Assembly: GCF_030551255.1 (NCBI RefSeq)
Contig: NZ_CP130630.1
Location: 9,361,001-9,425,000 of the forward strand
From: Streptomyces sp. NL15-2K
Lineage (GTDB): Bacteria; Actinomycetota; Actinomycetes; Streptomycetales; Streptomycetaceae
Length of the DNA: 64,000 nt
Direction of reading: 5' to 3'
Shown: one piece after another, positions 1-64,000 of the stretch
Layout of the letters: each line of letters starts with the position of its first letter
Numbering within the stretch: the first letter of the stretch is position 1
The notes under the pieces: generated by a model
The model's input: only the letters and a program-made list of their open reading frames with translations
Database searches by the model: none
Told to the model about the DNA's origin: nothing
Translations under genes and position numbers: made by a program

Positions 1-516
1 TCCTTCTTCGTCAGCCGGGTGGACACCGAGGTCGACAGCCGACTGGACAAGATCGGCACGCCTCAGGCGCGGGACCTGCGCGGCCGGGCAGCAATCGCCA
101 ACGCACGCCTGGCCTACCAGCACTTTGAGCAGGCGTGCGGATCGGACCGTTGGAGGGCCCTGGCGGCGGCCGGGATGCGCCCGCAACGCCCGCTGTGGGC
201 ATCCACCGGGGTGAAGGACCCCGCCTACCCTGACACCCGCTACGTCGACGAACTGGTGGCTCCCGGGGTGGTCGACACCATGCCGGAACAGACCCTGCGC
301 GCGGTCGCGGACCACGGCCGTATCCAGGGCGACACCATCCATGGCACGTACGCGGAAGCCCAACAGGTACTCGATGACCTGGAGGCTGTCGGAGTGTCCT
401 ATGACGACGTGGTGCGTGTGCTGGAGGACGAGGGCATAGCCAAGTTCACGGCCTCCGGCAACGAGCTCTTCGAGCAACTGGACACCGAACTTCACATCAG
501 GCGCCCCGCCGCCTGA
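1..516 (+). CDS. tal: Transaldolase, C-terminal part (5' end outside window)
   Basis: The reading frame is open from base 1 and ends at 516, so only the last ~171 residues are present. The first residues read [12 protein letters not shown], the conserved strand of bacterial transaldolases that follows the Schiff-base lysine; that lysine lies upstream of the window. The segment [20 protein letters not shown], the TMPEQTL stretch and the DDLEAVGV helix are typical of the actinobacterial Tal family. The enzyme moves a dihydroxyacetone unit between sugar phosphates in the cytosolic non-oxidative pentose phosphate pathway. An internal GTG at 19 is in frame but is not the start, because the conserved motif begins before it. 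An IS481 element is inserted 33 bases after the stop codon, so the gene itself looks intact. Confidence 0.93.
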
Positions 517-549
517 TGCAGCCGGTCGGCCGACAGCCGGTGCCCTAGG

Positions 550-1614
550 TGTTCTGTCCACGGAGGTTGGTGACAGCGATCACTGACGTGTGGTCTTGAA
601 ATGGGTGAGGGCCTTCTGGCTCGGTGTGGATTGCGACATCTACGCCGGACGACAGAAAGGCCCTCGTGCCCCACCGTAATGCACCCCTGACCGAGACCGG
701 ACGCCTGCGCCTGGCCCGCTGCGTGGTCGAGGACGGCTGGACCCTGCGCCGGGCCGCTGAGCGATTCCAAGTCTCGCCAACCACCGCACAGCGATGGGCC
801 GACCGCTACCGCCGGCTCGGCGAGCCTGGCATGGCCGACCACTCCAGCCGCCCCCGCACCAGCCCGCGACGGACCCCGACCCGTACCGAGCGCAGGATCA
901 TCAAAGTCCGCGTACTGCGCAGGTGGGGGCCAGCACGGATCGCAGGCCTGCTCCGCCTGGTGCCGTCCACCGTGCACCGGGTGCTGACCCGCTACGGCCT
1001 GGCCCGCCTGACCCACCTCGACCGGGCCACTGGGCGCGTCATCCGTCGCTACGAACGTGCCAAGCCCGGCGAACTGGTCCACGTCGACATCAAGAAGCTC
1101 GGCAACATCCCCGACGGCGGCGGCCACAAGACCCTCGGACGCCAGGCGGGCCGCAAGACCCGGTCCGGCGCCGGCTACAGCTACCTCCACAACGCCGTCG
1201 ACGACCACTCCCGCCTGGCCTACAGCGAGATCCACGCAGACGAGAAGAAGGAGACCGCTGTCGGCTTCTGGAGTCGCGCCCAGGCGTACTTCGCCACCTG
1301 CGGGATCACCGTCGAACGCGTCCTGACCGACAACGGCTCCTGCTACAAATCCCACCTGTGGCGAGACGCCCTGGCAGCAGCCGGGATCACGCACAAGCGA
1401 ACCCGCGCCTACCGGCCGCAGACGAACGGCAAGGTCGAACGCTTCAACCGCACCCTGCTCGACGAATGGGCCTACGCCCGCCCCTACCGATCAGAGCAGG
1501 AACGACGCGACGCCTTCCCCAGCTGGCTGCACACCTACAATCACCACCGCGGACACACCGCGCTCAAGGGCCAACCACCCGCCAGCCGCGTCCCTAACCT
1601 CTCAGGGCAATACA
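550..1614 (+). mobile_element. IS481-family insertion sequence, complete, with 6-bp target duplication
   Basis: The element begins TGT at 550 and ends ACA at 1614 (1065 bp). Its imperfect terminal inverted repeats of about 27 bp share TGT, TG, CC, GAGGTT and GAC blocks. It is flanked on both sides by CCTAGG (544-549 and 1615-1620), which fits the NCTAGN target and 6-bp duplication known for IS481. One transposase gene fills the element. The right target copy is shared with the border of the inverted-repeat element at 1616-1686, so the IS landed in the CTAG edge of that element. Confidence 0.85.
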
Positions 1615-1619
1615 CCTAG
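666..1619 (+). CDS. IS481-family DDE transposase
   Basis: 317 residues from GTG 666, which follows an AGAAAGG ribosome site; the frame opens at 624, but that upstream ATG has no such site. The N-terminus (RNAPLTETGRLRLARCVVED) is a helix-turn-helix typical of IS481 transposases. The C-terminal rve-type integrase core has the three acidic residues in VHVDIKK, LTDNGSCYKS and TNGKVERFNRTLLDEW. Length and order match the family, and no frameshift is seen, so it may be active. The stop codon TAG at 1617-1619 lies outside the element, inside the right CCTAGG target duplication, so translation termination is supplied by the target. Confidence 0.9.
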   Translation: MPHRNAPLTETGRLRLARCVVEDGWTLRRAAERFQVSPTTAQRWADRYRRLGEPGMADHSSRPRTSPRRTPTRTERRIIKVRVLRRWGPARIAGLLRLVPSTVHRVLTRYGLARLTHLDRATGRVIRRYERAKPGELVHVDIKKLGNIPDGGGHKTLGRQAGRKTRSGAGYSYLHNAVDDHSRLAYSEIHADEKKETAVGFWSRAQAYFATCGITVERVLTDNGSCYKSHLWRDALAAAGITHKRTRAYRPQTNGKVERFNRTLLDEWAYARPYRSEQERRDAFPSWLHTYNHHRGHTALKGQPPASRVPNLSGQYT

Positions 1620-1686
1620 GCCCTGTCGTCAAATTCCCGCCCGCCGCGCTTCGGGCGGACGACGGGAATTTGACGACAGGGCCTAG
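1616..1686. repeat. MITE-like perfect inverted repeat bounded by CTAG
   Basis: Two perfectly complementary 24-base arms (1616-1639 and 1663-1686) enclose a 23-base GC-rich loop. The arms begin and end with CTAG and contain CCCTGTCGTCAAATTCCCG, which resembles termini of Streptomyces IS5-type elements. There is no coding capacity. It is either a minimal non-autonomous element or the fused ends of a deleted IS, and as RNA it would form a very stable hairpin. IS481 has inserted at its left CTAG. Confidence 0.7.
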
Positions 1687-1699
1687 CCGCCCCGCGTCG

Positions 1700-1734
1700 C
1701 CGGTGCGCCGGGCCCCTTCGGCCCCGCGCACCGG
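1700..1734 (-). terminator. Hairpin terminator of the MFS gene
   Basis: CCGGTGCGC (1700-1708) pairs with GCGCACCGG (1726-1734), with further GGCC pairing inside the loop. It lies nine bases downstream of the minus-strand exporter stop codon at 1743. No clear U-tract follows, which is common in Streptomyces. Confidence 0.55.
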
Positions 1735-1742
1735 GCGGCGGT

Positions 1743-3179
1743 TCAGTCCCGCACCCCCGACCTAGGCCGCAGCACCCCCGCCGCCAGCACCAGCGCCCCC
1801 ACCGCGATCACCGTCGCCACCCGGAACGCCAGCTGGTACCCCTCCGCCGTGGCCGCGACCGACTCCGCACCCCCGGCCGGCAGCCCCTCGGTCCGGCTCG
1901 CCGCCAGGACCGAGAGCACCGCCAGGCCCAGCGAACCGCCCACCACCTGCGTGGTGTTGAACAGTCCCGACGCCAGCCCGGCGTCCTCCTCGCGGGCCCC
2001 GGACATGGCGAGCCCGGTCAGCGCGGGCATCGCGGCCGCGAACCCGGCGGCGAGCAGGAGCATCGGAGGGAGCACGTCGGTGACGTACGAACCGTCGGCG
2101 GGCGCACGGCTCAGCAGCGCCATGCCGACCGCGGTCAGCGCCAGCCCCGCCAGCAGTACCCGGTACGCGCCGAACCGGCCGACGGTGCGCGCGGACAGGC
2201 CCAGCATCAGCACCCCGATGGCGACCGGCGCCGGCAGGAAGGCCGTACCGGTGGCCAACTCGCCGTAGCCGAGGACGCGTTGCAGATAGAGCGCGCCGAT
2301 GAACTGGAAGCCGTACATCGTCGCGATCATCAGGACCTGGACGGCGTTCGCCCCGGTCAGCAGCCGGGAGCCGAACAGCCTCAGGCGCAGCAGCGGCCGC
2401 GCGGCCCGCGCCTGGCGCAGGGTGAACGCGACGAACAGGGCGAGCGCGAGCGCGGCCAGGAGCAGTGTGGCGGTCAGGTCGCCGGCGCCGACGATGGCGT
2501 ACACCGTGAGCATCAGCGCGCCGGTGACCAGGGCGGCGCCCGGATAGTCGGCGCCCCGGTCGAGGCCTTCGCCGCTGTCCGGAGCCAGGATGCGCAGAGC
2601 CGCCAGCCAGGCGACGATGCCGATCGGCAGATTGATCAGGAAGATCCAGTGCCAGCTCAGGGCCTGGGTCAGCGCCCCGCCGAGGAACGTGCCGAGCGCC
2701 CCGCCCGCCGCGCCGACCGCGCTGAACACCGCGATGGCACGGGCCTGTTCACGCGGCTCCGGGAAGAGGGCGACCAGCATGCCGAGTACGACCGCCGAGG
2801 TCATCGCGCCGCCCACGCCTTGCAGGGCGCGCGCCGCGATCAGCATGCCCTGGCTGGTGGCCACCCCACACAGCACCGAGGCCGCGGTGAACACGGCGAG
2901 CCCCGCCGTGAACATGCGCTTGCGGCCCACCAGGTCGCCGAGCCGGCCCGCCAGCAACAGCAGCCCACCGAACGGGATCAGATAGGCGTTGACGACCCAG
3001 GCGAGCCCCGGCCCCGAGAAACCCAGGTCGTTCTGGACGGCCGGCATCGCGACGGTGACGATGTTGCCGTCCAGGATCGTCATCAGGGCGCCCGCGCACA
3101 GCACGACGAGGGACGCCCAACGGGAGTACGTTCGGTGTGCCGGACGCGTTCGCGTCGGTGACTCGGTCAAGGACGTCAT
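1743..3179 (-). CDS. DHA2-type MFS drug exporter (14-TM, EmrB/QacA-like)
   Basis: 478 residues from ATG 3179 (MTSLTESPTRTRPAHRTYSR); an in-frame GTG two codons upstream is an alternative. The first helix carries LDGNIVTVAMPAVQNDLG, the DHA2 antiporter signature. Loop 2-3 has GRLGDLVGRKRMF and helix 5 has the GxxxGPxxGG-like stretch GAAGGALGTFLGGAL. About fourteen hydrophobic segments follow. It should expel hydrophobic drugs by proton antiport at the membrane. It is divergent from an HxlR-type regulator with about 100 bp between them, the usual arrangement of a drug- or quinone-sensing repressor and its exporter. The longer open frame up to 3575 overlaps the regulator antisense and is not coding. 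Confidence 0.85.
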   Translation of the reverse strand: MTSLTESPTRTRPAHRTYSRWASLVVLCAGALMTILDGNIVTVAMPAVQNDLGFSGPGLAWVVNAYLIPFGGLLLLAGRLGDLVGRKRMFTAGLAVFTAASVLCGVATSQGMLIAARALQGVGGAMTSAVVLGMLVALFPEPREQARAIAVFSAVGAAGGALGTFLGGALTQALSWHWIFLINLPIGIVAWLAALRILAPDSGEGLDRGADYPGAALVTGALMLTVYAIVGAGDLTATLLLAALALALFVAFTLRQARAARPLLRLRLFGSRLLTGANAVQVLMIATMYGFQFIGALYLQRVLGYGELATGTAFLPAPVAIGVLMLGLSARTVGRFGAYRVLLAGLALTAVGMALLSRAPADGSYVTDVLPPMLLLAAGFAAAMPALTGLAMSGAREEDAGLASGLFNTTQVVGGSLGLAVLSVLAASRTEGLPAGGAESVAATAEGYQLAFRVATVIAVGALVLAAGVLRPRSGVRD

Positions 3180-3223
3180 GGTGACGTGGCCCCCGCAATC
3201 TCCATCGAAACCCATAGGTGCAC

Positions 3224-3245
3224 GACTTGTAACGGGGTACATCGT
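3224..3245. promoter_or_regulatory. Possible HxlR operator in the divergent promoter
   Basis: An imperfect dyad GTA-N6-TAC (3229-3240), extended by CGA/TCG on the outer sides, lies midway between the divergent exporter and HxlR genes. HxlR dimers bind such GTA/TAC-type dyads, but the symmetry is weak, so this is only a candidate. Confidence 0.25.
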
Positions 3246-3281
3246 GGGTGACCATGGAGGTCGGCGTAAGGAGGCAGCCCA

Positions 3282-3689
3282 ATGTCCCAGAGGAACACCG
3301 GTGTTACTCCGCAGGTGGTGAACGCGCACGCCTGCCCGGTCCGCGAAGTTCTTGACAGGGTCTCCGGGAAATGGAGCGTGCAGATCCTCGTCGCGGCCGC
3401 GCACGGGCCGATCCGCTTCACCGAACTGGAGCGCGGCATCGAGGGCATCAGCCGCCGCATGCTGACCCGGACGCTGCGCGGCCTGGAGCGCGACGGGCTC
3501 GTCACCCGCGTCGTGCACCCGACGGTGCCGCCGAAGGTGGAGTACGAACTCACGCCCGTGGCCCGCGAGTTGCACGAGACGCTGCAGCGGCTCACCGACT
3601 GGGCCGAGCGCAACCGGGTGTACATCGCCGAGTCACGAGCGGCCTACGACGGCGAGCGCGAGCCGGTGTCGGTGTACCGGGCCCTGTGA
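3282..3689 (+). CDS. HxlR-family winged-helix regulator
   Basis: 135 residues from ATG 3282, seven bases after a strong AAGGAGG (3268-3274). The protein shows the HxlR pattern: ACPVREVLDRVSGKWSVQIL (N-terminal Cys at the family's sensing position), then FTELERGIEGISRRMLTRTL (recognition helix) and VPPKVEYELTP (wing). HxlR proteins are cytosolic dimers that respond to quinones, electrophiles or formaldehyde. The divergent DHA2 exporter is the probable target. It ends 15 bases from the convergent thioesterase gene with no obvious terminator between them. Confidence 0.85.
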   Translation: MSQRNTGVTPQVVNAHACPVREVLDRVSGKWSVQILVAAAHGPIRFTELERGIEGISRRMLTRTLRGLERDGLVTRVVHPTVPPKVEYELTPVARELHETLQRLTDWAERNRVYIAESRAAYDGEREPVSVYRAL

Positions 3690-3704
3690 CCGTGGTGGGC
3701 GTCC

Positions 3705-4127
3705 CTACAGCCCGAACAGGCTCGGATCCGCCGCCAGCTCCTTGAAGCAGTCCCGGGGATCCGCGACCAGCCTGCGCTCCCTGAGGTCCAGCAGGCCGCC
3801 GACCGCCGTGATCTCGGCCGCCACCGTGCCGTCCGTCTTGCGGATCGTCTGCTGTATCCGGAAGGTCTTGCCGTCACCCCACTGGAAGCCGCACGTGACC
3901 TCGACCTCGTCGCCCGCCAGCAGCTCCCGCTGGAAGCGGAGGGTCGTCTCCAGGGCGACCGGGCCCACGCCCTTGGCGATGAGACCGGCCTGGCTGATCC
4001 CCGCGGCCTGCAGTAACGACCAGCGGGCGTGTTCGGCGTAGTTCAGGTACACGCTCTGGTTGAGGTGACCCAGCACATCCGTCTCGTACCCGCGGACGGT
4101 CACCGGAACGGAAAACGGTTCGCTCAC
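3705..4127 (-). CDS. Acyl-CoA thioesterase, 4-hydroxybenzoyl-CoA thioesterase fold
   Basis: 140 residues from GTG 4127, preceded by GAGGAGGAG. The single hot-dog domain includes the family motif YETDVLGHLNQSVYLNYAEHAR (here V-LGH-N where many members have D-GHVN) and a core of long beta strands (ALETTLRFQRELLAGDEVEV). Such proteins hydrolyse acyl-CoA thioesters in the cytosol; the substrate cannot be read from sequence. The open frame extends upstream to 4292, but the codons before 4127 have no family similarity and overlap the next gene. It lies 52 bases downstream of the hypothetical gene on the same strand, so the two may be co-transcribed. Confidence 0.8.
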   Translation of the reverse strand: MSEPFSVPVTVRGYETDVLGHLNQSVYLNYAEHARWSLLQAAGISQAGLIAKGVGPVALETTLRFQRELLAGDEVEVTCGFQWGDGKTFRIQQTIRKTDGTVAAEITAVGGLLDLRERRLVADPRDCFKELAADPSLFGL

Positions 4128-4179
4128 GGCTTCTCCTCCTCGTCGTTGACGCTCTGACCGACCGATCTTGGCACGCGCG

Positions 4180-4809
4180 TCACGCCCTGCGCGGGGATGC
4201 CAGCAGATAACGGTCCCTCGTCCGCGGTTCCGTGTGCTCGCCCACCTGCCAGCCCGCCTGCTCCAGCGTGGCCGCGCAGGCGCGCAGCGCACCGGGATCC
4301 GCCTCGTGCACGGCGACGGCCTCCGGCTGCGGGGTCGCGCGCACCCGGTAGCCCCCGGAGTCCCGGCCCGCCGGACGGTGGCCCGCGGCCTCCAGGGTGA
4401 GCGCGGCGGCCTGCACCAGATGCGCGCGCTCCCAGCCGCACGGCCGGTCGGTGGCGCCGTCCGGATTGGTCATCCGCCGCAGCTCCAGCAGCCCCTGCCA
4501 GGCGCTGTGCACCTCGCGGACGCGGGAGGGACCGGTGTCCGGCGCCTCCTCCTCGCCGCCGACGCGCGCGGCGAACACGCCGGCCGTCGCGGGAGCCTGC
4601 CCGGCGGGCTCGTGGATCTGCTCCACCCCCTGCCGCACCCGGTGCCCCTCCGGCGTCAGGAAGTGGTCGTGCGGCGGCCGTGGGTGCCGGAAGGCGAGCC
4701 CACGCTTGACCAGCGCCGTGAGCTGCGCCTCCGTGCCTTTCAGGCGCCCGGTGACGGGATCGGCGGCGTCGATGACACGCCGCTGCGCGGCGGTCGGCGG
4801 TCGGGTCAC
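4180..4809 (-). CDS. Hypothetical actinobacterial protein
   Basis: 209 residues from GTG 4809, nine bases after GAGAGGAG. There is no signal peptide or membrane segment. The N-terminal third (TAAQRRVIDAADPVTGRLKG followed by LTALVKRGLAFRHPRP) looks like a small winged-helix or ArsR-like fold. The rest is charged and Ala-rich, with a final alpha/beta segment ending DRYLLASPRRA. I do not recognise a characterised family. It sits between the aminotransferase and thioesterase genes on the same strand. GC bias and codon use are normal, which supports it being real. Confidence 0.6.
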   Translation of the reverse strand: MTRPPTAAQRRVIDAADPVTGRLKGTEAQLTALVKRGLAFRHPRPPHDHFLTPEGHRVRQGVEQIHEPAGQAPATAGVFAARVGGEEEAPDTGPSRVREVHSAWQGLLELRRMTNPDGATDRPCGWERAHLVQAAALTLEAAGHRPAGRDSGGYRVRATPQPEAVAVHEADPGALRACAATLEQAGWQVGEHTEPRTRDRYLLASPRRA

Positions 4810-4900
4810 GGCGTGCTCCTCTCCCGTGAGGTCCTGGAGATCAGCCCCTTGGAAGACTACGACGCGCCTGTGACATTCCGGCCCGCGTCCCAGACCGCCG

Positions 4901-6109
4901 TTACTGCCGGTAGCCGCTCAGGAACCGACCGATCCGCCCGATCGCCGCCTCCAGGTCGTCCGCGTACGGAAGCGTGAGGATGCGGAAGTGGTCCGGGGTG
5001 GGCCAGTTGAAGCCCGTGCCCTGGACGACCTGGATCTTCTCCCGCAGCAGCAGGTCCAGGACGAACTTCTCGTCGTCGTGGATCTTGTGCACCTTGGGGT
5101 CGAGGCGCGGGAACGCGTACAGCGCGCCTTTCGGCTTCACGCACGACACACCCGGGATCTCGTTGAGCTTCTCCCACGCCACATCGCGCTGTTCGCGCAG
5201 GCGCCCGCCCGGCGTGGTCAGCTCCCGGATGGACTGGCGGCCGCCGAGCGCGGCCTGGATGGCGTACTGCGCGGGCGCGTTGGCGCACAGCCGCATGGAG
5301 GCCAGCATCGTCAGGCCCTCCAGGTAGTTCTTCGCGTGCTGCCTCGGGCCGGTGATCACCAGCCAGCCCGAGCGGAAGCCGGCCACCCGGTACGTCTTCG
5401 ACAGGCCGCAGAAGGTCAGCACCACCAGGTCGGGGGCGAGCGCGGCGACCGAGTGGTGCACGGCGTCGTCGTACAGGATCTGGTCGTAGATCTCGTCGGC
5501 GAACACCATCAGGCCGTGGCGGCGGGCGAGGTCGAGGATGCCCTCGATGATCTCCTTGGGGTAGACGGCGCCGGTGGGGTTGTTGGGGTTGATGATGACC
5601 ACGGCCTTGGTGCGGTCCGTGATCTTCGACGCCATGTCGTCCAGGTCCGGGTACCAGTCGGCCTGTTCGTCGCACAGGTAGTGGACCGCCTTGCCGCCCG
5701 CGAGGGTGGTGACGGCCGTCCAGAGTGGGAAGTCCGGGGCGGGGATGAGGATTTCGTCGCCGTCCTCGACCAGGGTCTGTACGGCCATCGAGACCAGCTC
5801 GGAGACGCCGTTGCCGAGGAAGACGTCGTCGACGCCGACCTCCAGGCCGAGGGTCTGGTAGCGCTGGGCGACCGCCCGGCGGGCGGAGAGGATGCCGCGC
5901 GAGTCGGTATAGCCGTGCGCCTGCGGGAGCATCCGGATCATGTCCTGGAGGATCTCCTCCGGTGCCTCGAAGCCGAACAGCGCGGGGTTGCCGGTGTTCA
6001 GCCGCAGCACGCTGTGGCCCGCCTCCTCCAGTGCGTTGGCGTGCTCGATCACCGGGCCGCGGATCTCGTAACAGACCTCGCTCAGCTTGCTCGACTGCCG
6101 GAACTCCAT
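4901..6109 (-). CDS. alaA: PLP-dependent aminotransferase, AlaA-like
   Basis: 402 residues from ATG 6109. This is a fold-type I class I/II aminotransferase: LNTGNPALFGFEAPEEI at the N-terminus, YTDSRGILSARRAV, NPNNPTGAVY (substrate/PLP contacts), ADEIYDQILYD (PLP-binding Asp and Tyr), the PLP lysine in FCGLSKTYRVAGFRSGW, and the C-terminal arginine in HFRILTLPY. Sequence and length match the bacterial alanine/glutamate-pyruvate transaminase AlaA type, which links alanine and glutamate in the cytosol. The intergenic region shared with the divergent HxlR gene holds two palindromes, so the regulator probably controls both directions. Confidence 0.85.
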   Translation of the reverse strand: MEFRQSSKLSEVCYEIRGPVIEHANALEEAGHSVLRLNTGNPALFGFEAPEEILQDMIRMLPQAHGYTDSRGILSARRAVAQRYQTLGLEVGVDDVFLGNGVSELVSMAVQTLVEDGDEILIPAPDFPLWTAVTTLAGGKAVHYLCDEQADWYPDLDDMASKITDRTKAVVIINPNNPTGAVYPKEIIEGILDLARRHGLMVFADEIYDQILYDDAVHHSVAALAPDLVVLTFCGLSKTYRVAGFRSGWLVITGPRQHAKNYLEGLTMLASMRLCANAPAQYAIQAALGGRQSIRELTTPGGRLREQRDVAWEKLNEIPGVSCVKPKGALYAFPRLDPKVHKIHDDEKFVLDLLLREKIQVVQGTGFNWPTPDHFRILTLPYADDLEAAIGRIGRFLSGYRQ

Positions 6110-6138
6110 GCGCTTACGCCCCTCCGGTTGTGGTGTTG

Positions 6139-6173
6139 CTTGGTTTTACCAAGTAGACCCTTGGAAAGTCCAA
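6139..6173. promoter_or_regulatory. Two tandem palindromes between alaA and the HxlR gene
   Basis: CTTGGT-TTT-ACCAAG (6139-6153) and TTGGA-AAG-TCCAA (6161-6173) are both perfect dyads, with centres about 21 bp (two helical turns) apart. They share the TTGG/CCAA half-site. The second overlaps the -35 hexamer TTGGAA of the rightward promoter. This geometry suggests autoregulation by the adjacent HxlR protein and control of alaA. Confidence 0.65.
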
Positions 6174-6188
6174 CAACATGTCTAGACT
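6161..6188 (+). promoter_or_regulatory. Promoter of the HxlR gene, giving a leaderless transcript
   Basis: TTGGAA (6161-6166), a 16-base spacer, then TAGACT (6183-6188). Initiation about seven bases downstream would fall on the ATG at 6196, so the mRNA would begin at the start codon. No Shine-Dalgarno sequence precedes that ATG. Confidence 0.5.
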
Positions 6189-6195
6189 GCGTCGC

Positions 6196-6822
6196 ATGTC
6201 ACCTCGCCGAAGCTACGACCAGTACTGTTCCGCCGCCCGAGCGCTCGACGTCGTCGGCGACCGCTGGACCCTGCTGATCGTCCGCGAACTCCTGGCCGGC
6301 CCGCGCCGCTACACGGACCTGCACGCCGACCTGCCGGGCGTGAGCACCGACGTCCTCGCCTCCCGGCTGAAGGACATGGAGCGCGACGGGCTGACGACGC
6401 GGCGCCGACTGCCCCCGCCCGGTGCGGCGTACGTCTACGAACTGACCGGGCGGGGGCGGGAGTTGCTGCCCGTGTTGCAGGCGCTCGGGGACTGGGGGCA
6501 GGCCGAGCTGGGCGAGCGGCGGCCCACCGACGCCGTACGGGCGCACTGGTTCGCGTTGCCGCTCCTGAGGGCGCTGGAAGGAGAGGGTCTCGTCGAGGTA
6601 CGGCTCGAGGAGGGCGACTTCCATCTGTACCTCGGCGCCGAGGAGGGGCCCGTGTACGGCGACGGTCCCGCTCCGGGGGAGCCCGACGCCCGGCTGGTCC
6701 TGGACACGGCCACGTGCACGGCTGTGGGCCGTGGGGAGTTGAGCGTGGTGGACGCGGTGCGGGGCGGGCGTATCGAGGTGACCGGCGAGGGCGCCTTGGC
6801 GAAGGCACTGCGGGAGGCCTGA
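6196..6822 (+). CDS. HxlR-family regulator with C-terminal extension
   Basis: 208 residues from ATG 6196; an in-frame ATG at 6178 lies upstream of the -10 box and would not be transcribed from the predicted promoter. Residues 1-100 are an HxlR winged helix (YDQYCSAARALDVVGDRWTL, the Cys and GDRWT being typical, then VSTDVLASRLKDMERDGL). The remaining ~100 residues form a beta-rich domain (ALEGEGLVEVRLEEGDFHLY) like the SCP2/sterol-carrier extension seen in longer HxlR proteins, which may bind a ligand. It is divergent from alaA across two palindromes and is followed by a strong bidirectional terminator. Confidence 0.83.
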   Translation: MSPRRSYDQYCSAARALDVVGDRWTLLIVRELLAGPRRYTDLHADLPGVSTDVLASRLKDMERDGLTTRRRLPPPGAAYVYELTGRGRELLPVLQALGDWGQAELGERRPTDAVRAHWFALPLLRALEGEGLVEVRLEEGDFHLYLGAEEGPVYGDGPAPGEPDARLVLDTATCTAVGRGELSVVDAVRGGRIEVTGEGALAKALREA

Positions 6823-6828
6823 AAAGGC

Positions 6829-6856
6829 CAGGAGGCCCGCTGAATCGGGCCTCCTG
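6829..6856. terminator. Bidirectional hairpin terminator
   Basis: A perfect 11-bp stem, CAGGAGGCCCG (6829-6839) with CGGGCCTCCTG (6846-6856), and a six-base loop. It separates the convergent HxlR gene (stop 6822) and the minus-strand membrane-protein gene (stop 6865) and can serve both. Confidence 0.8.
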
Positions 6857-6864
6857 TCGCTCCG

Positions 6865-7662
6865 TCAGACGCCCGGCGGCACCCGCGACGGTCGTCCCGA
6901 GCCTCGCGTCAGCGCATACCCGCCGATCCCAGCGAGAGCGGCCAGCACACCGCCCAGCGCCGTCCACACCCACCGGTCGGACCACCAGCCGGAGGACCAG
7001 CCGTCGTCGGGCTCGATGCCGGACAGCACGGCGGAAGTCGGCTCGTCGTCCTCGGACGTGACCGCGATCCCCGGCACCAGCGGCTTGGCCAGCGAGCCGT
7101 CGACCGCCGCCGCCCCGCCGATGTCCTCGGAGCCGACGCGGATCTCGGCGTCGACCGGGAGGCCCAGGTCGGAGGTGGCCAGATCCACGACCGTCAGCCG
7201 GACGTAGTACGTCCCCGGCAGCGGGTCGTTGGCCCATGGCTCCGACCACGCACGCACCGTGCGCAGCACGCAGGTCAGCTCCACGGCGGCGGAGCCGGAC
7301 GCGGCGGTGCGCGTCTGTGCCCCGTACTGGCAGGCCTGGCGGCGGCGCAGACCGTCGTACACGTCGATCTGCCAGGTCTCGGCGGCGTGCGTGTCCGGCA
7401 GCTTCACCGTCGCCTCGACGGTGGGGCGCTGTCCGGCGTCCGCGGGGAACGACCAGTACAGGTAGTCGCCCGCGGAGCCGTTCGCCGTGGCCGTCTGCCC
7501 CTGGTCGATCTCGGTCGCCGTACGGAAGGACGTGCCCGCCGCGGTGGGTGACCCGTCAGCCCCGCCGTCCGCCGAAGGGGACGGTGAGGAGTCGGCCACG
7601 GCCGGGGAGACCGCCAGTCCGAGCATGAGCAGGGCAGCGCTCAACACGCATGTGATCCGCAT
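6865..7662 (-). CDS. Secreted, C-terminally membrane-anchored protein of unknown function
   Basis: 265 residues from ATG 7662. The signal peptide is MRITCVLSAALLMLGLAVSP followed by AVADS. Next comes a Ser/Gly/Asp-rich linker, a beta-rich extracellular domain (ATANGSAGDYLYWSFPADAG and TYYVRLTVVDLA resemble PPC-type domains) and one C-terminal transmembrane helix (VWTALGGVLAALAGIGGYAL) with a short basic tail. It starts inside the stop codon of the upstream VWA gene (TGATG), so the two are translationally coupled and probably act together at the cell surface. The function is not known. The open frame reaching 7758 overlaps the VWA gene and is rejected. Confidence 0.8.
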   Translation of the reverse strand: MRITCVLSAALLMLGLAVSPAVADSSPSPSADGGADGSPTAAGTSFRTATEIDQGQTATANGSAGDYLYWSFPADAGQRPTVEATVKLPDTHAAETWQIDVYDGLRRRQACQYGAQTRTAASGSAAVELTCVLRTVRAWSEPWANDPLPGTYYVRLTVVDLATSDLGLPVDAEIRVGSEDIGGAAAVDGSLAKPLVPGIAVTSEDDEPTSAVLSGIEPDDGWSSGWWSDRWVWTALGGVLAALAGIGGYALTRGSGRPSRVPPGV

Positions 7663-8927
7663 CAGTTGGTCCTCCAGACCGCGACCCGCCAGCGCGACAG
7701 CCAGCCCCACAGCACACCGGCCAGGAAGCCGGTGAGGATCAGCGCGCCGAGCAGCCACCAGCCGCGACCGAGGCCGAAGGAGGCCACGTCACTCGCCGCC
7801 GACGGCCCGTCCACGACGTCGACGGTCAGCTCCAGCGGCAGACCCGGCGTCGTCTTCACGCCGGACGCCGCCGAGAAGGAGTGGGTGACCTGGAGGCACA
7901 CCGTCTCGGCGGTGGCCTCCTCGTCGTCGCTCTCCGCCTTCGGGTATCGCAGACCCGTCGACATCACGTCCGTACGGCCGTTGCCCGCCGCCTCGCCGCG
8001 CACGATCTCCCGGTCGTGGACCGTGACGGCCCGCAGCAGCACGCCGTACGACGGGTTCACGGCCCGGTCCGCCGACACGCTCACCGAGGCGCGCAGCTCC
8101 TGCCCGGGCTCCACGTCCACGCGGTACCAGCGCTGCTGCCCGAACTCCTCGCGGTCGGTGTACAGACCGGACTTCAGACCCGGCGCCTTCGCACACTCGT
8201 CCGCACCCTCCGTGGCCACCGGCGTCACCACCGGATCGGCCGCCCGGTCCACCAACTGGTTGACGCGGTCGGTGAGTTCGTCGGTGTGCTCCACCGAGGT
8301 GTACGTCCCGCCGGTCGCCTCCGCGATGCAGCTGAGCTGCTGCCGCATCTTGGTGTTGGGGACCAGGCCGAGGGTGTCGATGGTCAGGCCGATGCCCTTG
8401 GCCGCGATCTCGCGGGCCACCTCGCACGGGTCCAGCGGGGCGCAGGTGTCCTCGCCGTCGCTGATCAGCACGATGCGCTTGGAGCCGGTGCCGCCGTCCA
8501 GGTCGTCGGCGGCCTTGAGCAGGGCGGGGCCGATCGGCGTCCAGCCCGTGGGCGTGAGGGTCGCCACCGCCGTCTTGGCCTCGGTGCGGTCCAGCGGGCC
8601 GACCGGGTAGAGCTGCGCGGTGTCCTCGCAGCCCGTCTTCCGGTCGTCGCCGGGGTAGTTGGCGCCGAGGGTCCGGATGCCGAGCCGGACTTCTTCGGGT
8701 GTCGCGTCCAGCACCTCGTTGAAGGCCTGCTTCGCCGCGGCCATCCGGGACTGGCCGTCGATGTCCCGGGCCCGCATGGAACCGCTCACGTCGAGGACGA
8801 GGTCGACCTTCGGCGCGTCCTCGCCCGTGGGTTCGCCGGCGGCCGCCGCGACCGGGAAGGCCAACCCGGCCGTCAAGGCGGCGAGCAGGGCGCACACTCC
8901 TGCCGCCAGCCGTTGTCTTGTGATCAT
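7662..8927 (-). CDS. Secreted VWA-domain protein with C-terminal membrane anchor
   Basis: 421 residues. A signal peptide (RQRLAAGVCALLAALTAGLA) leads into a von Willebrand factor A domain with a complete MIDAS: DLVLDVSGSM (DxSxS), the Thr in TPTGWTPIG and the Asp in LISDGEDTCAPLDP. Cysteines in GCEDT, DTCAPLDPCE and LSCIAE may form disulfides outside the cell. A beta-rich domain follows (RWYRVDVEPGQELRASVSVS), then a transmembrane helix near the C-terminus (WWLLGALILTGFLAGVLWGW). It probably binds a protein partner through a divalent metal; the downstream gene, coupled by TGATG, is the obvious candidate. Confidence 0.85.
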   Translation of the reverse strand: MITRQRLAAGVCALLAALTAGLAFPVAAAAGEPTGEDAPKVDLVLDVSGSMRARDIDGQSRMAAAKQAFNEVLDATPEEVRLGIRTLGANYPGDDRKTGCEDTAQLYPVGPLDRTEAKTAVATLTPTGWTPIGPALLKAADDLDGGTGSKRIVLISDGEDTCAPLDPCEVAREIAAKGIGLTIDTLGLVPNTKMRQQLSCIAEATGGTYTSVEHTDELTDRVNQLVDRAADPVVTPVATEGADECAKAPGLKSGLYTDREEFGQQRWYRVDVEPGQELRASVSVSADRAVNPSYGVLLRAVTVHDREIVRGEAAGNGRTDVMSTGLRYPKAESDDEEATAETVCLQVTHSFSAASGVKTTPGLPLELTVDVVDGPSAASDVASFGLGRGWWLLGALILTGFLAGVLWGWLSRWRVAVWRTN

Positions 8928-8972
8928 CGGCGGATCTTATGGATCAAGTGGGTCCCGCTCCAAAACGGCTGC

Positions 8973-10472
8973 TCAGTGCAGCGGATTGGGCAGGTCGGTC
9001 CACTGGTCCCCGGGGGTGCCCGGGGAGAGCCGCATGAGCGTCAACGCCTTGGCGGGCAGCCGGTCTTCGAGCAGTGCGAGGAGGTCCGGGGTGCGCGGAA
9101 GGTCCGGTACGGCCGTCTCCAGCGCCGCCCGTAGCGCCGGCGCCGAACCCGCCGTACCCGCGAGGGCCCCGGCCACCATCGACCCGAACAGCTTGCGCCG
9201 CAGGGTCGTTTCGTCGTCCGTGACGATCCGGCCGGTCAGCTCCGGGACCGGGATGCCGTGCCGGGCCAGCCGGGCGGGGCTGATCCGGATGTCGGCGAGG
9301 TCGCGGTAGACCAGCCGCAGCGGGGCGCCCGACGTGGACAGGACGACCAGAAGGTTCTGGCCGTGTGCCTCCAGGGCCACGCCCAGGTCCAGCAGTCGCA
9401 GGCCGACCGTGAGGGCGAGCCGGGCGAAGTCGGCGAGCCAGGCGGGGGAGTCGGGCAGCTCCGTGGTGGCGAGGGCCGCCACCGGCACGACCCGCTCACC
9501 GCGCTCCGTGGCCGCGTACACCTGCGGCGACTCCCGCAAGACCGCCGCCAGATCGGGGGAGTCGGCCGTGACCGCGCCCAGCGTGCGGGTGACGTGCAGC
9601 AGGCCGTCCATGCGGGCCGCCAGCGTCTGCGCGAACGCCGAGAGGGTCGCGGACAGGCCGATCGAGTACGCCGAGATGTCCCGCACGGACGAGGTCAGCC
9701 GCGCGCTGAGCGCGGTCTTGACATGCGGTCCGTCCGGTAGGGCCAACGTACGCAGAGACATCAACGGATGCGCGTCGAGCCCCCTGTCACCGGAGCGCTT
9801 GAGCACATGCTCCGCCTGCCACGGATGCACCGGCATCAGCAGCCGTTCCCCCTCCCGCAGCGCCTCCGGCCACGCGCCCGTCACCAGGCACTCGCCCGCC
9901 GGGACCGGCACCAGCCCCAGCCGCACCAGCGGCCCGTGCTCGGGGCCGTAGGCGAGCTGCTCCGCCACCGAGAAGCCGGGCCGGGCACGGCAGTTGGGAT
10001 GGAACGGATGCCCGTCGACCACCCGCTGCTCCCACTCCCAGTCCCTCGCCGGCCACTCTTTCGAGTGCGGTCGCCGTCCGGCCCGGGACAGCGCCAACGA
10101 GGCGACACTGTGGCCGAGTTCGGCGGCGAGGCCGCTGCCGTGCGGTACGGCGAGATCGGTCATCAGCCGCGCCGGATCGTCGTACGCCACGTCGTCGAGC
10201 CGTAGGGCGGTGACGTACGCGGAGGTGGCGTACGGGTCCGGGTGCGGACCGTGCAGCCGGCGGCCGTCCGAAAGGCGCAGGGCGAGTCCCTCCCGGCCGG
10301 CCGTGCGGGACGCGACCCACGGCAGCGGTTCATGGGCGAGCGCACGCCACAGGCGGGTCAGCACGGCCGCGCGGGCGCCGGGCAGCGCGGCCGTGTACCG
10401 CGGCACGAGGCCGGGGCGTACGGCGGCCAGCTCCTCGGCGACCTCGGCCTCGGCGGTGGAGGGACGGTGCAC
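8973..10472 (-). CDS. IucA/IucC-type NIS siderophore synthetase (A)
   Basis: 499 residues from GTG 10472, preceded by GAGGAG. NIS-synthetase motifs are in order: GHPFHPNCRARPGFS (ATP contacts, HPxHPxxR variant), HPWQAEHVLKRS, KTALSARLTSSVRDIS, the catalytic-face EAHGQNLLVVL, and YRDLADIRIS. A C-terminal Fe reductase-like cap is absent. These enzymes adenylate a citrate- or succinate-type carboxylate and join it to an amine or alcohol in the cytosol. It is divergent from a second synthetase; the two together could build a two-armed siderophore. No hydroxylase, decarboxylase, acyltransferase or uptake gene is adjacent, so the product is not predictable. The longer frame up to 10613 overlaps the partner gene. 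Confidence 0.82.
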   Translation of the reverse strand: MHRPSTAEAEVAEELAAVRPGLVPRYTAALPGARAAVLTRLWRALAHEPLPWVASRTAGREGLALRLSDGRRLHGPHPDPYATSAYVTALRLDDVAYDDPARLMTDLAVPHGSGLAAELGHSVASLALSRAGRRPHSKEWPARDWEWEQRVVDGHPFHPNCRARPGFSVAEQLAYGPEHGPLVRLGLVPVPAGECLVTGAWPEALREGERLLMPVHPWQAEHVLKRSGDRGLDAHPLMSLRTLALPDGPHVKTALSARLTSSVRDISAYSIGLSATLSAFAQTLAARMDGLLHVTRTLGAVTADSPDLAAVLRESPQVYAATERGERVVPVAALATTELPDSPAWLADFARLALTVGLRLLDLGVALEAHGQNLLVVLSTSGAPLRLVYRDLADIRISPARLARHGIPVPELTGRIVTDDETTLRRKLFGSMVAGALAGTAGSAPALRAALETAVPDLPRTPDLLALLEDRLPAKALTLMRLSPGTPGDQWTDLPNPLH

Positions 10473-10500
10473 GGTCGGGCTCCTCGGGTACGAGTGGTGT

Positions 10501-10518
10501 GTCACGACAGGTGGTGAC
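10501..10518. promoter_or_regulatory. Dyad between the two siderophore synthetase genes
   Basis: GTCAC (10501-10505) and GTGAC (10514-10518) form an inverted repeat with an eight-base spacer in the ~100-bp divergent region. It does not match the TTAGGTTAGGCT-type iron box of DmdR1/IdeR, and I found no such box here. It may bind another regulator or be chance. Confidence 0.25.
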
Positions 10519-10573
10519 GACAGACATACTGATCGTCTCCGCCCGAACGGACCGCAGAGAACGAGTGGAACGC

Positions 10574-12088
10574 GTGGATCCCTTCCCCCCGCCCCCCGCC
10601 GACGACGCCGCACCGCGCGACGACGTCGCGGACCGCGCCGACGCCTACGCGGCGGCGCCCCTCCTGAACTGCCTGCTGAGGGAGGTGGCCGAGCCCCTCC
10701 AGGGGACCGGCCGACGCCGCGTGTACCGGCTGCCCGGGGGAAGACTGCTGCGCGTGCGCGGCGAGCGGCGGCCCGCGGAACCCGAGGTGTACGCGGGGGA
10801 CGGCTGGCGGCGCGTCGGCCACCCGGAACTCGTCAAGCTCGTCGCCGAGGAACTGGTCCGGCACACCGGCCTGCCCAACCACGAACTGCCCGCCGAGATG
10901 ATCGACAGCCGCGACGCGGTCGCCGCCCTGCTCACCGCCCGCGCCGGCGCGACGCCCCCCGGCGACCCCTACCTGCTCTCCGAGCAGTCCCTCCTCACCG
11001 GCCACCCCCGCCACCCCGCGCCCAAGGCACGCGGCGGCGGCCCCGTCGCCGGCTGGCTGCCGTACGCGCCCGAGGCGCACGCCCGCTTCCCGCTGGCGCT
11101 GCTCGGCCTGCGCGCGGACACGGTCGTCGAGGAGGGCGACACCTCCGCCCTCGACACCCTCGGCGAGGCCCCGCCCGGCTACCGGCTGCTGCCCGCCCAC
11201 CCCTGGCAGCTCGACCTGGCCGCCCGCGACCTCGCCCCGGCCTTCGTCGACGGCCGCCTGATCCGGCTCGGCGAGACGGCCTTCGAAGCCTGGCCGACCG
11301 CCGCGATCCGCACGCTGTACGCCCCCGAGCGGGACCTCTTCCTGAAGTTCAGCCTGGATGTGCGCATCACCAACGACATCCGCCGGCTGTGGCGCCACGA
11401 CCTGTTGAAACTCCGCCGTACGGACGCGGCGGTACGCACCGCCTTCGCCGCCCTCGACGGCCCCGCGGCCTGGCTGAGCGACAGCGGCTACCGCACGGCC
11501 GACTTCGCCTTCGAGGAACTCGCCGTCCTGGTCCGCGACGGACTGCGCGCTCACCTGGTGCCCGGCGCGACCCCGCTGCTCGCCGCCGGGTTGGTGGAGG
11601 ATTTCGCGGGCAGCCCGCTCGACGGTACGGCCGATCCGGCGGCCTGGTGGGAGGCGTACCTGGCCCAGGTCGTGCCCCCGGCCCTGGCGGCCTTCGCCGA
11701 CCACGGCGTCGTACTCGAAGCGCATCTGCAGAACACCCTGGTCGCCGTCGACGCCGACGGTACGCCGGTGCAGGCGTTGTTCCGGGACGCCGAGGGCGTG
11801 AAGCTGCTGCCGGAGGTGTCCCGGGCGGCCGGCTGGGAGCGACTGGTGTACTGCCTGATCGTCAACCACCTCAGCGAGATCGCCGCGGCCCTGGCCGAAC
11901 ACCGTCCCGGCCTCGACCCCTGGCCCGCCGTACGCCGTGAACTCTCCCGCCACGACCTCCCCGAGATCCCCGCCCTGCTCACCTCGCCCACGCTGCCCGG
12001 CAAGACCAACCTGCTGCTGCGCTGGACGGGCGCGGACGGAGCCGATGCCCGGTATCTGCCGCTGCCGAACCCGCTGGCCCGTACCTGA
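10574..12088 (+). CDS. IucA/IucC-type NIS siderophore synthetase (B)
   Basis: 504 residues from GTG 10574 (VDPFPPPPADD), chosen because it gives the same length as the divergent paralogue; in-frame GTGs at 10565 and 10499 are alternatives and none has a good ribosome site. Motifs: GHPRHPAPKARGGG (HPxHPxxKxR), LLPAHPWQLDLAAR, KFSLDVRITNDIRRLWRHDL, EAHLQNTLVAVD and FRDAEGVKLLPE. It differs from synthetase A at nearly every motif, so the pair is not a recent duplication and each enzyme probably takes a different substrate. It is convergent with the marR gene 65 bases downstream. Confidence 0.82.
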   Translation: MDPFPPPPADDAAPRDDVADRADAYAAAPLLNCLLREVAEPLQGTGRRRVYRLPGGRLLRVRGERRPAEPEVYAGDGWRRVGHPELVKLVAEELVRHTGLPNHELPAEMIDSRDAVAALLTARAGATPPGDPYLLSEQSLLTGHPRHPAPKARGGGPVAGWLPYAPEAHARFPLALLGLRADTVVEEGDTSALDTLGEAPPGYRLLPAHPWQLDLAARDLAPAFVDGRLIRLGETAFEAWPTAAIRTLYAPERDLFLKFSLDVRITNDIRRLWRHDLLKLRRTDAAVRTAFAALDGPAAWLSDSGYRTADFAFEELAVLVRDGLRAHLVPGATPLLAAGLVEDFAGSPLDGTADPAAWWEAYLAQVVPPALAAFADHGVVLEAHLQNTLVAVDADGTPVQALFRDAEGVKLLPEVSRAAGWERLVYCLIVNHLSEIAAALAEHRPGLDPWPAVRRELSRHDLPEIPALLTSPTLPGKTNLLLRWTGADGADARYLPLPNPLART

Positions 12089-12153
12089 GCGTGGCGTGAC
12101 CACTGTTCGACAGGTGAACCGCGAGGACCACGCGCCCGCCCCGTCCCCGTCGG

Positions 12154-12666
12154 TCAGGGCTGGGGCGGTGCGCAGGCGTTGCCGGTCTGCTGCCCGTCCT
12201 CGATCCGTTCGACCGGCGCGCCGACGAGCTGGCGGAGCACGGATCGCAGCGCCTGCTGAGACGGGGCGTCCAGGTCGGCCAGCAGACGGTTCTCGATCGC
12301 CTCGACGTCGTCGCGTGCGGCGTCGAGGGCACGGCGGCCGTCGTCGGTCACCTCGACGATACGGGCCCTGCGGTCGGCGGGGTCGGGGCGGCGGCGGACC
12401 AGGCCGGCCGACTCCAGCTCGTCGATGACCAGGACGAGCTTGCTCTTGTCGACCGAGACGGCCTGGGCGAGCGAGAGCTGGCTCCTCATGGGCGCCTCGA
12501 CGATGGCCATCAGGACCGTGTAGCCCCACAGACTCATGCCGTGCTCGCGCACGACCGAGGTCTCCGCGCCGGCGAGCCCCTGCTTGAGCCGGGCGAACAA
12601 CCAGTGCAGATCGCTGTGGAGCCGGCTGCCCGACGCCCGGTCGCCGGCGGGAGTGGTGAGGGACAT
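12154..12666 (-). CDS. MarR-family regulator
   Basis: 170 residues from ATG 12666. The winged helix covers about residues 45-130: LSLAQAVSVDKSKLVLVIDE (HTH) followed by the wing RRRPDPADRRARIVEVTDDG, the MarR DxRxxxxxLT-type signature. It is divergent from an azoreductase gene across 98 bp containing two copies of an 18-bp direct repeat. MarR/azoreductase divergons usually answer to quinones or azo compounds, with the repressor blocking both promoters. Confidence 0.87.
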   Translation of the reverse strand: MSLTTPAGDRASGSRLHSDLHWLFARLKQGLAGAETSVVREHGMSLWGYTVLMAIVEAPMRSQLSLAQAVSVDKSKLVLVIDELESAGLVRRRPDPADRRARIVEVTDDGRRALDAARDDVEAIENRLLADLDAPSQQALRSVLRQLVGAPVERIEDGQQTGNACAPPQP

Positions 12667-12697
12667 GTCAGCAGGATAGCAAAGGAATCAAATCGTC

Positions 12698-12749
12698 TTG
12701 ACTTGAGATTATCTTGGTCTAATCTGGTTTCGACTTCAGATCATCTTGC
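12698..12749. promoter_or_regulatory. azoR promoter with two MarR-type operator copies
   Basis: GACTTGAGATTATCTTGG (12700-12717) and GACTTCAGATCATCTTGC (12732-12749) are direct repeats 32 bp apart (three helical turns). Each has a quasi-palindromic core AGATnATCT. A promoter, TTGACT (12698-12703), N16, TAATCT (12720-12725), faces azoR; the first repeat lies in its spacer and the second over the predicted start point. This is a classical repression layout. Confidence 0.65.
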
Positions 12750-12764
12750 CTGGAAGGGAATGCT

Positions 12765-13433
12765 GTGGCGCATCTGCTGCACCTGGACGCCAGTGCCCGG
12801 AGTGAGTCGTTCTCGCGGGAACTCGGCGCAGCCTTCGTCGAACACTGGAAGGCCGCCCATCCGGAAGGCACCTACACCTATCGGGACCTGGTGGCGGAGC
12901 CGGTCGCGCCCATCGACGAGGCCCGGGTCCGGCTGGCCACCCGGTCCTCCCTGAACGGGGTGCGGGACATCGCGGCCATGGACGAAGTGGTGGCCGCCGC
13001 GCCCGAGCTGGCCAAGGCGTGGGCGGCGACCCGCCCCCTCATCGAGCAGCTCCTCGAGGCGGACGTCATCCTCATCGGGACGCCCATGTACAACTTCACC
13101 GTCCCCGGCTCGCTCAAGACCTGGATGGACCGGGTGACCCTGCCGTGGCTGCCGCTCGCGGGGAAGTCCGCCGTGATCCTCAGTGCCCGCGGCGGCGCCT
13201 ACGGCCCCGGTACTCCCCGGGAGCCCTTCGACTTCCAGGAGCCCTTCCTGCGCGCCTACTTCTCGATGCTGGGCCTCGCGGACGTGGAGTTCGTGCACAC
13301 CGAGCTCACCCACGCTCCGGTCATGCCGTTCCTGGCGCAGTTCAAGGACGACCACGAGGCGTCCCGCACCGCCGCTCTGGACGCGGTCGAGGCGCTGGCC
13401 ACCCGCGTACCCGCACAGACCCCCACGGCCTGA
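12765..13433 (+). CDS. azoR: FMN-dependent NADH:quinone/azo oxidoreductase, AzoR-like
   Basis: 222 residues from GTG 12765, preceded by GGAAGGGA. This is a flavodoxin-fold protein: HLDASARSESFSRELG (FMN phosphate loop), then GTPMYNFTVPGSLKTWMDRV (AzoR signature with the flavin contact MYNF) and LSARGGAYGPGTPREPFDFQ. It reduces quinones and azo bonds by two-electron transfer from NAD(P)H as a cytosolic dimer, protecting against electrophiles. Expression is probably controlled by the divergent MarR protein. The SDR gene 85 bases downstream may be co-transcribed. Confidence 0.85.
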   Translation: MAHLLHLDASARSESFSRELGAAFVEHWKAAHPEGTYTYRDLVAEPVAPIDEARVRLATRSSLNGVRDIAAMDEVVAAAPELAKAWAATRPLIEQLLEADVILIGTPMYNFTVPGSLKTWMDRVTLPWLPLAGKSAVILSARGGAYGPGTPREPFDFQEPFLRAYFSMLGLADVEFVHTELTHAPVMPFLAQFKDDHEASRTAALDAVEALATRVPAQTPTA

Positions 13434-13518
13434 GGCCGTACCGGCGGCCGGGCGGGCCCCCTGGGCCGACCCGGCGTCACGCAACGCACTCACGTACGAA
13501 GAGAGGACATCCCGCACG

Positions 13519-14307
13519 ATGGATACCGCACTCAAGGACCGTGTGGTCCTGGTCACCGGCGCTTCCACCGGTATCGGCGCAGCGACCGCCCGGGCCTACG
13601 GCCAGGAGGGCGCCCGCGTCGCCATCACCTACCGCAACAATCCGGAGAAGGCCGAGAAGGTCGCCTCCGAGATCGAGGCCGCCGGCGGGCAGGCCTTAGT
13701 GGTCCGGCTCGACCTGGAGGACCTGCACACCGTCGAGGAGGCCGCGAACACCGTCATCGAGCAGTGGGGCGGGATCGACGTGCTCGTCGCCAACGCCGTG
13801 CGCTGGGGCGGCGACGGCCCGCCGGACCCGAGCATCCGCTTCGAGCACGTGCCGCTCGAGGAGTGGCAGGCCATGATCAGCGCCAACCTGATCGGCGCCG
13901 CCGCCCAGGTCCGCGCGGTCCTGCCGAGCATGCGCTCGCGCGGCTGGGGGCGAATCGTGCTGATCTCCTCCAGCGTCGCCGAGGAGGGCGTGCCCGGCCC
14001 CGGTCCGTACGGAACGGCCAAGTCCGGTCTCTACGGCCTCGCCCGCGGTCTCGCCTGGGAGGCCGGCCGGGACGGCATCCTGGTCAATGTCGTGGCTCCC
14101 GGCTTCACCCTGACCGACAGTCGCCCGCCCATCCCCAAGGCCATCACCGACAAGCTGGCCTCCGGTACGCCCACCCGTCGTCTCTCCGACGCGGACGATG
14201 TCGCCAAGCTGGTCCTGTTCCTCGGCTCGGGGGCCAACGGCAACCTCACGGGCGAGGTCGTCCGCGACGGTTCGTCCGCGGCACGCGCCCCGCACGTCGG
14301 TCCCTGA
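13519..14307 (+). CDS. Short-chain dehydrogenase/reductase
   Basis: 262 residues from ATG 13519 with GAGAGGA upstream. Classical SDR: cofactor loop VTGASTGIGAAT, the Arg of AITYRNNPEK favouring NADP, LDLEDLHTV, then catalytic Ser in VLISSSVAEEG and Tyr/Lys in YGTAKSGLYGLARG. The Asn of the usual NNAG motif is in VLVANAVRWGG. It closely resembles FabG-like reductases of unknown substrate. It follows azoR on the same strand, which suggests a shared role in detoxifying carbonyls or quinones. No terminator is evident behind it. Confidence 0.85.
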   Translation: MDTALKDRVVLVTGASTGIGAATARAYGQEGARVAITYRNNPEKAEKVASEIEAAGGQALVVRLDLEDLHTVEEAANTVIEQWGGIDVLVANAVRWGGDGPPDPSIRFEHVPLEEWQAMISANLIGAAAQVRAVLPSMRSRGWGRIVLISSSVAEEGVPGPGPYGTAKSGLYGLARGLAWEAGRDGILVNVVAPGFTLTDSRPPIPKAITDKLASGTPTRRLSDADDVAKLVLFLGSGANGNLTGEVVRDGSSAARAPHVGP

Positions 14308-14492
14308 CGCGCCGGCATGGGCCGACGTATGAGCCCGGTGGACACCGATACCGCCGACGGACTCGAGTTGGGGACCTGAGCCGCCCCGAACCTCTGACGG
14401 CATTCCCGGCCCATGCGTTCGCGGCTGCGTAACGTACGCGTGGCGGCAACGCGAAACCCTCGTTGCGATGCGGACCGACCAACAGCCCCCCG

Positions 14493-14521
14493 TTGACCGG
14501 CACTTCGGCCTTGGATAGCGT
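14493..14521 (+). promoter_or_regulatory. Promoter of the haloperoxidase leader ORF
   Basis: TTGACC (14493-14498), 17-base spacer, TAGCGT (14516-14521). The first ATG is at 14530, eight bases past the -10 box, so the transcript would be leaderless and start with the leader peptide. Confidence 0.5.
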
Positions 14522-14529
14522 CGTCGGCC

Positions 14530-14604
14530 ATGCGGTCCACTCTGCGGTTCACCCAGCGACGCGCCGTCGATCTGATGCGCGTCGCCGCCGCGCTGTGTAG
14601 CTGA
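14530..14604 (+). CDS. Putative leader peptide (24 aa) upstream of haloperoxidase gene
   Basis: A 24-residue ORF ending QRRAVDLMRVAAALCS. It matches the pattern R-R-x-V-D-L-x-R-x-x-A-A-x-C found in three other tiny ORFs of this window (24005-24100, 28101-28175, 30808-30891), with the cysteine one codon before the stop codon. Short actinobacterial ORFs of this look are annotated as putative leader peptides next to sulfur genes, and cysteine-rich leaderless uORFs attenuate sulfur genes in mycobacteria. Its own promoter makes it leaderless. The next gene begins 247 bases downstream, across two tandem-repeat arrays. Its presence upstream of a haloperoxidase-type gene is unexpected. Confidence 0.6.
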   Translation: MRSTLRFTQRRAVDLMRVAAALCS

Positions 14605-14688
14605 CCCGTCATCGCGCCGCCGCGGCGGCCCGCACGTCGAACCGCCCCTCGCGTCGGCCCCGTTCGCCCGCGTGCCCGGCGGCACAGC

Positions 14689-14745
14689 TCACCAACGCGA
14701 GCCCGGTTCACCAACGCGAGCCCCGTTCACCAACGCAAGCCCGCG
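14689..14745 (+). repeat. Tandem repeat, three copies of 19 bp
   Basis: TCACCAACGCGAGCCC(G/C)GT is repeated three times, the last copy diverging after CACCAACGCAAGCCC. It directly precedes the 16-bp array. Non-coding; the open frame through it has no ribosome site. Confidence 0.75.
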
Positions 14746-14750
14746 ATCCC

Positions 14751-14846
14751 GCACGTCCCCGATCTTGCATGTCCGCGAACCTGCATGTCCGCGAACCCGC
14801 ACGTCCGCGAACCCGCACGTCCGCGATCCCGCACCTCCGCGAAGGA
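14751..14846 (+). repeat. Tandem repeat, six copies of 16 bp, before the haloperoxidase gene
   Basis: The unit GCACGTCCGCGAACCC is repeated six times with one to four changes per copy (for example GCATGTCCGCGAACCT). The last copy merges into GAAGGAG, the ribosome site of the gene at 14852. Copy-number change here would alter the 5' UTR length after the leader peptide. Confidence 0.8.
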
Positions 14847-14851
14847 GTCCC

Positions 14852-16105
14852 GTGAACCCGTTCACAACCCGCCGTTCCGCCCTGGTGACGCTGGGCTCGG
14901 CCGTCCTGCTGGCCGGCGCCGGCACCGCCTCCTCCGCCGCGGCGGAGGAACGGCCCGCCCGCCCGTCCGCCGCGCTGGACTGGTACGACACGACGGCCGC
15001 GACCGTCGCTGCCGGCGGGGCCACCACCCAGATCACCAACAGCCGGACCTGGGCCGTCAGTTGGCTCGCGGCGGCCCGAGCCACCCGCGAGGTGCCGCCC
15101 GGCGTCGACCGGCGGGACTTCCAGGACGCGGCCCTGGCATCCGCCGTACACGACGCCCTGGTGGCACTGATCCCGTCCCGCACCCAGGAACTGGACACCG
15201 CGCTGCGCACGACACTGGACCGCGTCCCGGACGGACCGGCCAAGGCGAAGGGCGTGGCGGCCGGTGCCCGCCAGGCACGGCTGGTCCTCGCCTCGCGCGA
15301 GGGCGACGGTCTCGACCCGGCCTCGGTGAACGCGCCGTTCACCGTGCCGCCGACGGCCCCCGGCGTGTGGCAGCCGACGCCGCCCGCCTACGCCCCGGCC
15401 GCACAGTACGGCAACCGGATCGCCAGGCCCTTCCTGCTGGACAGCCCCGACCAGTACCGGCTGCCCGCGCCGCCCGCCCTGGAGTCCGCCCGCTACCGGG
15501 CCGAACTGGCCGAGGTGCGGGCGTTCGGGGCCGTGGACAGCACCGTACGCACGGCGCCGCAGACCGAGACCGCCACCTTCTGGTTGGGCTCTTCGCTGAC
15601 GCTGTACACCGAGCCGCTGCGGGTCGCCCTGGCCCGGTCGTCAGGGTCCGTCCCCGCACAGGCCGCGCTGGTGGCGCTGTTCCACCTCGCCCTGGTGGAC
15701 ACGCAGATCGCCACGTCCGACACCAAGTACGCCCACCTGCGCTGGCGCCCGGTCACGGCCATCCGCACCGGCACGATCGACCCCGACCCCGACTGGACGC
15801 CACTGCACGTCACGCCGGCCCATCCCGACTACCCCAGCGGCCACAACACGTACTCGGGAGCGGCGGAAACCATCCTCACGGCGCTCACCGGCCCCCGCAC
15901 CGCACCGTTCGAGCTCACCAGCCCCACCGCCCCCGGAGTGACGCGCACGTACACGGCCTGGAGTCAGCTGTCCCAGGAGAACGAGGACGCCCGGGTGTAC
16001 TCCGGCATCCACACCCGCTCGGCCGACGTGGCCGGCCTCGCTCTCGGCAAGCGGGTCGCGGTGCACGCGCTGCGCAACGCGGGGCGTCTGTTCGACGTGC
16101 GGTGA
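14852..16105 (+). CDS. Vanadium-dependent haloperoxidase / PAP2-type secreted protein
   Basis: 417 residues from GTG 14852 (GAAGGAG just upstream). The N-terminus NPFTTRRSALVTLGSAVLLA is a twin-arginine-like export signal. The PAP2/vanadium haloperoxidase core is present: KYAHLRWRPVTAIR (K292, R297/R299, oxyanion ligands), YPSGHNTYSG (H331, the acid/base His) and YSGIHTRSADVAG (H387, vanadate-binding or nucleophilic His). Members either bind vanadate and oxidise halides or act as acid phosphatases; sequence cannot decide. A leader ORF and two tandem arrays precede it, which is unusual for this family. Confidence 0.85.
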   Translation: MNPFTTRRSALVTLGSAVLLAGAGTASSAAAEERPARPSAALDWYDTTAATVAAGGATTQITNSRTWAVSWLAAARATREVPPGVDRRDFQDAALASAVHDALVALIPSRTQELDTALRTTLDRVPDGPAKAKGVAAGARQARLVLASREGDGLDPASVNAPFTVPPTAPGVWQPTPPAYAPAAQYGNRIARPFLLDSPDQYRLPAPPALESARYRAELAEVRAFGAVDSTVRTAPQTETATFWLGSSLTLYTEPLRVALARSSGSVPAQAALVALFHLALVDTQIATSDTKYAHLRWRPVTAIRTGTIDPDPDWTPLHVTPAHPDYPSGHNTYSGAAETILTALTGPRTAPFELTSPTAPGVTRTYTAWSQLSQENEDARVYSGIHTRSADVAGLALGKRVAVHALRNAGRLFDVR

Positions 16106-16133
16106 GCGCCGCCCGCCGGCCACCCGGCGGCGC
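16106..16133. terminator. Hairpin between convergent haloperoxidase and sulfatase genes
   Basis: GCGCCGCC (16106-16113) pairs with GGCGGCGC (16126-16133), with an alternative inner stem CCGCCGG/CCGGCGG. It lies directly after the haloperoxidase stop codon and 15 bases before the minus-strand sulfatase stop, so it can act both ways. Confidence 0.6.
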
Positions 16134-16148
16134 CGTCCCGAACGTTCC

Positions 16149-18470
16149 CTACTCGAACGCGGCCGCCGCCTCCCGCAGGGCCTGAGCCACCGCCTGGGGC
16201 GAGTCCGGGCCCGGTGCGCCCGGGTCGTAGGTGACCGAGCGGAGGGCGCCGGTGTAGCGGAAGACACCGTGGCGCTCGTACAGCGGCCAGGAGACCGGGG
16301 ACTTGCGGTCGAGGCCCACGCTGACGCCCTGGAACGGGGCCATGCCGATGAGCTGGTGGACCGGTTCGGGTGTGGCACGTTCGGTGCCGTCCACGGCGAG
16401 GGCGAAGCGCCAGCGCAGACCGGGTTCGGCGGTCGCCGTGAGGAGGACGGTGCGGGTCCCGGGGCCGAGGGGGCCCGCGTCCGCCTCGCGCAGGGCGCCG
16501 TACTCGTTGTAGGCGAAGCGCAGGCGGCCGTCCTCGACGTACAGGCTGTAGCCGCCGCCCTGGTCGCCGTGCGAGACCAGGACGCCCGCGTCGCCCTCCT
16601 CGTACGACTCCAGCTCGACCGTGACCGTGAAGGAGCGGAAGGCGATCAGGCGGGAGGAACGGTAGCGCTCGAGTTCGGGCGTGCCGGGGAGCAGGGTGAC
16701 CGGGCGGCCGAGCTTCTCCTCCGCCGGGCCGCGCAGGGCGAGGGCCCCGGAGGCGTCCTGGAGCGGGAAGACGCCGTTGCGCCAGGCCGCCGCCTCCCAG
16801 GCTGCCGCCAACTCCTTGACCAGTTCCGGGCGTTGGGCCGCGAGATCGTGGATCTCCGTCGGATCGGTGCGGATGTCGTACAGGGCCCACTCCGAGTCGT
16901 CGTACGGCGTGCCCGGGCGGTGCAGGGTGACGAGTTTGTGGCCGTCGCGGTAGTGGCTGCGGTTGCCGGTCATCTCGCAGTACTGCTCGGGGTGGGTGCT
17001 GTCGGCGGCGGGATCGGTGAGGACAGGGGCGAAACCGAAGCCGTCCTGCTCCTGGACGGGGTGGCCGTGGCGGGAGTCCGGGCGGGTGATTCCCGCCAGG
17101 TCCAGCAGCGTCGGGGCCAGGTCCGTGACGTACTGGTACTGGTGGCGGACGCCGTCGTCGTCGGGGGAGCGGCGCAGGCCGCGCGGCCAGGAGATGAGGA
17201 ACGGGACCCGGACCCCGCCCGCGTAGGTGTGCCGCTTGTACAGCCGGAACGGGGTGTTGGACGCCATGGCCCAGCCCCGCGGGTAGTGCACCAGGCCGCG
17301 CGGGCCGCCGATCAGGCCGGGGTCGCGCTCCACGTCCGCCGGCCAGTCCTGGGGGAGGCGGGGGTGGTGGGCGAAACGGCTGAAGTAGCTGCGGCTGCCC
17401 TCGGCACCGCCTTCACCGCTGCCGCCGTTGTCGGAGGTGAACACGACGATGGTGTTGTCCGCCTCGCCCAGCGCATCCAGGGTGTCGAGCAGCCGGCCGA
17501 GGTTCTGGTCGACGTTGTCGACCATCGCCGCGTACACCTCCATGTAGCGGGTGTACAGGCGCTGTTCGTCCTCGGAGAGATCGTCCCACGCGGCCACGTC
17601 GAGTCCGTCCTCGTGGTTCCGGGCCGGGAGTTCGGTGTCCTGCGGGAACAGGCCGTCCGCCTTCTGGCGGGCGAAGCGGGCCTCGCGCAGCGCGTCCCAG
17701 CCTGCGTCGTAGCGGCCCCGGTGGCGGGCCACGTCCTCCGGTTTGGCCTGGAGCGGGGCGTGGACGGCGTTGTGGGCGAGGTAGAGGAAGAAGGGCTTGT
17801 CCGGGTCGTGGGCACGCAGGGACTTCACCATGGCGATGGCCTGGTCGGTTATGTCGTCCGTGTAGTAGTAGCCCTCCGGGAACTCGTCGATGTCCAACGG
17901 CGAGTTGTCACGTACCAGTTGGTGGGGGTGGAAGAGGTTCGTCAGGCCTTCCAGGACGCCGTAGTACTGGTCGAAACCCTTCTGGAGCGGCCAGTTGGAG
18001 CGGTCGGCAGCCGCGCTGGACGAGGAGTCGCGGGTCAGGTGCCACTTGCCGACCGCGCAGGTCGCGTACCCGGCGTCGCGCAGCGTCTCGGCCAGCGTGG
18101 GGAAGTCGTGCGCGATCTCCATGCCGTAGCCGGGAAAGCCGGGGTCGGCGTTGGCGACCATGGCGTAGCCGACGCGGTGCGGGTTGCAGCCGGTCAGCAG
18201 CGCGGCGCGGGAGGGCGAGCACAGCGGCAGGGTGTGGTAGTTGGACAGGCGCACACCGCGCTCGGCGAGGGCGTCGAGCACCGGCGTGGGGATCTCGGCG
18301 CCGAACGGGCCGATGTCGCTGTAGCCCATGTCGTCGAGGTAGACGACCACGATGTTGGGCGTGCCGGACGGGGGCGCCGGCTTCTCGGGCCAGGCGGGCC
18401 GCGACTCGCTGAAGGTACGGCCGACGTGGCCCGGGAAGTTCTCGTACGGATCGCGGCGCGTGGTGGTCAT
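16149..18470 (-). CDS. Type I sulfatase (arylsulfatase family)
   Basis: 773 residues from ATG 18470. Metal-site Asp pair in VVVYLDDMGYSDIG, formylglycine signature LCSPSRAALLTG with the convertible Cys at 84, then GKWHLT and the late metal motif FTSDNGGSG. The last ~200 residues form a beta-rich domain. It hydrolyses sulfate esters after Cys84 becomes formylglycine, which in aerobes needs the FGE enzyme. No signal peptide is seen, so it acts in the cytosol and needs imported substrate, matching the ABC importer upstream. Its ATG overlaps the stop codon of an FGE fragment (ATGA), making it the last gene of the transporter operon. Confidence 0.9.
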   Translation of the reverse strand: MTTTRRDPYENFPGHVGRTFSESRPAWPEKPAPPSGTPNIVVVYLDDMGYSDIGPFGAEIPTPVLDALAERGVRLSNYHTLPLCSPSRAALLTGCNPHRVGYAMVANADPGFPGYGMEIAHDFPTLAETLRDAGYATCAVGKWHLTRDSSSSAAADRSNWPLQKGFDQYYGVLEGLTNLFHPHQLVRDNSPLDIDEFPEGYYYTDDITDQAIAMVKSLRAHDPDKPFFLYLAHNAVHAPLQAKPEDVARHRGRYDAGWDALREARFARQKADGLFPQDTELPARNHEDGLDVAAWDDLSEDEQRLYTRYMEVYAAMVDNVDQNLGRLLDTLDALGEADNTIVVFTSDNGGSGEGGAEGSRSYFSRFAHHPRLPQDWPADVERDPGLIGGPRGLVHYPRGWAMASNTPFRLYKRHTYAGGVRVPFLISWPRGLRRSPDDDGVRHQYQYVTDLAPTLLDLAGITRPDSRHGHPVQEQDGFGFAPVLTDPAADSTHPEQYCEMTGNRSHYRDGHKLVTLHRPGTPYDDSEWALYDIRTDPTEIHDLAAQRPELVKELAAAWEAAAWRNGVFPLQDASGALALRGPAEEKLGRPVTLLPGTPELERYRSSRLIAFRSFTVTVELESYEEGDAGVLVSHGDQGGGYSLYVEDGRLRFAYNEYGALREADAGPLGPGTRTVLLTATAEPGLRWRFALAVDGTERATPEPVHQLIGMAPFQGVSVGLDRKSPVSWPLYERHGVFRYTGALRSVTYDPGAPGPDSPQAVAQALREAAAAFE

Positions 18471-18679
18471 GCCGGGGCCTTTCCAGTGGGCGCGGAGTCA
18501 CGGGCGACGCGGGAACCGCCGTGGCCGGTGGTGGAGTCGGGGGTGTTGCCGGGGCGGGCGGCGACGCGGTAGCGGTTGCGGCAGGAGGCGTGGCAGAGGT
18601 GTGAACCGCCGCGGACGACCGGCCGGGTGGTCGCCCGGCGTCCCGGACCGCGGCAGGTGAGGGGCGCAAGGCCGGTCAT
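18467..18679 (-). pseudogene. C-terminal fragment of formylglycine-generating enzyme (FGE/SUMF1)
   Basis: A 70-codon frame whose core reads RGGSHLCHASCRNRYRVAAR, then PGNTPDSTTGHGGSRVARD. This is the conserved end of FGE (usual form LCH-x-SYCNRYRVAARS-x-NTPDS), the copper enzyme that oxidises the sulfatase Cys. Only this end is left; the N-terminal ~75% of a normal FGE is missing. The second catalytic Cys of CHxSYC is displaced: the fragment has S-C-R where S-Y-C is expected. It overlaps the ABC ATPase stop (ATGA, 18676-18679) and the sulfatase start (ATGA, 18467-18470), so it is kept as a coupling cistron. A full FGE is presumably encoded elsewhere. Confidence 0.75.
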
Positions 18680-20490
18680 GCGGTGGGTGCCTCCACAGCG
18701 GCGGCCGGAACGGGATCCGGTGCCGCGGCCATCAGAGCCGCGGTGTAGGGGTGTCGAGGGTCCTCGCACACCTCGTCCGCGGGCCCCGACTCGACGATCC
18801 GGCCCCGGTGCATCACCGCGATACGGTGGCTGACCTGCCGTACCACCGCCAGGTCATGGGCGATGAAGAGCAGCGCGAGCCCGAGGTCGCGCCGCAGATC
18901 GGCCAGCAGGTTGACGATCTGCGCCTGCACCGACACGTCGAGCGCCGAGACGGGCTCGTCGCACAGCAGCACCGACGGCTCGGGAGCCAGGGCGCGGGCG
19001 ATGCCGATGCGCTGGCGCTGGCCGCCGGAGAAGGAGCGGGGGAGGCGGTCGGCGGCCGCCCGGTCCAGGCCGACGAGTTCCAGGAGCTCGGCGACCCGTG
19101 CCTGGCGTGCCGCGCGGTCCGGGCGCAGCCCGTGGACACGGAGGGGCTCGCCGACGATGTCGCCCACGGTCATCCGGGGGTTGAGGGAGGCGTACGGGTC
19201 CTGGAACACCATCTGCACCTGGCGCCGCAGGGTCCGCAGCGCCGGACGGGAGGGCCGGGTCACGTCCTCGCCGCGCAGCCGGATCGTGCCGCCGTCGGCC
19301 GGATGGGCGTGGGCGAGCAGCCGGGCCAGAGTGGACTTGCCGGAGCCCGACTCGCCGACGATCCCCAGGGTCTCGCCCGCGTGCAGCGTCAGGGCGACGT
19401 CGTCCACGGCGACGAGACGGCTGCGGCGGCGCCCGCGGAACTCCTTGCGCAAGCCGGAGGCTTCCAGCACAGGGGTGCCCCGGGCGGCGACAGCCCGCTC
19501 GTCGGGTGCGGCCGCCGTGACGGGCGGCTTCCTGTCCCGGTGCCAGCACGCCACACCCTCTTCCAGCGGCGGTGCCTCGCTCCCGCACCGCTCGTCCGCC
19601 AGTGCGCACCGCTCGGCGAACGCGCACCCGGCAAGGGGCAGGGACAGGTCCGGCGGCGTGCCGGGAATGCCGACGAGCCGGGTGCCGGAGGGGGAGGACA
19701 ACCGGGGGACGGCGGCCAGCAGTCCCGCGGTGTACGGATGCCGGGGACGAGTGAGGACGTCGGCCGTGGGCCCGTCCTCGACCACCGTGCCGCCGTACAT
19801 CACCAGCACCCGGTCGCAGGAGCGGGCGACGACCCCCATGTTGTGGGTGATGAGGAGCAGCGCCGTGCCGGTCTCCTCGTTGAGCTCGGCCAGCAGTTGG
19901 AGGATCTGCTCCTGGACGGTGGCGTCGAGGGCCGTGGTCGGCTCGTCGGCCAGCAGCACGTCCGGCTCGTTCGCGAGGGCCATGGCGATCAGGATGCGCT
20001 GGCGCTGGCCGCCGGAGAACTGGTGCGGGTGGTCGTCCAGTCTGCGCGGCGGATCCGGGATGCCGACCAGGTCGAGGAGTTCGGCGGCACGGGCCCGGCG
20101 GGCGGCGCGGTCGCCGTGACCGTGGGCGCGCAGCACCTCGTCGAGTTGGGTGCGGACCGACAGGACGGGGTTGAGGGAGGTCATCGGGTCCTGGAAGATC
20201 ATCCCGATCCGGGCGCCGCGCACGGCACGCAGCTCCTGCTCGCTCGCGGCCGTCAGATCGGTGCCGTTCAGCCGCACCGAACCGGCGGTGATCCTGCCCG
20301 TCCCCGGCAGCATCCGCGTCAGCGCCAGCGCGGTGGTGGACTTGCCCGATCCCGACTCACCGACGACGGCCAGGGTCTCACCGCGTCGCAGGCGGAAGTC
20401 CACGTCCCGTACGGCGTGGACGGTCCGTCCGTCCGGTGTGCCGAAGTCGACGCTGAGGCCGCGTACGTCCAGCAAAGGGGGTGTCGTCAT
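18676..20490 (-). CDS. ABC importer ATPase, fused DppD-DppF type
   Basis: 604 residues from ATG 20490, which overlaps the stop of the upstream permease gene (ATGA). There are two complete nucleotide-binding domains. Domain 1: Walker A GESGSGKSTTA, Q-loop FQDPMTSLNP, signature FSGGQRQRI, Walker B VLLADEPTTALD, His-switch ITHNMG. Its oligopeptide/dipeptide C-terminal extension has the Cys cluster GCAFAERCALADERC. Domain 2: GESGSGKSTLA, FQDPYASLNP, FSGGQRQRIG, LLCDEPVSALD, IAHDLA. It powers uptake of peptides, nickel or related solutes; in this operon a sulfate ester or other sulfur compound is the likely cargo. The longer open frame up to 21612 runs antisense-like through the permeases and is not coding. 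Confidence 0.88.
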   Translation of the reverse strand: MTTPPLLDVRGLSVDFGTPDGRTVHAVRDVDFRLRRGETLAVVGESGSGKSTTALALTRMLPGTGRITAGSVRLNGTDLTAASEQELRAVRGARIGMIFQDPMTSLNPVLSVRTQLDEVLRAHGHGDRAARRARAAELLDLVGIPDPPRRLDDHPHQFSGGQRQRILIAMALANEPDVLLADEPTTALDATVQEQILQLLAELNEETGTALLLITHNMGVVARSCDRVLVMYGGTVVEDGPTADVLTRPRHPYTAGLLAAVPRLSSPSGTRLVGIPGTPPDLSLPLAGCAFAERCALADERCGSEAPPLEEGVACWHRDRKPPVTAAAPDERAVAARGTPVLEASGLRKEFRGRRRSRLVAVDDVALTLHAGETLGIVGESGSGKSTLARLLAHAHPADGGTIRLRGEDVTRPSRPALRTLRRQVQMVFQDPYASLNPRMTVGDIVGEPLRVHGLRPDRAARQARVAELLELVGLDRAAADRLPRSFSGGQRQRIGIARALAPEPSVLLCDEPVSALDVSVQAQIVNLLADLRRDLGLALLFIAHDLAVVRQVSHRIAVMHRGRIVESGPADEVCEDPRHPYTAALMAAAPDPVPAAAVEAPTA

Positions 20491-21341
20491 CGGCGTATCT
20501 CCCGGTTCAGGGCCTCGGACAGCAGTGAGAGACCGAGGACGAGCAGGGTGACGGTGAGCAGCGGCCAGGCGGCGAAGAAGGGCGCCTGCGCCAGGTAGGG
20601 CAGCGCCTGGCCGATCATGCCGCCCAGGGTGGGTTCGGGCGGGCGTACGCCGACCCCGAGGAAGCTCATGGCGCCCTCCAGGAACACGGCGATGGTGAGG
20701 GAGACCGCGACCTGCACCACCAGCGGGTCGGCGCAGTTGGGCAGGATGTGCCGCAGCAGGAGCCGGGCCCGGCCGGTGCCGCCGACCCGCGCGGCGACGG
20801 CGTACTCGCGCTCGCGCTGGACGAGGATCCCGGCTCGCAACTGCCGTCCGAACACCGGGATTTCGACCAGGGCGATGACGACGACCACCGGCAGCCGGCC
20901 CGGGCCGAGGACGGCCGTGATGGCCAGCGCCAGGATCAGGCCCGGGAAGGCCAGCACCAGGTCGAACAGCCGCTGCACCACCGTGTCCAGCACCGGGTGC
21001 GTCGCGGCGAGGAGGGCGAGGGAGCAGCCGAGCAGCGCGCCGATCGGCACTGCGGCGGCGATCACCTCGAGGTCGGTGCGGGTGCCGTACAGCACCCGGC
21101 TGAGCAGGTCGCGGCCCAGGTCGTCGGTGCCGAGGAGGTGGCCGGGGCTGCCGGGGCCGAGCAGGGCGTCGCCGCTCTGGTCGGTCGGGTCGTGGGAGGT
21201 GAGCAGCGGGGCGAGCAGGCCGGCGAGCACCACCAGGCCGACCAGCAGCAGGCCGACGCGGCCGCGGGCGGTGGTGAGAGCGGTGACGTAAGGGTGGCGG
21301 GCGGCCCGCTTGCGCACCGCCGTGATCGAGAGGGTGGCCAT
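20487..21341 (-). CDS. ABC importer permease, DppC-like
   Basis: 284 residues, about six transmembrane helices. It has the N-terminal OppC_N stretch (RVGLLLVGLVVLAGLLAPLL), LGTDDLGRDLLSRVLYGTRT, the typical DppC motif, and the EAA loop REREYAVAARVGGTGRARLL followed by ILPNCADPLV. It begins six bases after the DppB gene and overlaps the ATPase gene by four bases (ATGA), so all are translated together. It forms the inner-membrane channel with the DppB partner. Confidence 0.87.
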   Translation of the reverse strand: MATLSITAVRKRAARHPYVTALTTARGRVGLLLVGLVVLAGLLAPLLTSHDPTDQSGDALLGPGSPGHLLGTDDLGRDLLSRVLYGTRTDLEVIAAAVPIGALLGCSLALLAATHPVLDTVVQRLFDLVLAFPGLILALAITAVLGPGRLPVVVVIALVEIPVFGRQLRAGILVQREREYAVAARVGGTGRARLLLRHILPNCADPLVVQVAVSLTIAVFLEGAMSFLGVGVRPPEPTLGGMIGQALPYLAQAPFFAAWPLLTVTLLVLGLSLLSEALNREIRR

Positions 21342-21347
21342 GGCGGT

Positions 21348-22295
21348 TCACTCCCACCGGATGCGCGGGTCGAGGAGGGCGTAGACGACGTCCGTCAGCA
21401 GTTGGACCACGACGAAGACGGCGACGAGGAGCAGCAACAGGTCCTGTACGACCGGGTAGTCGCGCCGGTTCAGCGCCTGTTCGGCGAGCTGGCCGAGGCC
21501 CGGCCAGGCGAAGATCGCCTCCACCAGTACGGCACCGCCGAGGAGCTGGCCGGTCTGCATGCCGAGCAGGGTGACGACGGGCGGCAGGGCGTTCGGCAGG
21601 GCGTGCCGCCACAGCAGCCTGCGGGGTGAGACGCCCGCGGCGGTGGCGGTGCGGATATAGTCCTCGCCGAGGGCGCGTTCAAGGCTGTCCCTCAGGTAGC
21701 GGCCGAGGACGGCCGCGCTGGGCAGGGCCAGGCACAGCGACGGCAGCAGCAGGTACTGCAGCTCCAGGTCGGGTGCTTCGAGGAGGCCGATCCGGCCGCC
21801 GGACGGCAGCACGCCCGCCCCCACCGCGAAGACCAGCACCAGCACCACGCCCGTCACGAACGGCGGCACCGCGAGGGCGGCGGTGGTGAGCGCCCGTACG
21901 GCAGCCTGCACGGGGCGTCGCCGCGACGTGGCCCCCAGCACGCCGAGCAGCAGACCGAGGACGACGGTGAGGAACAGAGCGCCGACGGTGAGCTCGGCGG
22001 TGGCCGCCAGCCCGTCGCCGATGAGGTCCGCGACCTGGCCCCCGATGGCGTACGACGGGCCGAGATCGCCGCGCACCACATCGCCGATCCAGGTGACGTA
22101 CTGCGTCAACAAGGGCTGGTTCAGGCCGAGTTGGTGGCGGATCGCGTCGACGCTCCGCTGTGACGCGTCCGGACCTGCGAGGGACTCGGCGGCGTCGCCC
22201 GGGACCAGGCGCAGGATGCCGAAGATCAGGAAGGAGGCGAGCAGCAGGACCAGGAGCGCGGACGGGATCTTCTTCAGGAGATAGCCGCGCATCAT
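21348..22295 (-). CDS. ABC importer permease, DppB-like
   Basis: 315 residues if the first of two adjacent ATGs (22295, 22292) is used; the first overlaps the binding-protein stop codon as TGATG. N-terminal helix LLVLLLASFLIFGILRLVPG with the PGD motif, HQLGLNQPLLTQYVTWIGDV, the EAA loop LGEDYIRTATAAGVSPRRLL, then RHALPNALPPVVTLLG and YALLDPRIRW at the end, all features of DppB/OppB. It pairs with the downstream DppC gene in the membrane. Confidence 0.87.
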   Translation of the reverse strand: MMRGYLLKKIPSALLVLLLASFLIFGILRLVPGDAAESLAGPDASQRSVDAIRHQLGLNQPLLTQYVTWIGDVVRGDLGPSYAIGGQVADLIGDGLAATAELTVGALFLTVVLGLLLGVLGATSRRRPVQAAVRALTTAALAVPPFVTGVVLVLVFAVGAGVLPSGGRIGLLEAPDLELQYLLLPSLCLALPSAAVLGRYLRDSLERALGEDYIRTATAAGVSPRRLLWRHALPNALPPVVTLLGMQTGQLLGGAVLVEAIFAWPGLGQLAEQALNRRDYPVVQDLLLLLVAVFVVVQLLTDVVYALLDPRIRWE

Positions 22296-23884
22296 CAGTC
22301 CAGGTAGGCGTTGTCGAGGTTGAGATAGCTGAACGGGGTGAGTTCGGGGCCGTGCAGTTTCTCGGCCGCCACCTGCACCGAGTCCAGGACCGCCAGGTCG
22401 ATGATGAACGCCTCGTCGAGCAGCACGTCGGAGACCTGCTGGTAGGAAGCGTTCGCCGCGGCCCCGTCGGCCTCCTTGCGCCGCCAGACCTCCTGGACGA
22501 CCTTCGTGTACTCCGCGGAGCTGAAGTGCGAGGTGTTCTTCGCCTCGTTGAAGGGGTACGCGCTGACGGCCAGCGTCGCGGGCTGCACCTGCGAGAAGCT
22601 GTGACTGTTGATCCACAGGGTCGGCATCGTGCCGGTGATCAGCTTCGTCTGGAACGCGGCCGGGTCGGACGGCTCCAGTTCCGTCTTGATGCCGATCTGC
22701 TTGAGGTCGTACTGCACGATCTCGGCGATGGCGACGTGCAGCGGGGTGGTCGGGTGGCCCAGCGGCACGGTCTGCTTCGTCGAGAAACCGGAGGACTTCA
22801 GCAGCTCGCGGGCCCTGGCCGGGTCGTGCCGGTAGTGGGTGCGGTTCGCCTCGCTGTAGGCGGGCGACGACCTGGGCCAGGGTACGGCGGAGGCGAGGCC
22901 GAAGCCGCCGAGGGCTTGCGCGACGACCCGGTCGCGGTCCACCGCCCAGGCGACGGCCTGCCGGAAGTCCTTGTCGTTCGCCGGTGCCTTGGTGACCGTC
23001 GCGCCGACGTACACCGCGCCCGAGCCGGTGTCGTACTCCCGGATGCGGAAGGCCGAGTTGTCCTTGACCGTGCTCAGTTGCCTGCCCGGCACCTGGTACG
23101 ACAGCTGTGCCTGACCGGACCGGAGTGCGGACAGCAGCGCGTCCGGCTGGGTGTAGACGAGGAGTTCGACCTTGTCGAGGTAAGGGCGGCCAGGTATCCA
23201 GTACTTGTCGTTGCGGGTCAGGCTCAGGCCGGTTCCCGGGCGCCACTTGACGAACCTGAACGGGCCGGTGCCGTTGAGCTTCGTGCCCTTCACGGCCTCG
23301 TCCACCGTGTGCCGGTCAGCGATGATCATGAACTCGAAGAGGTCGAAGAGGTTGCTCACCGGATGCGCGAGCTTGAGGACCACCTCGTGGTCGCCCCGCT
23401 TCTCGAAACCGGTCACCGCCTTCGCGGTGGAGGCGAGTTGGGCCGAGCGCTCCGGTTTCAGCAGGTTCCGCACGGCGAAGATGACGTCGTCCGCGGTGAA
23501 GGGGCGGCCGTCGTGGTAGGTGACGTCGTCGCGCAGCTTGAGCGTGATGCTCTTCCCGTCGGCGGCGTACGTCCATGAAGTGGCGAGCTCCGGCTGGGGC
23601 TTGAGCTCGTCGTCGTAGCGGGTCAGGGTGTTGTAGATCAGCCGGTTCTGCAGCGACACACCGCTCTGCGTGAACAGCAGGGCAGGCGTGAAGTCCTGGT
23701 TGATCGCGATGGTGACCGAGCCGCCGCGCCTGGGCCCGCCGGCCGCCTTGTCGTCGGCGGAGACGGCCGAGCGGCAGCCGGTCAGAGCACCACCCGCACC
23801 GAGCAGCAGGGCGCCGGCACCGGCGGCGCGGAGGGCGGTACGCCGGGACAGGGGGTCCGGAGGCAGGAGCGAGGGAGTGCTCAT
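22295..23884 (-). CDS. ABC importer substrate-binding lipoprotein, SBP_bac_5 family
   Basis: 529 residues. The N-terminus has a twin-arginine pair (LSRRTALRAAG) and a lipobox (LTGC, Cys about residue 36), so it is probably a Tat-exported lipoprotein. The family 5 core is clear: LIYNTLTRYDDELKPQPELA, TYHDGRPFTADDVIFAV, LNGTGPFRFVKW, DFRQAVAWAVDRDRVV. Such proteins deliver peptides, nickel-chelates, glutathione or opines to Dpp-like permeases. The operon context (sulfatase, FGE fragment, cysteine-type leader peptide 120 bases upstream) points to a sulfur-containing ligand. Start ATG 23884 follows AAGGAG at a normal distance. Confidence 0.87.
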   Translation of the reverse strand: MSTPSLLPPDPLSRRTALRAAGAGALLLGAGGALTGCRSAVSADDKAAGGPRRGGSVTIAINQDFTPALLFTQSGVSLQNRLIYNTLTRYDDELKPQPELATSWTYAADGKSITLKLRDDVTYHDGRPFTADDVIFAVRNLLKPERSAQLASTAKAVTGFEKRGDHEVVLKLAHPVSNLFDLFEFMIIADRHTVDEAVKGTKLNGTGPFRFVKWRPGTGLSLTRNDKYWIPGRPYLDKVELLVYTQPDALLSALRSGQAQLSYQVPGRQLSTVKDNSAFRIREYDTGSGAVYVGATVTKAPANDKDFRQAVAWAVDRDRVVAQALGGFGLASAVPWPRSSPAYSEANRTHYRHDPARARELLKSSGFSTKQTVPLGHPTTPLHVAIAEIVQYDLKQIGIKTELEPSDPAAFQTKLITGTMPTLWINSHSFSQVQPATLAVSAYPFNEAKNTSHFSSAEYTKVVQEVWRRKEADGAAANASYQQVSDVLLDEAFIIDLAVLDSVQVAAEKLHGPELTPFSYLNLDNAYLD

Positions 23885-24004
23885 GAAGGAGACCTGTTCT
23901 TTGCGCTTCGGAAGGAATTAATCGCCGGTACGCGTGGCCACGGCCGGGCAGCGCTCGGCGGGCGGGTACGAAAGGCGAGGGCCGGGGGAGGACCGGCGGG
24001 GAAG

Positions 24005-24100
24005 TCAGTGGTGAGTCAGCGGCCGGACGGCACAGATCGCGCTGGCCTGTCGACAGAGGTCGACGTGCCAGCGGGACACGAGGCGCAGGTCCGGGCTCAC
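24005..24100 (-). CDS. Putative cysteine-type leader peptide (31 aa) of the ABC/sulfatase operon
   Basis: A 31-residue ORF from GTG 24100. Its core RWHVDLCRQASAIC matches the four-member family of this window, followed by a short tail. It has two cysteine codons separated by the QASAI block. The GTG lies seven bases after a -10-like CATTCT, so the mRNA would start at the GTG. The substrate-binding gene starts 120 bases beyond its stop codon. The likely role is ribosome-stalling attenuation of sulfur uptake genes when cysteine is scarce; this is inference. Confidence 0.65.
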   Translation of the reverse strand: MSPDLRLVSRWHVDLCRQASAICAVRPLTHH

Positions 24101-24107
24101 GCCGAGC

Positions 24108-24137
24108 AGAATGACAGCGGTTGTCCGCGAGGGTCAA
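24108..24137 (-). promoter_or_regulatory. Promoter of the leader/ABC/sulfatase operon
   Basis: Reading the minus strand: TTGACC (24137-24132), 18-base spacer, CATTCT (24113-24108), then seven bases to the GTG at 24100. The position matches a leaderless start, as at the other leader ORFs. Confidence 0.45.
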
Positions 24138-24138
24138 C

Positions 24139-24159
24139 AGCCGCCCCGCCAGGGCGGCT
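24139..24159 (-). terminator. Hairpin terminator of the ROK gene
   Basis: AGCCGCCC (24139-24146) and GGGCGGCT (24152-24159) form a perfect eight-base stem with a five-base loop, three bases after the ROK stop codon and just upstream of the next promoter. Confidence 0.7.
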
Positions 24160-24161
24160 TG

Positions 24162-25394
24162 TCAGGCCGACGGCAGCATTGCGGCCGTGTTGCCGAAAGC
24201 TTGCAGCGGGCTCTTGAACAGCGGGTTCAGGGCCACCGTGGCGGCGGCCACAAGGAGGGCCGCCGGTCCAGCATGTGGGACCACGATCCGCTCCGGGTCG
24301 TCACAGACGTGCGAATGGGCCATCGCTGCCGCCCGGATCTCGTCGAGGTAGTCGCCGTGGAACAGCAGCGACGTCTCGGTGATCACCGCCAGGTCGGGGT
24401 TGAGGATGTCGAGCAGCAGCGCCGCGGCCCGGCCGACCGCCCGGGCGCGCTCGCGGAGCAACGCGTCGGCGCGGAGGTCGCCGGCCGCCGCCGCGTCCGC
24501 GAGCAGCGGCAGGGACGGCTCCGGGATGATCCCGTCCGCCACCGCGCGCCCGGTGAGCACGCCGTCGGAAGCGGTCGCCTCCAGGCAGCCGATGCGCCCG
24601 CACGGGCAGCGCACCGCACTGTCCGGCACCGGCAGATGCGCCACGTCGCCCGCACCCGAACGCGGCCCGCTGTGCACCACACCGGCCACCGCGAGGGCCG
24701 CGTCCACCACCTGCCCGACGAACAGGTGCACCAGGGAGCGCCGAGCGGCGGGCTGGCCGAAGAGCAGCTCCGACTGGGCGACCGCGCGGGCGTGGTTGTC
24801 GATCCTGACCGGCACCCCGGTGTACCGCTGCAACTCCGCGGCCAGCGGCCGCTGGTGCCAGCCCAGGGCGTCGTGCCGTACGACGGTCCCGGTCTCCGGG
24901 TCCACCCAGCCGCCGATGGCCGCACCCACCCCCACCAGCGAGCGGCTCGCCGGGGTGTGCTCGGCGATGAAGCGGGCCAGCGCACGGCCGACGTGGTCGG
25001 GGAGTTCGGAGGCGGGGATGCCGTCATGCTCGAAGCGGCTGCGGAAGACGACCTGGCCGCGCAGATCGGTCAGGCCGAAGGCGGAGGCCGGTACGCCGAT
25101 GTGCACGCCGGCGACCAGAGGCCCGTCCGCACCGCCCGTGTTGAGATCCACGGGGATCTGCGGCCTGCCGACCCCGCTCGCCGCGACCAGCTCCGGCACC
25201 TCGCGCACCAGGCCGAGCCGGGCCAGGTCGGTGCACTGCCGGGAGACCGCCGCCGGGCTCAGCGCCGAGAGCCGCGCGATGGCGCTGCGGGCGACCGGAC
25301 CGTGGTCGAGGACGGCCCGCAGCACCGACGCCGCGTTGGCCTCCCGTCGGCCGTCGCCGGAGGTCCGCGCGGCGGGGGGAACGATGGTCGACAT
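24162..25394 (-). CDS. ROK-family transcriptional regulator
   Basis: 410 residues from ATG 25394, which follows GGAAGG; in-frame upstream starts lack such a site. N-terminal winged helix ARSAIARLSALSPAAVSRQC, then a ROK sugar-kinase-like domain with the zinc motif CPCGRIGCLEA. The ATP-binding DxGxT motif is altered (GVHIGVPASAF), and a catalytic Asp is replaced (RIDNHARAVA has DN as in many ROK repressors). It therefore senses a ligand rather than phosphorylating it. It is divergent from the tauD gene and stands directly upstream of the transporter operon, so it may control either. The larger frame up to 25754 crosses the tandem repeat and is not supported. Confidence 0.82.
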   Translation of the reverse strand: MSTIVPPAARTSGDGRREANAASVLRAVLDHGPVARSAIARLSALSPAAVSRQCTDLARLGLVREVPELVAASGVGRPQIPVDLNTGGADGPLVAGVHIGVPASAFGLTDLRGQVVFRSRFEHDGIPASELPDHVGRALARFIAEHTPASRSLVGVGAAIGGWVDPETGTVVRHDALGWHQRPLAAELQRYTGVPVRIDNHARAVAQSELLFGQPAARRSLVHLFVGQVVDAALAVAGVVHSGPRSGAGDVAHLPVPDSAVRCPCGRIGCLEATASDGVLTGRAVADGIIPEPSLPLLADAAAAGDLRADALLRERARAVGRAAALLLDILNPDLAVITETSLLFHGDYLDEIRAAAMAHSHVCDDPERIVVPHAGPAALLVAAATVALNPLFKSPLQAFGNTAAMLPSA

Positions 25395-25562
25395 GGCGGT
25401 CCTTCCGCGGCTCATGACGGTGCGTGGATCCAACATGCCGTGCGCCCGGGTGCTTTGGCGACCGGAAGTGGCCGGGACCACGCCCGGCTTGTCGGTTGTG
25501 TTGCAGGGTCGTGAAGCGGCTCCGGCGAACCTTGACCGGCATGCGCACCGGTGCTCAAGCTC

Positions 25563-25730
25563 ATGGAGGCGGCCACCTCCAACCGTGATCGCCGAGGTGG
25601 CGTCTGGCTGCGCCGATTTCATTCCGCTCGGAAAGCAACTAACCGACAAGCATCTGTTCGGCAAGCACCTGTACGACACGCAGCTGACCGACAAGCACCT
25701 GCCCGACCTCGCGAAGGGACCTTCCCGTGA
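25563..25730 (+). CDS. Small ORF (55 aa) coupled to tauD by GTGA
   Basis: ATG 25563 opens a frame that runs through the 15-bp array and stops with the TGA that overlaps the GTG of tauD (25727-25730). The repeats make it a chain of five-residue units such as [20 protein letters not shown] and QAPAR, strongly basic. No clear ribosome site precedes it. It could be a coupling leader or a chance frame; the exact GTGA overlap is the only strong argument. Confidence 0.3.
25633..25707. repeat. Tandem array, five copies of 15 bp, upstream of tauD
   Basis: Units: AAGCAACTAACCGAC, AAGCATCTGTTCGGC, AAGCACCTGTACGAC, ACGCAGCTGACCGAC, AAGCACCTGCCCGAC. The array ends 20 bases before the tauD start. On the minus strand one frame reads five pentads each beginning with Cys ([25 protein letters not shown]). 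Function unknown; it could be a binding array or part of a leader. Confidence 0.85.
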
Positions 25731-26689
25731 CCTCTGCCGCGCCCGCCGCGACACCCAGCACCCTCACCGTCGAGAAGATCGGCGGCCGCATCGGCGCCGT
25801 GATCTCCGGTCTCCGCCTCGGCGGCGACCTGGACGCGCCCACCGTGGCCGCGATCCGCGCCGCCGTCCTCGAACACAAGGTCGTCTTCTTCCGCGATCAG
25901 CAGCATCTCGACGCCGACAGCCACGAGGCGTTCGGCCGCCTGCTCGGCGAGCCCGTCGCCCACCCGACCGTGCCCTCGGTCGACGGCAAATACGCCTTCG
26001 CCGTCGACAACGACCACGGCGGCCGTGCCAACCAGTGGCACTCCGACGTCACCTTCGTGCCCGCCTACCCCGCCTTCTCCATCCTGCGCGCCGAGGTCGT
26101 CCCGCCCTACGGCGGCAACACCCTGTGGGCCAACACGGCCGCCGCGTACGCCGAACTCCCCGACGCCCTCAAGCTGCTCGCCGAGAACCTGCGCGCCGAG
26201 CACACCAACGACTACGACTACGCGGCCGTACGCCCCGAGGCGGCCTCCACCGAACTCAAGCGGTTCCGCACGGTGTTCACCTCCACCAAGTTCCGCACCG
26301 AGCACCCGGTGGTGCGCGTCCACCCCGAGACCGGCGAACGCACCCTGCTCCTGGGCAACTTCGTCAAGCGCCTGGCCGGCCTGCGCGGCACCGACTCGCG
26401 CGCGATCATCGGCGTTCTCCAGTCGCACGTCGAGCGCCCGGAGAACACTGTCCGCTGGCACTGGCGCGCCGGTGACGTCGCCCTCTGGGACAACCGGGCC
26501 ACCCAGCACTACGGCGTCGACGACTCCGACGCCCACATCCGCACCCTGCGCCGCGTGACCATCGACGGCGACATCCCGGTCGGCGTGGACGGCCGCCGCT
26601 CCACCCTTCTGGAGCCCACGTCGGTGCCCGACCCGTCGTACGGGATCGCCTCCGGCGCCTCCACCGACGGTGCGCTCCCGGAGGCATGA
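25727..26689 (+). CDS. Fe(II)/2-oxoglutarate dioxygenase, TauD/AtsK (alkylsulfatase) type
   Basis: 320 residues from GTG 25727, which follows AAGGGA. Jelly-roll fold with the iron triad in WHSDVTF (H105, D107) and [11 protein letters not shown] (H261), and the 2-oxoglutarate arginine in LRRVTIDGD (R275/R276). [20 protein letters not shown] and [11 protein letters not shown] are typical of TauD and the alkylsulfatase AtsK. These enzymes hydroxylate the carbon next to the sulfo group so that sulfite or sulfate is released. The neighbours (sulfatase, sulfonate-binding protein, TSUP exporter) support a sulfur-scavenging role. It is preceded by the 15-bp array and convergent with the binding-protein gene. 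Confidence 0.88.
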
Positions 26690-26722
26690 CAGGACTCGCG
26701 CAGGGGCATGCGGTGTGGTCGG

Positions 26723-26806
26723 TCAGGCGGGAGTCAGGCGGCAGGCCCCCAGGAGGGTGACGAACTCGCCCGGTGCGACATCGTCGTCGGCATGGTCGTC
26801 ACCTCC
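26723..26806 (-). pseudogene. Remnant of a sulfonate ABC ATPase gene (ssuB/tauB type)
   Basis: Downstream of the binding-protein stop codon, the minus strand reads DDDVAPGEFVTLLGA and then leaves homology. VAPGEFVTLLGA is the stretch that normally leads straight into the SGCGKST Walker A of SsuB-type ATPases. The gene breaks exactly before the P-loop. An AGGAGGTGA ribosome site at about 26799-26807 is preserved and would now open a 19-codon frame in another phase. No permease gene is present. Confidence 0.5.
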
Positions 26807-26827
26807 TGGGCACTCGTCCGGTGGTCG

Positions 26828-27934
26828 TTACTCGGCGCCGAGACCGGCGTCGTCGACCGCGTTCTTGCCCTCGGCCTTGAGGACCTTGTTGAGCGGTGCG
26901 AGGTCGTAGATGCCCTTCAGGTCGGGCTTCTCCAGCAGGCCGGCCTTGACCGCGTGCTCGGCCTGGGTGTTGAGGGTGGAGGCCAGCGGGTCGTCGAGGA
27001 AGGTGATGGACTTCCACGCCGGATCGATGACGTCGGCGGGCAACGCCTTGCCCGACAGCTCCTCCAGCGCCGCGTTGGCGGACGCCTTCGCCTTGTCCGG
27101 GTTGGCGTTGATCCACTCGTTGGTCTTCACCGAGCCGCGCAGCACGGCCTCGACGACGTCAGGGTGTGCCTTCAGGAACTTCTGCGACACGATGATGTTC
27201 GTGATCACGAACTTCTTGTCCGGCCACAGCGTCGACTCGTCCAGCAGTACCTTGCCGCCCTCGGCGACCAGCTTGGACGCGGTCGGCTCCGGCACCCAGG
27301 CGCCGTCGATGGAACCGGACTTGTAGGCATCCGGGGTGACCTTGTTGTCCGTGCGGACAACCGAGACGTCGCCCCTGCCGCTCTCCGCGTCGACCTTCCA
27401 GCCCTGGTCCGCGATCCAGTTGAGGAACGCGACGTCCTGGGTGTTGCCGAGCTGCGGTGTGGCGATCTTCTTGCCCTTGAGATCGTCCACCGACTTGATC
27501 TTGTCCGGGTTGACGACGAGCTTCACGCCGCCGGACGCCGAACCGCCGATGATCCGCAGGTTCTTGCCGTCCGACTTGGCGTAACCGTTGATGGCGGGGG
27601 AGGGGCCGATCCAGCCGATGTCGATGGAGCCGGCGTTCAGCGCCTCGATCTCGGAGGGGCCGGCGTTGAAGGTCGAGGGCTTGATCGTGGTGCCGCCGAG
27701 CTCCTTCTGGATCAGGCCCTCCTGAATGCCCACCAGAGCGGTGGCGTGCGTGAGGTTGGGGAAGTAGCCGATCTTCACCTGGTCGGCGGAGAGTTTCTTG
27801 GCGCCCGCCGCGACCGCGGTCTGCTTGCCGTCGTCGGTGGACTTCGAGCCGTAGCCGCAGGCGGTGAGCAGGAGGGGGAGCGTGGCTATGACGGCGATGG
27901 TGCGCAGGGTGGTGAGCGGTCTTGCGGCAGACAC
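26828..27934 (-). CDS. Sulfonate/alkanesulfonate-binding lipoprotein, SsuA-like
   Basis: 368 residues. The N-terminus is a lipoprotein signal (TIAVIATLPLLLTACGYGS, lipobox LTAC). Periplasmic-binding fold type II of the SsuA/TauA/NMT1 family: QVKIGYFPNLTHATALVG, AGSIDIGWIGPSPAINGY, LKGKKIATPQLGNTQDVA, YKSGSIDGAWVPEPTASKLV. It captures organosulfur compounds at the outer face of the membrane. It is orphaned: where the permease and ATPase should follow there is only an ssuB remnant. It may use another ATPase/permease pair or be a relic. A leader ORF begins 241 bases upstream. Confidence 0.87.
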   Translation of the reverse strand: MSAARPLTTLRTIAVIATLPLLLTACGYGSKSTDDGKQTAVAAGAKKLSADQVKIGYFPNLTHATALVGIQEGLIQKELGGTTIKPSTFNAGPSEIEALNAGSIDIGWIGPSPAINGYAKSDGKNLRIIGGSASGGVKLVVNPDKIKSVDDLKGKKIATPQLGNTQDVAFLNWIADQGWKVDAESGRGDVSVVRTDNKVTPDAYKSGSIDGAWVPEPTASKLVAEGGKVLLDESTLWPDKKFVITNIIVSQKFLKAHPDVVEAVLRGSVKTNEWINANPDKAKASANAALEELSGKALPADVIDPAWKSITFLDDPLASTLNTQAEHAVKAGLLEKPDLKGIYDLAPLNKVLKAEGKNAVDDAGLGAE

Positions 27935-28100
27935 GGAGGTGTCCTCTCAGGGGATGGGTGATCGGGGAGGTACGCACATGCGAGGCGACTGCTCGTGGGC
28001 AGTCGAAGGTGTCCGATCCGCCGACGGAGGCGGAGCGGACGGGGAGACAGCGCTGTTCCTGGAGAGAGCCAGGTTCTGTGGCGTCAGAGTTTCTGTGGCG

Positions 28101-28175
28101 TCAGAGGGGCCGACAGATGGCACTGGACGTACGGCCGAGGTCGATGTGACGACGTGAGGTCAGGAGGGGCAGCAT
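28101..28175 (-). CDS. Putative cysteine-type leader peptide (24 aa) of the SsuA-like gene
   Basis: ATG 28175 opens a 24-residue ORF ending SRRHIDLGRTSSAICRPL. It has the family pattern R-R-H-I-D-L-x-R-x-x-S-A-x-C with a single Cys four codons before the stop codon. Directly after the stop codon, two copies of TGACGCCACAGAA and a CCTGG/CCAGG hairpin (28057-28072) could form alternative RNA structures. The binding-protein gene starts 166 bases downstream. Unlike the other leaders it has no clear TTGACC box; an Rrf2-type dyad lies 40-75 bases upstream instead. Confidence 0.65.
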   Translation of the reverse strand: MLPLLTSRRHIDLGRTSSAICRPL

Positions 28176-28216
28176 CCGGCCTGTACGGTCGAGCGTTTTC
28201 ATGGCCACCCCCACAG

Positions 28217-28249
28217 ATCCCTAGTTTTCCTACCTGGCTGGTAGGGATC
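28217..28249. promoter_or_regulatory. Nested dyad, probable Rrf2 operator
   Basis: CCTACC-N5-GGTAGG (28229-28245) is a perfect dyad, and GATCCCTA (28217-28224) with TAGGGATC (28242-28249) forms a second perfect, overlapping one. It lies between the Rrf2 gene and the leader ORF of the sulfonate-binding gene. The TTTCCTA heptamer within it also occurs upstream of the leader ORF at 30808-30891. Confidence 0.6.
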
Positions 28250-28341
28250 GTGGCAGAAGGCGGCGCCTACACCAAGAGGGCGTTCGTATGTTGGGCACCG
28301 CTGTCTCGCTGAATGAGATCAGCTGTGAGTCGCCCAGCGTG

Positions 28342-28800
28342 TCAGGGGTTTACCCAGGCGCCCGGAGCGTTCGTCAACGCGGAAACGTCGGCGGGCAGTT
28401 GGGCCGATGCGACGTCGGCCAGCGACACGCCCTCGAGGATCTCGCGCACGTTGCACCGCAGCGCGATCCACAAGGGGAGCAGCGACTCGGCGGGGCCGGT
28501 GTAGGACAGCTCCGGGGGGCGCACCCCGCGCACCGACACCAGCGGCCCGTCCACGGTGCGTATGACGTCGGCGATGCTGATGGACTCGGCGGGCTTGGCC
28601 AGCCGGTAGCCGCCGTTGCCGCCGCGCTGGCTGAGGACGAGACCGCCACGGCGCATGTCGTTGAGGATGCTTTCGAGGAATTTGTGCGGGATGCCCTGGG
28701 CGTCGGCGATGGCCTCGGCCTTCAGTGGCCCGTCGTCCCGTGACGCGGCGAGCTGCAGCGCGGCACGTACCGCGTAGTCCGCCCTGGCTGAGATCCGCAT
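28342..28800 (-). CDS. Rrf2-family regulator of sulfur genes
   Basis: 152 residues from ATG 28800. Rrf2 fold: MRISARADYAVRAALQLAAS, the recognition helix IPHKFLESILNDMRRGGLVL, wing QRGGNGGYRLAKPAESISIA. The three iron-sulfur cysteines of IscR are absent; there is one Cys (ALRCNVRE). It therefore resembles CymR-like cysteine-metabolism repressors rather than cluster-binding members. The gene is followed on the same strand by a nested dyad, a leader ORF and the sulfonate-binding gene, which are its likely targets. Confidence 0.83.
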   Translation of the reverse strand: MRISARADYAVRAALQLAASRDDGPLKAEAIADAQGIPHKFLESILNDMRRGGLVLSQRGGNGGYRLAKPAESISIADVIRTVDGPLVSVRGVRPPELSYTGPAESLLPLWIALRCNVREILEGVSLADVASAQLPADVSALTNAPGAWVNP

Positions 28801-28879
28801 GTGCGCATTATCCCGTACTGCTTCGGTCGGATGTCTTCTGCCCGGCGGCCGAGGTGCTCAGCCCTCCAGGGCCTCTCGG

Positions 28880-30109
28880 TCAGACAGGCAGGACGAACGG
28901 AGGGTGGGCACCGTTGAGGAAGTAGTCCCCGACGTCGCGGAGTCGATGGGCGACGGGCTCGTACAAGGTGTGGGTCCGGGCATTGCGCCAGAAGCGGTCG
29001 AAGCCGAGCCGGGAGGACGTGGAGCGGGCGCCGATGATGTCGAGGGCGCGGGTGGTGGACTCCTGCGCGGCCCTGGAGGCGGCGGCCTCGGCCATGGCCA
29101 CGAGGACGGAGATGTCCGCGTACTCCTCGTAGGTGAGGTCTTCTCCGCGCGCCAGGCCGCCGCGCACGGCTTCCAGCGCTTGGTCGGTGAGTGCGGAGGC
29201 GGAGCGGGTGAGGACGGTGAGTTCTCCGTAGGCGGTCAGCACCTGCGGATCCTCGGGAGAGCCGGCCGGCCGGGCGGGATGCCAGGGCGATTGGCCGGCC
29301 CTGCTGTACTCACGCGCTTCGGCGAGCACTCCCTCGGCCATGCCGAGCAGGAGATGGACGGAGAGGAGACGTCCGACCGGCGATGTGAGGGCAGTCAGGG
29401 GTGACAGGACATCCTCGTCCGCGGACAGGGAGCCGAGTACGTCGTCGGCGGCGACCGGCACGGCGTCGAACTCCACGCTGCCGCCGGCCGCGAGCCGCTG
29501 GCCGAAGGTGTCGGTGTCGCCGTCGATTCGCACGCCGTGATGGGCGGGATCGACGACGACGGCGAGTGGTTCGCCGGTGTCGGCTCGTACGGCCCGCACC
29601 GCGAGGCGGTCGGCGACCAGGACCCCCGTGGCGTAGCTCTGCCGACCGCCGAGCACATGGCCACGGGCTTTCCTGGCCAGCGACAGAGGCGGTTCCTGAC
29701 GGGCGAAACCACCACCCCAGCACCACTGCTCCGTCGCGGACTTCCGCTCGGCCTGAGCGGCGAGGGCGGGCTCGGTGAAGAACCGCGCGCTCCACGACAG
29801 GAAGTAGTGACAGCCGAGCAGCTGACCGATCGCGCCGTCGGCGGCGGCGATCTCCCGGACGACCGCGTAGGCCGTGGGCCAGTCCGCCCCGCCACCCCCG
29901 AGCTCGGCCGGTATGAGGAGCGTCAGCAGTCCCGCTTCACGTAGCCGGGACACCTCGTCGAACGGGACCTTGCCTGCCTGCTCCCTGGCCGCCGCGTCCG
30001 TGGCCAGGTCGTCCGCCGTCTCGCCGGCCACGCGCAGCCAGTGCGCACGGCCGGGCCCGGTCCGGTCGGATTCCGAGGCGGGTCCGGACGGCGCGGTGGC
30101 AACGCCCAT
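28880..30109 (-). CDS. Acyl-CoA dehydrogenase-fold flavin monooxygenase, DszC/SfnB-like
   Basis: 409 residues from ATG 30109, behind GAGGAG. The fold is that of acyl-CoA dehydrogenases: N-terminal helical domain (VPFDEVSRLREAGLLTLLIP with ELGGGGADW), central beta domain and a C-terminal bundle (LDIIGARSTSSRLGFDRFWR, NARTHTLYEPVAHRLRDVG). The catalytic Glu of true dehydrogenases is not obvious. NARTHTLYEP with GARSTS is typical of the DszC/SfnB branch that uses FMNH2 and oxygen on sulfur compounds. The enzyme probably oxidises a sulfone or sulfonate in the cytosol, with FMNH2 made elsewhere. It follows the winged-helix gene by 13 bases. Confidence 0.8.
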   Translation of the reverse strand: MGVATAPSGPASESDRTGPGRAHWLRVAGETADDLATDAAAREQAGKVPFDEVSRLREAGLLTLLIPAELGGGGADWPTAYAVVREIAAADGAIGQLLGCHYFLSWSARFFTEPALAAQAERKSATEQWCWGGGFARQEPPLSLARKARGHVLGGRQSYATGVLVADRLAVRAVRADTGEPLAVVVDPAHHGVRIDGDTDTFGQRLAAGGSVEFDAVPVAADDVLGSLSADEDVLSPLTALTSPVGRLLSVHLLLGMAEGVLAEAREYSRAGQSPWHPARPAGSPEDPQVLTAYGELTVLTRSASALTDQALEAVRGGLARGEDLTYEEYADISVLVAMAEAAASRAAQESTTRALDIIGARSTSSRLGFDRFWRNARTHTLYEPVAHRLRDVGDYFLNGAHPPFVLPV

Positions 30110-30122
30110 GGTGGTGGTCTCC

Positions 30123-30692
30123 TCAAGGTCGGTGGCAGGGTGAGGGGTTGGGACTCTCTTGCCGGTCGGGCACGTACTTGTAGCCCACGCGCCGTACGGT
30201 GACGATCCGGCGGCGGTGATCCGTGCCCAGCTTGCGGCGCAGCCGCGCGATGTGGACATCCACGGTGCGGCCGTCGCCGATGTGGTCGTAGCCCCAGATG
30301 CCGCCCATCAACTGCTCCCTCGAATGCACCTGGTGGGGATGCAGAACGAGATGGGCCAGCAGCCCGAACTCCAGGTAGGTGAGGTCGAGTTCGCGTCCGT
30401 CCACTTCCGCGACATGTCGCGCGGGGTCGATGCGGATGACGCCGTCTCCCGTCTGTCGCGGGGGAGGTGAGTCCGTGTAGGCGACCGGTCGGATCTCCGG
30501 CCGTGTCACGTCCTTGGCGAAGAGCTGGGCGGGATCGGTGCCCTCGGGGACGAGCAGGAGGTAGCCGACAAGGGGTGCGGAACCGTTTCCCTCGTCGCCT
30601 TCCCGCGCGGTGCCGTCCACGAGGCGGAGATGGCGCATGTCGGGGAGCGGCGAATCCGATGGAGTGGCCTGGGCCGGAAGTGCCGTGGTCAT
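30123..30692 (-). CDS. OmpR/PhoB-type winged-helix protein without receiver domain
   Basis: 189 residues from ATG 30692. Residues ~95-180 are an OmpR-type DNA-binding domain: VDGRELDLTYLEFGLLAHLV, the loop HPHQVHSREQLMGGIWG, and the recognition helix GRTVDVHIARLRRKLG followed by VRRVGYKYV. The N-terminal ~90 residues contain no Asp-pocket receiver; a short alpha/beta segment (LVGYLLLVPEGTDPAQLFAK) stands in its place. Similar regulators occur beside sulfur genes in Streptomyces. It is the first gene after a leader ORF 115 bases upstream and is co-transcribed with the flavin enzyme. Confidence 0.82.
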   Translation of the reverse strand: MTTALPAQATPSDSPLPDMRHLRLVDGTAREGDEGNGSAPLVGYLLLVPEGTDPAQLFAKDVTRPEIRPVAYTDSPPPRQTGDGVIRIDPARHVAEVDGRELDLTYLEFGLLAHLVLHPHQVHSREQLMGGIWGYDHIGDGRTVDVHIARLRRKLGTDHRRRIVTVRRVGYKYVPDRQESPNPSPCHRP

Positions 30693-30807
30693 GGCGGTCG
30701 TCCTTCAGAAGTACGTCGGCGTCAGGCGCCGGCGGGTGGGTTCGCCTGATCGCCTGGGATGGGAGAGAAGGAGCGGAGCGGCACGCGCAACGTGTGAGCC
30801 GCGTGCC

Positions 30808-30891
30808 CTACACGCGACAGCAGGCGGCGCTGACGACGTGACCAAAGTCGACATGCCGACGACGAACGAGTCGCTGCTGCGTGTGGGACAT
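30808..30891 (-). CDS. Putative cysteine-type leader peptide (27 aa) of the winged-helix/flavin enzyme operon
   Basis: ATG 30891 opens a 27-residue ORF ending RRRHVDFGHVVSAACCRV. It carries the family pattern with two adjacent cysteine codons near the end. The ATG lies exactly seven bases after a -10 box, so the transcript should be leaderless. The downstream regulator gene starts 115 bases beyond the stop codon. Cys-Cys codons before the stop codon are what a cysteine-supply attenuator would use. Confidence 0.7.
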   Translation of the reverse strand: MSHTQQRLVRRRHVDFGHVVSAACCRV

Positions 30892-30898
30892 GTGCATC

Positions 30899-30928
30899 AT
30901 CCTGCGCACCAACGGGGAGGGCCGTCAA
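30899..30928 (-). promoter_or_regulatory. Promoter of the leader/winged-helix/flavin enzyme operon
   Basis: Minus-strand TTGACG (30928-30923), 18-base spacer, CAGGAT (30904-30899), seven bases to the ATG at 30891. An inverted repeat TTTCC-N13-GGAAA (30932-30954) lies just upstream and includes TTTCCTA, as in the dyad near the Rrf2 gene. Confidence 0.5.
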
Positions 30929-31095
30929 TGCTTTCCTAGTAAATCGATGGGAAATGTAGGGAGTGGCGACTCGCCCAGGACCACCGGCCGATGCCGGACG
31001 GGACTTGGGATGCACGCCACCGGCACCCCGCACGCCCTCCTCGTCAGGGTGCGGTGGCGATACTGGGCGCATGTCCGAACGATCGGGGGACTGAA

Positions 31096-31869
31096 GTGGC
31101 GGGGCCGACGGAACTGTACGGTCTGGCCGTCGGCCTGACGATCGCCGTGGTGACCGCGCCCGTGGGGGTCTCGGGGGCGGTGTTCCTGCTGCCCGTGCAG
31201 CTGAGCGTGTTCGGCGTGCCCAGCCCGGCGATCACCCCTACCAACCTGCTGTACAACGTGGTGGCCGGGCCTGGCGCCCTGCTGCGCTACCGCCGTGCGG
31301 GCCTACTGAACAGCCCGCTGACCCGGCGCTTGGTGATCGGCACCCTGCCCGGCGTGGTCATCGGCGCGGTGGTGCGGGTCTTCGCCGTCCCCGGAGCCAC
31401 CGTCTTTCGTCTCCTGGTCGCCGGACTGCTGATGCCGCTGGGCCTGTGGCTGATCCTCCGCACCCTCCGGCCCGAGCGGCCCGCCGCGGCGGCGGTGCCC
31501 TCCCCTCGCACCATCACCGGCCTGGCTCTGGCCGTCGGGATCGTCGGCGGCATCTACGGAATCGGCGGCGGCTCCATCCTCGGCCCCGTCCTGGTCGGCC
31601 GAGGCATGCCCGTGAGCCAGGTCGCCCCCGCCGCACTCGCCTCCACGTTCGCCACTTCCGTGACCGGTGCCGCGGCCTTCGCACTGCTGTCCCTGACCGG
31701 CTCCGGTGACGTTGCCCCCGACTGGTCCCTCGGGCTGGCCTGCGGCTTGGGCGGGCTGATCGGCGGTTACCTTGGGGCACACCTGCAGCCCCGTCTGCCC
31801 GAGAACGCCCTGCGCCTGCTGCTCGGCGCCCTGGCCGCTGCCTTCGGGGCCCTCTACGCCGTTCAGTGA
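31096..31869 (+). CDS. TSUP-family (TauE/SafE) sulfite/organosulfur transporter
   Basis: 257 residues from GTG 31096, five bases after GGGGGA; upstream in-frame starts give an unrelated polar extension. About eight transmembrane helices in two halves, each with the TSUP signature: SPAITPTNLLYNVVAGPGAL and IVGGIYGIGGGSILGP. TSUP proteins move sulfite, sulfoacetate or related anions across the membrane. Release of sulfite by the TauD-type and flavin enzymes nearby makes sulfite export the natural role. It is divergent from the leader/winged-helix operon. Confidence 0.87.
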   Translation: MAGPTELYGLAVGLTIAVVTAPVGVSGAVFLLPVQLSVFGVPSPAITPTNLLYNVVAGPGALLRYRRAGLLNSPLTRRLVIGTLPGVVIGAVVRVFAVPGATVFRLLVAGLLMPLGLWLILRTLRPERPAAAAVPSPRTITGLALAVGIVGGIYGIGGGSILGPVLVGRGMPVSQVAPAALASTFATSVTGAAAFALLSLTGSGDVAPDWSLGLACGLGGLIGGYLGAHLQPRLPENALRLLLGALAAAFGALYAVQ

Positions 31870-32002
31870 GACCGGCGACCACGACGAGGCCGCTGCAACC
31901 CGCCACATCGCACCCCTGAGGTCCGGCGGCTCCGTCCCCGGAATCGTCGAGGCCGATGACCTGGGCACGTACGTCGTGAAGTTGACCACCAGGTGGCGTT
32001 GA
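31868..32002 (+). pseudogene. N-terminal fragment resembling HipA-family kinase
   Basis: The frame reads ATRHIAPLRSGGSVPGIVEA then DDLGTYVVK before diverging to LTTRWR and a stop codon. The string GGS-PG-VEADDLGTYVVK is the start of a Streptomyces HipA-like kinase family. Only this end remains, and it overlaps the TSUP stop codon. It is a relic of a deleted gene. Confidence 0.5.
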
Positions 32003-32216
32003 CCTGCGCGGATTCTCCCCAGAGGTGGCCGTGCTACGGGGCAGTGGCGACAGGGCAACCAGTCGGTCTCAGGCGCTGCCGTGGGCGCGCTGAGTGACTG
32101 GCGCAGGTAGGGCAGAGCTCTGCCGGCAGGTTCTTCGTCTGCTGGTGGTGCACGAGGTGCGCGTCGCTGACCAGTGCAAATCGTGCGTCTTTCTTGATCA
32201 CGACGTCACACAGGCC
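32003..32216. other. No gene recognised
   Basis: A degraded stretch between the HipA-like fragment and the MITE. A minus-strand frame contains HLVHHQQTKNLPAELCPTC, which looks protein-like, but it has no start or continuation and I cannot name it. Confidence 0.4.
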
Positions 32217-32454
32217 CTAGGGCCCTTCTGATGGATCTCCGCAGCGTCGCGACGCCCGGCACGCTCCCCCACTGCCTTAAAGGCGTGGGAGGTGCCCCCA
32301 CTCGCCGCACCGGACAAAAGCCCTAGTAGCTCCTCCCCCACGCTCGGCTTCGCTCGCGCGGGGGGACCCCCATCGAGGGCTTCCGCCCGGCACGCCGAGA
32401 GCACGCACCGAACGCCGCTCCTTCTCCCACGGAGATCCATCAGAAGGGCCCTAG
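32217..32454. repeat. MITE-like element with 24-bp perfect terminal inverted repeats
   Basis: CTAGGGCCCTTCTGATGGAT with CTCC (32217-32240) is perfectly complementary to 32431-32454. The element is 238 bp with CTAG at both ends and internal hairpins (TCCCCCACTGCCTTAAAGGC and related), and it has no transposase. The termini resemble Streptomyces IS5-type ends. Its right CTAG supplies the TAG stop codon of the rmlD-like gene (32451-32453 on the minus strand). Confidence 0.75.
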
Positions 32455-33374
32455 CCCACTCCGGCGTCTCGCCGCGCGTCATCGGCTGCGTCGGGTTCTG
32501 CCGGCGCCGCGGTCCGGCGTGCTGACAGATACTCGGCGAGCGCTACGCGCCACGGACGGCTGTGCCGCAGCGCGGGTTCTGGCAGCGTGCAGACAAGCGG
32601 CGTGTACAGCGGGCGACTGGCGGTCGTGAACGTCTGTTCCTGAGTTGGCGATACACGGTCGCCGAAGCCCTCCTCAGCCAGGGCTGCCCGGCACAGGTCG
32701 TACCACGAGGCGATGCCCTGGCCGACCGCATGATAGGTACCGCTCCCAGCCCCGCTGAGCAGTAGTTCCAGTACTATCGCGGCCAGATCCATCGTGTAGG
32801 TGGGCGAGGTGATGACGTTGCTGACCACGGTCAGTTCTTCGCCGGCTGCCGCCCGGTCAAGCGCGCGATCGACGAAGCTGTGCCGCGCCCGCGGGCTGCG
32901 CGGCGGCGGGCCGAACAGGCACGACGTGCGCACGACGAGGTGGCGATCCGATCCCAGCCTTGTCTCATGCTCGCCTGCCAGCTTGGTGATGCCGTAGGTC
33001 AGCAGGGGGCGGGGGAGCATTCCCGGCTGATACGGAACGGTCGCGGTGCCGTCGAAGACGAAGTCGGTGGACACGTACACGGGAATCGCGCCAACGCGCG
33101 CGCACGCCCGGCTGATCCAGCGGGGGCCAAGCGCGTTGACGGCGTAGGCCTCCGTCGGCACGTCGTCGCAGCGGTCGGCCGGCATCAGCGCCGCCGTGTT
33201 GATGACCGCGTCCGGCCTGCCGTCCTGGATGACGGCATCCACCTGATCGGGACGGGTGACGTCGAGGTCTTGGTGCCCGAGGGCGGTGAGCTCCCGAACC
33301 TGCGGATGCTTCGTAGCCGCCTCTCGCATTGCGGTGCCTAACAAGCCGTCAGCGCCGATCAGCATCACCCGCAT
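32451..33374 (-). CDS. dTDP-4-dehydrorhamnose reductase-like (RmlD) protein
   Basis: 307 residues from ATG 33374. Extended SDR of the RmlD_sub_bind family: LIGADGLLGTAM (GxxGxxG), then NTAALMPADRCDDVPTEAYA, VYVSTDFVFDGT and YGITKLAGEHE (Tyr/Lys pair). It could make a deoxysugar for the glycosyltransferase at 36126, but no other dTDP-sugar genes are in the window. The C-terminal tail (PAEPDAADDARRDAGVG) is low-complexity and ends at a TAG inside the MITE border, so the original C-terminus has probably been altered. It is the leftmost gene that could belong to the polyketide cluster. Confidence 0.78.
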   Translation of the reverse strand: MRVMLIGADGLLGTAMREAATKHPQVRELTALGHQDLDVTRPDQVDAVIQDGRPDAVINTAALMPADRCDDVPTEAYAVNALGPRWISRACARVGAIPVYVSTDFVFDGTATVPYQPGMLPRPLLTYGITKLAGEHETRLGSDRHLVVRTSCLFGPPPRSPRARHSFVDRALDRAAAGEELTVVSNVITSPTYTMDLAAIVLELLLSGAGSGTYHAVGQGIASWYDLCRAALAEEGFGDRVSPTQEQTFTTASRPLYTPLVCTLPEPALRHSRPWRVALAEYLSARRTAAPAEPDAADDARRDAGVG

Positions 33375-33447
33375 CAGACGACCCCGTCCGCGCGCCGCAT
33401 TCCTCGGTTCAACCAGCCGACACTTGCGCGGGCCGCCGCGCCATTAT

Positions 33448-33460
33448 CTGGATTATCCAG
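33448..33460. promoter_or_regulatory. Palindrome upstream of the rmlD-like gene
   Basis: CTGGAT-T-ATCCAG is a perfect 13-bp dyad in a relatively AT-rich 200-bp intergenic stretch, 74 bases upstream of the minus-strand ATG. Possible operator. Confidence 0.35.
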
Positions 33461-33570
33461 CACTACCTCTCCCGGAGCTGGCCGTTAATACTCAGACGTA
33501 AACGAAATTCTGCGGCGTGGCAGTTAATCTTCCTACCCCTATTAGCCCCCTGTCAGCGACCGCGGAACCC

Positions 33571-33616
33571 CTAGCGGTGGTTTGTCGGACCAGGGAGTAG
33601 GGGTTGAGGTGCCGGC
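33571..33616 (-). repeat. IS701-type end, left copy of a 46-bp inverted pair
   Basis: CTAGCGGTGGTTTG, then (3 variable) GACCAGGG, (1 variable), GTAGGGGTTGAGGTGCCGGC. The same 46 bases, with four differences, occur inverted at 61543-61588 on the far side of the PKS genes. On the minus strand this copy encodes the end of the IS701-like transposase (RHLNPYSLV). Confidence 0.75.
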
Positions 33617-34210
33617 CTCTGCCGACCGTGCCGAGCAGGGCTTGCAGTTCGGTGGGCGGGGGCTGTCGGACCATGGCAGCCACCAGCGTGGTAGCGCGAT
33701 GTGGGCCCCTTCTCCGGCCGCCCGGGTAGGTCGGCCTCGGTGGCGGGGTCGGGCAGCGGTGCCTGGTGGGGTTGGCTGGTCCAGGTGTCCCAGCAGAAGG
33801 AGAACGCGCGGTTGGGTCCCGTCTGGCCCTCACCGGCCCGGGCTGGGCGTCGGCGGCCCATCAGGTGGTGTGCTCGTCGCGGAAGGCGCGGGTCACCGGT
33901 GTCCAGCCGCCCGGAGTGTCCGGTCCGTGCCAGGCCAGTGCGCGGGCGGCGTCCTGCGGGGGTGTACGCCTGATCGCCGTAGGCCCAGGCGCCCCTGGCG
34001 GCGTTCGAGGGCCATCACGAACGGCCCGGGGCGGCCCGGCGGCTGGCCTGGTTCCTGATCCAGGCGGGGATGTGCAGCGGGTAGTGCAGGCGCTCGTCGG
34101 CCCACAGCATGATGACGGTGATCACGCCGTTGCGAGCCTTGCCCAGCCGGCCCAGCCACTGCCGCCCCACGTGCGCGGTGGCCTTGCCGTCCTTCCGGTC
34201 GCACCCCCCC
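33571..34210 (-). pseudogene. Decayed IS701-family transposase
   Basis: Minus-strand fragments in different frames add up to an IS701 transposase. DRKDGKATAHVGRQWLGRLG followed by NGVITVIMLWADERLHYPLH (34040-34206) comes first. Next are pieces corresponding to GPDTPGGWTPVTRAFRDEHT and AFSFCWDTW (about 33780-33920), and finally PPTELQALLGTVGRGRHLNP near 33600-33670. Several frameshifts and an internal deletion separate them. The end coincides with the 46-bp repeat. It is inactive. Confidence 0.7.
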
Positions 34211-34342
34211 AGCCAGCCAAATACCCCGCACCAACCCGAAGCCAACAAACCACCACCAGAGATCTCTCCGGGTTTAAGGCAGCTTTCAGTGGCGATGCTG
34301 CAGTGTGAAGTCCGATCACCGACCAGATCCTGGAGGTTTGCC

Positions 34343-35584
34343 GTGGTAGACATACAGCCCTGGGGATATACAGAGGACTTAGTGGCCGTAACCGGTGGCT
34401 GGGCAAAAGATCTCGACCGGCTAATCGCCACTGCGGGTTCCGCAGTACTCGCCGACTTACTGGCCGCCGAGATTCAGCACCGCCTTGCCGCGCCGCACGG
34501 CGCGGCCGGGACGGCCGTCAGCCTCACCATCTCGCACGGCAACTGCCAGTACGCCTACCAGGTCATGTTCAAGGAGGACCAAGCGGCCGTCACTGCCGGC
34601 CCCTCGGCCGAGCCGGTTGCGACCATCAGCTATGACCTGACCGATCTAATCCGCCTGCTGTACGCACCGCACCCTGGATACGCTTCCACCAGCCGGGAGG
34701 TTGACGCCAAGACCTGGCCGTGGCCGGAACCCGCCGACGGGGCCACCGGGGACCAGTTCCAGGAAATGGTCCGCCGCGGCGAAGCCACCCGCGAGGAGCT
34801 TTCCCGCCTCGGCCGCGAGCGACTTGGCCTCATCGCCAAGGCCGTCCACGCCGTCATCGCCGCCTGCGAAGTCTCCGCGTGCCCGCTTTCCGACCTGGCT
34901 GTGCAGTACGGCTCGGACAAGTGGGGCTCCCTGCATTGGTACACGCAGCACTACCAGCGGCACTTCGCCGACGTGCGGTATGACCCGATCCGAATTCTGG
35001 AAATCGGGATCGGCGGGTACGGTCATGATTCAATCGGCGGCGGATCGCTTTACATGTGGCAGCAGTTCTTTCCCAGGGCCCTGGTCTATGGTCTGGACAT
35101 CTATCCCAAGCCCGCCGTCACGGGACCGCGCATTCGCACCATCGTGGGCGACCAGAACGACCCAGCCTTCCTCGCCGAGCTTGCGGCCGACGCCGGTCCC
35201 TTCGACATCATCATCGATGACGGCAGCCACATCAACGAGCACATTTCCACCAGCTTTACCCACCTGTTCCCGCACGTTCGCCCGGGGGGCTGGTACGTCA
35301 TCGAGGATCTGCACACCGCGTACTGGCCCGCATTCGGCGGCAATGCCCTTCCCGGGGCCGCCGGCACCTCCGTCGCCCTACTCAAGGAGCAGCTTGACCG
35401 GCTGCACCACGAAGAGTATCTCGATGCCGGCCACCCCGACCTCACGAACCCGTCTCACCCGTCTGAAGTGCTCATGTACCACAACATCGCGTTTCTCCGG
35501 AAAGGCAATAACCGCGAGGCAGGTATCCCCGCCTGGATCAAGAACCAGGCCAGCCGCCGGGCCGCCCCGGGCAGCAGCCACTGA
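34343..35584 (+). CDS. MycE/TylE-like macrolide-sugar O-methyltransferase, C-terminus replaced by IS sequence
   Basis: 413 residues from GTG 34343, behind TGGAGG. The N-terminal ~200 residues form the helper domain of the family. The SAM domain shows SDKWGSLHWYTQHYQRHF, RILEIGIGGYGHDSIGGGSL (SAM loop), VYGLDIYPK, IVGDQNDPAF, FDIIIDDGSHINEHISTSF and VRPGGWYVIEDLHTAYWP. This matches metal-dependent 2''/3''-O-methyltransferases of mycinamicin/tylosin type, which act on macrolide deoxysugars. Codons 13 and 39 are TTA (bldA-dependent). The tail GIPAWIKNQASRRAAPGSSH copies the IS701 remnant (IPAWIRNQASRRAAPGRS), so the last ~15 residues are not native. Confidence 0.83.
   Translation: MVDIQPWGYTEDLVAVTGGWAKDLDRLIATAGSAVLADLLAAEIQHRLAAPHGAAGTAVSLTISHGNCQYAYQVMFKEDQAAVTAGPSAEPVATISYDLTDLIRLLYAPHPGYASTSREVDAKTWPWPEPADGATGDQFQEMVRRGEATREELSRLGRERLGLIAKAVHAVIAACEVSACPLSDLAVQYGSDKWGSLHWYTQHYQRHFADVRYDPIRILEIGIGGYGHDSIGGGSLYMWQQFFPRALVYGLDIYPKPAVTGPRIRTIVGDQNDPAFLAELAADAGPFDIIIDDGSHINEHISTSFTHLFPHVRPGGWYVIEDLHTAYWPAFGGNALPGAAGTSVALLKEQLDRLHHEEYLDAGHPDLTNPSHPSEVLMYHNIAFLRKGNNREAGIPAWIKNQASRRAAPGSSH
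35523..35573 (+). repeat. IS701 fragment forming the 3' end of the methyltransferase gene
   Basis: ATCCCCGCCTGGATCA(A/G)GAACCAGGCC and onward is the inverted copy of 34020-34070 inside the transposase remnant, about 50 bases with few mismatches. The join sits in codons for GIPAWI, where native family members also read GIPTWI, which suggests recombination at short homology. Confidence 0.7.
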
Positions 35585-35606
35585 ACGCGGCAGAGCCCTG
35601 ACTCGA

Positions 35607-35805
35607 CATGATGAAGGAGATCACGTGGCCGATTGACCGCTCCGGACCCTGGTCGGGTGTGCGCCCGCCGAGAATGTCATCCATGCAGCTCACGGGCTTG
35701 TTGGGTGCTGCGGCAGGATGAGCACTCGTCGTGCTGCTTCGTCTCGCCTGCCTGACCGTCACCAACGCGTTCACCGCACTCCGGCTACTAACCATGAGCG
35801 ACCGC
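35607..35805 (+). pseudogene. 5' fragment of an integrase-type transposase
   Basis: The stretch ending VVLLRLACLTVTNAFTALRL then LTMSDR is the start of a common Streptomyces integrase/transposase whose next residues would be DKDAEILALRHQ. The homology stops exactly after SDR, where a different transposase fragment begins. Confidence 0.55.
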
Positions 35806-35806
35806 G

Positions 35807-35965
35807 CTGGACCTGCTGGCATGGATGCCGATGCTCGCCCTGACCGCCCCCGCCCGGCGGTGGGAACCCAAACGCCTGCGGCTGGGGCTGTTCTCCGCCG
35901 CCGCCCAGTTCGTCACCACCGGCCGACGCCGCATCCTCCGCCTCGCCACCCACTGGCCCTGGGCC
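35807..35965 (+). pseudogene. C-terminal fragment of an IS1380-family transposase
   Basis: The frame reads LDLLAWMPMLALTAPARRWE, PKRLRLGLFSAAAQFVTTGR, RRILRLATHWPWA, the C-terminal end of IS1380-type transposases. It is fused without gap to the integrase fragment before it. Normal stop and terminal repeat are missing. Confidence 0.55.
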
Positions 35966-36067
35966 AATCCGACAGGCCATCACAAAAGATCGAGGCTACC
36001 ACTGGGGCCGATAGGGGTTCAGTATCGACCGGGTCATTCCTATGCTGATGCCCGACAGGGCTTATCC

Positions 36068-36085
36068 CGGTAATCTGAATTACCG
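36068..36085. promoter_or_regulatory. Palindrome upstream of the glycosyltransferase gene
   Basis: CGGTAAT-CTGA-ATTACCG is a perfect 18-bp dyad ending 40 bases before the ATG. It lies in the only AT-rich part of the interval and may be an operator. Confidence 0.45.
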
Positions 36086-36125
36086 TCAACGGAAACTCTC
36101 GCCTCCTGAAAGGAATCCGAATTCC

Positions 36126-37319
36126 ATGAGATTCTTGTTCATCGCCGGCGGAACTCCCTCATCCGTCTTCGCCCTGACCCCGCTCGCAACAGCCGCGCGC
36201 GATGCGGGACATGAGGTCCTCATGGCCGCCGTTGAGTCGGTAATGGATGACATAGCGGCCGTCGGAATTCCCGGGGTCCCCGTCGCCACGGAGATTCTGG
36301 CTCAGTTAATGCACTTCGATGACTCGGGGAATGTCATAAAAGTACCCCGAGAGCCGCGTGAACTCATGCTGCATGTAGGCCGGTCCTACGCCAAGATGGC
36401 CGCCGCGGAGCTCGACGGGCTGCTGGACTTGACGCGGGACTGGCTACCTGACGTGGTTGTCGGCGGCACGATGTCCTACGCCGCCGGACTGGTCGCCGCC
36501 CAGCTCGAGGTCCCCTATGTACGCCAAACCTGGGACATAGCCCCGCACGGAGACACCGACGAGGGCGCCGAGGAAGTGCTCCAGCCCCAGCTGAAGCGCC
36601 TGGGGCTGGCGGGACTGCCGAGCCCCGCCCTCCACATCGAGATCTGCCCGCCGTCTCTGCAGCCGCTGCTGCCACCGTTGGGCACTACCGCCGCGCAGCC
36701 GATGCGCTGGATCTCGGCCAACCGCCAGCGCCGCCTTGAGAAGTGGATGTACACCCGCCCCACAGGGCGTCGGCGCGTACTGCTCACTTCGGGAACGCGC
36801 GCCCAACTGATCCACGAACCCATCGGGCCCGTAGGGCCACTGTGGCCTCTGCGGAGCCTGGTGAAACAGCTTGACTTGGCGGGTGTCGAAGTACTGATAG
36901 CGGCACCCGAACGAGCCGCCGAACAGCTCGGTGCGGAGCTCGACGGTGTCCGCATCGGCTGGATGCCGTTGGATGTGGTGGCACCCACCTGCGACCTGAT
37001 CATGCATCACGGAGGCGGGATCACCTCGATGACCGTGATGAGCGCAGGAGTCCCGCAGCTGATCACTCCGGAAGCCGCTTACGGGGAGATCATCGGGCAG
37101 GTGCTGTCAGACTTCGGCTGCGGTCGCATGCTGATGCCGGAACAGCTGGCCCCGGGGCAGGACCCGGCCGAGGCGATCGCCGCGTGTTGCGGCGAGATCC
37201 TCGCCAACCCGATGTACGCGCAGCAAGCGCGGGTCCTCGCCGATGAAATTGCCGGGCTTCCGACGCCCCCCGAGGTGGTGCGGTTGCTGGCGCGCTTACC
37301 GGAGCGCTCGGCGCGCTGA
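36126..37319 (+). CDS. GT1-family (GT-B) glycosyltransferase of natural-product type
   Basis: 397 residues from ATG 36126, with GAAAGGA at 36108-36114. N-terminal Rossmann half RFLFIAGGTPSSVFALTPLA and TAARDAGHEVLMAA; C-terminal half with the nucleotide-sugar motif MHHGGGITSMTVMSAGVPQL. Length and motif order match macrolide and aromatic-polyketide glycosyltransferases. No P450-like activator gene is adjacent, so it is probably activator-independent. It would attach a deoxysugar to the PKS product, and the methyltransferase at 34343 would modify that sugar. TTA codons occur at codon 61 (36306-36308) and codon 391 (37296-37298), making it bldA-dependent. Two hairpins follow. Confidence 0.85.
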   Translation: MRFLFIAGGTPSSVFALTPLATAARDAGHEVLMAAVESVMDDIAAVGIPGVPVATEILAQLMHFDDSGNVIKVPREPRELMLHVGRSYAKMAAAELDGLLDLTRDWLPDVVVGGTMSYAAGLVAAQLEVPYVRQTWDIAPHGDTDEGAEEVLQPQLKRLGLAGLPSPALHIEICPPSLQPLLPPLGTTAAQPMRWISANRQRRLEKWMYTRPTGRRRVLLTSGTRAQLIHEPIGPVGPLWPLRSLVKQLDLAGVEVLIAAPERAAEQLGAELDGVRIGWMPLDVVAPTCDLIMHHGGGITSMTVMSAGVPQLITPEAAYGEIIGQVLSDFGCGRMLMPEQLAPGQDPAEAIAACCGEILANPMYAQQARVLADEIAGLPTPPEVVRLLARLPERSAR

Positions 37320-37343
37320 GCTCAACGGACCACGGTCGGGTGG

Positions 37344-37404
37344 CCCGGGGGAATCTCGCCCCGGGGCTCCCACGGAACGGAGCGTGACAGTCTGCCGTCA
37401 CTCC
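37344..37404 (+). terminator. Two consecutive hairpins after the glycosyltransferase gene
   Basis: CCCGGGG (37344-37350) pairs with CCCCGGG (37359-37365). GGA/GTGAC (37379-37388) pairs with GTCAC/TCC (37397-37404) and is followed by a pyrimidine-rich TCTTCTC. Together they should end the transcript. Confidence 0.6.
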
Positions 37405-37582
37405 GCTCTTCTCATCGAGTCAGTCAGAACGCGCGGACCCAGGCGCGGTCCCGCTCCTGCACGGTGGCCGGAGACCGGGAAGTACTGGCGGCCATCGTGT
37501 TCGTCGCCACGTCGGTCGGAACGTTCCTCACCAGTACGATGCCTGTCATGCATCACCTCTGTGACTGACCAGCGATCGTTCC

Positions 37583-38959
37583 GTGGCCCTCCGCAGGCCA
37601 CGGGGCACACACGACGTCATTCCGTCGTTCGTCCCGGTCATCGTTCGGGACGTCACACTGCTGGAGTCACTGGTGCTCTTCGCTCGACGCCGCCCTCACG
37701 GAAACCTTGTCGCTCTCCTGCGTGACAACGCCGACTTCCGACGCCTCTTCTGTGCTTCCGCTCTCAGCCTGACCGGTGACTGGTTCACTTTCGTCGCCCT
37801 CAGCAGCTTCGTCTACCGCCATACGGGCTCGGCGGGCTGGACAGCGCTGCTGTTCGCCGTCAACTCCCTCCCCGGAGTTGTGCTGCTGCCGCTGATCGGT
37901 CCGCTCACCGACAGGTTCGACCGGCAACGCTTGCGCATCGCGTGTGATCTGAGCGCGGTCATTCCGGTCGCCGGCCTGCTGGTCGCCTTTCACACCCAGT
38001 CCGTCCCACTGGCCCTCGGCTGCCTGGCAGGGCTGTCCATCGCCGCCGCCATCGCGAGCCCCATCCCCGAGGCCGCACTGCCGAACCTCGTCACCTCCCG
38101 TGAGCTCCCGCTGGCACAGACCGCGCTCGGGAGCCTGTACTCAGCGGGCCTGCTGTTGGGAGCCGGCCTGGGAGGCGTGGTCTCGGCGGCATGGGGTGCC
38201 TCGGCCACCCTCGTCATCGACGGTGCGTCCTTCGCCATCTCCGCCCTCCTCATCGCGAGGATCAGGCAGCCGCTCTCCAAGGCGATGACGACTCGCCGGA
38301 TCCGAATGCGGGCCGATACGGCCGAACTCTGGACCTTCGTACGGTCCACCCCGGTAGTGTCCGCCTTCCTGTGGCTGACCGTGGGACTGCGCCTCTGCTA
38401 CGGCATGGTCGGCCTGTTGCCTGTTTACGCCCTGGACCGCTTCCACGTCGGCGACGCCGGCGTCGGGGTCCTGTATCTGGCACAAGGACTCGGCGCCGTA
38501 CTCGGTCCCTTCCTCGGCCGACGGCTCGTCGCCGGATCAATGCGCCGGAGACTGCACACAGCCGGAGCCGCCCTGGCGCTCTTCGGGTTCGGCTATCTCG
38601 CCCTGGCCCAGGTCACAGCCCTCGGTCCCGGCATGGCCGCAGCACTGATCGGCCACATCGGAGTGGGCGCGTGCGCCATCCTCGCAATCAACGGCCTTCA
38701 GCTCGCGACACCCGACCACATCCGCGGCCGTGTCATGGTTCTCGTCTTCGGCCTCTCCTCCGCTCTCCAGGGTGTGTCGTCTCTCGCGGTGGCACCTCTG
38801 GCCGCGTCCATCGGCATGCCCGACACCACCCGGTTTCTGGCAGGGCTCGCCGTTGTCTACGCGGCCATCTGGGCGATCGGTGTAACACGCACGGAGATGG
38901 CGCGAAAGACCCTCGAACCGGACACGACCCACGAGGACGCTCCCGACCTCACGCACTGA
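37583..38959 (+). CDS. MFS exporter, probable product efflux
   Basis: 458 residues if GTG 37583 is used; GTG 37673, with GGAG seven bases before it, gives a cleaner start (VLFARRRPHGNLVALLRDNA). Twelve hydrophobic segments. The DNADFRRLFCASALSLTGDW entry helix and GPLTDRFDRQRLRIACDLSA loop are typical of the DHA3/enterobactin-exporter type (MFS_3). It lies between the glycosyltransferase gene and the peptide/HExxH operon and may export either product. No resistance gene of another type is present in the window. Confidence 0.8.
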   Translation: MALRRPRGTHDVIPSFVPVIVRDVTLLESLVLFARRRPHGNLVALLRDNADFRRLFCASALSLTGDWFTFVALSSFVYRHTGSAGWTALLFAVNSLPGVVLLPLIGPLTDRFDRQRLRIACDLSAVIPVAGLLVAFHTQSVPLALGCLAGLSIAAAIASPIPEAALPNLVTSRELPLAQTALGSLYSAGLLLGAGLGGVVSAAWGASATLVIDGASFAISALLIARIRQPLSKAMTTRRIRMRADTAELWTFVRSTPVVSAFLWLTVGLRLCYGMVGLLPVYALDRFHVGDAGVGVLYLAQGLGAVLGPFLGRRLVAGSMRRRLHTAGAALALFGFGYLALAQVTALGPGMAAALIGHIGVGACAILAINGLQLATPDHIRGRVMVLVFGLSSALQGVSSLAVAPLAASIGMPDTTRFLAGLAVVYAAIWAIGVTRTEMARKTLEPDTTHEDAPDLTH

Positions 38960-39205
38960 CCCTGTCAAGAACTGCTCACCTGCGCTCTCGCGGAGCGGCC
39001 CGGCAACCGTGAGCGGAAGCGGCGGTTTCTCTTTCGTTTCCGGCCTGGCGTGTGACCAGCGCATAGGCACTCTGCGTCACTACCTGGATTCGTCTTATAA
39101 CCGCGCTTTGATCGCCCTCCCTCGCCGGGAAGGGTTGAAGCGGCAACGAGCGTCCGGACGCTCGGTGTCGCACCGCAACGACCAGCCCCGAAGGGAGTGA
39201 ATACA

Positions 39206-39349
39206 GTGGACGACCTCCTCCAGAAGATCGCCGCGACGATCACGAACGAGGACATCACGCAGGCGCAGGAGTCCTCCGCCGCGATGAGCGAGACGAGCGG
39301 CGACGCCAAGAAGTACCGGCTGCAGATGTTCGCCGCCGACCAGGGCTGA
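39206..39349 (+). CDS. Putative RiPP precursor peptide (47 aa)
   Basis: GTG 39206 with AAGGGAG eight bases upstream (39191-39197). The 47-residue product starts MDDLLQKIAATITNEDITQA, an acidic amphipathic helix like a RiPP leader. It then has QESSAAMSETSGDA and ends KKYRLQMFAADQG, with Tyr, Gln, Met, Phe, Asp and Gln as possible modification sites. No cysteine or double-glycine site. It lies first in an operon of three HExxH genes and is separated from them by a hairpin, the usual layout for a highly expressed precursor. A weak TATAAC box is at 39096-39101. Function is inferred; I know no named homologue. Confidence 0.6.
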   Translation: MDDLLQKIAATITNEDITQAQESSAAMSETSGDAKKYRLQMFAADQG

Positions 39350-39363
39350 GCCCGAGCTGGCCG

Positions 39364-39404
39364 CCGCCGCAGGGAAGATCCACTCAGAACCCCTGCTGCG
39401 GCGG
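39364..39404 (+). terminator. Hairpin between precursor gene and first HExxH gene
   Basis: CCGCCGCAG (39364-39372) pairs with CTGCGGCGG (39396-39404), nine perfect pairs with a 23-base loop that can pair further through AGGG/CCCT. There is no U-tract. It could act as a partial terminator or mRNA stabiliser that favours precursor expression over the enzymes. Confidence 0.6.
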
Positions 39405-39456
39405 TCCGCGACCGCCCCCTCAACAGCCGCTGCCGCCGATGAGGCGAGGAGAAGCC

Positions 39457-40356
39457 ATGCTGCATCTGTTCGGAGCTGAAGAAAATCTGAGGACGATCAC
39501 CGCACTCGCCTTCCCCTTCATAGGCAAGGTAGAGGCCGTTACATTTCCTGTCCTCAAAGAGGCGTACCGATCTTTCCTCCGCAGTGTGCAGCCCAGCGTC
39601 CCGTCCGAAACCGGTGACGGGCCTGCTTACATCCAGGAGACGTATCGCACCCGGGAGTATCTGGGCATCTTCAGCGCGGACTCGGCCTTGACCGACACCC
39701 GCTACCAGTTCGGAACAGTGAACGAATCCTCTGCGGCGATAGAAATAGACGCGCAGAAGGCGCTGGCCTGGACCCAAGAACGCGCGGACTCTGTCGCTCG
39801 GCGAGACGAGGCCTTCGCCGCACTCTTCCCACTGGCCATGAACGCGGTCTTCCAAGCGCCCAGCGGGATAGCCAGCGGAGGCACCACCAGCGCCGCACTC
39901 GGTGTCCTGTGGGTCGACCCGAGGGACTCGTGGGACGACCGAGACCTCGAAGAGTTCTTGATACATGAGCTGAACCACACGCTGATCTTCCTGGACGAGT
40001 GTCGATTCGGACTCTTCACGTCCTACCCGGAACTCCTCAAACAGGAGAACTGGGTTACGTCCGCGATCCGCAAGACAGTCCGTCCCCTGGACAAGGCGTA
40101 CCACAGCGCGATTGTCGCTGCGGACGTCCTGCTTGCGCGCGAAGAAATTCTCGGGCACCCGGACTCTGCGATACTTCACCCTCTCTCGCCGGCCATGGCG
40201 CAGGGAGCGATGGAGGCTGTCCGGGACATCAGCCTTCCGCCCACGCGAGATCTCCTCACTCCGCACGCACTGGAAACCCTGGACCGCTGCCGACAAGAAG
40301 TGGAGCGCCTGACCCGGAAGAACGGTTGGCCCGTGACCGTCCCGGCCGGCGACTGA
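39457..40356 (+). CDS. HExxH peptide-modification enzyme, paralogue 1
   Basis: 299 residues from ATG 39457, behind GAGGCGAGGAG. Central motif EEFLIHELNHTLIFLDE, HExxH at 170-174. Exactly 39 and 71 residues after the first His come Arg209 (SAIRKTVRPL) and His241 (AILHPLSP). The two paralogues downstream keep both spacings, so these are probable co-substrate and third metal ligands. N-terminal pattern: MLHLFGAEENLRTITALAFP, then EAYRSFLRSVQPSVPS. The family looks like the HExxH putative peptide-modification proteins (TIGR04267), members of which are now described as Fe(II)/2-oxoglutarate peptide beta-hydroxylases. No signal peptide or membrane segment. A zinc protease is the alternative. Confidence 0.68.
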   Translation: MLHLFGAEENLRTITALAFPFIGKVEAVTFPVLKEAYRSFLRSVQPSVPSETGDGPAYIQETYRTREYLGIFSADSALTDTRYQFGTVNESSAAIEIDAQKALAWTQERADSVARRDEAFAALFPLAMNAVFQAPSGIASGGTTSAALGVLWVDPRDSWDDRDLEEFLIHELNHTLIFLDECRFGLFTSYPELLKQENWVTSAIRKTVRPLDKAYHSAIVAADVLLAREEILGHPDSAILHPLSPAMAQGAMEAVRDISLPPTRDLLTPHALETLDRCRQEVERLTRKNGWPVTVPAGD

Positions 40357-40370
40357 GGAGCTGATCAGGC

Positions 40371-41237
40371 GTGTATTTCCTCGGAGGCGCTGCCACCAAC
40401 CTCCAAACGCTCATGGTGCTCGCCCAGCCTCACCTGCCAGAGGGTGAACCGCTCACCGAGAGGACCGTCGCACGGGCCTACCGCGACTACCTTGCCGACC
40501 TTCAGCCGGACGTACCCAGCACCCCCACCGCCGAGACCTTCCTGGTGCGCGACGAATCCCAGTCGCAATTTCTGGCCGAACTGTTCGGCCTGCAGAGGAG
40601 CCCGGCGGAAAATCAGGAATACGCGATAGCGGAAAAAACATCTATGGATGACGGGAAGGCTGCTTTCTTCGAGGAGGGACTGAAGCGGCTCGCCCAGTAT
40701 GACACCGAACTTTCCGCGCTCTTCCAGATGGCTGTGAAGTCGGTTTTCTCCACTCCGGCCAGCTCCATCCCCGGCAGCATGACAGTACGCGCCGCACTCG
40801 GCGTTGTGTGGGTATACCCGCTCGCAACCTGGGCTACTGAGGACCTGATCGAGGCGTACGTACACGAACTCACCCACACGCTCGTCATGCTCGACGAGCG
40901 CCGGTTCACCCACTACCCGCACTACGATGAACTGGACCGCGAAGAGAATCTCGTGAACTCCGCGATCAGGAACGAGAAACGCTCGCTCTTCGCCTCCGTA
41001 CACAGTGTCTTCGTGGCGAATGAACTACTTCAGCTGCGAGAAGCCCATCACGGTCACCGCATGGAGTTTCGCATACATCCTCCATCGCGGAACATGCGTG
41101 AAAAATCGCTTACGGCTCTCGAATCCGTTCTCGCACTCCCGAACATCAATCGCCTTGCCAGCCCTCGGCTCCGGGAAATGCTCGAAAAAACGGGAAAGCA
41201 GCTGGACGCTATTCGTCCTGGTGCACTGAGCTCCTGA
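40371..41237 (+). CDS. HExxH peptide-modification enzyme, paralogue 2
   Basis: 288 residues from GTG 40371, 14 bases after the previous stop codon, with GAGGAG overlapping that stop. HExxH at 165-169 (EAYVHELTHTLVMLDE), Arg204 and His236 (FRIHPPSR) at the same +39 and +71 spacings as paralogue 1. N-terminus VYFLGGAATNLQTLMVLAQP and ARAYRDYLADLQPDVPS align with the others. The segments around the motif are conserved (ALGVVWVYPLATWATEDLIE), while the 60 residues after the N-terminal block vary and may select the substrate position. Same operon, presumably the same or a neighbouring residue on the precursor. Confidence 0.68.
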   Translation: MYFLGGAATNLQTLMVLAQPHLPEGEPLTERTVARAYRDYLADLQPDVPSTPTAETFLVRDESQSQFLAELFGLQRSPAENQEYAIAEKTSMDDGKAAFFEEGLKRLAQYDTELSALFQMAVKSVFSTPASSIPGSMTVRAALGVVWVYPLATWATEDLIEAYVHELTHTLVMLDERRFTHYPHYDELDREENLVNSAIRNEKRSLFASVHSVFVANELLQLREAHHGHRMEFRIHPPSRNMREKSLTALESVLALPNINRLASPRLREMLEKTGKQLDAIRPGALSS

Positions 41238-41254
41238 CCGAGAGAAGGTGGACA

Positions 41255-42100
41255 ATGTTTTTTCTCCGTGGTCCCGAAGAAGGGCTCCAGGACGTCGTCA
41301 CGCTCTCCGCTCCCTACCTCGACCGCCGCAGCGTCTCGCTTCCCGCGGTCAAGGCCGCTTACCAGGCGTACCTTGCCGTCCAGCAGCCCAAGGTTCCATC
41401 GAAAACCGTTGAGCACACCGAATTCGTCCGCGACGGATCAAGGCGGACGGAGTTGAGCAGCTGGTTCCGCAGTCCTGACGCACCGGACATGGCGGGGGTG
41501 CCGGAAGACTCTTCGGCGGTGGAACGGGCCATGGATCGAGTCGAGGAGGGATTCCGCGTCCTGTGCGGGAGCGAGCCGGAACTCGCCCCGCTGTTTGATC
41601 TCGTGGTCAACCAGGTGTTCGTCATGACGCTTCCGCAGGAGCCGGGCAGCGGTTCCTCCTTCGACGGGGTCGGGCTCGTCTACATCAACCCGCTGCCCGA
41701 GTGGAGCACACAGGACGTCATCGAATGCCTGGTCCACGAGTTCGCCCACACTCTCCTCTACCTGGACGCCCTACGGCACACGCACCACCCTGACTATCGC
41801 CTGCTCGACATGCCGGAGAATGAGGCGGAGACCGCGATCACCGGGCGACGTCGGTCGATCTTCTTCGCATTCCAGAGTTTCCTCATCGCGGCCGAGATCC
41901 TCACTGTGCGACACCGTCATCCCGAGATCTGCCCCGGCGTAGGCATACATGGGTCCACTCCCGAGATCCTGGCCACCGCGAAGAGGACGTACGACCGTTG
42001 CATGGCGCATCCGAACCTCGACGCTCTCGCAACACCTCGACTCAAGACCCTTCTCAGCGACGCTCGCGCCCGCATGCAGGAGATCGAGCAGAGCATGTAG
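41255..42100 (+). CDS. HExxH peptide-modification enzyme, paralogue 3
   Basis: 281 residues from ATG 41255, with AGAAGGTGG upstream. HExxH at 161-165 (ECLVHEFAHTLLYLDA), Arg200 and His232 (VGIHGSTP), again +39 and +71. N-terminus MFFLRGPEEGLQDVVTLSAP and AAYQAYLAVQQPKVPSK. It is the most divergent in the C-terminal third. The three genes are adjacent with gaps of 14 and 17 bases and have normal high-GC codon use, so they arose by old tandem duplication. The gene ends 57 bases before PKS1. Confidence 0.68.
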   Translation: MFFLRGPEEGLQDVVTLSAPYLDRRSVSLPAVKAAYQAYLAVQQPKVPSKTVEHTEFVRDGSRRTELSSWFRSPDAPDMAGVPEDSSAVERAMDRVEEGFRVLCGSEPELAPLFDLVVNQVFVMTLPQEPGSGSSFDGVGLVYINPLPEWSTQDVIECLVHEFAHTLLYLDALRHTHHPDYRLLDMPENEAETAITGRRRSIFFAFQSFLIAAEILTVRHRHPEICPGVGIHGSTPEILATAKRTYDRCMAHPNLDALATPRLKTLLSDARARMQEIEQSM

Positions 42101-42112
42101 CCGAAACCCGAG

Positions 42113-42135
42113 CCTAATCTTTGATTGATCTTAGG
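42113..42135. promoter_or_regulatory. Dyad before PKS1
   Basis: CCTAA-N13-TTAGG with GAT/ATC symmetry inside, in an AT-rich 57-base gap. It could be a promoter operator or weak hairpin separating the HExxH operon from the PKS genes. The PKS1 ribosome site GGAGG is at 42148-42152. Confidence 0.35.
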
Positions 42136-42157
42136 TTGATGTCTGCATGGAGGCGCA

Positions 42158-45100
42158 ATGTCAGATGATCGAAGCAAACAGGTCGCAATCATTGGAATGG
42201 CATCGAGAACGCCGGGCTCTCCGGGGCTTGCTGATTTCTGGAGGCTACTTACAGAGGGTCGAAATGCTGTACGTTCTCGACCGGTTGGCCGCCCCTTTGG
42301 ACCTGAGATCGGAGGCTTTGTCGACTGTGTTGACGAATTCGATTCTGAAGCTTTCGGTATGTCTGCGGCCGAGGCCGGAAATATTGATCCGCAGCAGCGG
42401 CTGGCTCTGGAACTGGCTTGGGAGGGACTTGAGGATGCGAGGATAGTCGAAAATTCTCGATACGAGAGTTCTCGACTCGGTGTCTTTCTCGGTGTTATGG
42501 CCTGTGATTATGCGGATATGGTCGCTGCGGCAGGTTTGGATGGCGTGAACGCCTACACCCTTACAGGTGTTGGCCGTTCGCTCATTGCTAATCGAATTTC
42601 GCGCATGTATAACTTCCACGGGCCTAGCATGACGGTAGACGCGGGGCAGTCCTCGTCGCTCGTGGCGGTTCATCTTGCGTGTGAGAGTCTTTGCAGAGGT
42701 GAAACCGACGTTGTTCTGGCCGGTGGAGTGCAGCTTAATTTGTCTTCATTTGGCAGTGCTGTGCCCGAAGCGGTGGGTGCTCTCTCACCCGACGGATGCT
42801 GTTATGTATTCGACGAGCGAGCCAATGGTTATGTCCGGGGTGAGGGAGGCGGGGTCATAGTACTGAAGAGGGTTGAGGATGCAATCGAAGACGGGGATCG
42901 TATCTACTCGGTAATTGAAGGTAGCGCTGTTGGGGCCGGTTCGGGAATTGAAGGAATAACTAAGCCCAGTCCTGCTGCTCAGGTCTCTGTTCTTAAGGCT
43001 GCCCTGGCCGAGGCGCGCAGGGAGGCGGCCCAGGTTCAATATGTCGAACTGCACGGTACAGGGACGCGCGTTGGTGATCCTGTGGAGGCTGCTGCACTAG
43101 GGGCGGTGTACGGACAGGGAGTGGGACGCCCTGCTCCGCTTGTTGTCGGCTCGGTCAAGACAAATATCGGACACCTTGAAGGTGCTGCAGGAATCGTTGG
43201 CCTGATCAAGACTTCACTGTGTGTTTATCATCGGCGATTGGTTCCGAGTCTTAACTATGCTGTACCTAATCCGGATATTGACCTGAATGGCCTGAATCTC
43301 TGCGTCGGCACGATGACGCAGGCATGGCCGACGGATATTTCTCAGATTGCGGCTGGCGTTACGTCATTGGGCATTGGTGGAACATGCTGTCACGTGGTGC
43401 TTACTGGCGCACCTCCCCAGCCTGATGATCCGTCGTCAGACGAGGGCGTGTCTCCGGTTTATGTGCCGGTTGTGTTGTCGGGGCGAGGTGGGGTGGCGTT
43501 GGCTGCGCAGGCGGGTCGGGTGCGGGAGTTGGTGGTGGGTGATGCGGGGTTGTCGGTGCTTGATGTGGGGTTTTCGTCGGCGGTGACGCGGGGGCATCTG
43601 GAGGATCGGGCGGCGGTGGTGGCTGCTGATCGTGGCGGGTTGTTGGCGGGGTTGGAGGCTTTGGCTGCGGGGGAGCCGGCTGGGAATGTGGTGTTGGGCC
43701 GGGCCGGTGGTGGTCGGACGGTGTTTGTGTTCCCGGGGCAGGGGTCGCAGTGGGAGGGGATGGCGGCGGATCTGCTGGATTCTTCGCCGGTGTTCGCCGC
43801 GGAGTTGGCGGCCTGTGGTGATGCGTTGGCGGAGTTTGTGGACTGGCGGGTGGAGGACGTGGTTCGGGGGGTGTCGGGTGCGCCGGGCTTGGAGCGGGTT
43901 GATGTGGTGCAGCCGGTGTTGTTTTCGGTGATGGTGTCGCTGGCCGCGTTGTGGCGGTCCTGTGGTGTGGTGCCTGATGCGGTGTTGGGGCATTCGCAGG
44001 GGGAGGCTGCTGCCGCGTATGTGGCCGGGGGGCTGTCGCTGGAGGATGCCGTGAGGGTTGTGGCGTTGCGCAGCCGGATCATCGGTGAGCGGTTGTCGGG
44101 CCGCGGGGGCCTGGTGTCGGTGGCGGTGTCCGAGCAGCGGGCCACGGAGCTGATCGCACCCTACGGGGGGCGTGTGTCGGTCGCGGCGGTCAACAGCCCC
44201 TCGGCAGTGGTGGTCGCGGGTGATGCGGACGCGCTGGATGACCTGACGGCCGTATGCGAGGAAGCCGGGATCCGGGCGAGGAGGGTGGCGGTCGATTACG
44301 CGTCGCACTCGGCTCAGGTGGAGGAGATACGGCAGGAACTCCTGGAAGCGCTGGCCCCGGTGAGCCCGCGGGCCGGCCAGGTCCCGTTCTACTCCACGGT
44401 GCGCGACACGTTCATCGACACGGCCGGGCTCGACGCGGACTACTGGTACGAGAACCTGCGGGGCCGGGTCGGGTTCGAGCCGGGCGTGCGGGCGCTGGCC
44501 GGTGACGGCGTGGGCTGTTTCGTCGAGGTGTCCCCGCACCCGGTGCTGGGCCTGCCCGTCGAGGAGACGCTCCAGACGCTGGATGCCGCAGACCAGGTCA
44601 TGGTGACGGGGACGCTGCGCCGCGGTGAGAGCGGGCCGGCCCGGTTCGCGCTGTCGCTGGCTGCCGCGCACACGGCCGGGGTGGTGGTGGACTGGGAGGC
44701 GTTCTACGACGGCAGTGGGGCGCGGCGGGTGGATCTGCCGACGTATGCCTTCCAGCGGCAGCGGTACTGGCTGCTGCCGGCTGCGGCCGGGGACCCGGCC
44801 GCAGCCGGCCTGACCCGGACCGAACACCCGGTCCCGGTTGCCGCCGAGGAGGCCGGCGGCCCGGGCGGGGCGCTGGCCCGTCGGCTGGCCGGGGTTTCCG
44901 AGGCCGACCGGGAGCGCACGGTTCTGGACCTGGTGCGGGCCCAGGTCGCTTCGGTGCTGGGCCACGACTCCCCCGGCGACATCGATCCCGTCCACCCGTT
45001 CAAGGAACTGGGCCTGGGCTCCCTGGCCGCGGTCGACCTGCGGAACCGGCTGGCGCAGGTCACAGGTCTGCGCCTGCCCTCCACCCTGGCATTCGACCAC

Positions 45101-48100
45101 CCCAACCCCATCGAGGTCACACGGCACCTGCTGGCCGAGGCCGCAGGGTACTTGGCGGCGGAGGCCGGCGGCGGCCGGCGGCCGGGTGAGGGCCGGGTGG
45201 TCGGCGCTCTGCGGCCGGCGGCGCAGGACGAGCCGTTGGCGGTGGTGGGGGTGGGTTGTCGGTTTCCGGGTGGGGTGGTGTCGGGGGAGGGGTTGTGGGA
45301 TTTGGTGGTGGGGGGTGGGGATGCGGTTTCGGGGATGCCGGTGGATCGGGGGTGGGATGCGGAGGGGTTGTTTGACCCGGATCCGGATCGGTTGGGGAGG
45401 ATGTATGTGCGTGAGGGGGGGTTTTTGGAGGGGGTGGGGGATTTCGATGCGGGGTTTTTCGGGATCAGTCCGCGGGAGGCTTTGGCGATGGATCCGCAGC
45501 AGCGGCTGTTGCTGGAGGGGGCGTGGGAGGCGTTGGAGGACGCGGGGATTTCTGCGGTGTCGTTGCGGGGCAGTGATACGGGGGTGTTCTGCGGGGTGAT
45601 GGCGGGTGATTACGGCGGGCCGGGGCCGGAGTCGGAGGGGTTCCGGATGACGGGTAGTGCGTCGAGTGTGGCGTCGGGGCGGGTGAGTTATGCGTTCGGG
45701 TTTACCGGGCCTGCGGTGACGGTGGATACGGCGTGTTCGTCGTCGTTGGTGGCGGTGCATTTGGCGTCGCAGGCGTTGCGGTCGGGGGAGTGTTCGTTGG
45801 CGTTGGCCGGTGGGGTGACGGTGATGGCGACTCCGGAGACGTTTATCGAGTTCAGTCGGCAGCGGGGGTTGGCGCCGGATGGGCGGTGTAAGGCGTATGC
45901 GGCTGCGGCGGATGGGACGGGGTTTTCCGAGGGTATGGGGCTGTTGGTGCTGGAGCGGTTGTCGGATGCGCGGCGTAATGGGCGTCGGGTGTTGGGGTTG
46001 GTGCGGGGTAGTGCGGTGAATCAGGACGGGGCGAGTAATGGGTTGGCGGCGCCGAACGGGCCGTCGCAGGAGCGGTTGATTCGGGCGGCGTTGGCGTCTG
46101 CGGGGTTGGGGCCTGGGGATGTGGATGCGGTGGAGGGGCATGGGACCGGGACTCGGTTGGGGGATCCGATCGAGGCGGGGGCGTTGTTGGAGGTTTACGG
46201 CCGTGGCCGGGTCGGTGGGCCGCTGTGGTTGGGGTCGGTGAAGTCGAACATCGGTCATGCGCAGGCGGCGGCGGGTGTGGCGGGGGTGATCAAGATGGTG
46301 ATGGCGATGCGGCATGGGGTTTTGCCGCGCACGCTGCATGTGGATGCGCCTTCGCCGCATGTGGACTGGGATGTCGGCGGGGTGCGGCTGCTGGCCGAGG
46401 CGGAGGAGTGGCCGGCTGGGGCCCGGCCCCGGCGGGCGGGTGTGTCCTCGTTCGGGATCAGCGGCACCAACGCCCACGTCATCCTGGAAGAAGCCCCCGC
46501 CGAAGAAGAAACGCCCGTCGAAGAAGAAGCGCCCGTCGAAGAAGAAGCCCCCGTCGAAGAAGAAGCGCCCGCCGAAGAAGAAGAGTCCGACGGCAGGGAA
46601 CCTCTGGTTTATGTGCCGGTTGTGTTGTCGGGGCGAGGTGGGGTGGCGTTGGCTGCGCAGGCGGGTCGGGTGCGGGAGTTGGTGGTGGGTGATGCGGGGT
46701 TGTCGGTGCTTGATGTGGGGTTTTCGTCGGCGGTGACGCGGGGGCATCTGGAGGATCGGGCGGCGGTGGTGGCTGCTGATCGTGGCGGGTTGTTGGCGGG
46801 GTTGGAGGCTTTGGCTGCGGGGGAGCCGGCTGGGAATGTGGTGTTGGGCCGGGCTGGTGGTGGTCGGACGGTGTTTGTGTTCCCGGGGCAGGGGTCGCAG
46901 TGGGAGGGGATGGCGGCGGATCTGCTGGATTCTTCGCCGGTGTTCGCCGCGGAGTTGGCGGCCTGTGGTGATGCGTTGGCGGAGTTTGTGGACTGGCGGG
47001 TGGAGGACGTGGTTCGGGGGGTGTCGGGTGCGCCGGGCTTGGAGCGGGTTGATGTGGTGCAGCCGGTGTTGTTTTCGGTGATGGTGTCGCTGGCCGCGTT
47101 GTGGCGGTCCTGTGGTGTGGTGCCTGATGCGGTGTTGGGGCATTCGCAGGGGGAGGCTGCTGCCGCGTATGTGGCCGGGGGGCTGTCGCTGGAGGATGCC
47201 GTGAGGGTTGTGGCGTTGCGCAGCCGGATCATCGGTGAGCGGTTGTCGGGCCGCGGGGGCCTGGTGTCGGTGGCGGTGTCCGAGCAGCGGGCCACGGAGC
47301 TGATCGCACCCTACGGGGGGCGTGTGTCGGTCGCGGCGGTCAACAGCCCCTCGGCAGTGGTGGTCGCGGGTGATGCGGACGCGCTGGATGACCTGACGGC
47401 CGTATGCGAGGAAGCCGGGATCCGGGCGAGGAGGGTGGCGGTCGATTACGCGTCGCACTCGGCTCAGGTGGAGGAGATACGGCAGGAACTCCTGGAAGCG
47501 CTGGCCCCGGTGAGCCCGCGGGCCGGCCAGGTCCCGTTCTACTCCACGGTGCGCGACACGTTCATCGACACGGCCGGGCTCGACGCGGACTACTGGTACG
47601 AGAACCTGCGGGGCCGGGTCGGGTTCGAGCCGGGCGTGCGGGCGCTGGCCGGTGACGGCGTGGGCTGTTTCGTCGAGGTGTCCCCGCACCCGGTGCTGGG
47701 CCTGCCCGTCGAGGAGACGCTCCAGACGCTGGATGCCGCAGACCAGGTCATGGTGACGGGGACGCTGCGCCGCGGTGAGAGCGGGCCGGCCCGGTTCGCG
47801 CTGTCGCTGGCTGCCGCGCACACGGCCGGGGTGGTGGTGGACTGGGAGGCGTTCTACGACGGCAGTGGGGCGCGGCGGGTGGATCTGCCGACGTATGCCT
47901 TCCAGCGGCAGCGGTACTGGCTGCTGCCGGCCGCGGCCGGGGACCCGGCCGCAGCCGGCCTGACCCGGACCGAACACCCAGTCCTGGCCGCCACCGCGCA
48001 GGTCGGGGACCGGGACGAGTGGCTGTTCACCGGGAGGCTGTCGGCGGAGTCGCAGCCGTGGCTGCGTGACCATGCCGTCCTCGGTGTCGTGATCGCGCCC

Positions 48101-50665
48101 GGGACCTTGCTGGCCGAGCTGGCGCTGGCGGCCGGCGCCGGGGCGGGCTGCCCGGTGATCGAGGAACTGGTCTTGCAGGCGCCGCTGGTCCTGGAGGAAG
48201 GCACCGGGGCCCGGGTGCAGGTGACCGTAGGCGAGCCCGAAGAGGACGGCCGCCGGCCGGTCGCGGTCTACTCCCGCCCGGAGGCCCAGGACGAGGACGG
48301 GCAGGTTGAGGCGGCGTGCCACGCGCGCGGGTGGCTCGCCAGGGACGCCGACGAGGCGCCGTGGGCGCCGGGGCAGTGGCCGCCGGTCGGCGCGGAGCCG
48401 GTCGAGGTGGAGGCGTTCTACGAGCAGGTGGCCGGACGAGGATACGACTACGGGCCCGCCTTCCGCGGGCTGGAAGCGGCCTGGCGCGCCGGCGACGGCG
48501 TCTACGCGGAGGTGGCGCTGCCCGACGCTGCGGGCGCCGGGGCAGGTTTCGGGATCCACCCGGCCCTGTTCGACGCGCTGCTGCACGCCGGCCTGCTCGG
48601 CCGGGAGGACGACAGCCTGGCGGAGCTGCCGTTCTCGTGGTCGGGGGTGAGGCTCGGGGAGCCCGGGGCGGGCCGGGCCCGAGTCCGGGTCAGCCCGGCG
48701 GGCGGGACTGCGGTCCGGGTCGACGCCGCCGCCGAGGACGGCAGCCTGGTGGCGGCCGTGGCCGAGCTGGCCCTGCGGCCGGTCGAGCCGTCGCAGCTTG
48801 AGGCGGCCCGGACGGGCGGGCAGGCCCCGCTGTTCCGGGTGGACTGGGTTCCGGCCGCCGGGGGCGCTTCCGCGCCGCGGGTCCGGGCGGCCGTGCTGGG
48901 CGAGCTGCCGGGAGCCCCGGCGGAGTGGGGCCGGTTCGGGGACCTGGCGGAACTGGAGCAGGCGGTGGTCGGCGGCGCGGCGGCACCGGAGACCGTCCTG
49001 ACGGAGGCCGGCCCCGGCGAGGACGCGCACGCCGTCGCCGGGCGGGTCCTGGGGCTGCTGCAGCGGTGGCTGGCCAGCGAGTGCCTGGCCGGAACCAGGC
49101 TGGCGGTGGTCACCCGGAACGCGGTCGCCGCCGGGCAAGACCTGGACCTGGACCTGGCGCAGGCGCCGGTATGGGGCCTGGTCCGCAGCGCCCAGTCCGA
49201 GCACCCTGGCCGGCTGGTGCTGGCCGACCTGGACGACGGCGAGCCCCCGGACTGGGACGCGCTGGCCGCGGCGGGCGAGTCCCAGCTCGCCGTCCGCGGC
49301 GGCCGGATCCTGGCACCGAGACTCGCCCGTGCCCGCAGCGCCCCCGCGGAGGACGGGGTCGCGCCGCTGCTGGACCCGGAGGGAACGGTCTTGGTCACCG
49401 GCGGCACCGGCGGCCTGGGCGCTCTGGTCGCCAGGCACCTGGCGGCGCAGCACGGGGCACGGCGCCTGCTGCTGGTCAGCCGCCGGGGCCCGGACGCCGA
49501 CGGGGCGGCGGAACTGGCCGCCGAGCTGGCCGCCCTAGGCGCGGACGCGCGGGTGGAGGCATGCGACGTGGCCGATCGGGCCCAGCTGGCGGCCCTGCTG
49601 GAATCGCTGGAGCACCCGCTGACGGCGGTGGTGCACGCGGCCGGGGTCCTCGACGACGGGACCGTCGAGTCGATGGAGTCGGCCCAGCTGGAACGGGTGC
49701 TGCGGCCGAAGGCCGACGCGGCGCTGCACCTGCACGAGCTGACCGCGGGCACGGACCTGTCGGCGTTCGTGCTGTTCTCCTCGGCCGCGGCGCTGCTCGG
49801 CAGCCCCGGGCAGGCGAACTACGCCGCGGCGAACGCGTTCCTGGACGCCCTGGCGGCCCGCCGCCGGGCCGCCGGGCTGCCCGCGGTCTCGCTGGCGTGG
49901 GGACTGTGGGAGGCCGCCACCGGCATGACCGGCGGGCTCGGCGCCGCCGACCGGGCGCGCCTGGCCCGCCTCGGCGTGGCCCCGATCCCGGGCGGCCAGG
50001 GCCTGGAACTGCTCGACCGGGCACTCGGCCTGGGCGAGGCCCTGGTCGCGCCGGTGCTGCTGGACCTGCGGGCGCTGCGGGCCCAGGCGCGAGAGGGCCT
50101 GCTGCCGGAACTGATGCGCGGCCTGGTGCGGACCCCGGCCACCCGGTCCGGCCCGCGCGGGGCGCTGACCCGTCGGCTGGCCGGGGTCCCCGAGGCCGAC
50201 CGGGAGCGCACGGTCCTGGACCTGGTGCGGGCCCAGGTCGCTTCGGTGCTGGGCCACGACTCCCCCGGCGACGTCGATCCCGCCCGCCCGTTCAAGGAAC
50301 TCGGCTTCGACTCGCTGGCCGCGGTCGAGCTGCGGAACCGGCTGGCGCAGGCCACCGGCCTGCGCCTGCCCTCCACCCTGATATTCGACCACCCGACAGC
50401 GGAATCCCTTACGGGACTAGTGCTTTCCGAAGTCAACAGGGCAGGCGGTCACGCAGGGCTGCAGTCACCGGTCGATAGGCAACTCTCCAGTCTCGAGGAA
50501 TTGGTTGCCACCCTGAAAAGGGATGAGAAAGAGAATGTCGCCGAGCGCTTGCGCCTAATTCTTAAGACGTTGTCCGGTCATGAATCTCATAGTGCTGCTG
50601 ATCGCCTGAGCGAGGCCGTGACGTTGGATGATGTTTTGGATGCGCTCGATGAAGAATACGGTTAG
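42158..50665 (+). CDS. Type I PKS: KSQ-AT-ACP loading module plus KS-AT-DH-KR-ACP
   Basis: 2835 residues. Loading KS (8-425) has VDAGQSSS: the active Cys is Gln164 (KSQ), so it decarboxylates the starter. AT0 (~521-870) has GHSQGE and YASH (714-717), predicting methylmalonyl-CoA, so a propionyl starter. ACP0 Ser955 (LGLGSL). Module 1: KS (~1025-1447, Cys1193 in DTACSSS), AT (~1568-1925, YASH 1764-1767), DH (~1940-2225, His1972 in [12 protein letters not shown], Asp2139 in [10 protein letters not shown]), KR (~2410-2640, GGTGGLG, VLDD B-type motif, Tyr2555), ACP Ser2719 (GFDSL). A helical docking tail follows. The predicted first intermediate is a methyl-branched enoyl chain. KSQ has lower GC than the G-rich AT/KS blocks, which are repeated at DNA level. 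It acts before PKS2, 46 bases downstream. Confidence 0.9.
43457..45139 (+). repeat. AT-ACP block, near-identical to 52209-53891
   Basis: From GGTTTATGTGCCGG in the KS-AT linker to the end of ACP0, 1683 bp match the AT-ACP of PKS2 module 2 at a constant offset of 8752 with no indel. The first ~1373 bp also match module 1 AT (46607-47979) with only about two changes. Confidence 0.9.
45230..47979 (+). repeat. KS-AT block of module 1, near-identical to 50832-53581
   Basis: 2750 bp match PKS2 at a constant offset of 5602, with only a handful of synonymous differences (for example CCTTCG/CCCTCG near 46350/51951). Codon use is odd for Streptomyces: many TTG, GGG, GTG and GGT codons, unlike the C-ending codons of the DH, KR and later modules. 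Confidence 0.9.
46502..46585 (+). repeat. 18-bp tandem repeat coding an acidic KS-AT linker (module 1)
   Basis: GAAGAAGAAGCGCCCGTC is repeated about 4.7 times, giving EEE-(A/T)-P-(V/A) hexapeptides between KS and AT. The same array occurs at 52104-52187 in PKS2. Confidence 0.9.
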
Positions 50666-50711
50666 TGAGTTTCAAGTCCACAAGTAGTGAAAATGTACTG
50701 AAGGGGCAGGT

Positions 50712-53700
50712 GTGGATTCCTTGGAAACTGGAGTCCAGCAGCAGGAAAAGCTGGTTCGTTACGTGAAGAGGCTTGCTGCTCAGCTCAACGAAGCTCGAGA
50801 TCAGCTGAACGAATATGAGAGCCGTGCTTCTGAGCCGTTGGCGGTGGTGGGAGTGGGTTGTCGGTTTCCGGGTGGGGTGGTGTCGGGGGAGGGGTTGTGG
50901 GATTTGGTGGTGGGGGGTGGGGATGCGGTTTCGGGGATGCCGGTGGATCGGGGGTGGGATGCGGAGGGGTTGTTTGACCCGGATCCGGATCGGTTGGGGA
51001 GGATGTATGTGCGTGAGGGGGGGTTTTTGGAGGGGGTGGGGGATTTCGATGCGGGGTTTTTCGGGATCAGTCCGCGGGAGGCTTTGGCGATGGATCCGCA
51101 GCAGCGGCTGTTGCTGGAGGGGGCGTGGGAGGCGTTGGAGGACGCGGGGATTTCTGCGGTGTCGTTGCGGGGCAGTGATACGGGGGTGTTCTGCGGGGTG
51201 ATGGCGGGTGATTACGGCGGGCCGGGGCCGGAGTCGGAGGGGTTCCGGATGACGGGTAGTGCGTCGAGTGTGGCGTCGGGGCGGGTGAGTTATGCGTTCG
51301 GGTTTACCGGGCCTGCGGTGACGGTGGATACGGCGTGTTCGTCGTCGTTGGTGGCGGTGCATTTGGCGTCGCAGGCGTTGCGGTCGGGGGAGTGTTCGTT
51401 GGCGTTGGCCGGTGGGGTGACGGTGATGGCGACTCCGGAGACGTTTATCGAGTTCAGTCGGCAGCGGGGGTTGGCGCCGGATGGGCGGTGTAAGGCGTAT
51501 GCGGCTGCGGCGGATGGGACGGGGTTTTCCGAGGGTATGGGGCTGTTGGTGCTGGAGCGGTTGTCGGATGCGCGGCGTAATGGGCGTCGGGTGTTGGGGT
51601 TGGTGCGGGGTAGTGCGGTGAATCAGGACGGGGCGAGTAATGGGTTGGCGGCGCCGAACGGGCCGTCGCAGGAGCGGTTGATTCGGGCGGCGTTGGCGTC
51701 TGCGGGGTTGGGGCCTGGGGATGTGGATGCGGTGGAGGGGCATGGGACCGGGACTCGGTTGGGGGATCCGATCGAGGCGGGGGCGTTGTTGGAGGTTTAC
51801 GGCCGTGGCCGGGTCGGTGGGCCGCTGTGGTTGGGGTCGGTGAAGTCGAACATCGGTCATGCGCAGGCGGCGGCGGGTGTGGCGGGGGTGATCAAGATGG
51901 TGATGGCGATGCGGCATGGGGTTTTGCCGCGCACGCTGCATGTGGATGCGCCCTCGCCGCATGTGGACTGGGACGTCGGCGGGGTGCGGCTGCTGGCCGA
52001 GGCGGAGGAGTGGCCGGCTGGGGCCCGGCCCCGGCGGGCGGGTGTGTCCTCGTTCGGGATCAGCGGCACCAACGCCCACGTCATCCTGGAAGAAGCCCCC
52101 GCCGAAGAAGAAACGCCCGTCGAAGAAGAAGCGCCCGTCGAAGAAGAAGCCCCCGTCGAAGAAGAAGCGCCCGCCGAAGAAGAAGAGTCCGACGGCAGGG
52201 AACCTCTGGTTTATGTGCCGGTTGTGTTGTCGGGGCGAGGTGGGGTGGCGTTGGCTGCGCAGGCGGGTCGGGTGCGGGAGTTGGTGGTGGGTGATGCGGG
52301 GTTGTCGGTGCTTGATGTGGGGTTTTCGTCGGCGGTGACGCGGGGGCATCTGGAGGATCGGGCGGCGGTGGTGGCTGCTGATCGTGGCGGGTTGTTGGCG
52401 GGGTTGGAGGCTTTGGCTGCGGGGGAGCCGGCTGGGAATGTGGTGTTGGGCCGGGCCGGTGGTGGTCGGACGGTGTTTGTGTTCCCGGGGCAGGGGTCGC
52501 AGTGGGAGGGGATGGCGGCGGATCTGCTGGATTCTTCGCCGGTGTTCGCCGCGGAGTTGGCGGCCTGTGGTGATGCGTTGGCGGAGTTTGTGGACTGGCG
52601 GGTGGAGGACGTGGTTCGGGGGGTGTCGGGTGCGCCGGGCTTGGAGCGGGTTGATGTGGTGCAGCCGGTGTTGTTTTCGGTGATGGTGTCGCTGGCCGCG
52701 TTGTGGCGGTCCTGTGGTGTGGTGCCTGATGCGGTGTTGGGGCATTCGCAGGGGGAGGCTGCTGCCGCGTATGTGGCCGGGGGGCTGTCGCTGGAGGATG
52801 CCGTGAGGGTTGTGGCGTTGCGCAGCCGGATCATCGGTGAGCGGTTGTCGGGCCGCGGGGGCCTGGTGTCGGTGGCGGTGTCCGAGCAGCGGGCCACGGA
52901 GCTGATCGCACCCTACGGGGGGCGTGTGTCGGTCGCGGCGGTCAACAGCCCCTCGGCAGTGGTGGTCGCGGGTGATGCGGACGCGCTGGATGACCTGACG
53001 GCCGTATGCGAGGAAGCCGGGATCCGGGCGAGGAGGGTGGCGGTCGATTACGCGTCGCACTCGGCTCAGGTGGAGGAGATACGGCAGGAACTCCTGGAAG
53101 CGCTGGCCCCGGTGAGCCCGCGGGCCGGCCAGGTCCCGTTCTACTCCACGGTGCGCGACACGTTCATCGACACGGCCGGGCTCGACGCGGACTACTGGTA
53201 CGAGAACCTGCGGGGCCGGGTCGGGTTCGAGCCGGGCGTGCGGGCGCTGGCCGGTGACGGCGTGGGCTGTTTCGTCGAGGTGTCCCCGCACCCGGTGCTG
53301 GGCCTGCCCGTCGAGGAGACGCTCCAGACGCTGGATGCCGCAGACCAGGTCATGGTGACGGGGACGCTGCGCCGCGGTGAGAGCGGGCCGGCCCGGTTCG
53401 CGCTGTCGCTGGCTGCCGCGCACACGGCCGGGGTGGTGGTGGACTGGGAGGCGTTCTACGACGGCAGTGGGGCGCGGCGGGTGGATCTGCCGACGTATGC
53501 CTTCCAGCGGCAGCGGTACTGGCTGCTGCCGGCTGCGGCCGGGGACCCGGCCGCAGCCGGCCTGACCCGGACCGAACACCCGGTCCCGGTTGCCGCCGAG
53601 GAGGCCGGCGGCCCGGGCGGGGCGCTGGCCCGTCGGCTGGCCGGGGTTTCCGAGGCCGACCGGGAGCGCACGGTTCTGGACCTGGTGCGGGCCCAGGTCG

Positions 53701-56700
53701 CTTCGGTGCTGGGCCACGACTCCCCCGGCGACATCGATCCCGTCCACCCGTTCAAGGAACTGGGCCTGGGCTCCCTGGCCGCGGTCGACCTGCGGAACCG
53801 GCTGGCGCAGGTCACAGGTCTGCGCCTGCCCTCCACCCTGGCATTCGACCACCCCAACCCCATCGAGGTCACACGGCACCTGCTGGCCGAGACCAACGGA
53901 GGAGACACCGAACCGCGCGGCGAGAGCACTCCCGGAACGGATGCCGCCGACGCGTCGGCTGAAGCCCTCCCCTCGGCGCAGCTGGAGTCGTTGCTCATCC
54001 AGAACCTTGCCGCGGTCACGGGCATCAGCGATCTCGATTCGATCGAACTGACCACGAGCTTTCGAGACCTGGGCCTGACCTTGGTCAGCGTCATGGAACT
54101 GCGCCGGCAGTTGGAGCTCGTGACGGGCCTGAACCTGCCGAGCAGCTTCGTCTTCGACTACCCCACGCCCGCCGCCCTGCTCGATTTCATGAGCACCCTG
54201 CAGCCGCAGCAGCGGGCGATCCCCGCCCAGCAGCCGGAACGGCAGGAGGAAGACGAGGATGGGATCGCCATCATCGGCATGGCCTGCCGCTATCCGGGCG
54301 CGGTGGCCGACCCGGAAGACCTGTGGCGTCTGGTCGCCGACGGCGTTGACGCGATCTCCGGTTTTCCCACCGATCGCGGATGGCCGAGCGATATCTTCGA
54401 CCCCGATCCCGACCATCCCGGCACCAGCTATACGCGGGAGGGCGGGTTCCTCGACGACATTGCCGGGTTCGACCCCATGTTCTTCGGGATCTCCCATGTC
54501 GAGGCTCAGGCGATGGACCCGCAGCAGCGGCTGCTGCTGGAGACCACGTGGGAGGCATTTGAGAGGGCCGGCATGGATCCCGCGTCGGTGCGCGGGACCC
54601 AGACCAGCGTCTTCGTCGGCATCTCGATGCGAGATTACGACTACGACACGGAAGAACTGACCGCGTATCAGAGCACAGGACTGGCGCAGAGCGTCGCGTC
54701 GGGGAGAATCGCCTACACCCTGGGCACCCAAGGCCCCGCCATGACGATCGACACCGCCTGCTCGTCGTCCCTGGTGGCCATGCACCTCGCGGCCCAGTCT
54801 CTCCGGACGGGGGAGAGCAATCTCGCGCTGGCCGGCGGGGCGACCGTGCTGGCGACCCCGGCGGCGTTCGTGTCCTTCAGCCGACAGCGCGGGCTGGCTA
54901 CCAACGGCAGATGCAAGGCCTTCGGCTCGGGCGCTGACGGCACCAGTTGGGCCGAAGGCGCCGGAATGCTCCTGCTGGAGAGGGTTTCCGATGCTCGGCG
55001 TCTGGGGCACCGAGTGCTGGCAGTGATACGCGGCAGCGCCATCAACTCTGACGGCGCAAGTAACGGCCTGACGGCGCCGAACGGCCTGGCCCAGCAGCGA
55101 GTCATCCGTTCCGCGCTGGCCGATGCCGGACTGAGTCCTGAGGACATTGATCTCATCGAGGCCCACGGGACGGGTACGCCGCTCGGCGATCCGGTCGAGG
55201 CCAACGCGCTGCTTGCGACCTACGGCGTCGGCCACGCGCCGGAGAAGCCGGTCTGGCTGGGCTCGCTCAAATCGAACATCGGGCACAGCGCGGCGGCGGC
55301 CGGCGTCGGCGGCGTGATCAAAGTCGTCCAGGCCATCCGGAACGGTCTGATGCCCAAGACCCTTCATGCAGGGCAGGCCAGCCCGCATGTGGACTGGTCG
55401 GCCGGGACAGTGCGGCTGCTGACCGAGGAACAGGAGTGGCCACAGTCGCAGCCGCGCCGGGCGGCAGTGTCGGCGTTCGGCGTCAGCGGGACGAATGCGC
55501 ACGTGATCGTCGAGCAGGCCGAGCCCTTGCCTGAGCCTGTCCTCGATGTCGCCCCTCCGGCCCTGGTCGCCGTACCGGTCTCCGGTCACACTCCGGATGC
55601 CCTGCGTGCGCAGGCGCGTCGGCTCCGCGACCACGTGATGGCCCGGCCGGAACTGGCCGTCGCCGACATTGGCTGGTCCGCCGCGACCACCCGCAGCGCG
55701 CTGCGCCACCGGGCCGTCGTGGTCGCCGGCAGTCGCGTGGAACTGGCCGACGGCCTGTCCGCGGTCGCGGACGGAGCGGACGACGCGCAGGTCGTCACGG
55801 CGATTGCACGCACGCTCCGGCCGGTGTTCCTGAGCCTGGGCCGCCCTGATGACGATCGCCTCATCAAGATTTGGAGGCAGTGCGGAGCGGGCGATGCGGC
55901 CGCGGTGGCGTCCACGGAGACGATCGGCGAACTGGTGGCCCAGGGACACAACGCGATCATCCAGCTCGGCCACGATCCGGCGCTCACCCGACAGCTGCGG
56001 GACATGGCCGGGGCTTCCAGCAGGCAGCCGCTGGTGATCGTCACCCCGTCGGCCGAGGAGTTCGGGAAGCGGGACTTCCTGCGTGCCCTTGCGCAGGCAC
56101 ACGCGCACGGGATGGTACTGGACTGGCCGAGTGTCTACGGCGGCGGCGTCCGCCATATCGAACTTCCGACGTACGCATTCCAGAGAAAACGGTACTGGTC
56201 CGCACCCACCCGGCTGGACGTGCCTGCACCACCGTCGGCCGCAGAGCCCCAGAAGGTCGCGCCAGTTGCGGCTGAACCGAGGTTCGATGCCCCCACGGTC
56301 GTCGGCCGGGAACAACTTCTCGATCTGGTAGTAGGTCTGACTGCCGATCTGCTTGAGATACCGGCCGATGAAATCGACCTTGACGGTGGCTTCTTCCAGC
56401 TGGGCATGGACTCGCTGATGGCTACCGAACTCCGCAAGAAGCTTGAAGACCGCCTCAAAGGAGAATTGCCCGGCACGCTTTTGTTTGAGCAGCCGACCGT
56501 GAACGCACTCGTCGACTTTCTGGCGAGCGCCGTCGAGAGTTCGCCGGAGCCCATCGCCGAGGTGCCGTCGTTGAGCGTACCCGTGCTGGCAGACCACGTT
56601 GTACGCGACCTGTCAGACGACGACCTGTCAGGCGACGAGCTGTCAGGCGACGACCTGTCAGGCAACGACCCCTCAGACGACGACGTCTCAGAAGCCGATC

Positions 56701-56768
56701 TGCTCACCATTCTGGAAGCGGAGATCGAGCAGGCTCAAACGATCCGTAAAGGGGCAATACCGCGATGA
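50712..56768 (+). CDS. Type I PKS: KS-AT-ACP-(dead ACP)-KS-(AT remnant)-ACP
   Basis: 2018 residues from GTG 50712. Coiled-coil docking helix (1-38). Module 2: KS Cys209, AT with GHSQGE and YASH (780-783, methylmalonyl), ACP Ser1021; no KR or DH, so a beta-keto group stays. Next an ACP-like domain (~1083-1165) reads DLGLTLVSVMEL: the serine position is Leu1124, so it cannot carry a phosphopantetheine arm. Module 3: KS (~1183-1605, Cys1350) is followed by only the edges of an AT (~1610-1835). The GQGSQ and GHSxGE motifs are missing, while the post-[14 protein letters not shown] linker remains. ACP Ser1901 (LGMDSL) is intact. Module 3 needs an AT in trans, or does not extend. An acidic pentad tail (1966-1995) ends the protein. 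The stop codon overlaps PKS3 (ATGA). Confidence 0.88.
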   Translation: MDSLETGVQQQEKLVRYVKRLAAQLNEARDQLNEYESRASEPLAVVGVGCRFPGGVVSGEGLWDLVVGGGDAVSGMPVDRGWDAEGLFDPDPDRLGRMYVREGGFLEGVGDFDAGFFGISPREALAMDPQQRLLLEGAWEALEDAGISAVSLRGSDTGVFCGVMAGDYGGPGPESEGFRMTGSASSVASGRVSYAFGFTGPAVTVDTACSSSLVAVHLASQALRSGECSLALAGGVTVMATPETFIEFSRQRGLAPDGRCKAYAAAADGTGFSEGMGLLVLERLSDARRNGRRVLGLVRGSAVNQDGASNGLAAPNGPSQERLIRAALASAGLGPGDVDAVEGHGTGTRLGDPIEAGALLEVYGRGRVGGPLWLGSVKSNIGHAQAAAGVAGVIKMVMAMRHGVLPRTLHVDAPSPHVDWDVGGVRLLAEAEEWPAGARPRRAGVSSFGISGTNAHVILEEAPAEEETPVEEEAPVEEEAPVEEEAPAEEEESDGREPLVYVPVVLSGRGGVALAAQAGRVRELVVGDAGLSVLDVGFSSAVTRGHLEDRAAVVAADRGGLLAGLEALAAGEPAGNVVLGRAGGGRTVFVFPGQGSQWEGMAADLLDSSPVFAAELAACGDALAEFVDWRVEDVVRGVSGAPGLERVDVVQPVLFSVMVSLAALWRSCGVVPDAVLGHSQGEAAAAYVAGGLSLEDAVRVVALRSRIIGERLSGRGGLVSVAVSEQRATELIAPYGGRVSVAAVNSPSAVVVAGDADALDDLTAVCEEAGIRARRVAVDYASHSAQVEEIRQELLEALAPVSPRAGQVPFYSTVRDTFIDTAGLDADYWYENLRGRVGFEPGVRALAGDGVGCFVEVSPHPVLGLPVEETLQTLDAADQVMVTGTLRRGESGPARFALSLAAAHTAGVVVDWEAFYDGSGARRVDLPTYAFQRQRYWLLPAAAGDPAAAGLTRTEHPVPVAAEEAGGPGGALARRLAGVSEADRERTVLDLVRAQVASVLGHDSPGDIDPVHPFKELGLGSLAAVDLRNRLAQVTGLRLPSTLAFDHPNPIEVTRHLLAETNGGDTEPRGESTPGTDAADASAEALPSAQLESLLIQNLAAVTGISDLDSIELTTSFRDLGLTLVSVMELRRQLELVTGLNLPSSFVFDYPTPAALLDFMSTLQPQQRAIPAQQPERQEEDEDGIAIIGMACRYPGAVADPEDLWRLVADGVDAISGFPTDRGWPSDIFDPDPDHPGTSYTREGGFLDDIAGFDPMFFGISHVEAQAMDPQQRLLLETTWEAFERAGMDPASVRGTQTSVFVGISMRDYDYDTEELTAYQSTGLAQSVASGRIAYTLGTQGPAMTIDTACSSSLVAMHLAAQSLRTGESNLALAGGATVLATPAAFVSFSRQRGLATNGRCKAFGSGADGTSWAEGAGMLLLERVSDARRLGHRVLAVIRGSAINSDGASNGLTAPNGLAQQRVIRSALADAGLSPEDIDLIEAHGTGTPLGDPVEANALLATYGVGHAPEKPVWLGSLKSNIGHSAAAAGVGGVIKVVQAIRNGLMPKTLHAGQASPHVDWSAGTVRLLTEEQEWPQSQPRRAAVSAFGVSGTNAHVIVEQAEPLPEPVLDVAPPALVAVPVSGHTPDALRAQARRLRDHVMARPELAVADIGWSAATTRSALRHRAVVVAGSRVELADGLSAVADGADDAQVVTAIARTLRPVFLSLGRPDDDRLIKIWRQCGAGDAAAVASTETIGELVAQGHNAIIQLGHDPALTRQLRDMAGASSRQPLVIVTPSAEEFGKRDFLRALAQAHAHGMVLDWPSVYGGGVRHIELPTYAFQRKRYWSAPTRLDVPAPPSAAEPQKVAPVAAEPRFDAPTVVGREQLLDLVVGLTADLLEIPADEIDLDGGFFQLGMDSLMATELRKKLEDRLKGELPGTLLFEQPTVNALVDFLASAVESSPEPIAEVPSLSVPVLADHVVRDLSDDDLSGDELSGDDLSGNDPSDDDVSEADLLTILEAEIEQAQTIRKGAIPR
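50832..53891 (+). repeat. KS-AT-ACP block of module 2, mosaic of two upstream blocks
   Basis: 50832-53581 copies the module 1 KS-AT; 52209-53891 copies the loading AT-ACP. After 53891 the sequence leaves homology. Module 2 therefore looks assembled from parts of PKS1 by recombination or gene conversion. Confidence 0.88.
52104..52187 (+). repeat. 18-bp tandem repeat coding an acidic KS-AT linker (module 2)
   Basis: Same array, same copy number and same variants as at 46502-46585, encoding EEE-(A/T)-P-(V/A) units. The loading module and later modules lack it. Confidence 0.9.
56607..56696 (+). repeat. 15-bp tandem repeat coding acidic pentads at the PKS2 C-terminus
   Basis: Six units of the type GACCTGTCAGGCGAC encode D-L-S-(G/D)-(D/N) pentads, followed by SEADLLTILEAEIEQAQ, a short docking helix. 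The repeat gives a flexible, very acidic spacer before the docking segment. Confidence 0.85.
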
Positions 56769-59700
56769 GTTCCCAAGAAGGTCGACGCGATGACGCCCTT
56801 CGCCGTGCGATCGCCGAGATCCGCGAGCTGCGTGAGGCGGTGGCGGCCGGAGAATACGCCCGGAACGAGCCGATCGCTATCGTAGGCATGGCGTGTCGGG
56901 TACCAGGTGCGGATGACCCCGCAGCGTTCTGGGAACTGGTGCGCACCGGGACGGATATGGTATCCGAGATGCCGTCATCACGGCGGAGTACCGAAGAGCT
57001 CGGTGCTGCGGAGCACGCCTGGCGCGGCGCTTTCATCGACCAGGCCGACTGTTTTGACGCAGCGTTCTTCGGCATCTCCCCGCGTGAAGCGGCGCACATG
57101 GATCCGCAGCAACGTCTCTTCCTCGAAGTGGGATGGGCGGCCTTGGAGGACGCCGGCGCGCCGATGGACCGCCTGCGCGACACCCGGACCGGGGTGTTCG
57201 TCGGGGTCACCGGAGTGGACTACACCCTGCTCCTCCACAAGAACTTGCCCGCCTCCAAACTGGACGGATACGTAGGTACCGGAGGGGCGTCAACGTTCAT
57301 GGCGGGGCGGCTGTCCTACTGGCTCGGCCTGCAAGGACCAAGCCTCTCCCTTGACACCGCCTGCTCTTCCTCGCTGGTTTCTGTCCACCTGGCCTGCCAG
57401 AGCCTGCGTTCGGGAGACTGCGACACCGCACTGGCGGGCGGCGTGAACATGCTCCTCGAACCGGAGGCATTCCAGGTGGCGAGCCAGGCCGGAATGCTCT
57501 CCCCTGAAGGTTGGTGCAAGACTTTCGACAAATCCGCTGACGGTTATGTTCGAGGTGAGGGCTGCGGCGTTGTCGTGCTCAAGCGCCTGTCCGCGGCGCA
57601 GCGGGACAACGACCGGATCCTGGCGGTCATCCGCGGGTCCGCGGTCAACCACGACGGCCGCAGCAGCGGAATCACCGTACCCAACCCCCAAGCCCAGCAG
57701 AAGGTGATCAGGGACGCCCTCGCGGGCGCCGGCGTTGCGGGTTCCGAGATCGACTACGTCGAGGCCCACGGCACCGGTACCCGGCTGGGGGACCCCATCG
57801 AGGTACGCGCGCTGTCTGCCGTACTTGGACCGGGGCGCGATCCGGACCGGCCGGTCGTGCTCGGCTCCGTGAAAACGAACATCGGGCACCTGGAACCCGC
57901 AGCGGGAGTCGTCGGCCTTATCAAGACCGTGCTGTGCATGCGGAATGAGGCCATCCCCCCGCTGCTGCACCTCCGGGAGGTCAACCCGGACATCGGCATG
58001 GACGAGCTGCCGGTACGACTGGCGACCGAGCTCATCCCGTGGCAGCGAGGATCCCGGCCCCGCCTGGCCGGCGTAAGTTCGTTCGGGGCGAGCGGCACGA
58101 ACTCCCATGTCGTGCTGGAGGAACCACCCGTCGCCGAGCCGTCCGGAGCGCGGACCGATCGGCCGGTTCACCTGGTGACAATCTCCGCCCGGGACGCCGA
58201 TGCCCTGTCCGCGTTGGCCCGCAAGTATCACCAGACCCTGGGGAAAGAGAGTCCAGAACTCGCGGACATCGCGTTTACCGCCTACACCGGCCGCGCGCAC
58301 TTCCGGAACCGGCTCGCCATCGCCGCCGACACGACATCCCAGCTGCTTGATCATCTGGATTCGTATCTGCGGGGGGACACTCGCCGGGACGTCCTCGTCG
58401 ACACCGCGCCCGCGGGACGTCCCAAGGTGGGATTCCTCTTCACCGGACAGGGATCGCAGTACGCCGGGATGGGGAGGCAACTGTACGACACCGAACCCGA
58501 GTTTCGGGCTGATCTCGACCGGTGCGACGAGATCATGCGTGACCGTCTGGATCCTGGGCTGCTCGCCGTCATGTTCGGCGAGAACGAGTCAGGTGCCTTG
58601 CTCGACCGTACCCGCTACACGCAGCCGGCTCTGTTCGCGCTCCAGTACGCGCTGGCGCGGATGTGGATGCGCTGGGGCGTAACCCCCGCTTGCATGCTCG
58701 GACACAGCATTGGCGAGCTGGCCGCGGCCTGCGTCGCGGGTGTGTTTTCCCTGGAAGACGGTCTCGCGCTGGTCGCGGAACGGGCGCGGCTCATGGACAG
58801 CCTGCCGGCCGGGGGCGCGATGGCGGCGGTCTTCGCCACGCCGGACGAGGCGCGCGAGGCGATCGCACCGTACTCGGCCGAATTGTCGATCGCAGCGATC
58901 AACGGTTCGCGCGATGTCGTGATCTCCGGTGACGAGAAGGCACTGGATCGAGCGACCGACCAACTCAACATCAAGGGTCTGAAGACCAGGAAACTGGCCG
59001 TCTCTCAGGCATTCCATTCGGCACTGCTGGATCCGGTGCTCGACGACTTCGAGGAGTTCGCGGCCACGTTGGCGTACCAGGCTCCGAACCGGTCGCTGAT
59101 CTCCAACCTCACCGGCGAACTGCACGGGCCGGATACAGTGAACGCCTCGTACCTGCGTGATCACGCACGTCAGCCGGTGCGCTTCGCCGACGGTCTGGCC
59201 AAGCTGGTCGATCTCGGGTGTGAGGTACTGATCGAGATCGGGCCCTCGCCCCATCTGTGCGAGATCGCGAAGCGCAGTATGCCCACGGAGGGTCGCCGGT
59301 TTCTTCCGTCGCTGCGTCGAAACAACAGTGACTGGCGCATTCTGACGCGAAGTCTTGGAGAGGCTTACGTCGCAGGCGTGAACATTGACTGGGCAGGCCT
59401 CGACGAAGGCCGTCAGCGGCGCCGGGTCGAGCTGCCGACATATGCGTTCGCGCGCAGGCGCCACTGGTTCACGGTACCCGAGACGACGCGCCCGGAGCCT
59501 TCGTCGGGGCGTGCGACGAGCGTTTCGGAGCCCAGCGTAACCCTGCTTGGCGAGCAGCTGAGCTCTCCGCTTGAGATGGTTCAGTTCCAGGCGGAACTCA
59601 CCACGGATCTACATCCCAGCCTGGCCGACTGTTCATCCGGGTCGATCACGCTGGTCAACGCCGGCTTCTACGTGGAAGCCGCTGTGCAGGCGATCGGCCG

Positions 59701-61528
59701 GCTCCGCGGTGAGACGGCGGTAGGGATGGAAGGGCTCGTCATGCCCCAAGCCCTGATCCTGCCCGAAGACGGCCGAGTGACTACCCAACTGGTACTCGCG
59801 GACTCGGGCGGAGGCCGAAGCCGATTCAGTTACCACAGCAAGGTGCCTGACACCGCTGAATGGATTGGGCACGCCCAGGGAGTGCTGACGTCGGCTTCGG
59901 AGCCCGCCGGGCAGCCGGACATCGAGACCGCCCTCACACGGTGCGTCAATCAGATCGACGGCCAATCGTTCTACCGGTCGCTGTGGCAGCGGAAGATACA
60001 CCTCGGGCCCTCGGCCCAATGGCTGACGCGGATCTCACGTCGCGATGGAGAGGCCGTAGGGTGGCTGCGCGCGCCACATGAGGATGAACAGCATCAGGGC
60101 TACCGGATGCACCCCGGAATCATCGACTCGATGCTGCAGATGGTATTCGCCTGCCTGCCGCAGGACGGAACTCAGGACTCCGTCATTATCCTGCTGGAAA
60201 TCGAGAAATACTCGTTCTTTGGCTACCCGGGCACCCCACTGCGCTGTCACGTCCTCCTCAGGGACAGTCAGGCGACGGCCGAGACGGTGTGTGCGGATAT
60301 CGTGCTCACAGCCGAGGACGGTACCGAGGTGGCAAGGATGACTGGCGCTCATCTGAAAGTCACCGATGGCGCCACGCTCGAGCGTGCGGTCAAGTCTGCT
60401 CCCGCGACGAGAACGCGGGTGTCCGCCGCCGTGAACAGCCCGGATCACTCTGCACGCATCGCCGATCTCATGGGTCGCGGAGAGTCCGGGGCCGCAGCCG
60501 ATCTGGTCAAGTCCGTGCTGCTGGAGCAGACCGCAGTCGTGCTCGGCACAGTGCCCGCCGAGATTGCTCCGGACGTGCCCCTGCACGAGCTCGGTATGGA
60601 TTCCCTGATGGCCGTGGAGATCAGGGAGCAGGTGGGTGCCGCGCTGGCCGCGTCGCCGCCTGCGGCCTGGTTCCTGGACGCGCCCACGATCGATGGCCTG
60701 AGGGACAAGCTGCTTTCCACGCTGTTCACCGAAGTCCCGCCCGAACCGCCGAGGACTGAGCGCATCGGCCCTGGGGGAATGCACATTGTCGAATACGGCA
60801 GCGGCGAACCGATCGTGTTCGTCCACGGCGGTGCATTCGGGGGACTGGATGCCTGGCAGACCCAGTTGCCCTTGGCCGAACGCTGGCGGCTGGTGATCGT
60901 GTCCCGGCTCAACTACGGTCAGAGTGCTGAGGGCCTCCCCGAGGACTACCTTCAGGACGGGAAACTGATCGGTGAGTTGCTCGAGGAATTCGAAGGCGGC
61001 GCGCACCTCGTTTCGCAGTCCTACGGCACGCTCGGCGCGATGGACGCGGCCCTGCGCCGCCCCGATCTTGTCCGCTCGATCACGCTGATCGAGAGCGCCG
61101 CCAGCGCGGTCGCCAGGGGGAAGCCCGCGGTCGACCAGTACGAGCGGGAGATGCGCGACCTGATCGCGGCCCCGCCGGAGTCTTCGGAAGATTACTTCCG
61201 CGCTCTGTTCGCCGTGATCGATCCGACATCGGTCTATCCGGACCCGCTTCCGGAGTCGCTGCTTTCCTTTGCCCAGATGGCGCTTCGCGGCACGCGGTGG
61301 CCCTGGGAAGCCGACATCGACGTGGCGGCTCTTCGCTCCGCTCCGTTCAGCAAACTCGTCATCAGCGGCGGCCAGCGTCAGATGTTCGAAGACATCAGCG
61401 ATGCTCTCGCCGAGCAGACGGCCGGCGAGCGGCTGATCATCCCCGGTGGGCACGGCACGCAGAATACCGGATCCGTCTTCAACACCGCTTTGGAGCGGTT
61501 TCTGAATCAGTCGCGAAAGGGATTTTGA
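56765..61528 (+). CDS. Type I PKS terminal module: KS-AT-DH(degenerate)-ACP-alpha/beta hydrolase
   Basis: 1587 residues from ATG 56765. Docking helix (1-34), KS (~35-460, Cys200 in DTACSSS), AT (~555-870, GHSIGE Ser648; AVSQAFHS predicts malonyl-CoA). The DH-like double hot-dog (~915-1205) reads [10 protein letters not shown]: the catalytic His is Cys956, while Asp1121 (HPGIIDSML) remains, so dehydration is doubtful. ACP Ser1280 (LGMDSL). A C-terminal alpha/beta hydrolase (~1320-1587) has SQSYGT with Ser1419 in place of GxSxG and His1563 (GGHGTQ). It is closer to MhpC-like hydrolases than to classical macrolide TEs and probably releases the chain by hydrolysis, lactonisation or pyrone formation. 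KS sequence ([20 protein letters not shown]) differs in type from the other modules, suggesting separate origin. Confidence 0.88.
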
Positions 61529-61542
61529 ATGAATCCGCCACA

Positions 61543-61588
61543 GCCGGCACCTCAACCCCTACCCCCTGGTCTAGCAAACCACCGCTAG
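61543..61588 (+). repeat. IS701-type end, right copy of the 46-bp inverted pair
   Basis: Reverse complement of 33571-33616 with four differences; the plus strand reads RHLNPYPLV and a TAG stop codon, the last codons of an IS701-type transposase. The outer 18 bp (61571-61588) form CTAGC-N8-GCTAG. No other part of the element remains, and it lies 14 bases after the PKS3 stop codon. Confidence 0.75.
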
Positions 61589-61629
61589 CCGCCAGCCGGT
61601 GACATGGATTTACACCAGGAATGGAAAGT

Positions 61630-64000
61630 ATGAATCTGGCGGAAAGATCCACTGAGCTGGCCGTTCTGAACTCACTGTTTATAGAATGCCTTCAGGGCAA
61701 GGAACAAATCGCATGGATCACGGGCCCGGTAGCGACCGGGAAATCGGCACTACTGAATGAATTTTCAGAAAGAATTTTGAAGCGCCGAGATGGCCTCACT
61801 CTGGAGGCGACATGCACCCGCTTTGAATGTCAATTCGAATTCGACCTTATTCGCCGCCTCTTTCAGTCGGATGGGGTTCCCCAGATATACGTCGAGCAGG
61901 TATCCGTACTGCTGGACAAGGCGCCGCTTGCCAATATCGAGCAGCTGCAGGATGGGGATGTTGTCTCTCTTGAGATGAAGTGCATCTTCGACGAGCTGCG
62001 CGCGATTTTCATTTACCTCGCTGAAGCACTGCCACTTGTCATCTGCGTTGACGACATCCAGTACGCGGACAAAATTTCTCTGCGGTTCCTTGCGTACTTG
62101 GCACGGCATGCCCGGCCCGGCCGCGTCTTCATAGTGCTCACGGAGAGAACCGGATCAGGTGAGTCCTGGGATTTGACAGATTTGTTTCGACAGCCGAACT
62201 GTCATCACATTCAATTAGCGCCGCTCTCTGCCATAGGGGTGGCCACGGTGCTCGCCAGGCATGGAATCTCGAAGAATCGTATCGATGACCTCGCGCCGCG
62301 AGTTCACGAGCTGACCGGAGGAAATCCGCATCTCGTGCAAGCGCTGGCCGAGGACATCGCGGAGGCGTCCGGTCAGCTTGCTCCCGGAAACGCGTACACC
62401 TTGTCCGCGCTGACCATACTTAACCGTTGTGATCCGCCAGATATCGCCACCGCGCAGGCGCTGGCCATAGTAAATGAGCCCGCAGACGCGACAGTCCTCG
62501 GCCAGATACTCGACCGGACGACGGAGGCCGCGAAGCGGTCGCTCGGCATCCTCGACGCCGCCGCTTTGCTCGACGGCCCGTTGTTCCGGCATGAGTCCAT
62601 TCGGGAGGCAGTACTCAGTACGATAACGACTGACGAGTACGCGGCCCTACATCGTCGTGCCGCGTACACGCTGAGCATCCACGAGCGCCCTGCCGGGGTC
62701 ATCGCCGCCCACATTATCGAGGCCGGGCGGATACGGGATCCATGGGCTGTTTCCATCCTCTGCGACGCAGCCGAGGACAGCCTGCGCGACGGGGAGGTGC
62801 ATTCGGCGATCCGGTATCTTCATCGTGCGTACCAGGACTGTGATGACGAGTCGGTCAGGCCGACGATCCTCGCGGATCTCGTGCGGGGAATGTGGCGGAT
62901 CGACCCCGCGGCGGCGGTCAATCACATTCCCGACTTGCTGAACGCTCTTCGTGGCGGTCATCTCGGTGGTCGGCAAGCGGTGATCTTGACGAACCTCTTG
63001 CTGTGGCAGGGCCAAGTGCGCGAAGCCGTCGAGATTCTGAACGCCCGAACCAGCCTGCTCACCGAGTCGCACGCCGCCGTTGAGCCGCTGCGCTGGGCAG
63101 CGGGCTTTCTGCCGGGTCTCGCTGACCACCAGATGCCCGGAAAAGCTGTCGCGCAGTGGCGGCTTTCGCAAAACCACGCGCCAGGTGATACGTCCTTGCG
63201 GAGCGCTATGGTTCCGCACATTGCGGACCAGACAACCCAGGAAATCCAGTTGGACGAATCGACCATCAGCTCGCTGTTGGTCGCACTGGTGCATCTCATC
63301 GGTTCGGAGCAGCTCATTCGCGCCGAGCAACTGTGTCAAGCACTCCTTGCCGACAAGGAACGCTATCGCGGCAGCCCGACCTGGGAGGCCCTGCTGCTCG
63401 CCGTGCACGCGCTGATCAAGATCCGCACCGGAGACCCCGCGGGCGCCGTGGCCGACGCGCGCCGCGCCATGGCCCTGCTGAACGCAAAAGGCTGGGGCAT
63501 TGCGCTCGGCGTGCCCCTCGCCTGCCTGCTGCTCGGCTACAGCGAGCTGGGAGAACACCAGCATGCGGCCGCCCTGCTGCGGGCGCGAGTGCCTGAGCCC
63601 GCGAAGGAAACTCCCATCGGTGCCCTGTACCTGCATGCGCGCGGACGCTACTACCTGTCCACCGGACGGCCGCATCCGGCGCTACACGACTTCGGCGTCT
63701 GCGAGGAGGTCTCCGCGCGCCTTCGATTCGACGTTCCCATGCTGGTCCCCTGGCGCATCGACACAGCGTGGGCCTACCTGAAGATAGGCGATAACGCCAA
63801 GGCCAAGGAGCTGCTCACCGCGCAGATGGAGAAGCTCGGCGAGGAGCAGGTGTGGACACGCGGCCTCTGCACACACGCGATGGCACTGGCCAGTCCCGTC
63901 CAGCAGCGGGCGCCTGCCTTGCGCAGGGCGACCGGGATGCTTTCAGGTAACAAGCTTGCCCAAGCTCAGGTCCTCGCCGACCTGAGCCACACGCTGAGTC
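61630..64000 (+). CDS. Large ATP-binding LuxR-type (LAL) pathway regulator, 5' part
   Basis: Open from ATG 61630 to the window end (790 codons); ATG 61621 is an in-frame alternative. AAA/STAND ATPase domain: Walker A WITGPVATGKSALL, Walker B PLVICVDDIQYAD, then the sensor-like ELTGGNPHLVQALAEDI. A helical repeat region follows (HRAYQDCDDESVRP, LLGYSELGEHQHAAALLRAR). The C-terminal LuxR helix-turn-helix expected for the family lies beyond the window. Codon 196 (62215-62217) is TTA, the usual bldA switch in pathway-specific activators. Its first ~200 codons are lower in GC than its end. It probably activates the PKS and tailoring genes. Confidence 0.83.
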   Translation, partial: MNLAERSTELAVLNSLFIECLQGKEQIAWITGPVATGKSALLNEFSERILKRRDGLTLEATCTRFECQFEFDLIRRLFQSDGVPQIYVEQVSVLLDKAPLANIEQLQDGDVVSLEMKCIFDELRAIFIYLAEALPLVICVDDIQYADKISLRFLAYLARHARPGRVFIVLTERTGSGESWDLTDLFRQPNCHHIQLAPLSAIGVATVLARHGISKNRIDDLAPRVHELTGGNPHLVQALAEDIAEASGQLAPGNAYTLSALTILNRCDPPDIATAQALAIVNEPADATVLGQILDRTTEAAKRSLGILDAAALLDGPLFRHESIREAVLSTITTDEYAALHRRAAYTLSIHERPAGVIAAHIIEAGRIRDPWAVSILCDAAEDSLRDGEVHSAIRYLHRAYQDCDDESVRPTILADLVRGMWRIDPAAAVNHIPDLLNALRGGHLGGRQAVILTNLLLWQGQVREAVEILNARTSLLTESHAAVEPLRWAAGFLPGLADHQMPGKAVAQWRLSQNHAPGDTSLRSAMVPHIADQTTQEIQLDESTISSLLVALVHLIGSEQLIRAEQLCQALLADKERYRGSPTWEALLLAVHALIKIRTGDPAGAVADARRAMALLNAKGWGIALGVPLACLLLGYSELGEHQHAAALLRARVPEPAKETPIGALYLHARGRYYLSTGRPHPALHDFGVCEEVSARLRFDVPMLVPWRIDTAWAYLKIGDNAKAKELLTAQMEKLGEEQVWTRGLCTHAMALASPVQQRAPALRRATGMLSGNKLAQAQVLADLSHTLS

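What the first reader, a model, noticed from the sequence alone, without database searches (positions are those of the whole stretch)
39206..42100. Peptide gene plus three tandem HExxH enzymes: a possible new RiPP system inside a PKS cluster
A 47-residue peptide with an amphipathic acidic N-terminus and a C-terminal KKYRLQMFAADQG is followed by a 9-bp hairpin and three paralogous genes with HELNH, HELTH and HEFAH. The order precursor-hairpin-enzymes, the lack of other RiPP enzymes (no LanB/C, YcaO or radical SAM), and three copies of one enzyme suggest several oxidations of one short core peptide. The enzymes resemble the HExxH peptide-modification family, some members of which are 2-oxoglutarate peptide hydroxylases. 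I know of no described system with three such enzymes and this precursor type beside a modular PKS.
Basis: partly seen in the sequence, partly recalled or inferred. Interest (0 to 1): 0.85.

Follow-up and report, generated by a model that had tools for sequence, protein, structure and literature searches.

The report
Peptide cassette with three hydroxylase-like enzymes
A small stand-alone gene cassette in Streptomyces encodes a short peptide with a conserved Met-Phe-Ala-x-Asp end, three different enzymes of the iron/2-oxoglutarate "HExxH" peptide-hydroxylase kind and an exporter, and so probably makes an unrecognised class of oxidised peptide; the polyketide genes next to it are not part of it.

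The parts
37528..42108 (+). cassette: stretch alignable at about 90% identity with L007, L008 and (with an internal deletion) L011; outside it the window matches none of them
   Evidence: blastn edges 37528 and 42105-42110; L007, L008 and L011 share about 60 bases more on the left and 130 more on the right among themselves
37583..38959 (+). MFS exporter (MFS_1 / MFS_3), first gene of the cassette
   Evidence: Pfam 91.5 bits; relative of 73-90% identity at the same place in L007-L011, 49-residue remnant in L040
39206..39349 (+). precursor peptide, 47 aa (GTG start): leader DDLLQKIAATITNEDITQAQESSAAMSE..., C-terminus AKKYRLQMFAADQG
   Evidence: conserved start and C-terminus; dN/dS
39356..39409 (+). 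stem-loop between precursor and E1 (likely attenuator or mRNA stabiliser; no T-run)
   Evidence: compensatory change
39457..40356 (+). E1, aKG-HExxH family oxygenase (HELNH)
   Evidence: TIGR04267 58.0 bits; tree; not modelled
40371..41237 (+). E2, aKG-HExxH family oxygenase (HELTH)
41255..42100 (+). E3, aKG-HExxH family protein (HEFAH), Gln at the position of the near-invariant His

Best explanation
This is a self-contained, horizontally spread RiPP cassette. The 47-residue peptide is the precursor: its N-terminal two thirds (L..I...I/VT.E..i..AQ..S..m.E) is a leader, and its C-terminal end, with the conserved Met-Phe-Ala-x-Asp, carries the core or the processing site. Three aKG-HExxH proteins (E1, E2, E3), each an old lineage of its own, bind the leader and oxidise the C-terminal segment with Fe(II), O2 and 2-oxoglutarate, most likely by beta-hydroxylation and each at its own site. 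The stem-loop lets the precursor be made in excess over the enzymes, and the MFS protein exports the product. Leader removal would rely on a protease outside the cassette. SHOWN: gene conservation and linkage, family of the three enzymes and fold of E2 and E3 models, the precursor family, absence of PKS in the related loci held. INFERRED: leader/core split, hydroxylation, division of labour, role of the hairpin, export, product.
Against: No biochemistry. E3 is under the TIGR04267 cut-off in all four type I copies tested (37.7, 37.6, 34.2, 35.2 bits) and has lost the near-invariant His, so it may not be an oxygenase, although SjiH also has Gln there. The E2 grouping is weakly supported, the tree warns of long branches, and 20 of its 36 rows belong to no group and may lie inside one. 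No protease or recognition-domain gene was seen in the cassette. 3 of the 7 type I loci are damaged (L010 E2 frameshift, L011 deletion, L040 remnant), so the trait is dispensable. Types II and III rest on one fetched locus each, and their MFS proteins are not close kin of the type I MFS (no tblastn hit at 1e-5). One database hit of the precursor profile (P0043, 746-base contig) lacks MFAxD. The hairpin of the window itself is not significant.
Confidence: 0.78

Rival explanations
1. MFAxD is not the core but a C-terminal processing tag. One enzyme (for example E3) cleaves the backbone oxidatively just before it, and the product is the more variable segment upstream (AKKYRLQ, FGPVV or FGPVN), perhaps hydroxylated and C-amidated.
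For: PflC/PosC hydroxylate Gln residues and cut oxidatively before a conserved C-terminal ARMD, leaving an amide (PMC12636437, introduction and discussion read). Here too a conserved tail follows a variable segment, and type I has Gln just before it.
Against: MFAxD resembles ARMD only in its Ala, Met and final Asp, in another order; three separate enzymes would be more than one cut needs; PflC/PosC clusters differ in precursor type and partner enzymes.
Confidence: 0.25
2. The HExxH proteins are zinc peptidases that process the peptide (maturation or immunity), not oxygenases.
Against: No Pfam peptidase model reaches its cut-off; TIGR04267 and ChlB/SjiH matches stand far above every peptidase listed.
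Confidence: 0.07
3. The cassette belongs to the neighbouring polyketide pathway: the peptide or its product is joined to, or tailors, the macrolide-like product.
For: E3 ends 57 bp before a PKS gene on the same strand; type III (L072) has a condensation-domain gene downstream.
Against: Window homology stops at the cassette edges, and no relative of the KS domain or of the upstream glycosyltransferase lies in the DNA held for L007-L011, L032, L040 or L072. PKS genes further away than the 18-21 kb held would not have been seen.
Confidence: 0.05
4. E3 is a catalytically altered partner (leader-binding or scaffold subunit) and only E1 and E2 are oxygenases.
For: Gln at the near-invariant His and sub-threshold TIGR04267 score in the type I E3s; type III does without E3 in the one locus seen.
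Against: HExxH, Trp, the Arg residues and the later His are kept; SjiH, solved with Ni, also has Gln there; E3 has the lowest dN/dS of the three.
Confidence: 0.25

Closest known systems
ChlB / ChlH fused radical SAM and aKG-HExxH proteins (Morishita et al. 2024; paper not held; known here from PMC12636437 and from PDB 8s5f)
   Same: HExxH oxygenase fold and motif; conserved Arg; acts on a RiPP precursor
   Different: [quoted passage not shown] here free-standing, three lineages, no radical SAM
PflC / PosC with PflA / PosA (PMC12636437; abstract, introduction, mining section and discussion read)
   Same: free-standing aKG-HExxH enzyme beside a precursor with a conserved short C-terminal motif
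   Different: one enzyme, an MNIO-nitroreductase partner and a nitrile-hydratase-type leader; the C-terminal motif is ARMD, not MFAxD
BpmH / BipH in biphenomycin (PMC12257519, PMC12707348; passages seen)
   Same: aKG-HExxH hydroxylase and MFS gene in a RiPP cluster
   Different: one enzyme beside MNIO, B12 radical SAM, JmjC and TldD proteins
PesO in nitrilobacillins (PMC13060819; passages seen)
   Same: aKG-HExxH beta-hydroxylase acting near the precursor C-terminus
   Different: one enzyme, acts on Pro, with MNIO and nitrile synthetase
SjiH (PDB 22ob, 22nu; no paper found)
   Same: second best structural match; Gln in place of His as in E3
   Different: deposited as a radical SAM core domain-containing protein; pathway not known to me

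Membership tests
aKG-HExxH-type peptide beta-hydroxylase (TIGR04267) | score over the curated cut-off of 40 bits: E1, E2 | tested here: met
   58.0 and 54.6 bits
aKG-HExxH-type peptide beta-hydroxylase (TIGR04267) | score over the curated cut-off of 40 bits: E3 | tested here: not met
   37.7 bits (E 2e-9); 37.6, 34.2, 35.2 in L007, L009, L010
aKG-HExxH-type peptide beta-hydroxylase (TIGR04267) | fold of the ChlB HExxH domain | tested here: met
   [not shown]
aKG-HExxH-type peptide beta-hydroxylase (TIGR04267) | Fe(II) and 2-oxoglutarate dependence, hydroxylation of a peptide | not testable with these tools
   needs enzymology
RiPP biosynthetic system | short precursor with conserved leader beside cognate modifying enzymes, kept together across genomes | tested here: met
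RiPP biosynthetic system | modified core and removal of the leader | not testable with these tools
   needs mass spectrometry
zinc metallopeptidase | match to a peptidase family model | tested here: not met
   no Pfam family over its cut-off for E1-E3; the SprT-like hit of E3 is 13.7 bits against a cut-off of 25.6
fused radical SAM / aKG-HExxH (ChlB type) | radical SAM domain in the same protein | tested here: not met
   E1-E3 are 281-299 aa, with no radical SAM model hit
part of the neighbouring PKS cluster | kept with PKS genes in related loci | tested here: not met
   no KS relative in the DNA held for 8 related loci; L072 has a condensation domain instead

The most novel reading that the evidence does not exclude
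A new RiPP class built entirely by aKG-HExxH oxygenases with one enzyme per residue: E1 and E2 act on Phe and Asp of the conserved M-F-A-x-D, and E3 acts on the residue just before Met (Gln in type I, Val in type II, both with E3 in the loci seen; Asn in type III, where E3 is missing in the one locus seen), either hydroxylating it or cutting the backbone oxidatively there to leave a C-terminal amide.
Probability: 0.2. Interest if true: 0.8.

Novelty: new variant of a known kind. Interest (0 to 1): 0.62.

Why it matters
aKG-HExxH oxygenases were recognised only recently; in the papers seen here they occur singly and beside radical SAM or MNIO enzymes. A compact cassette whose only maturation enzymes are three old, separate lineages of this family, on a 47-residue precursor with a short conserved end, gives a clean system to learn how this fold chooses residue and reaction (hydroxylation against backbone cleavage). 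Seven of the 12 precursor proteins found carry a database name, all 'hypothetical protein'. One lineage (E3) carries a His-to-Gln change at a near-invariant position, a natural test of what that position does.

Tried and rejected
PKS link: rejected. Peptidase reading: kept only as a minor rival. 'Three recent copies of one enzyme': rejected. The precursor beside the single HExxH gene and TIGR03975 radical SAM of G078 (L035; ends MNMVAFD, followed by a strong stem-loop) looked similar but is not related by profile (581 of 1000 shuffles score as high). The weak precursor-profile hits (17 of the 22 genomes with a hit, E 0.001-0.042) match only the leader part inside longer frames; 15 of those 17 loci were fetched, about 3 kb each, and none holds a relative of E1-E3 within that. 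The single-HExxH loci L041-L048 belong to another arrangement, read by eye from ORF starts. Sequence search of solved structures with the enzyme profiles found nothing usable; the fold search did. Plasmids: 4 of 72,556 records with distant (24-25%) matches to E3, not followed. Literature: searches found no description of this cassette or of an MFALD core; the library holds open-licence papers only, so absence is weak evidence. G404 (L071), with two oppositely oriented HExxH genes near an ORF that looks like a B12-type radical SAM protein (by eye), was not pursued. I did not look for an empty insertion site.

Full report
OBSERVATION. The peptide gene starts with GTG at 39206. L009 and L010 have ATG at the same place, and window, L007 and L008 encode the identical 47 residues with only synonymous changes. 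E1 (start 39457), E2 (40371) and E3 (41255) follow on the same strand, each with a plausible ribosome-binding site. A stem-loop (39356-39409) lies between peptide and E1. In the window it is interrupted and not remarkable by energy (11 of 200 dinucleotide shuffles; 18 of 200 mononucleotide shuffles). It is strong in the six related loci (0 of 200 mononucleotide shuffles in L007, L008, L009, L032 and L072, 2 of 200 in L010), with a C-G to T-A compensatory change in L009 and L010.

A CASSETTE, NOT A PKS ACCESSORY. A scan of 84,980 species genomes gave five loci. Four hold peptide, E1, E2 and E3 in the same order (L007, L008, L009, L010), and all five hold the MFS gene. L010 has E2 in two frames, that is a frameshift. 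L011 has lost the stretch matching window 38922-40829, peptide and E1 included. A sixth locus, L040 from G235, keeps only 38778-39452, with a stop codon in the peptide; its genome has no E3 relative. So 4 of the 7 type I loci, window included, look intact. Window homology to L007, L008 and L011 starts at 37528 in all three and ends at 42105-42110. L007, L008 and L011 share about 60 more bases on the left and 130 more on the right with each other, so the window's edges are those of its own insertion or decay. L007 carries a tyrosine recombinase gene upstream, and L008 a Tn3 transposase and a tyrosine recombinase. No relative of the PKS KS domain or of the window's glycosyltransferase lies in L007-L011, L032, L040 or L072 (tblastn 1e-5; 18-21 kb held for each).

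THE PRECURSOR FAMILY. In 392 genomes of the window's genus (Streptomyces by inference) relatives of E3 occur in 13. Three are type I (G000, G182, G323), and G051 has three tandem HExxH genes of its own; the other nine have one match each. Upstream of the G051 genes lies a 55-codon gene ending FGPVVMFALDKN, then a stem-loop. G943, one of 18 genomes with a match among 394 of the family, has a 49-codon gene ending FGPVNMFALDK, a stem-loop, two HExxH genes, an MFS gene and then a condensation-domain gene. A profile of five such peptides found 12 database proteins. In 11 of 12 the C-terminus is M-F-A-x-D plus 1-3 residues; the twelfth (P0043, from a 746-base contig) diverges before it. Types: I (window kin; Y[RN]LQMFA[AV]D), II (S. 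mobaraensis, S. milbemycinicus; FGPVVMFALD), III (S. cyaneofuscatus, S. monticola and two unnamed; FGPVNMFALD). To avoid circularity a profile of five type I peptides alone was scored on six type II/III peptides and 1000 shuffles of each: five beat every shuffle, the sixth (P0048) was matched by 3 of 1000. The full profile on 392 genomes left a clear gap: five genomes at E 1.2e-20 or lower, 17 others at 0.001-0.042 that match the leader part only. Of the five, three (G000, G323, G051) are themselves in the profile and two (G182, G235) are near copies, so the call shows how rare the family is rather than new members. None of the 15 weak loci fetched (of 17; about 3 kb each) has an E1-E3 relative.

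DIVISION OF LABOUR. E1 is 33% identical to E2 and 27% to E3. In a maximum-likelihood tree of 36 proteins each of E1, E2 and E3 groups types I and II (and III for E1 and E2) on one side of a branch: 99/95, 83/72 and 97/89. The tool warns of long branches; E2 support is weak, and 20 ungrouped rows are not counted. Gene order is the same too. So the triple appears to predate the split of the precursor types, and each enzyme is likely to have its own job. E3 is the most constrained (dN/dS about 0.05-0.09 between the window and its close relatives; E1 0.09-0.16, E2 0.21-0.22; ratios of the values).

MECHANISM. Known members of the family beta-hydroxylate Asp and His (ChlB), Gln (PflC/PosC), Phe and Pro, and PflC/PosC also cut the backbone oxidatively before a conserved ARMD end (PMC12636437: abstract, introduction, mining section and discussion read; PMC13060819: passages). 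By analogy the leader positions the C-terminus at the iron of each enzyme. Type I offers Gln, Phe and Asp in QMFAxD for three enzymes; this match of numbers is suggestive only. The residue before Met is Gln or Val where E3 is present (window, L007-L010, L032) and Asn in the one locus without E3 (L072), which would make it the E3 site. This rests on three lineages and is speculation.

NOVELTY. NCBI names several of the enzymes as aKG-HExxH or HEXXH motif-containing proteins and the named peptides as hypothetical proteins (7 of 12). I found no paper on this cassette (searches; open-licence library only). I therefore rate it a new variant of a known kind: a RiPP system with a new precursor family and three dedicated members of a recently recognised enzyme family.

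Noticed in passing
window 37335-37410 (-): Rfam group II intron match (RF00029, 47.9 bits) between the glycosyltransferase and the left edge of the cassette.
   Followed up: no
window 34024-34071 and 35525-35572: 48-nt inverted repeats (98% complementary) around an ORF with a MycE_N domain, a macrolide sugar methyltransferase domain.
   Followed up: partly
window 36042-37319 and 42158-64000: EryCIII-like glycosyltransferase and a modular type I PKS whose first KS reads TVDAGQSSS (Gln for the active-site Cys, KSQ-like, by eye): looks like a glycosylated macrolide cluster with the peptide cassette lodged inside it.
   Followed up: partly
L035:8300-13962: G078: another small precursor-like ORF (ends MNMVAFD) with stem-loop, one HExxH protein, a TIGR03975 radical SAM C-methyltransferase and a transporter-like ORF (by eye): probably a different RiPP cluster.
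   Followed up: partly
L041-L048: Single HExxH genes in eight genomes of the genus, several with a similar-looking neighbour on the opposite strand and some with a small upstream ORF (for example L044 6374-6598, with NCMMG near its end): another unexamined arrangement.
   Followed up: no
L032:10997-11794: The type II locus adds a 2OG-Fe(II) oxygenase (PF13640) after the three HExxH genes.
   Followed up: no
L011:5058-6545 and 11494-12873: A tRNA gene and diverged direct repeats about 6.3 kb apart on both sides of the damaged cassette: possible mobile-element ends.
   Followed up: no
G000:C1:8812883 (L001), G000:C1:11798585 (L002): Two further TIGR04267 genes in the same genome over the cut-off (about 172 bits); L002 lies in a 1768-aa frame and resembles SjiH.
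   Followed up: no
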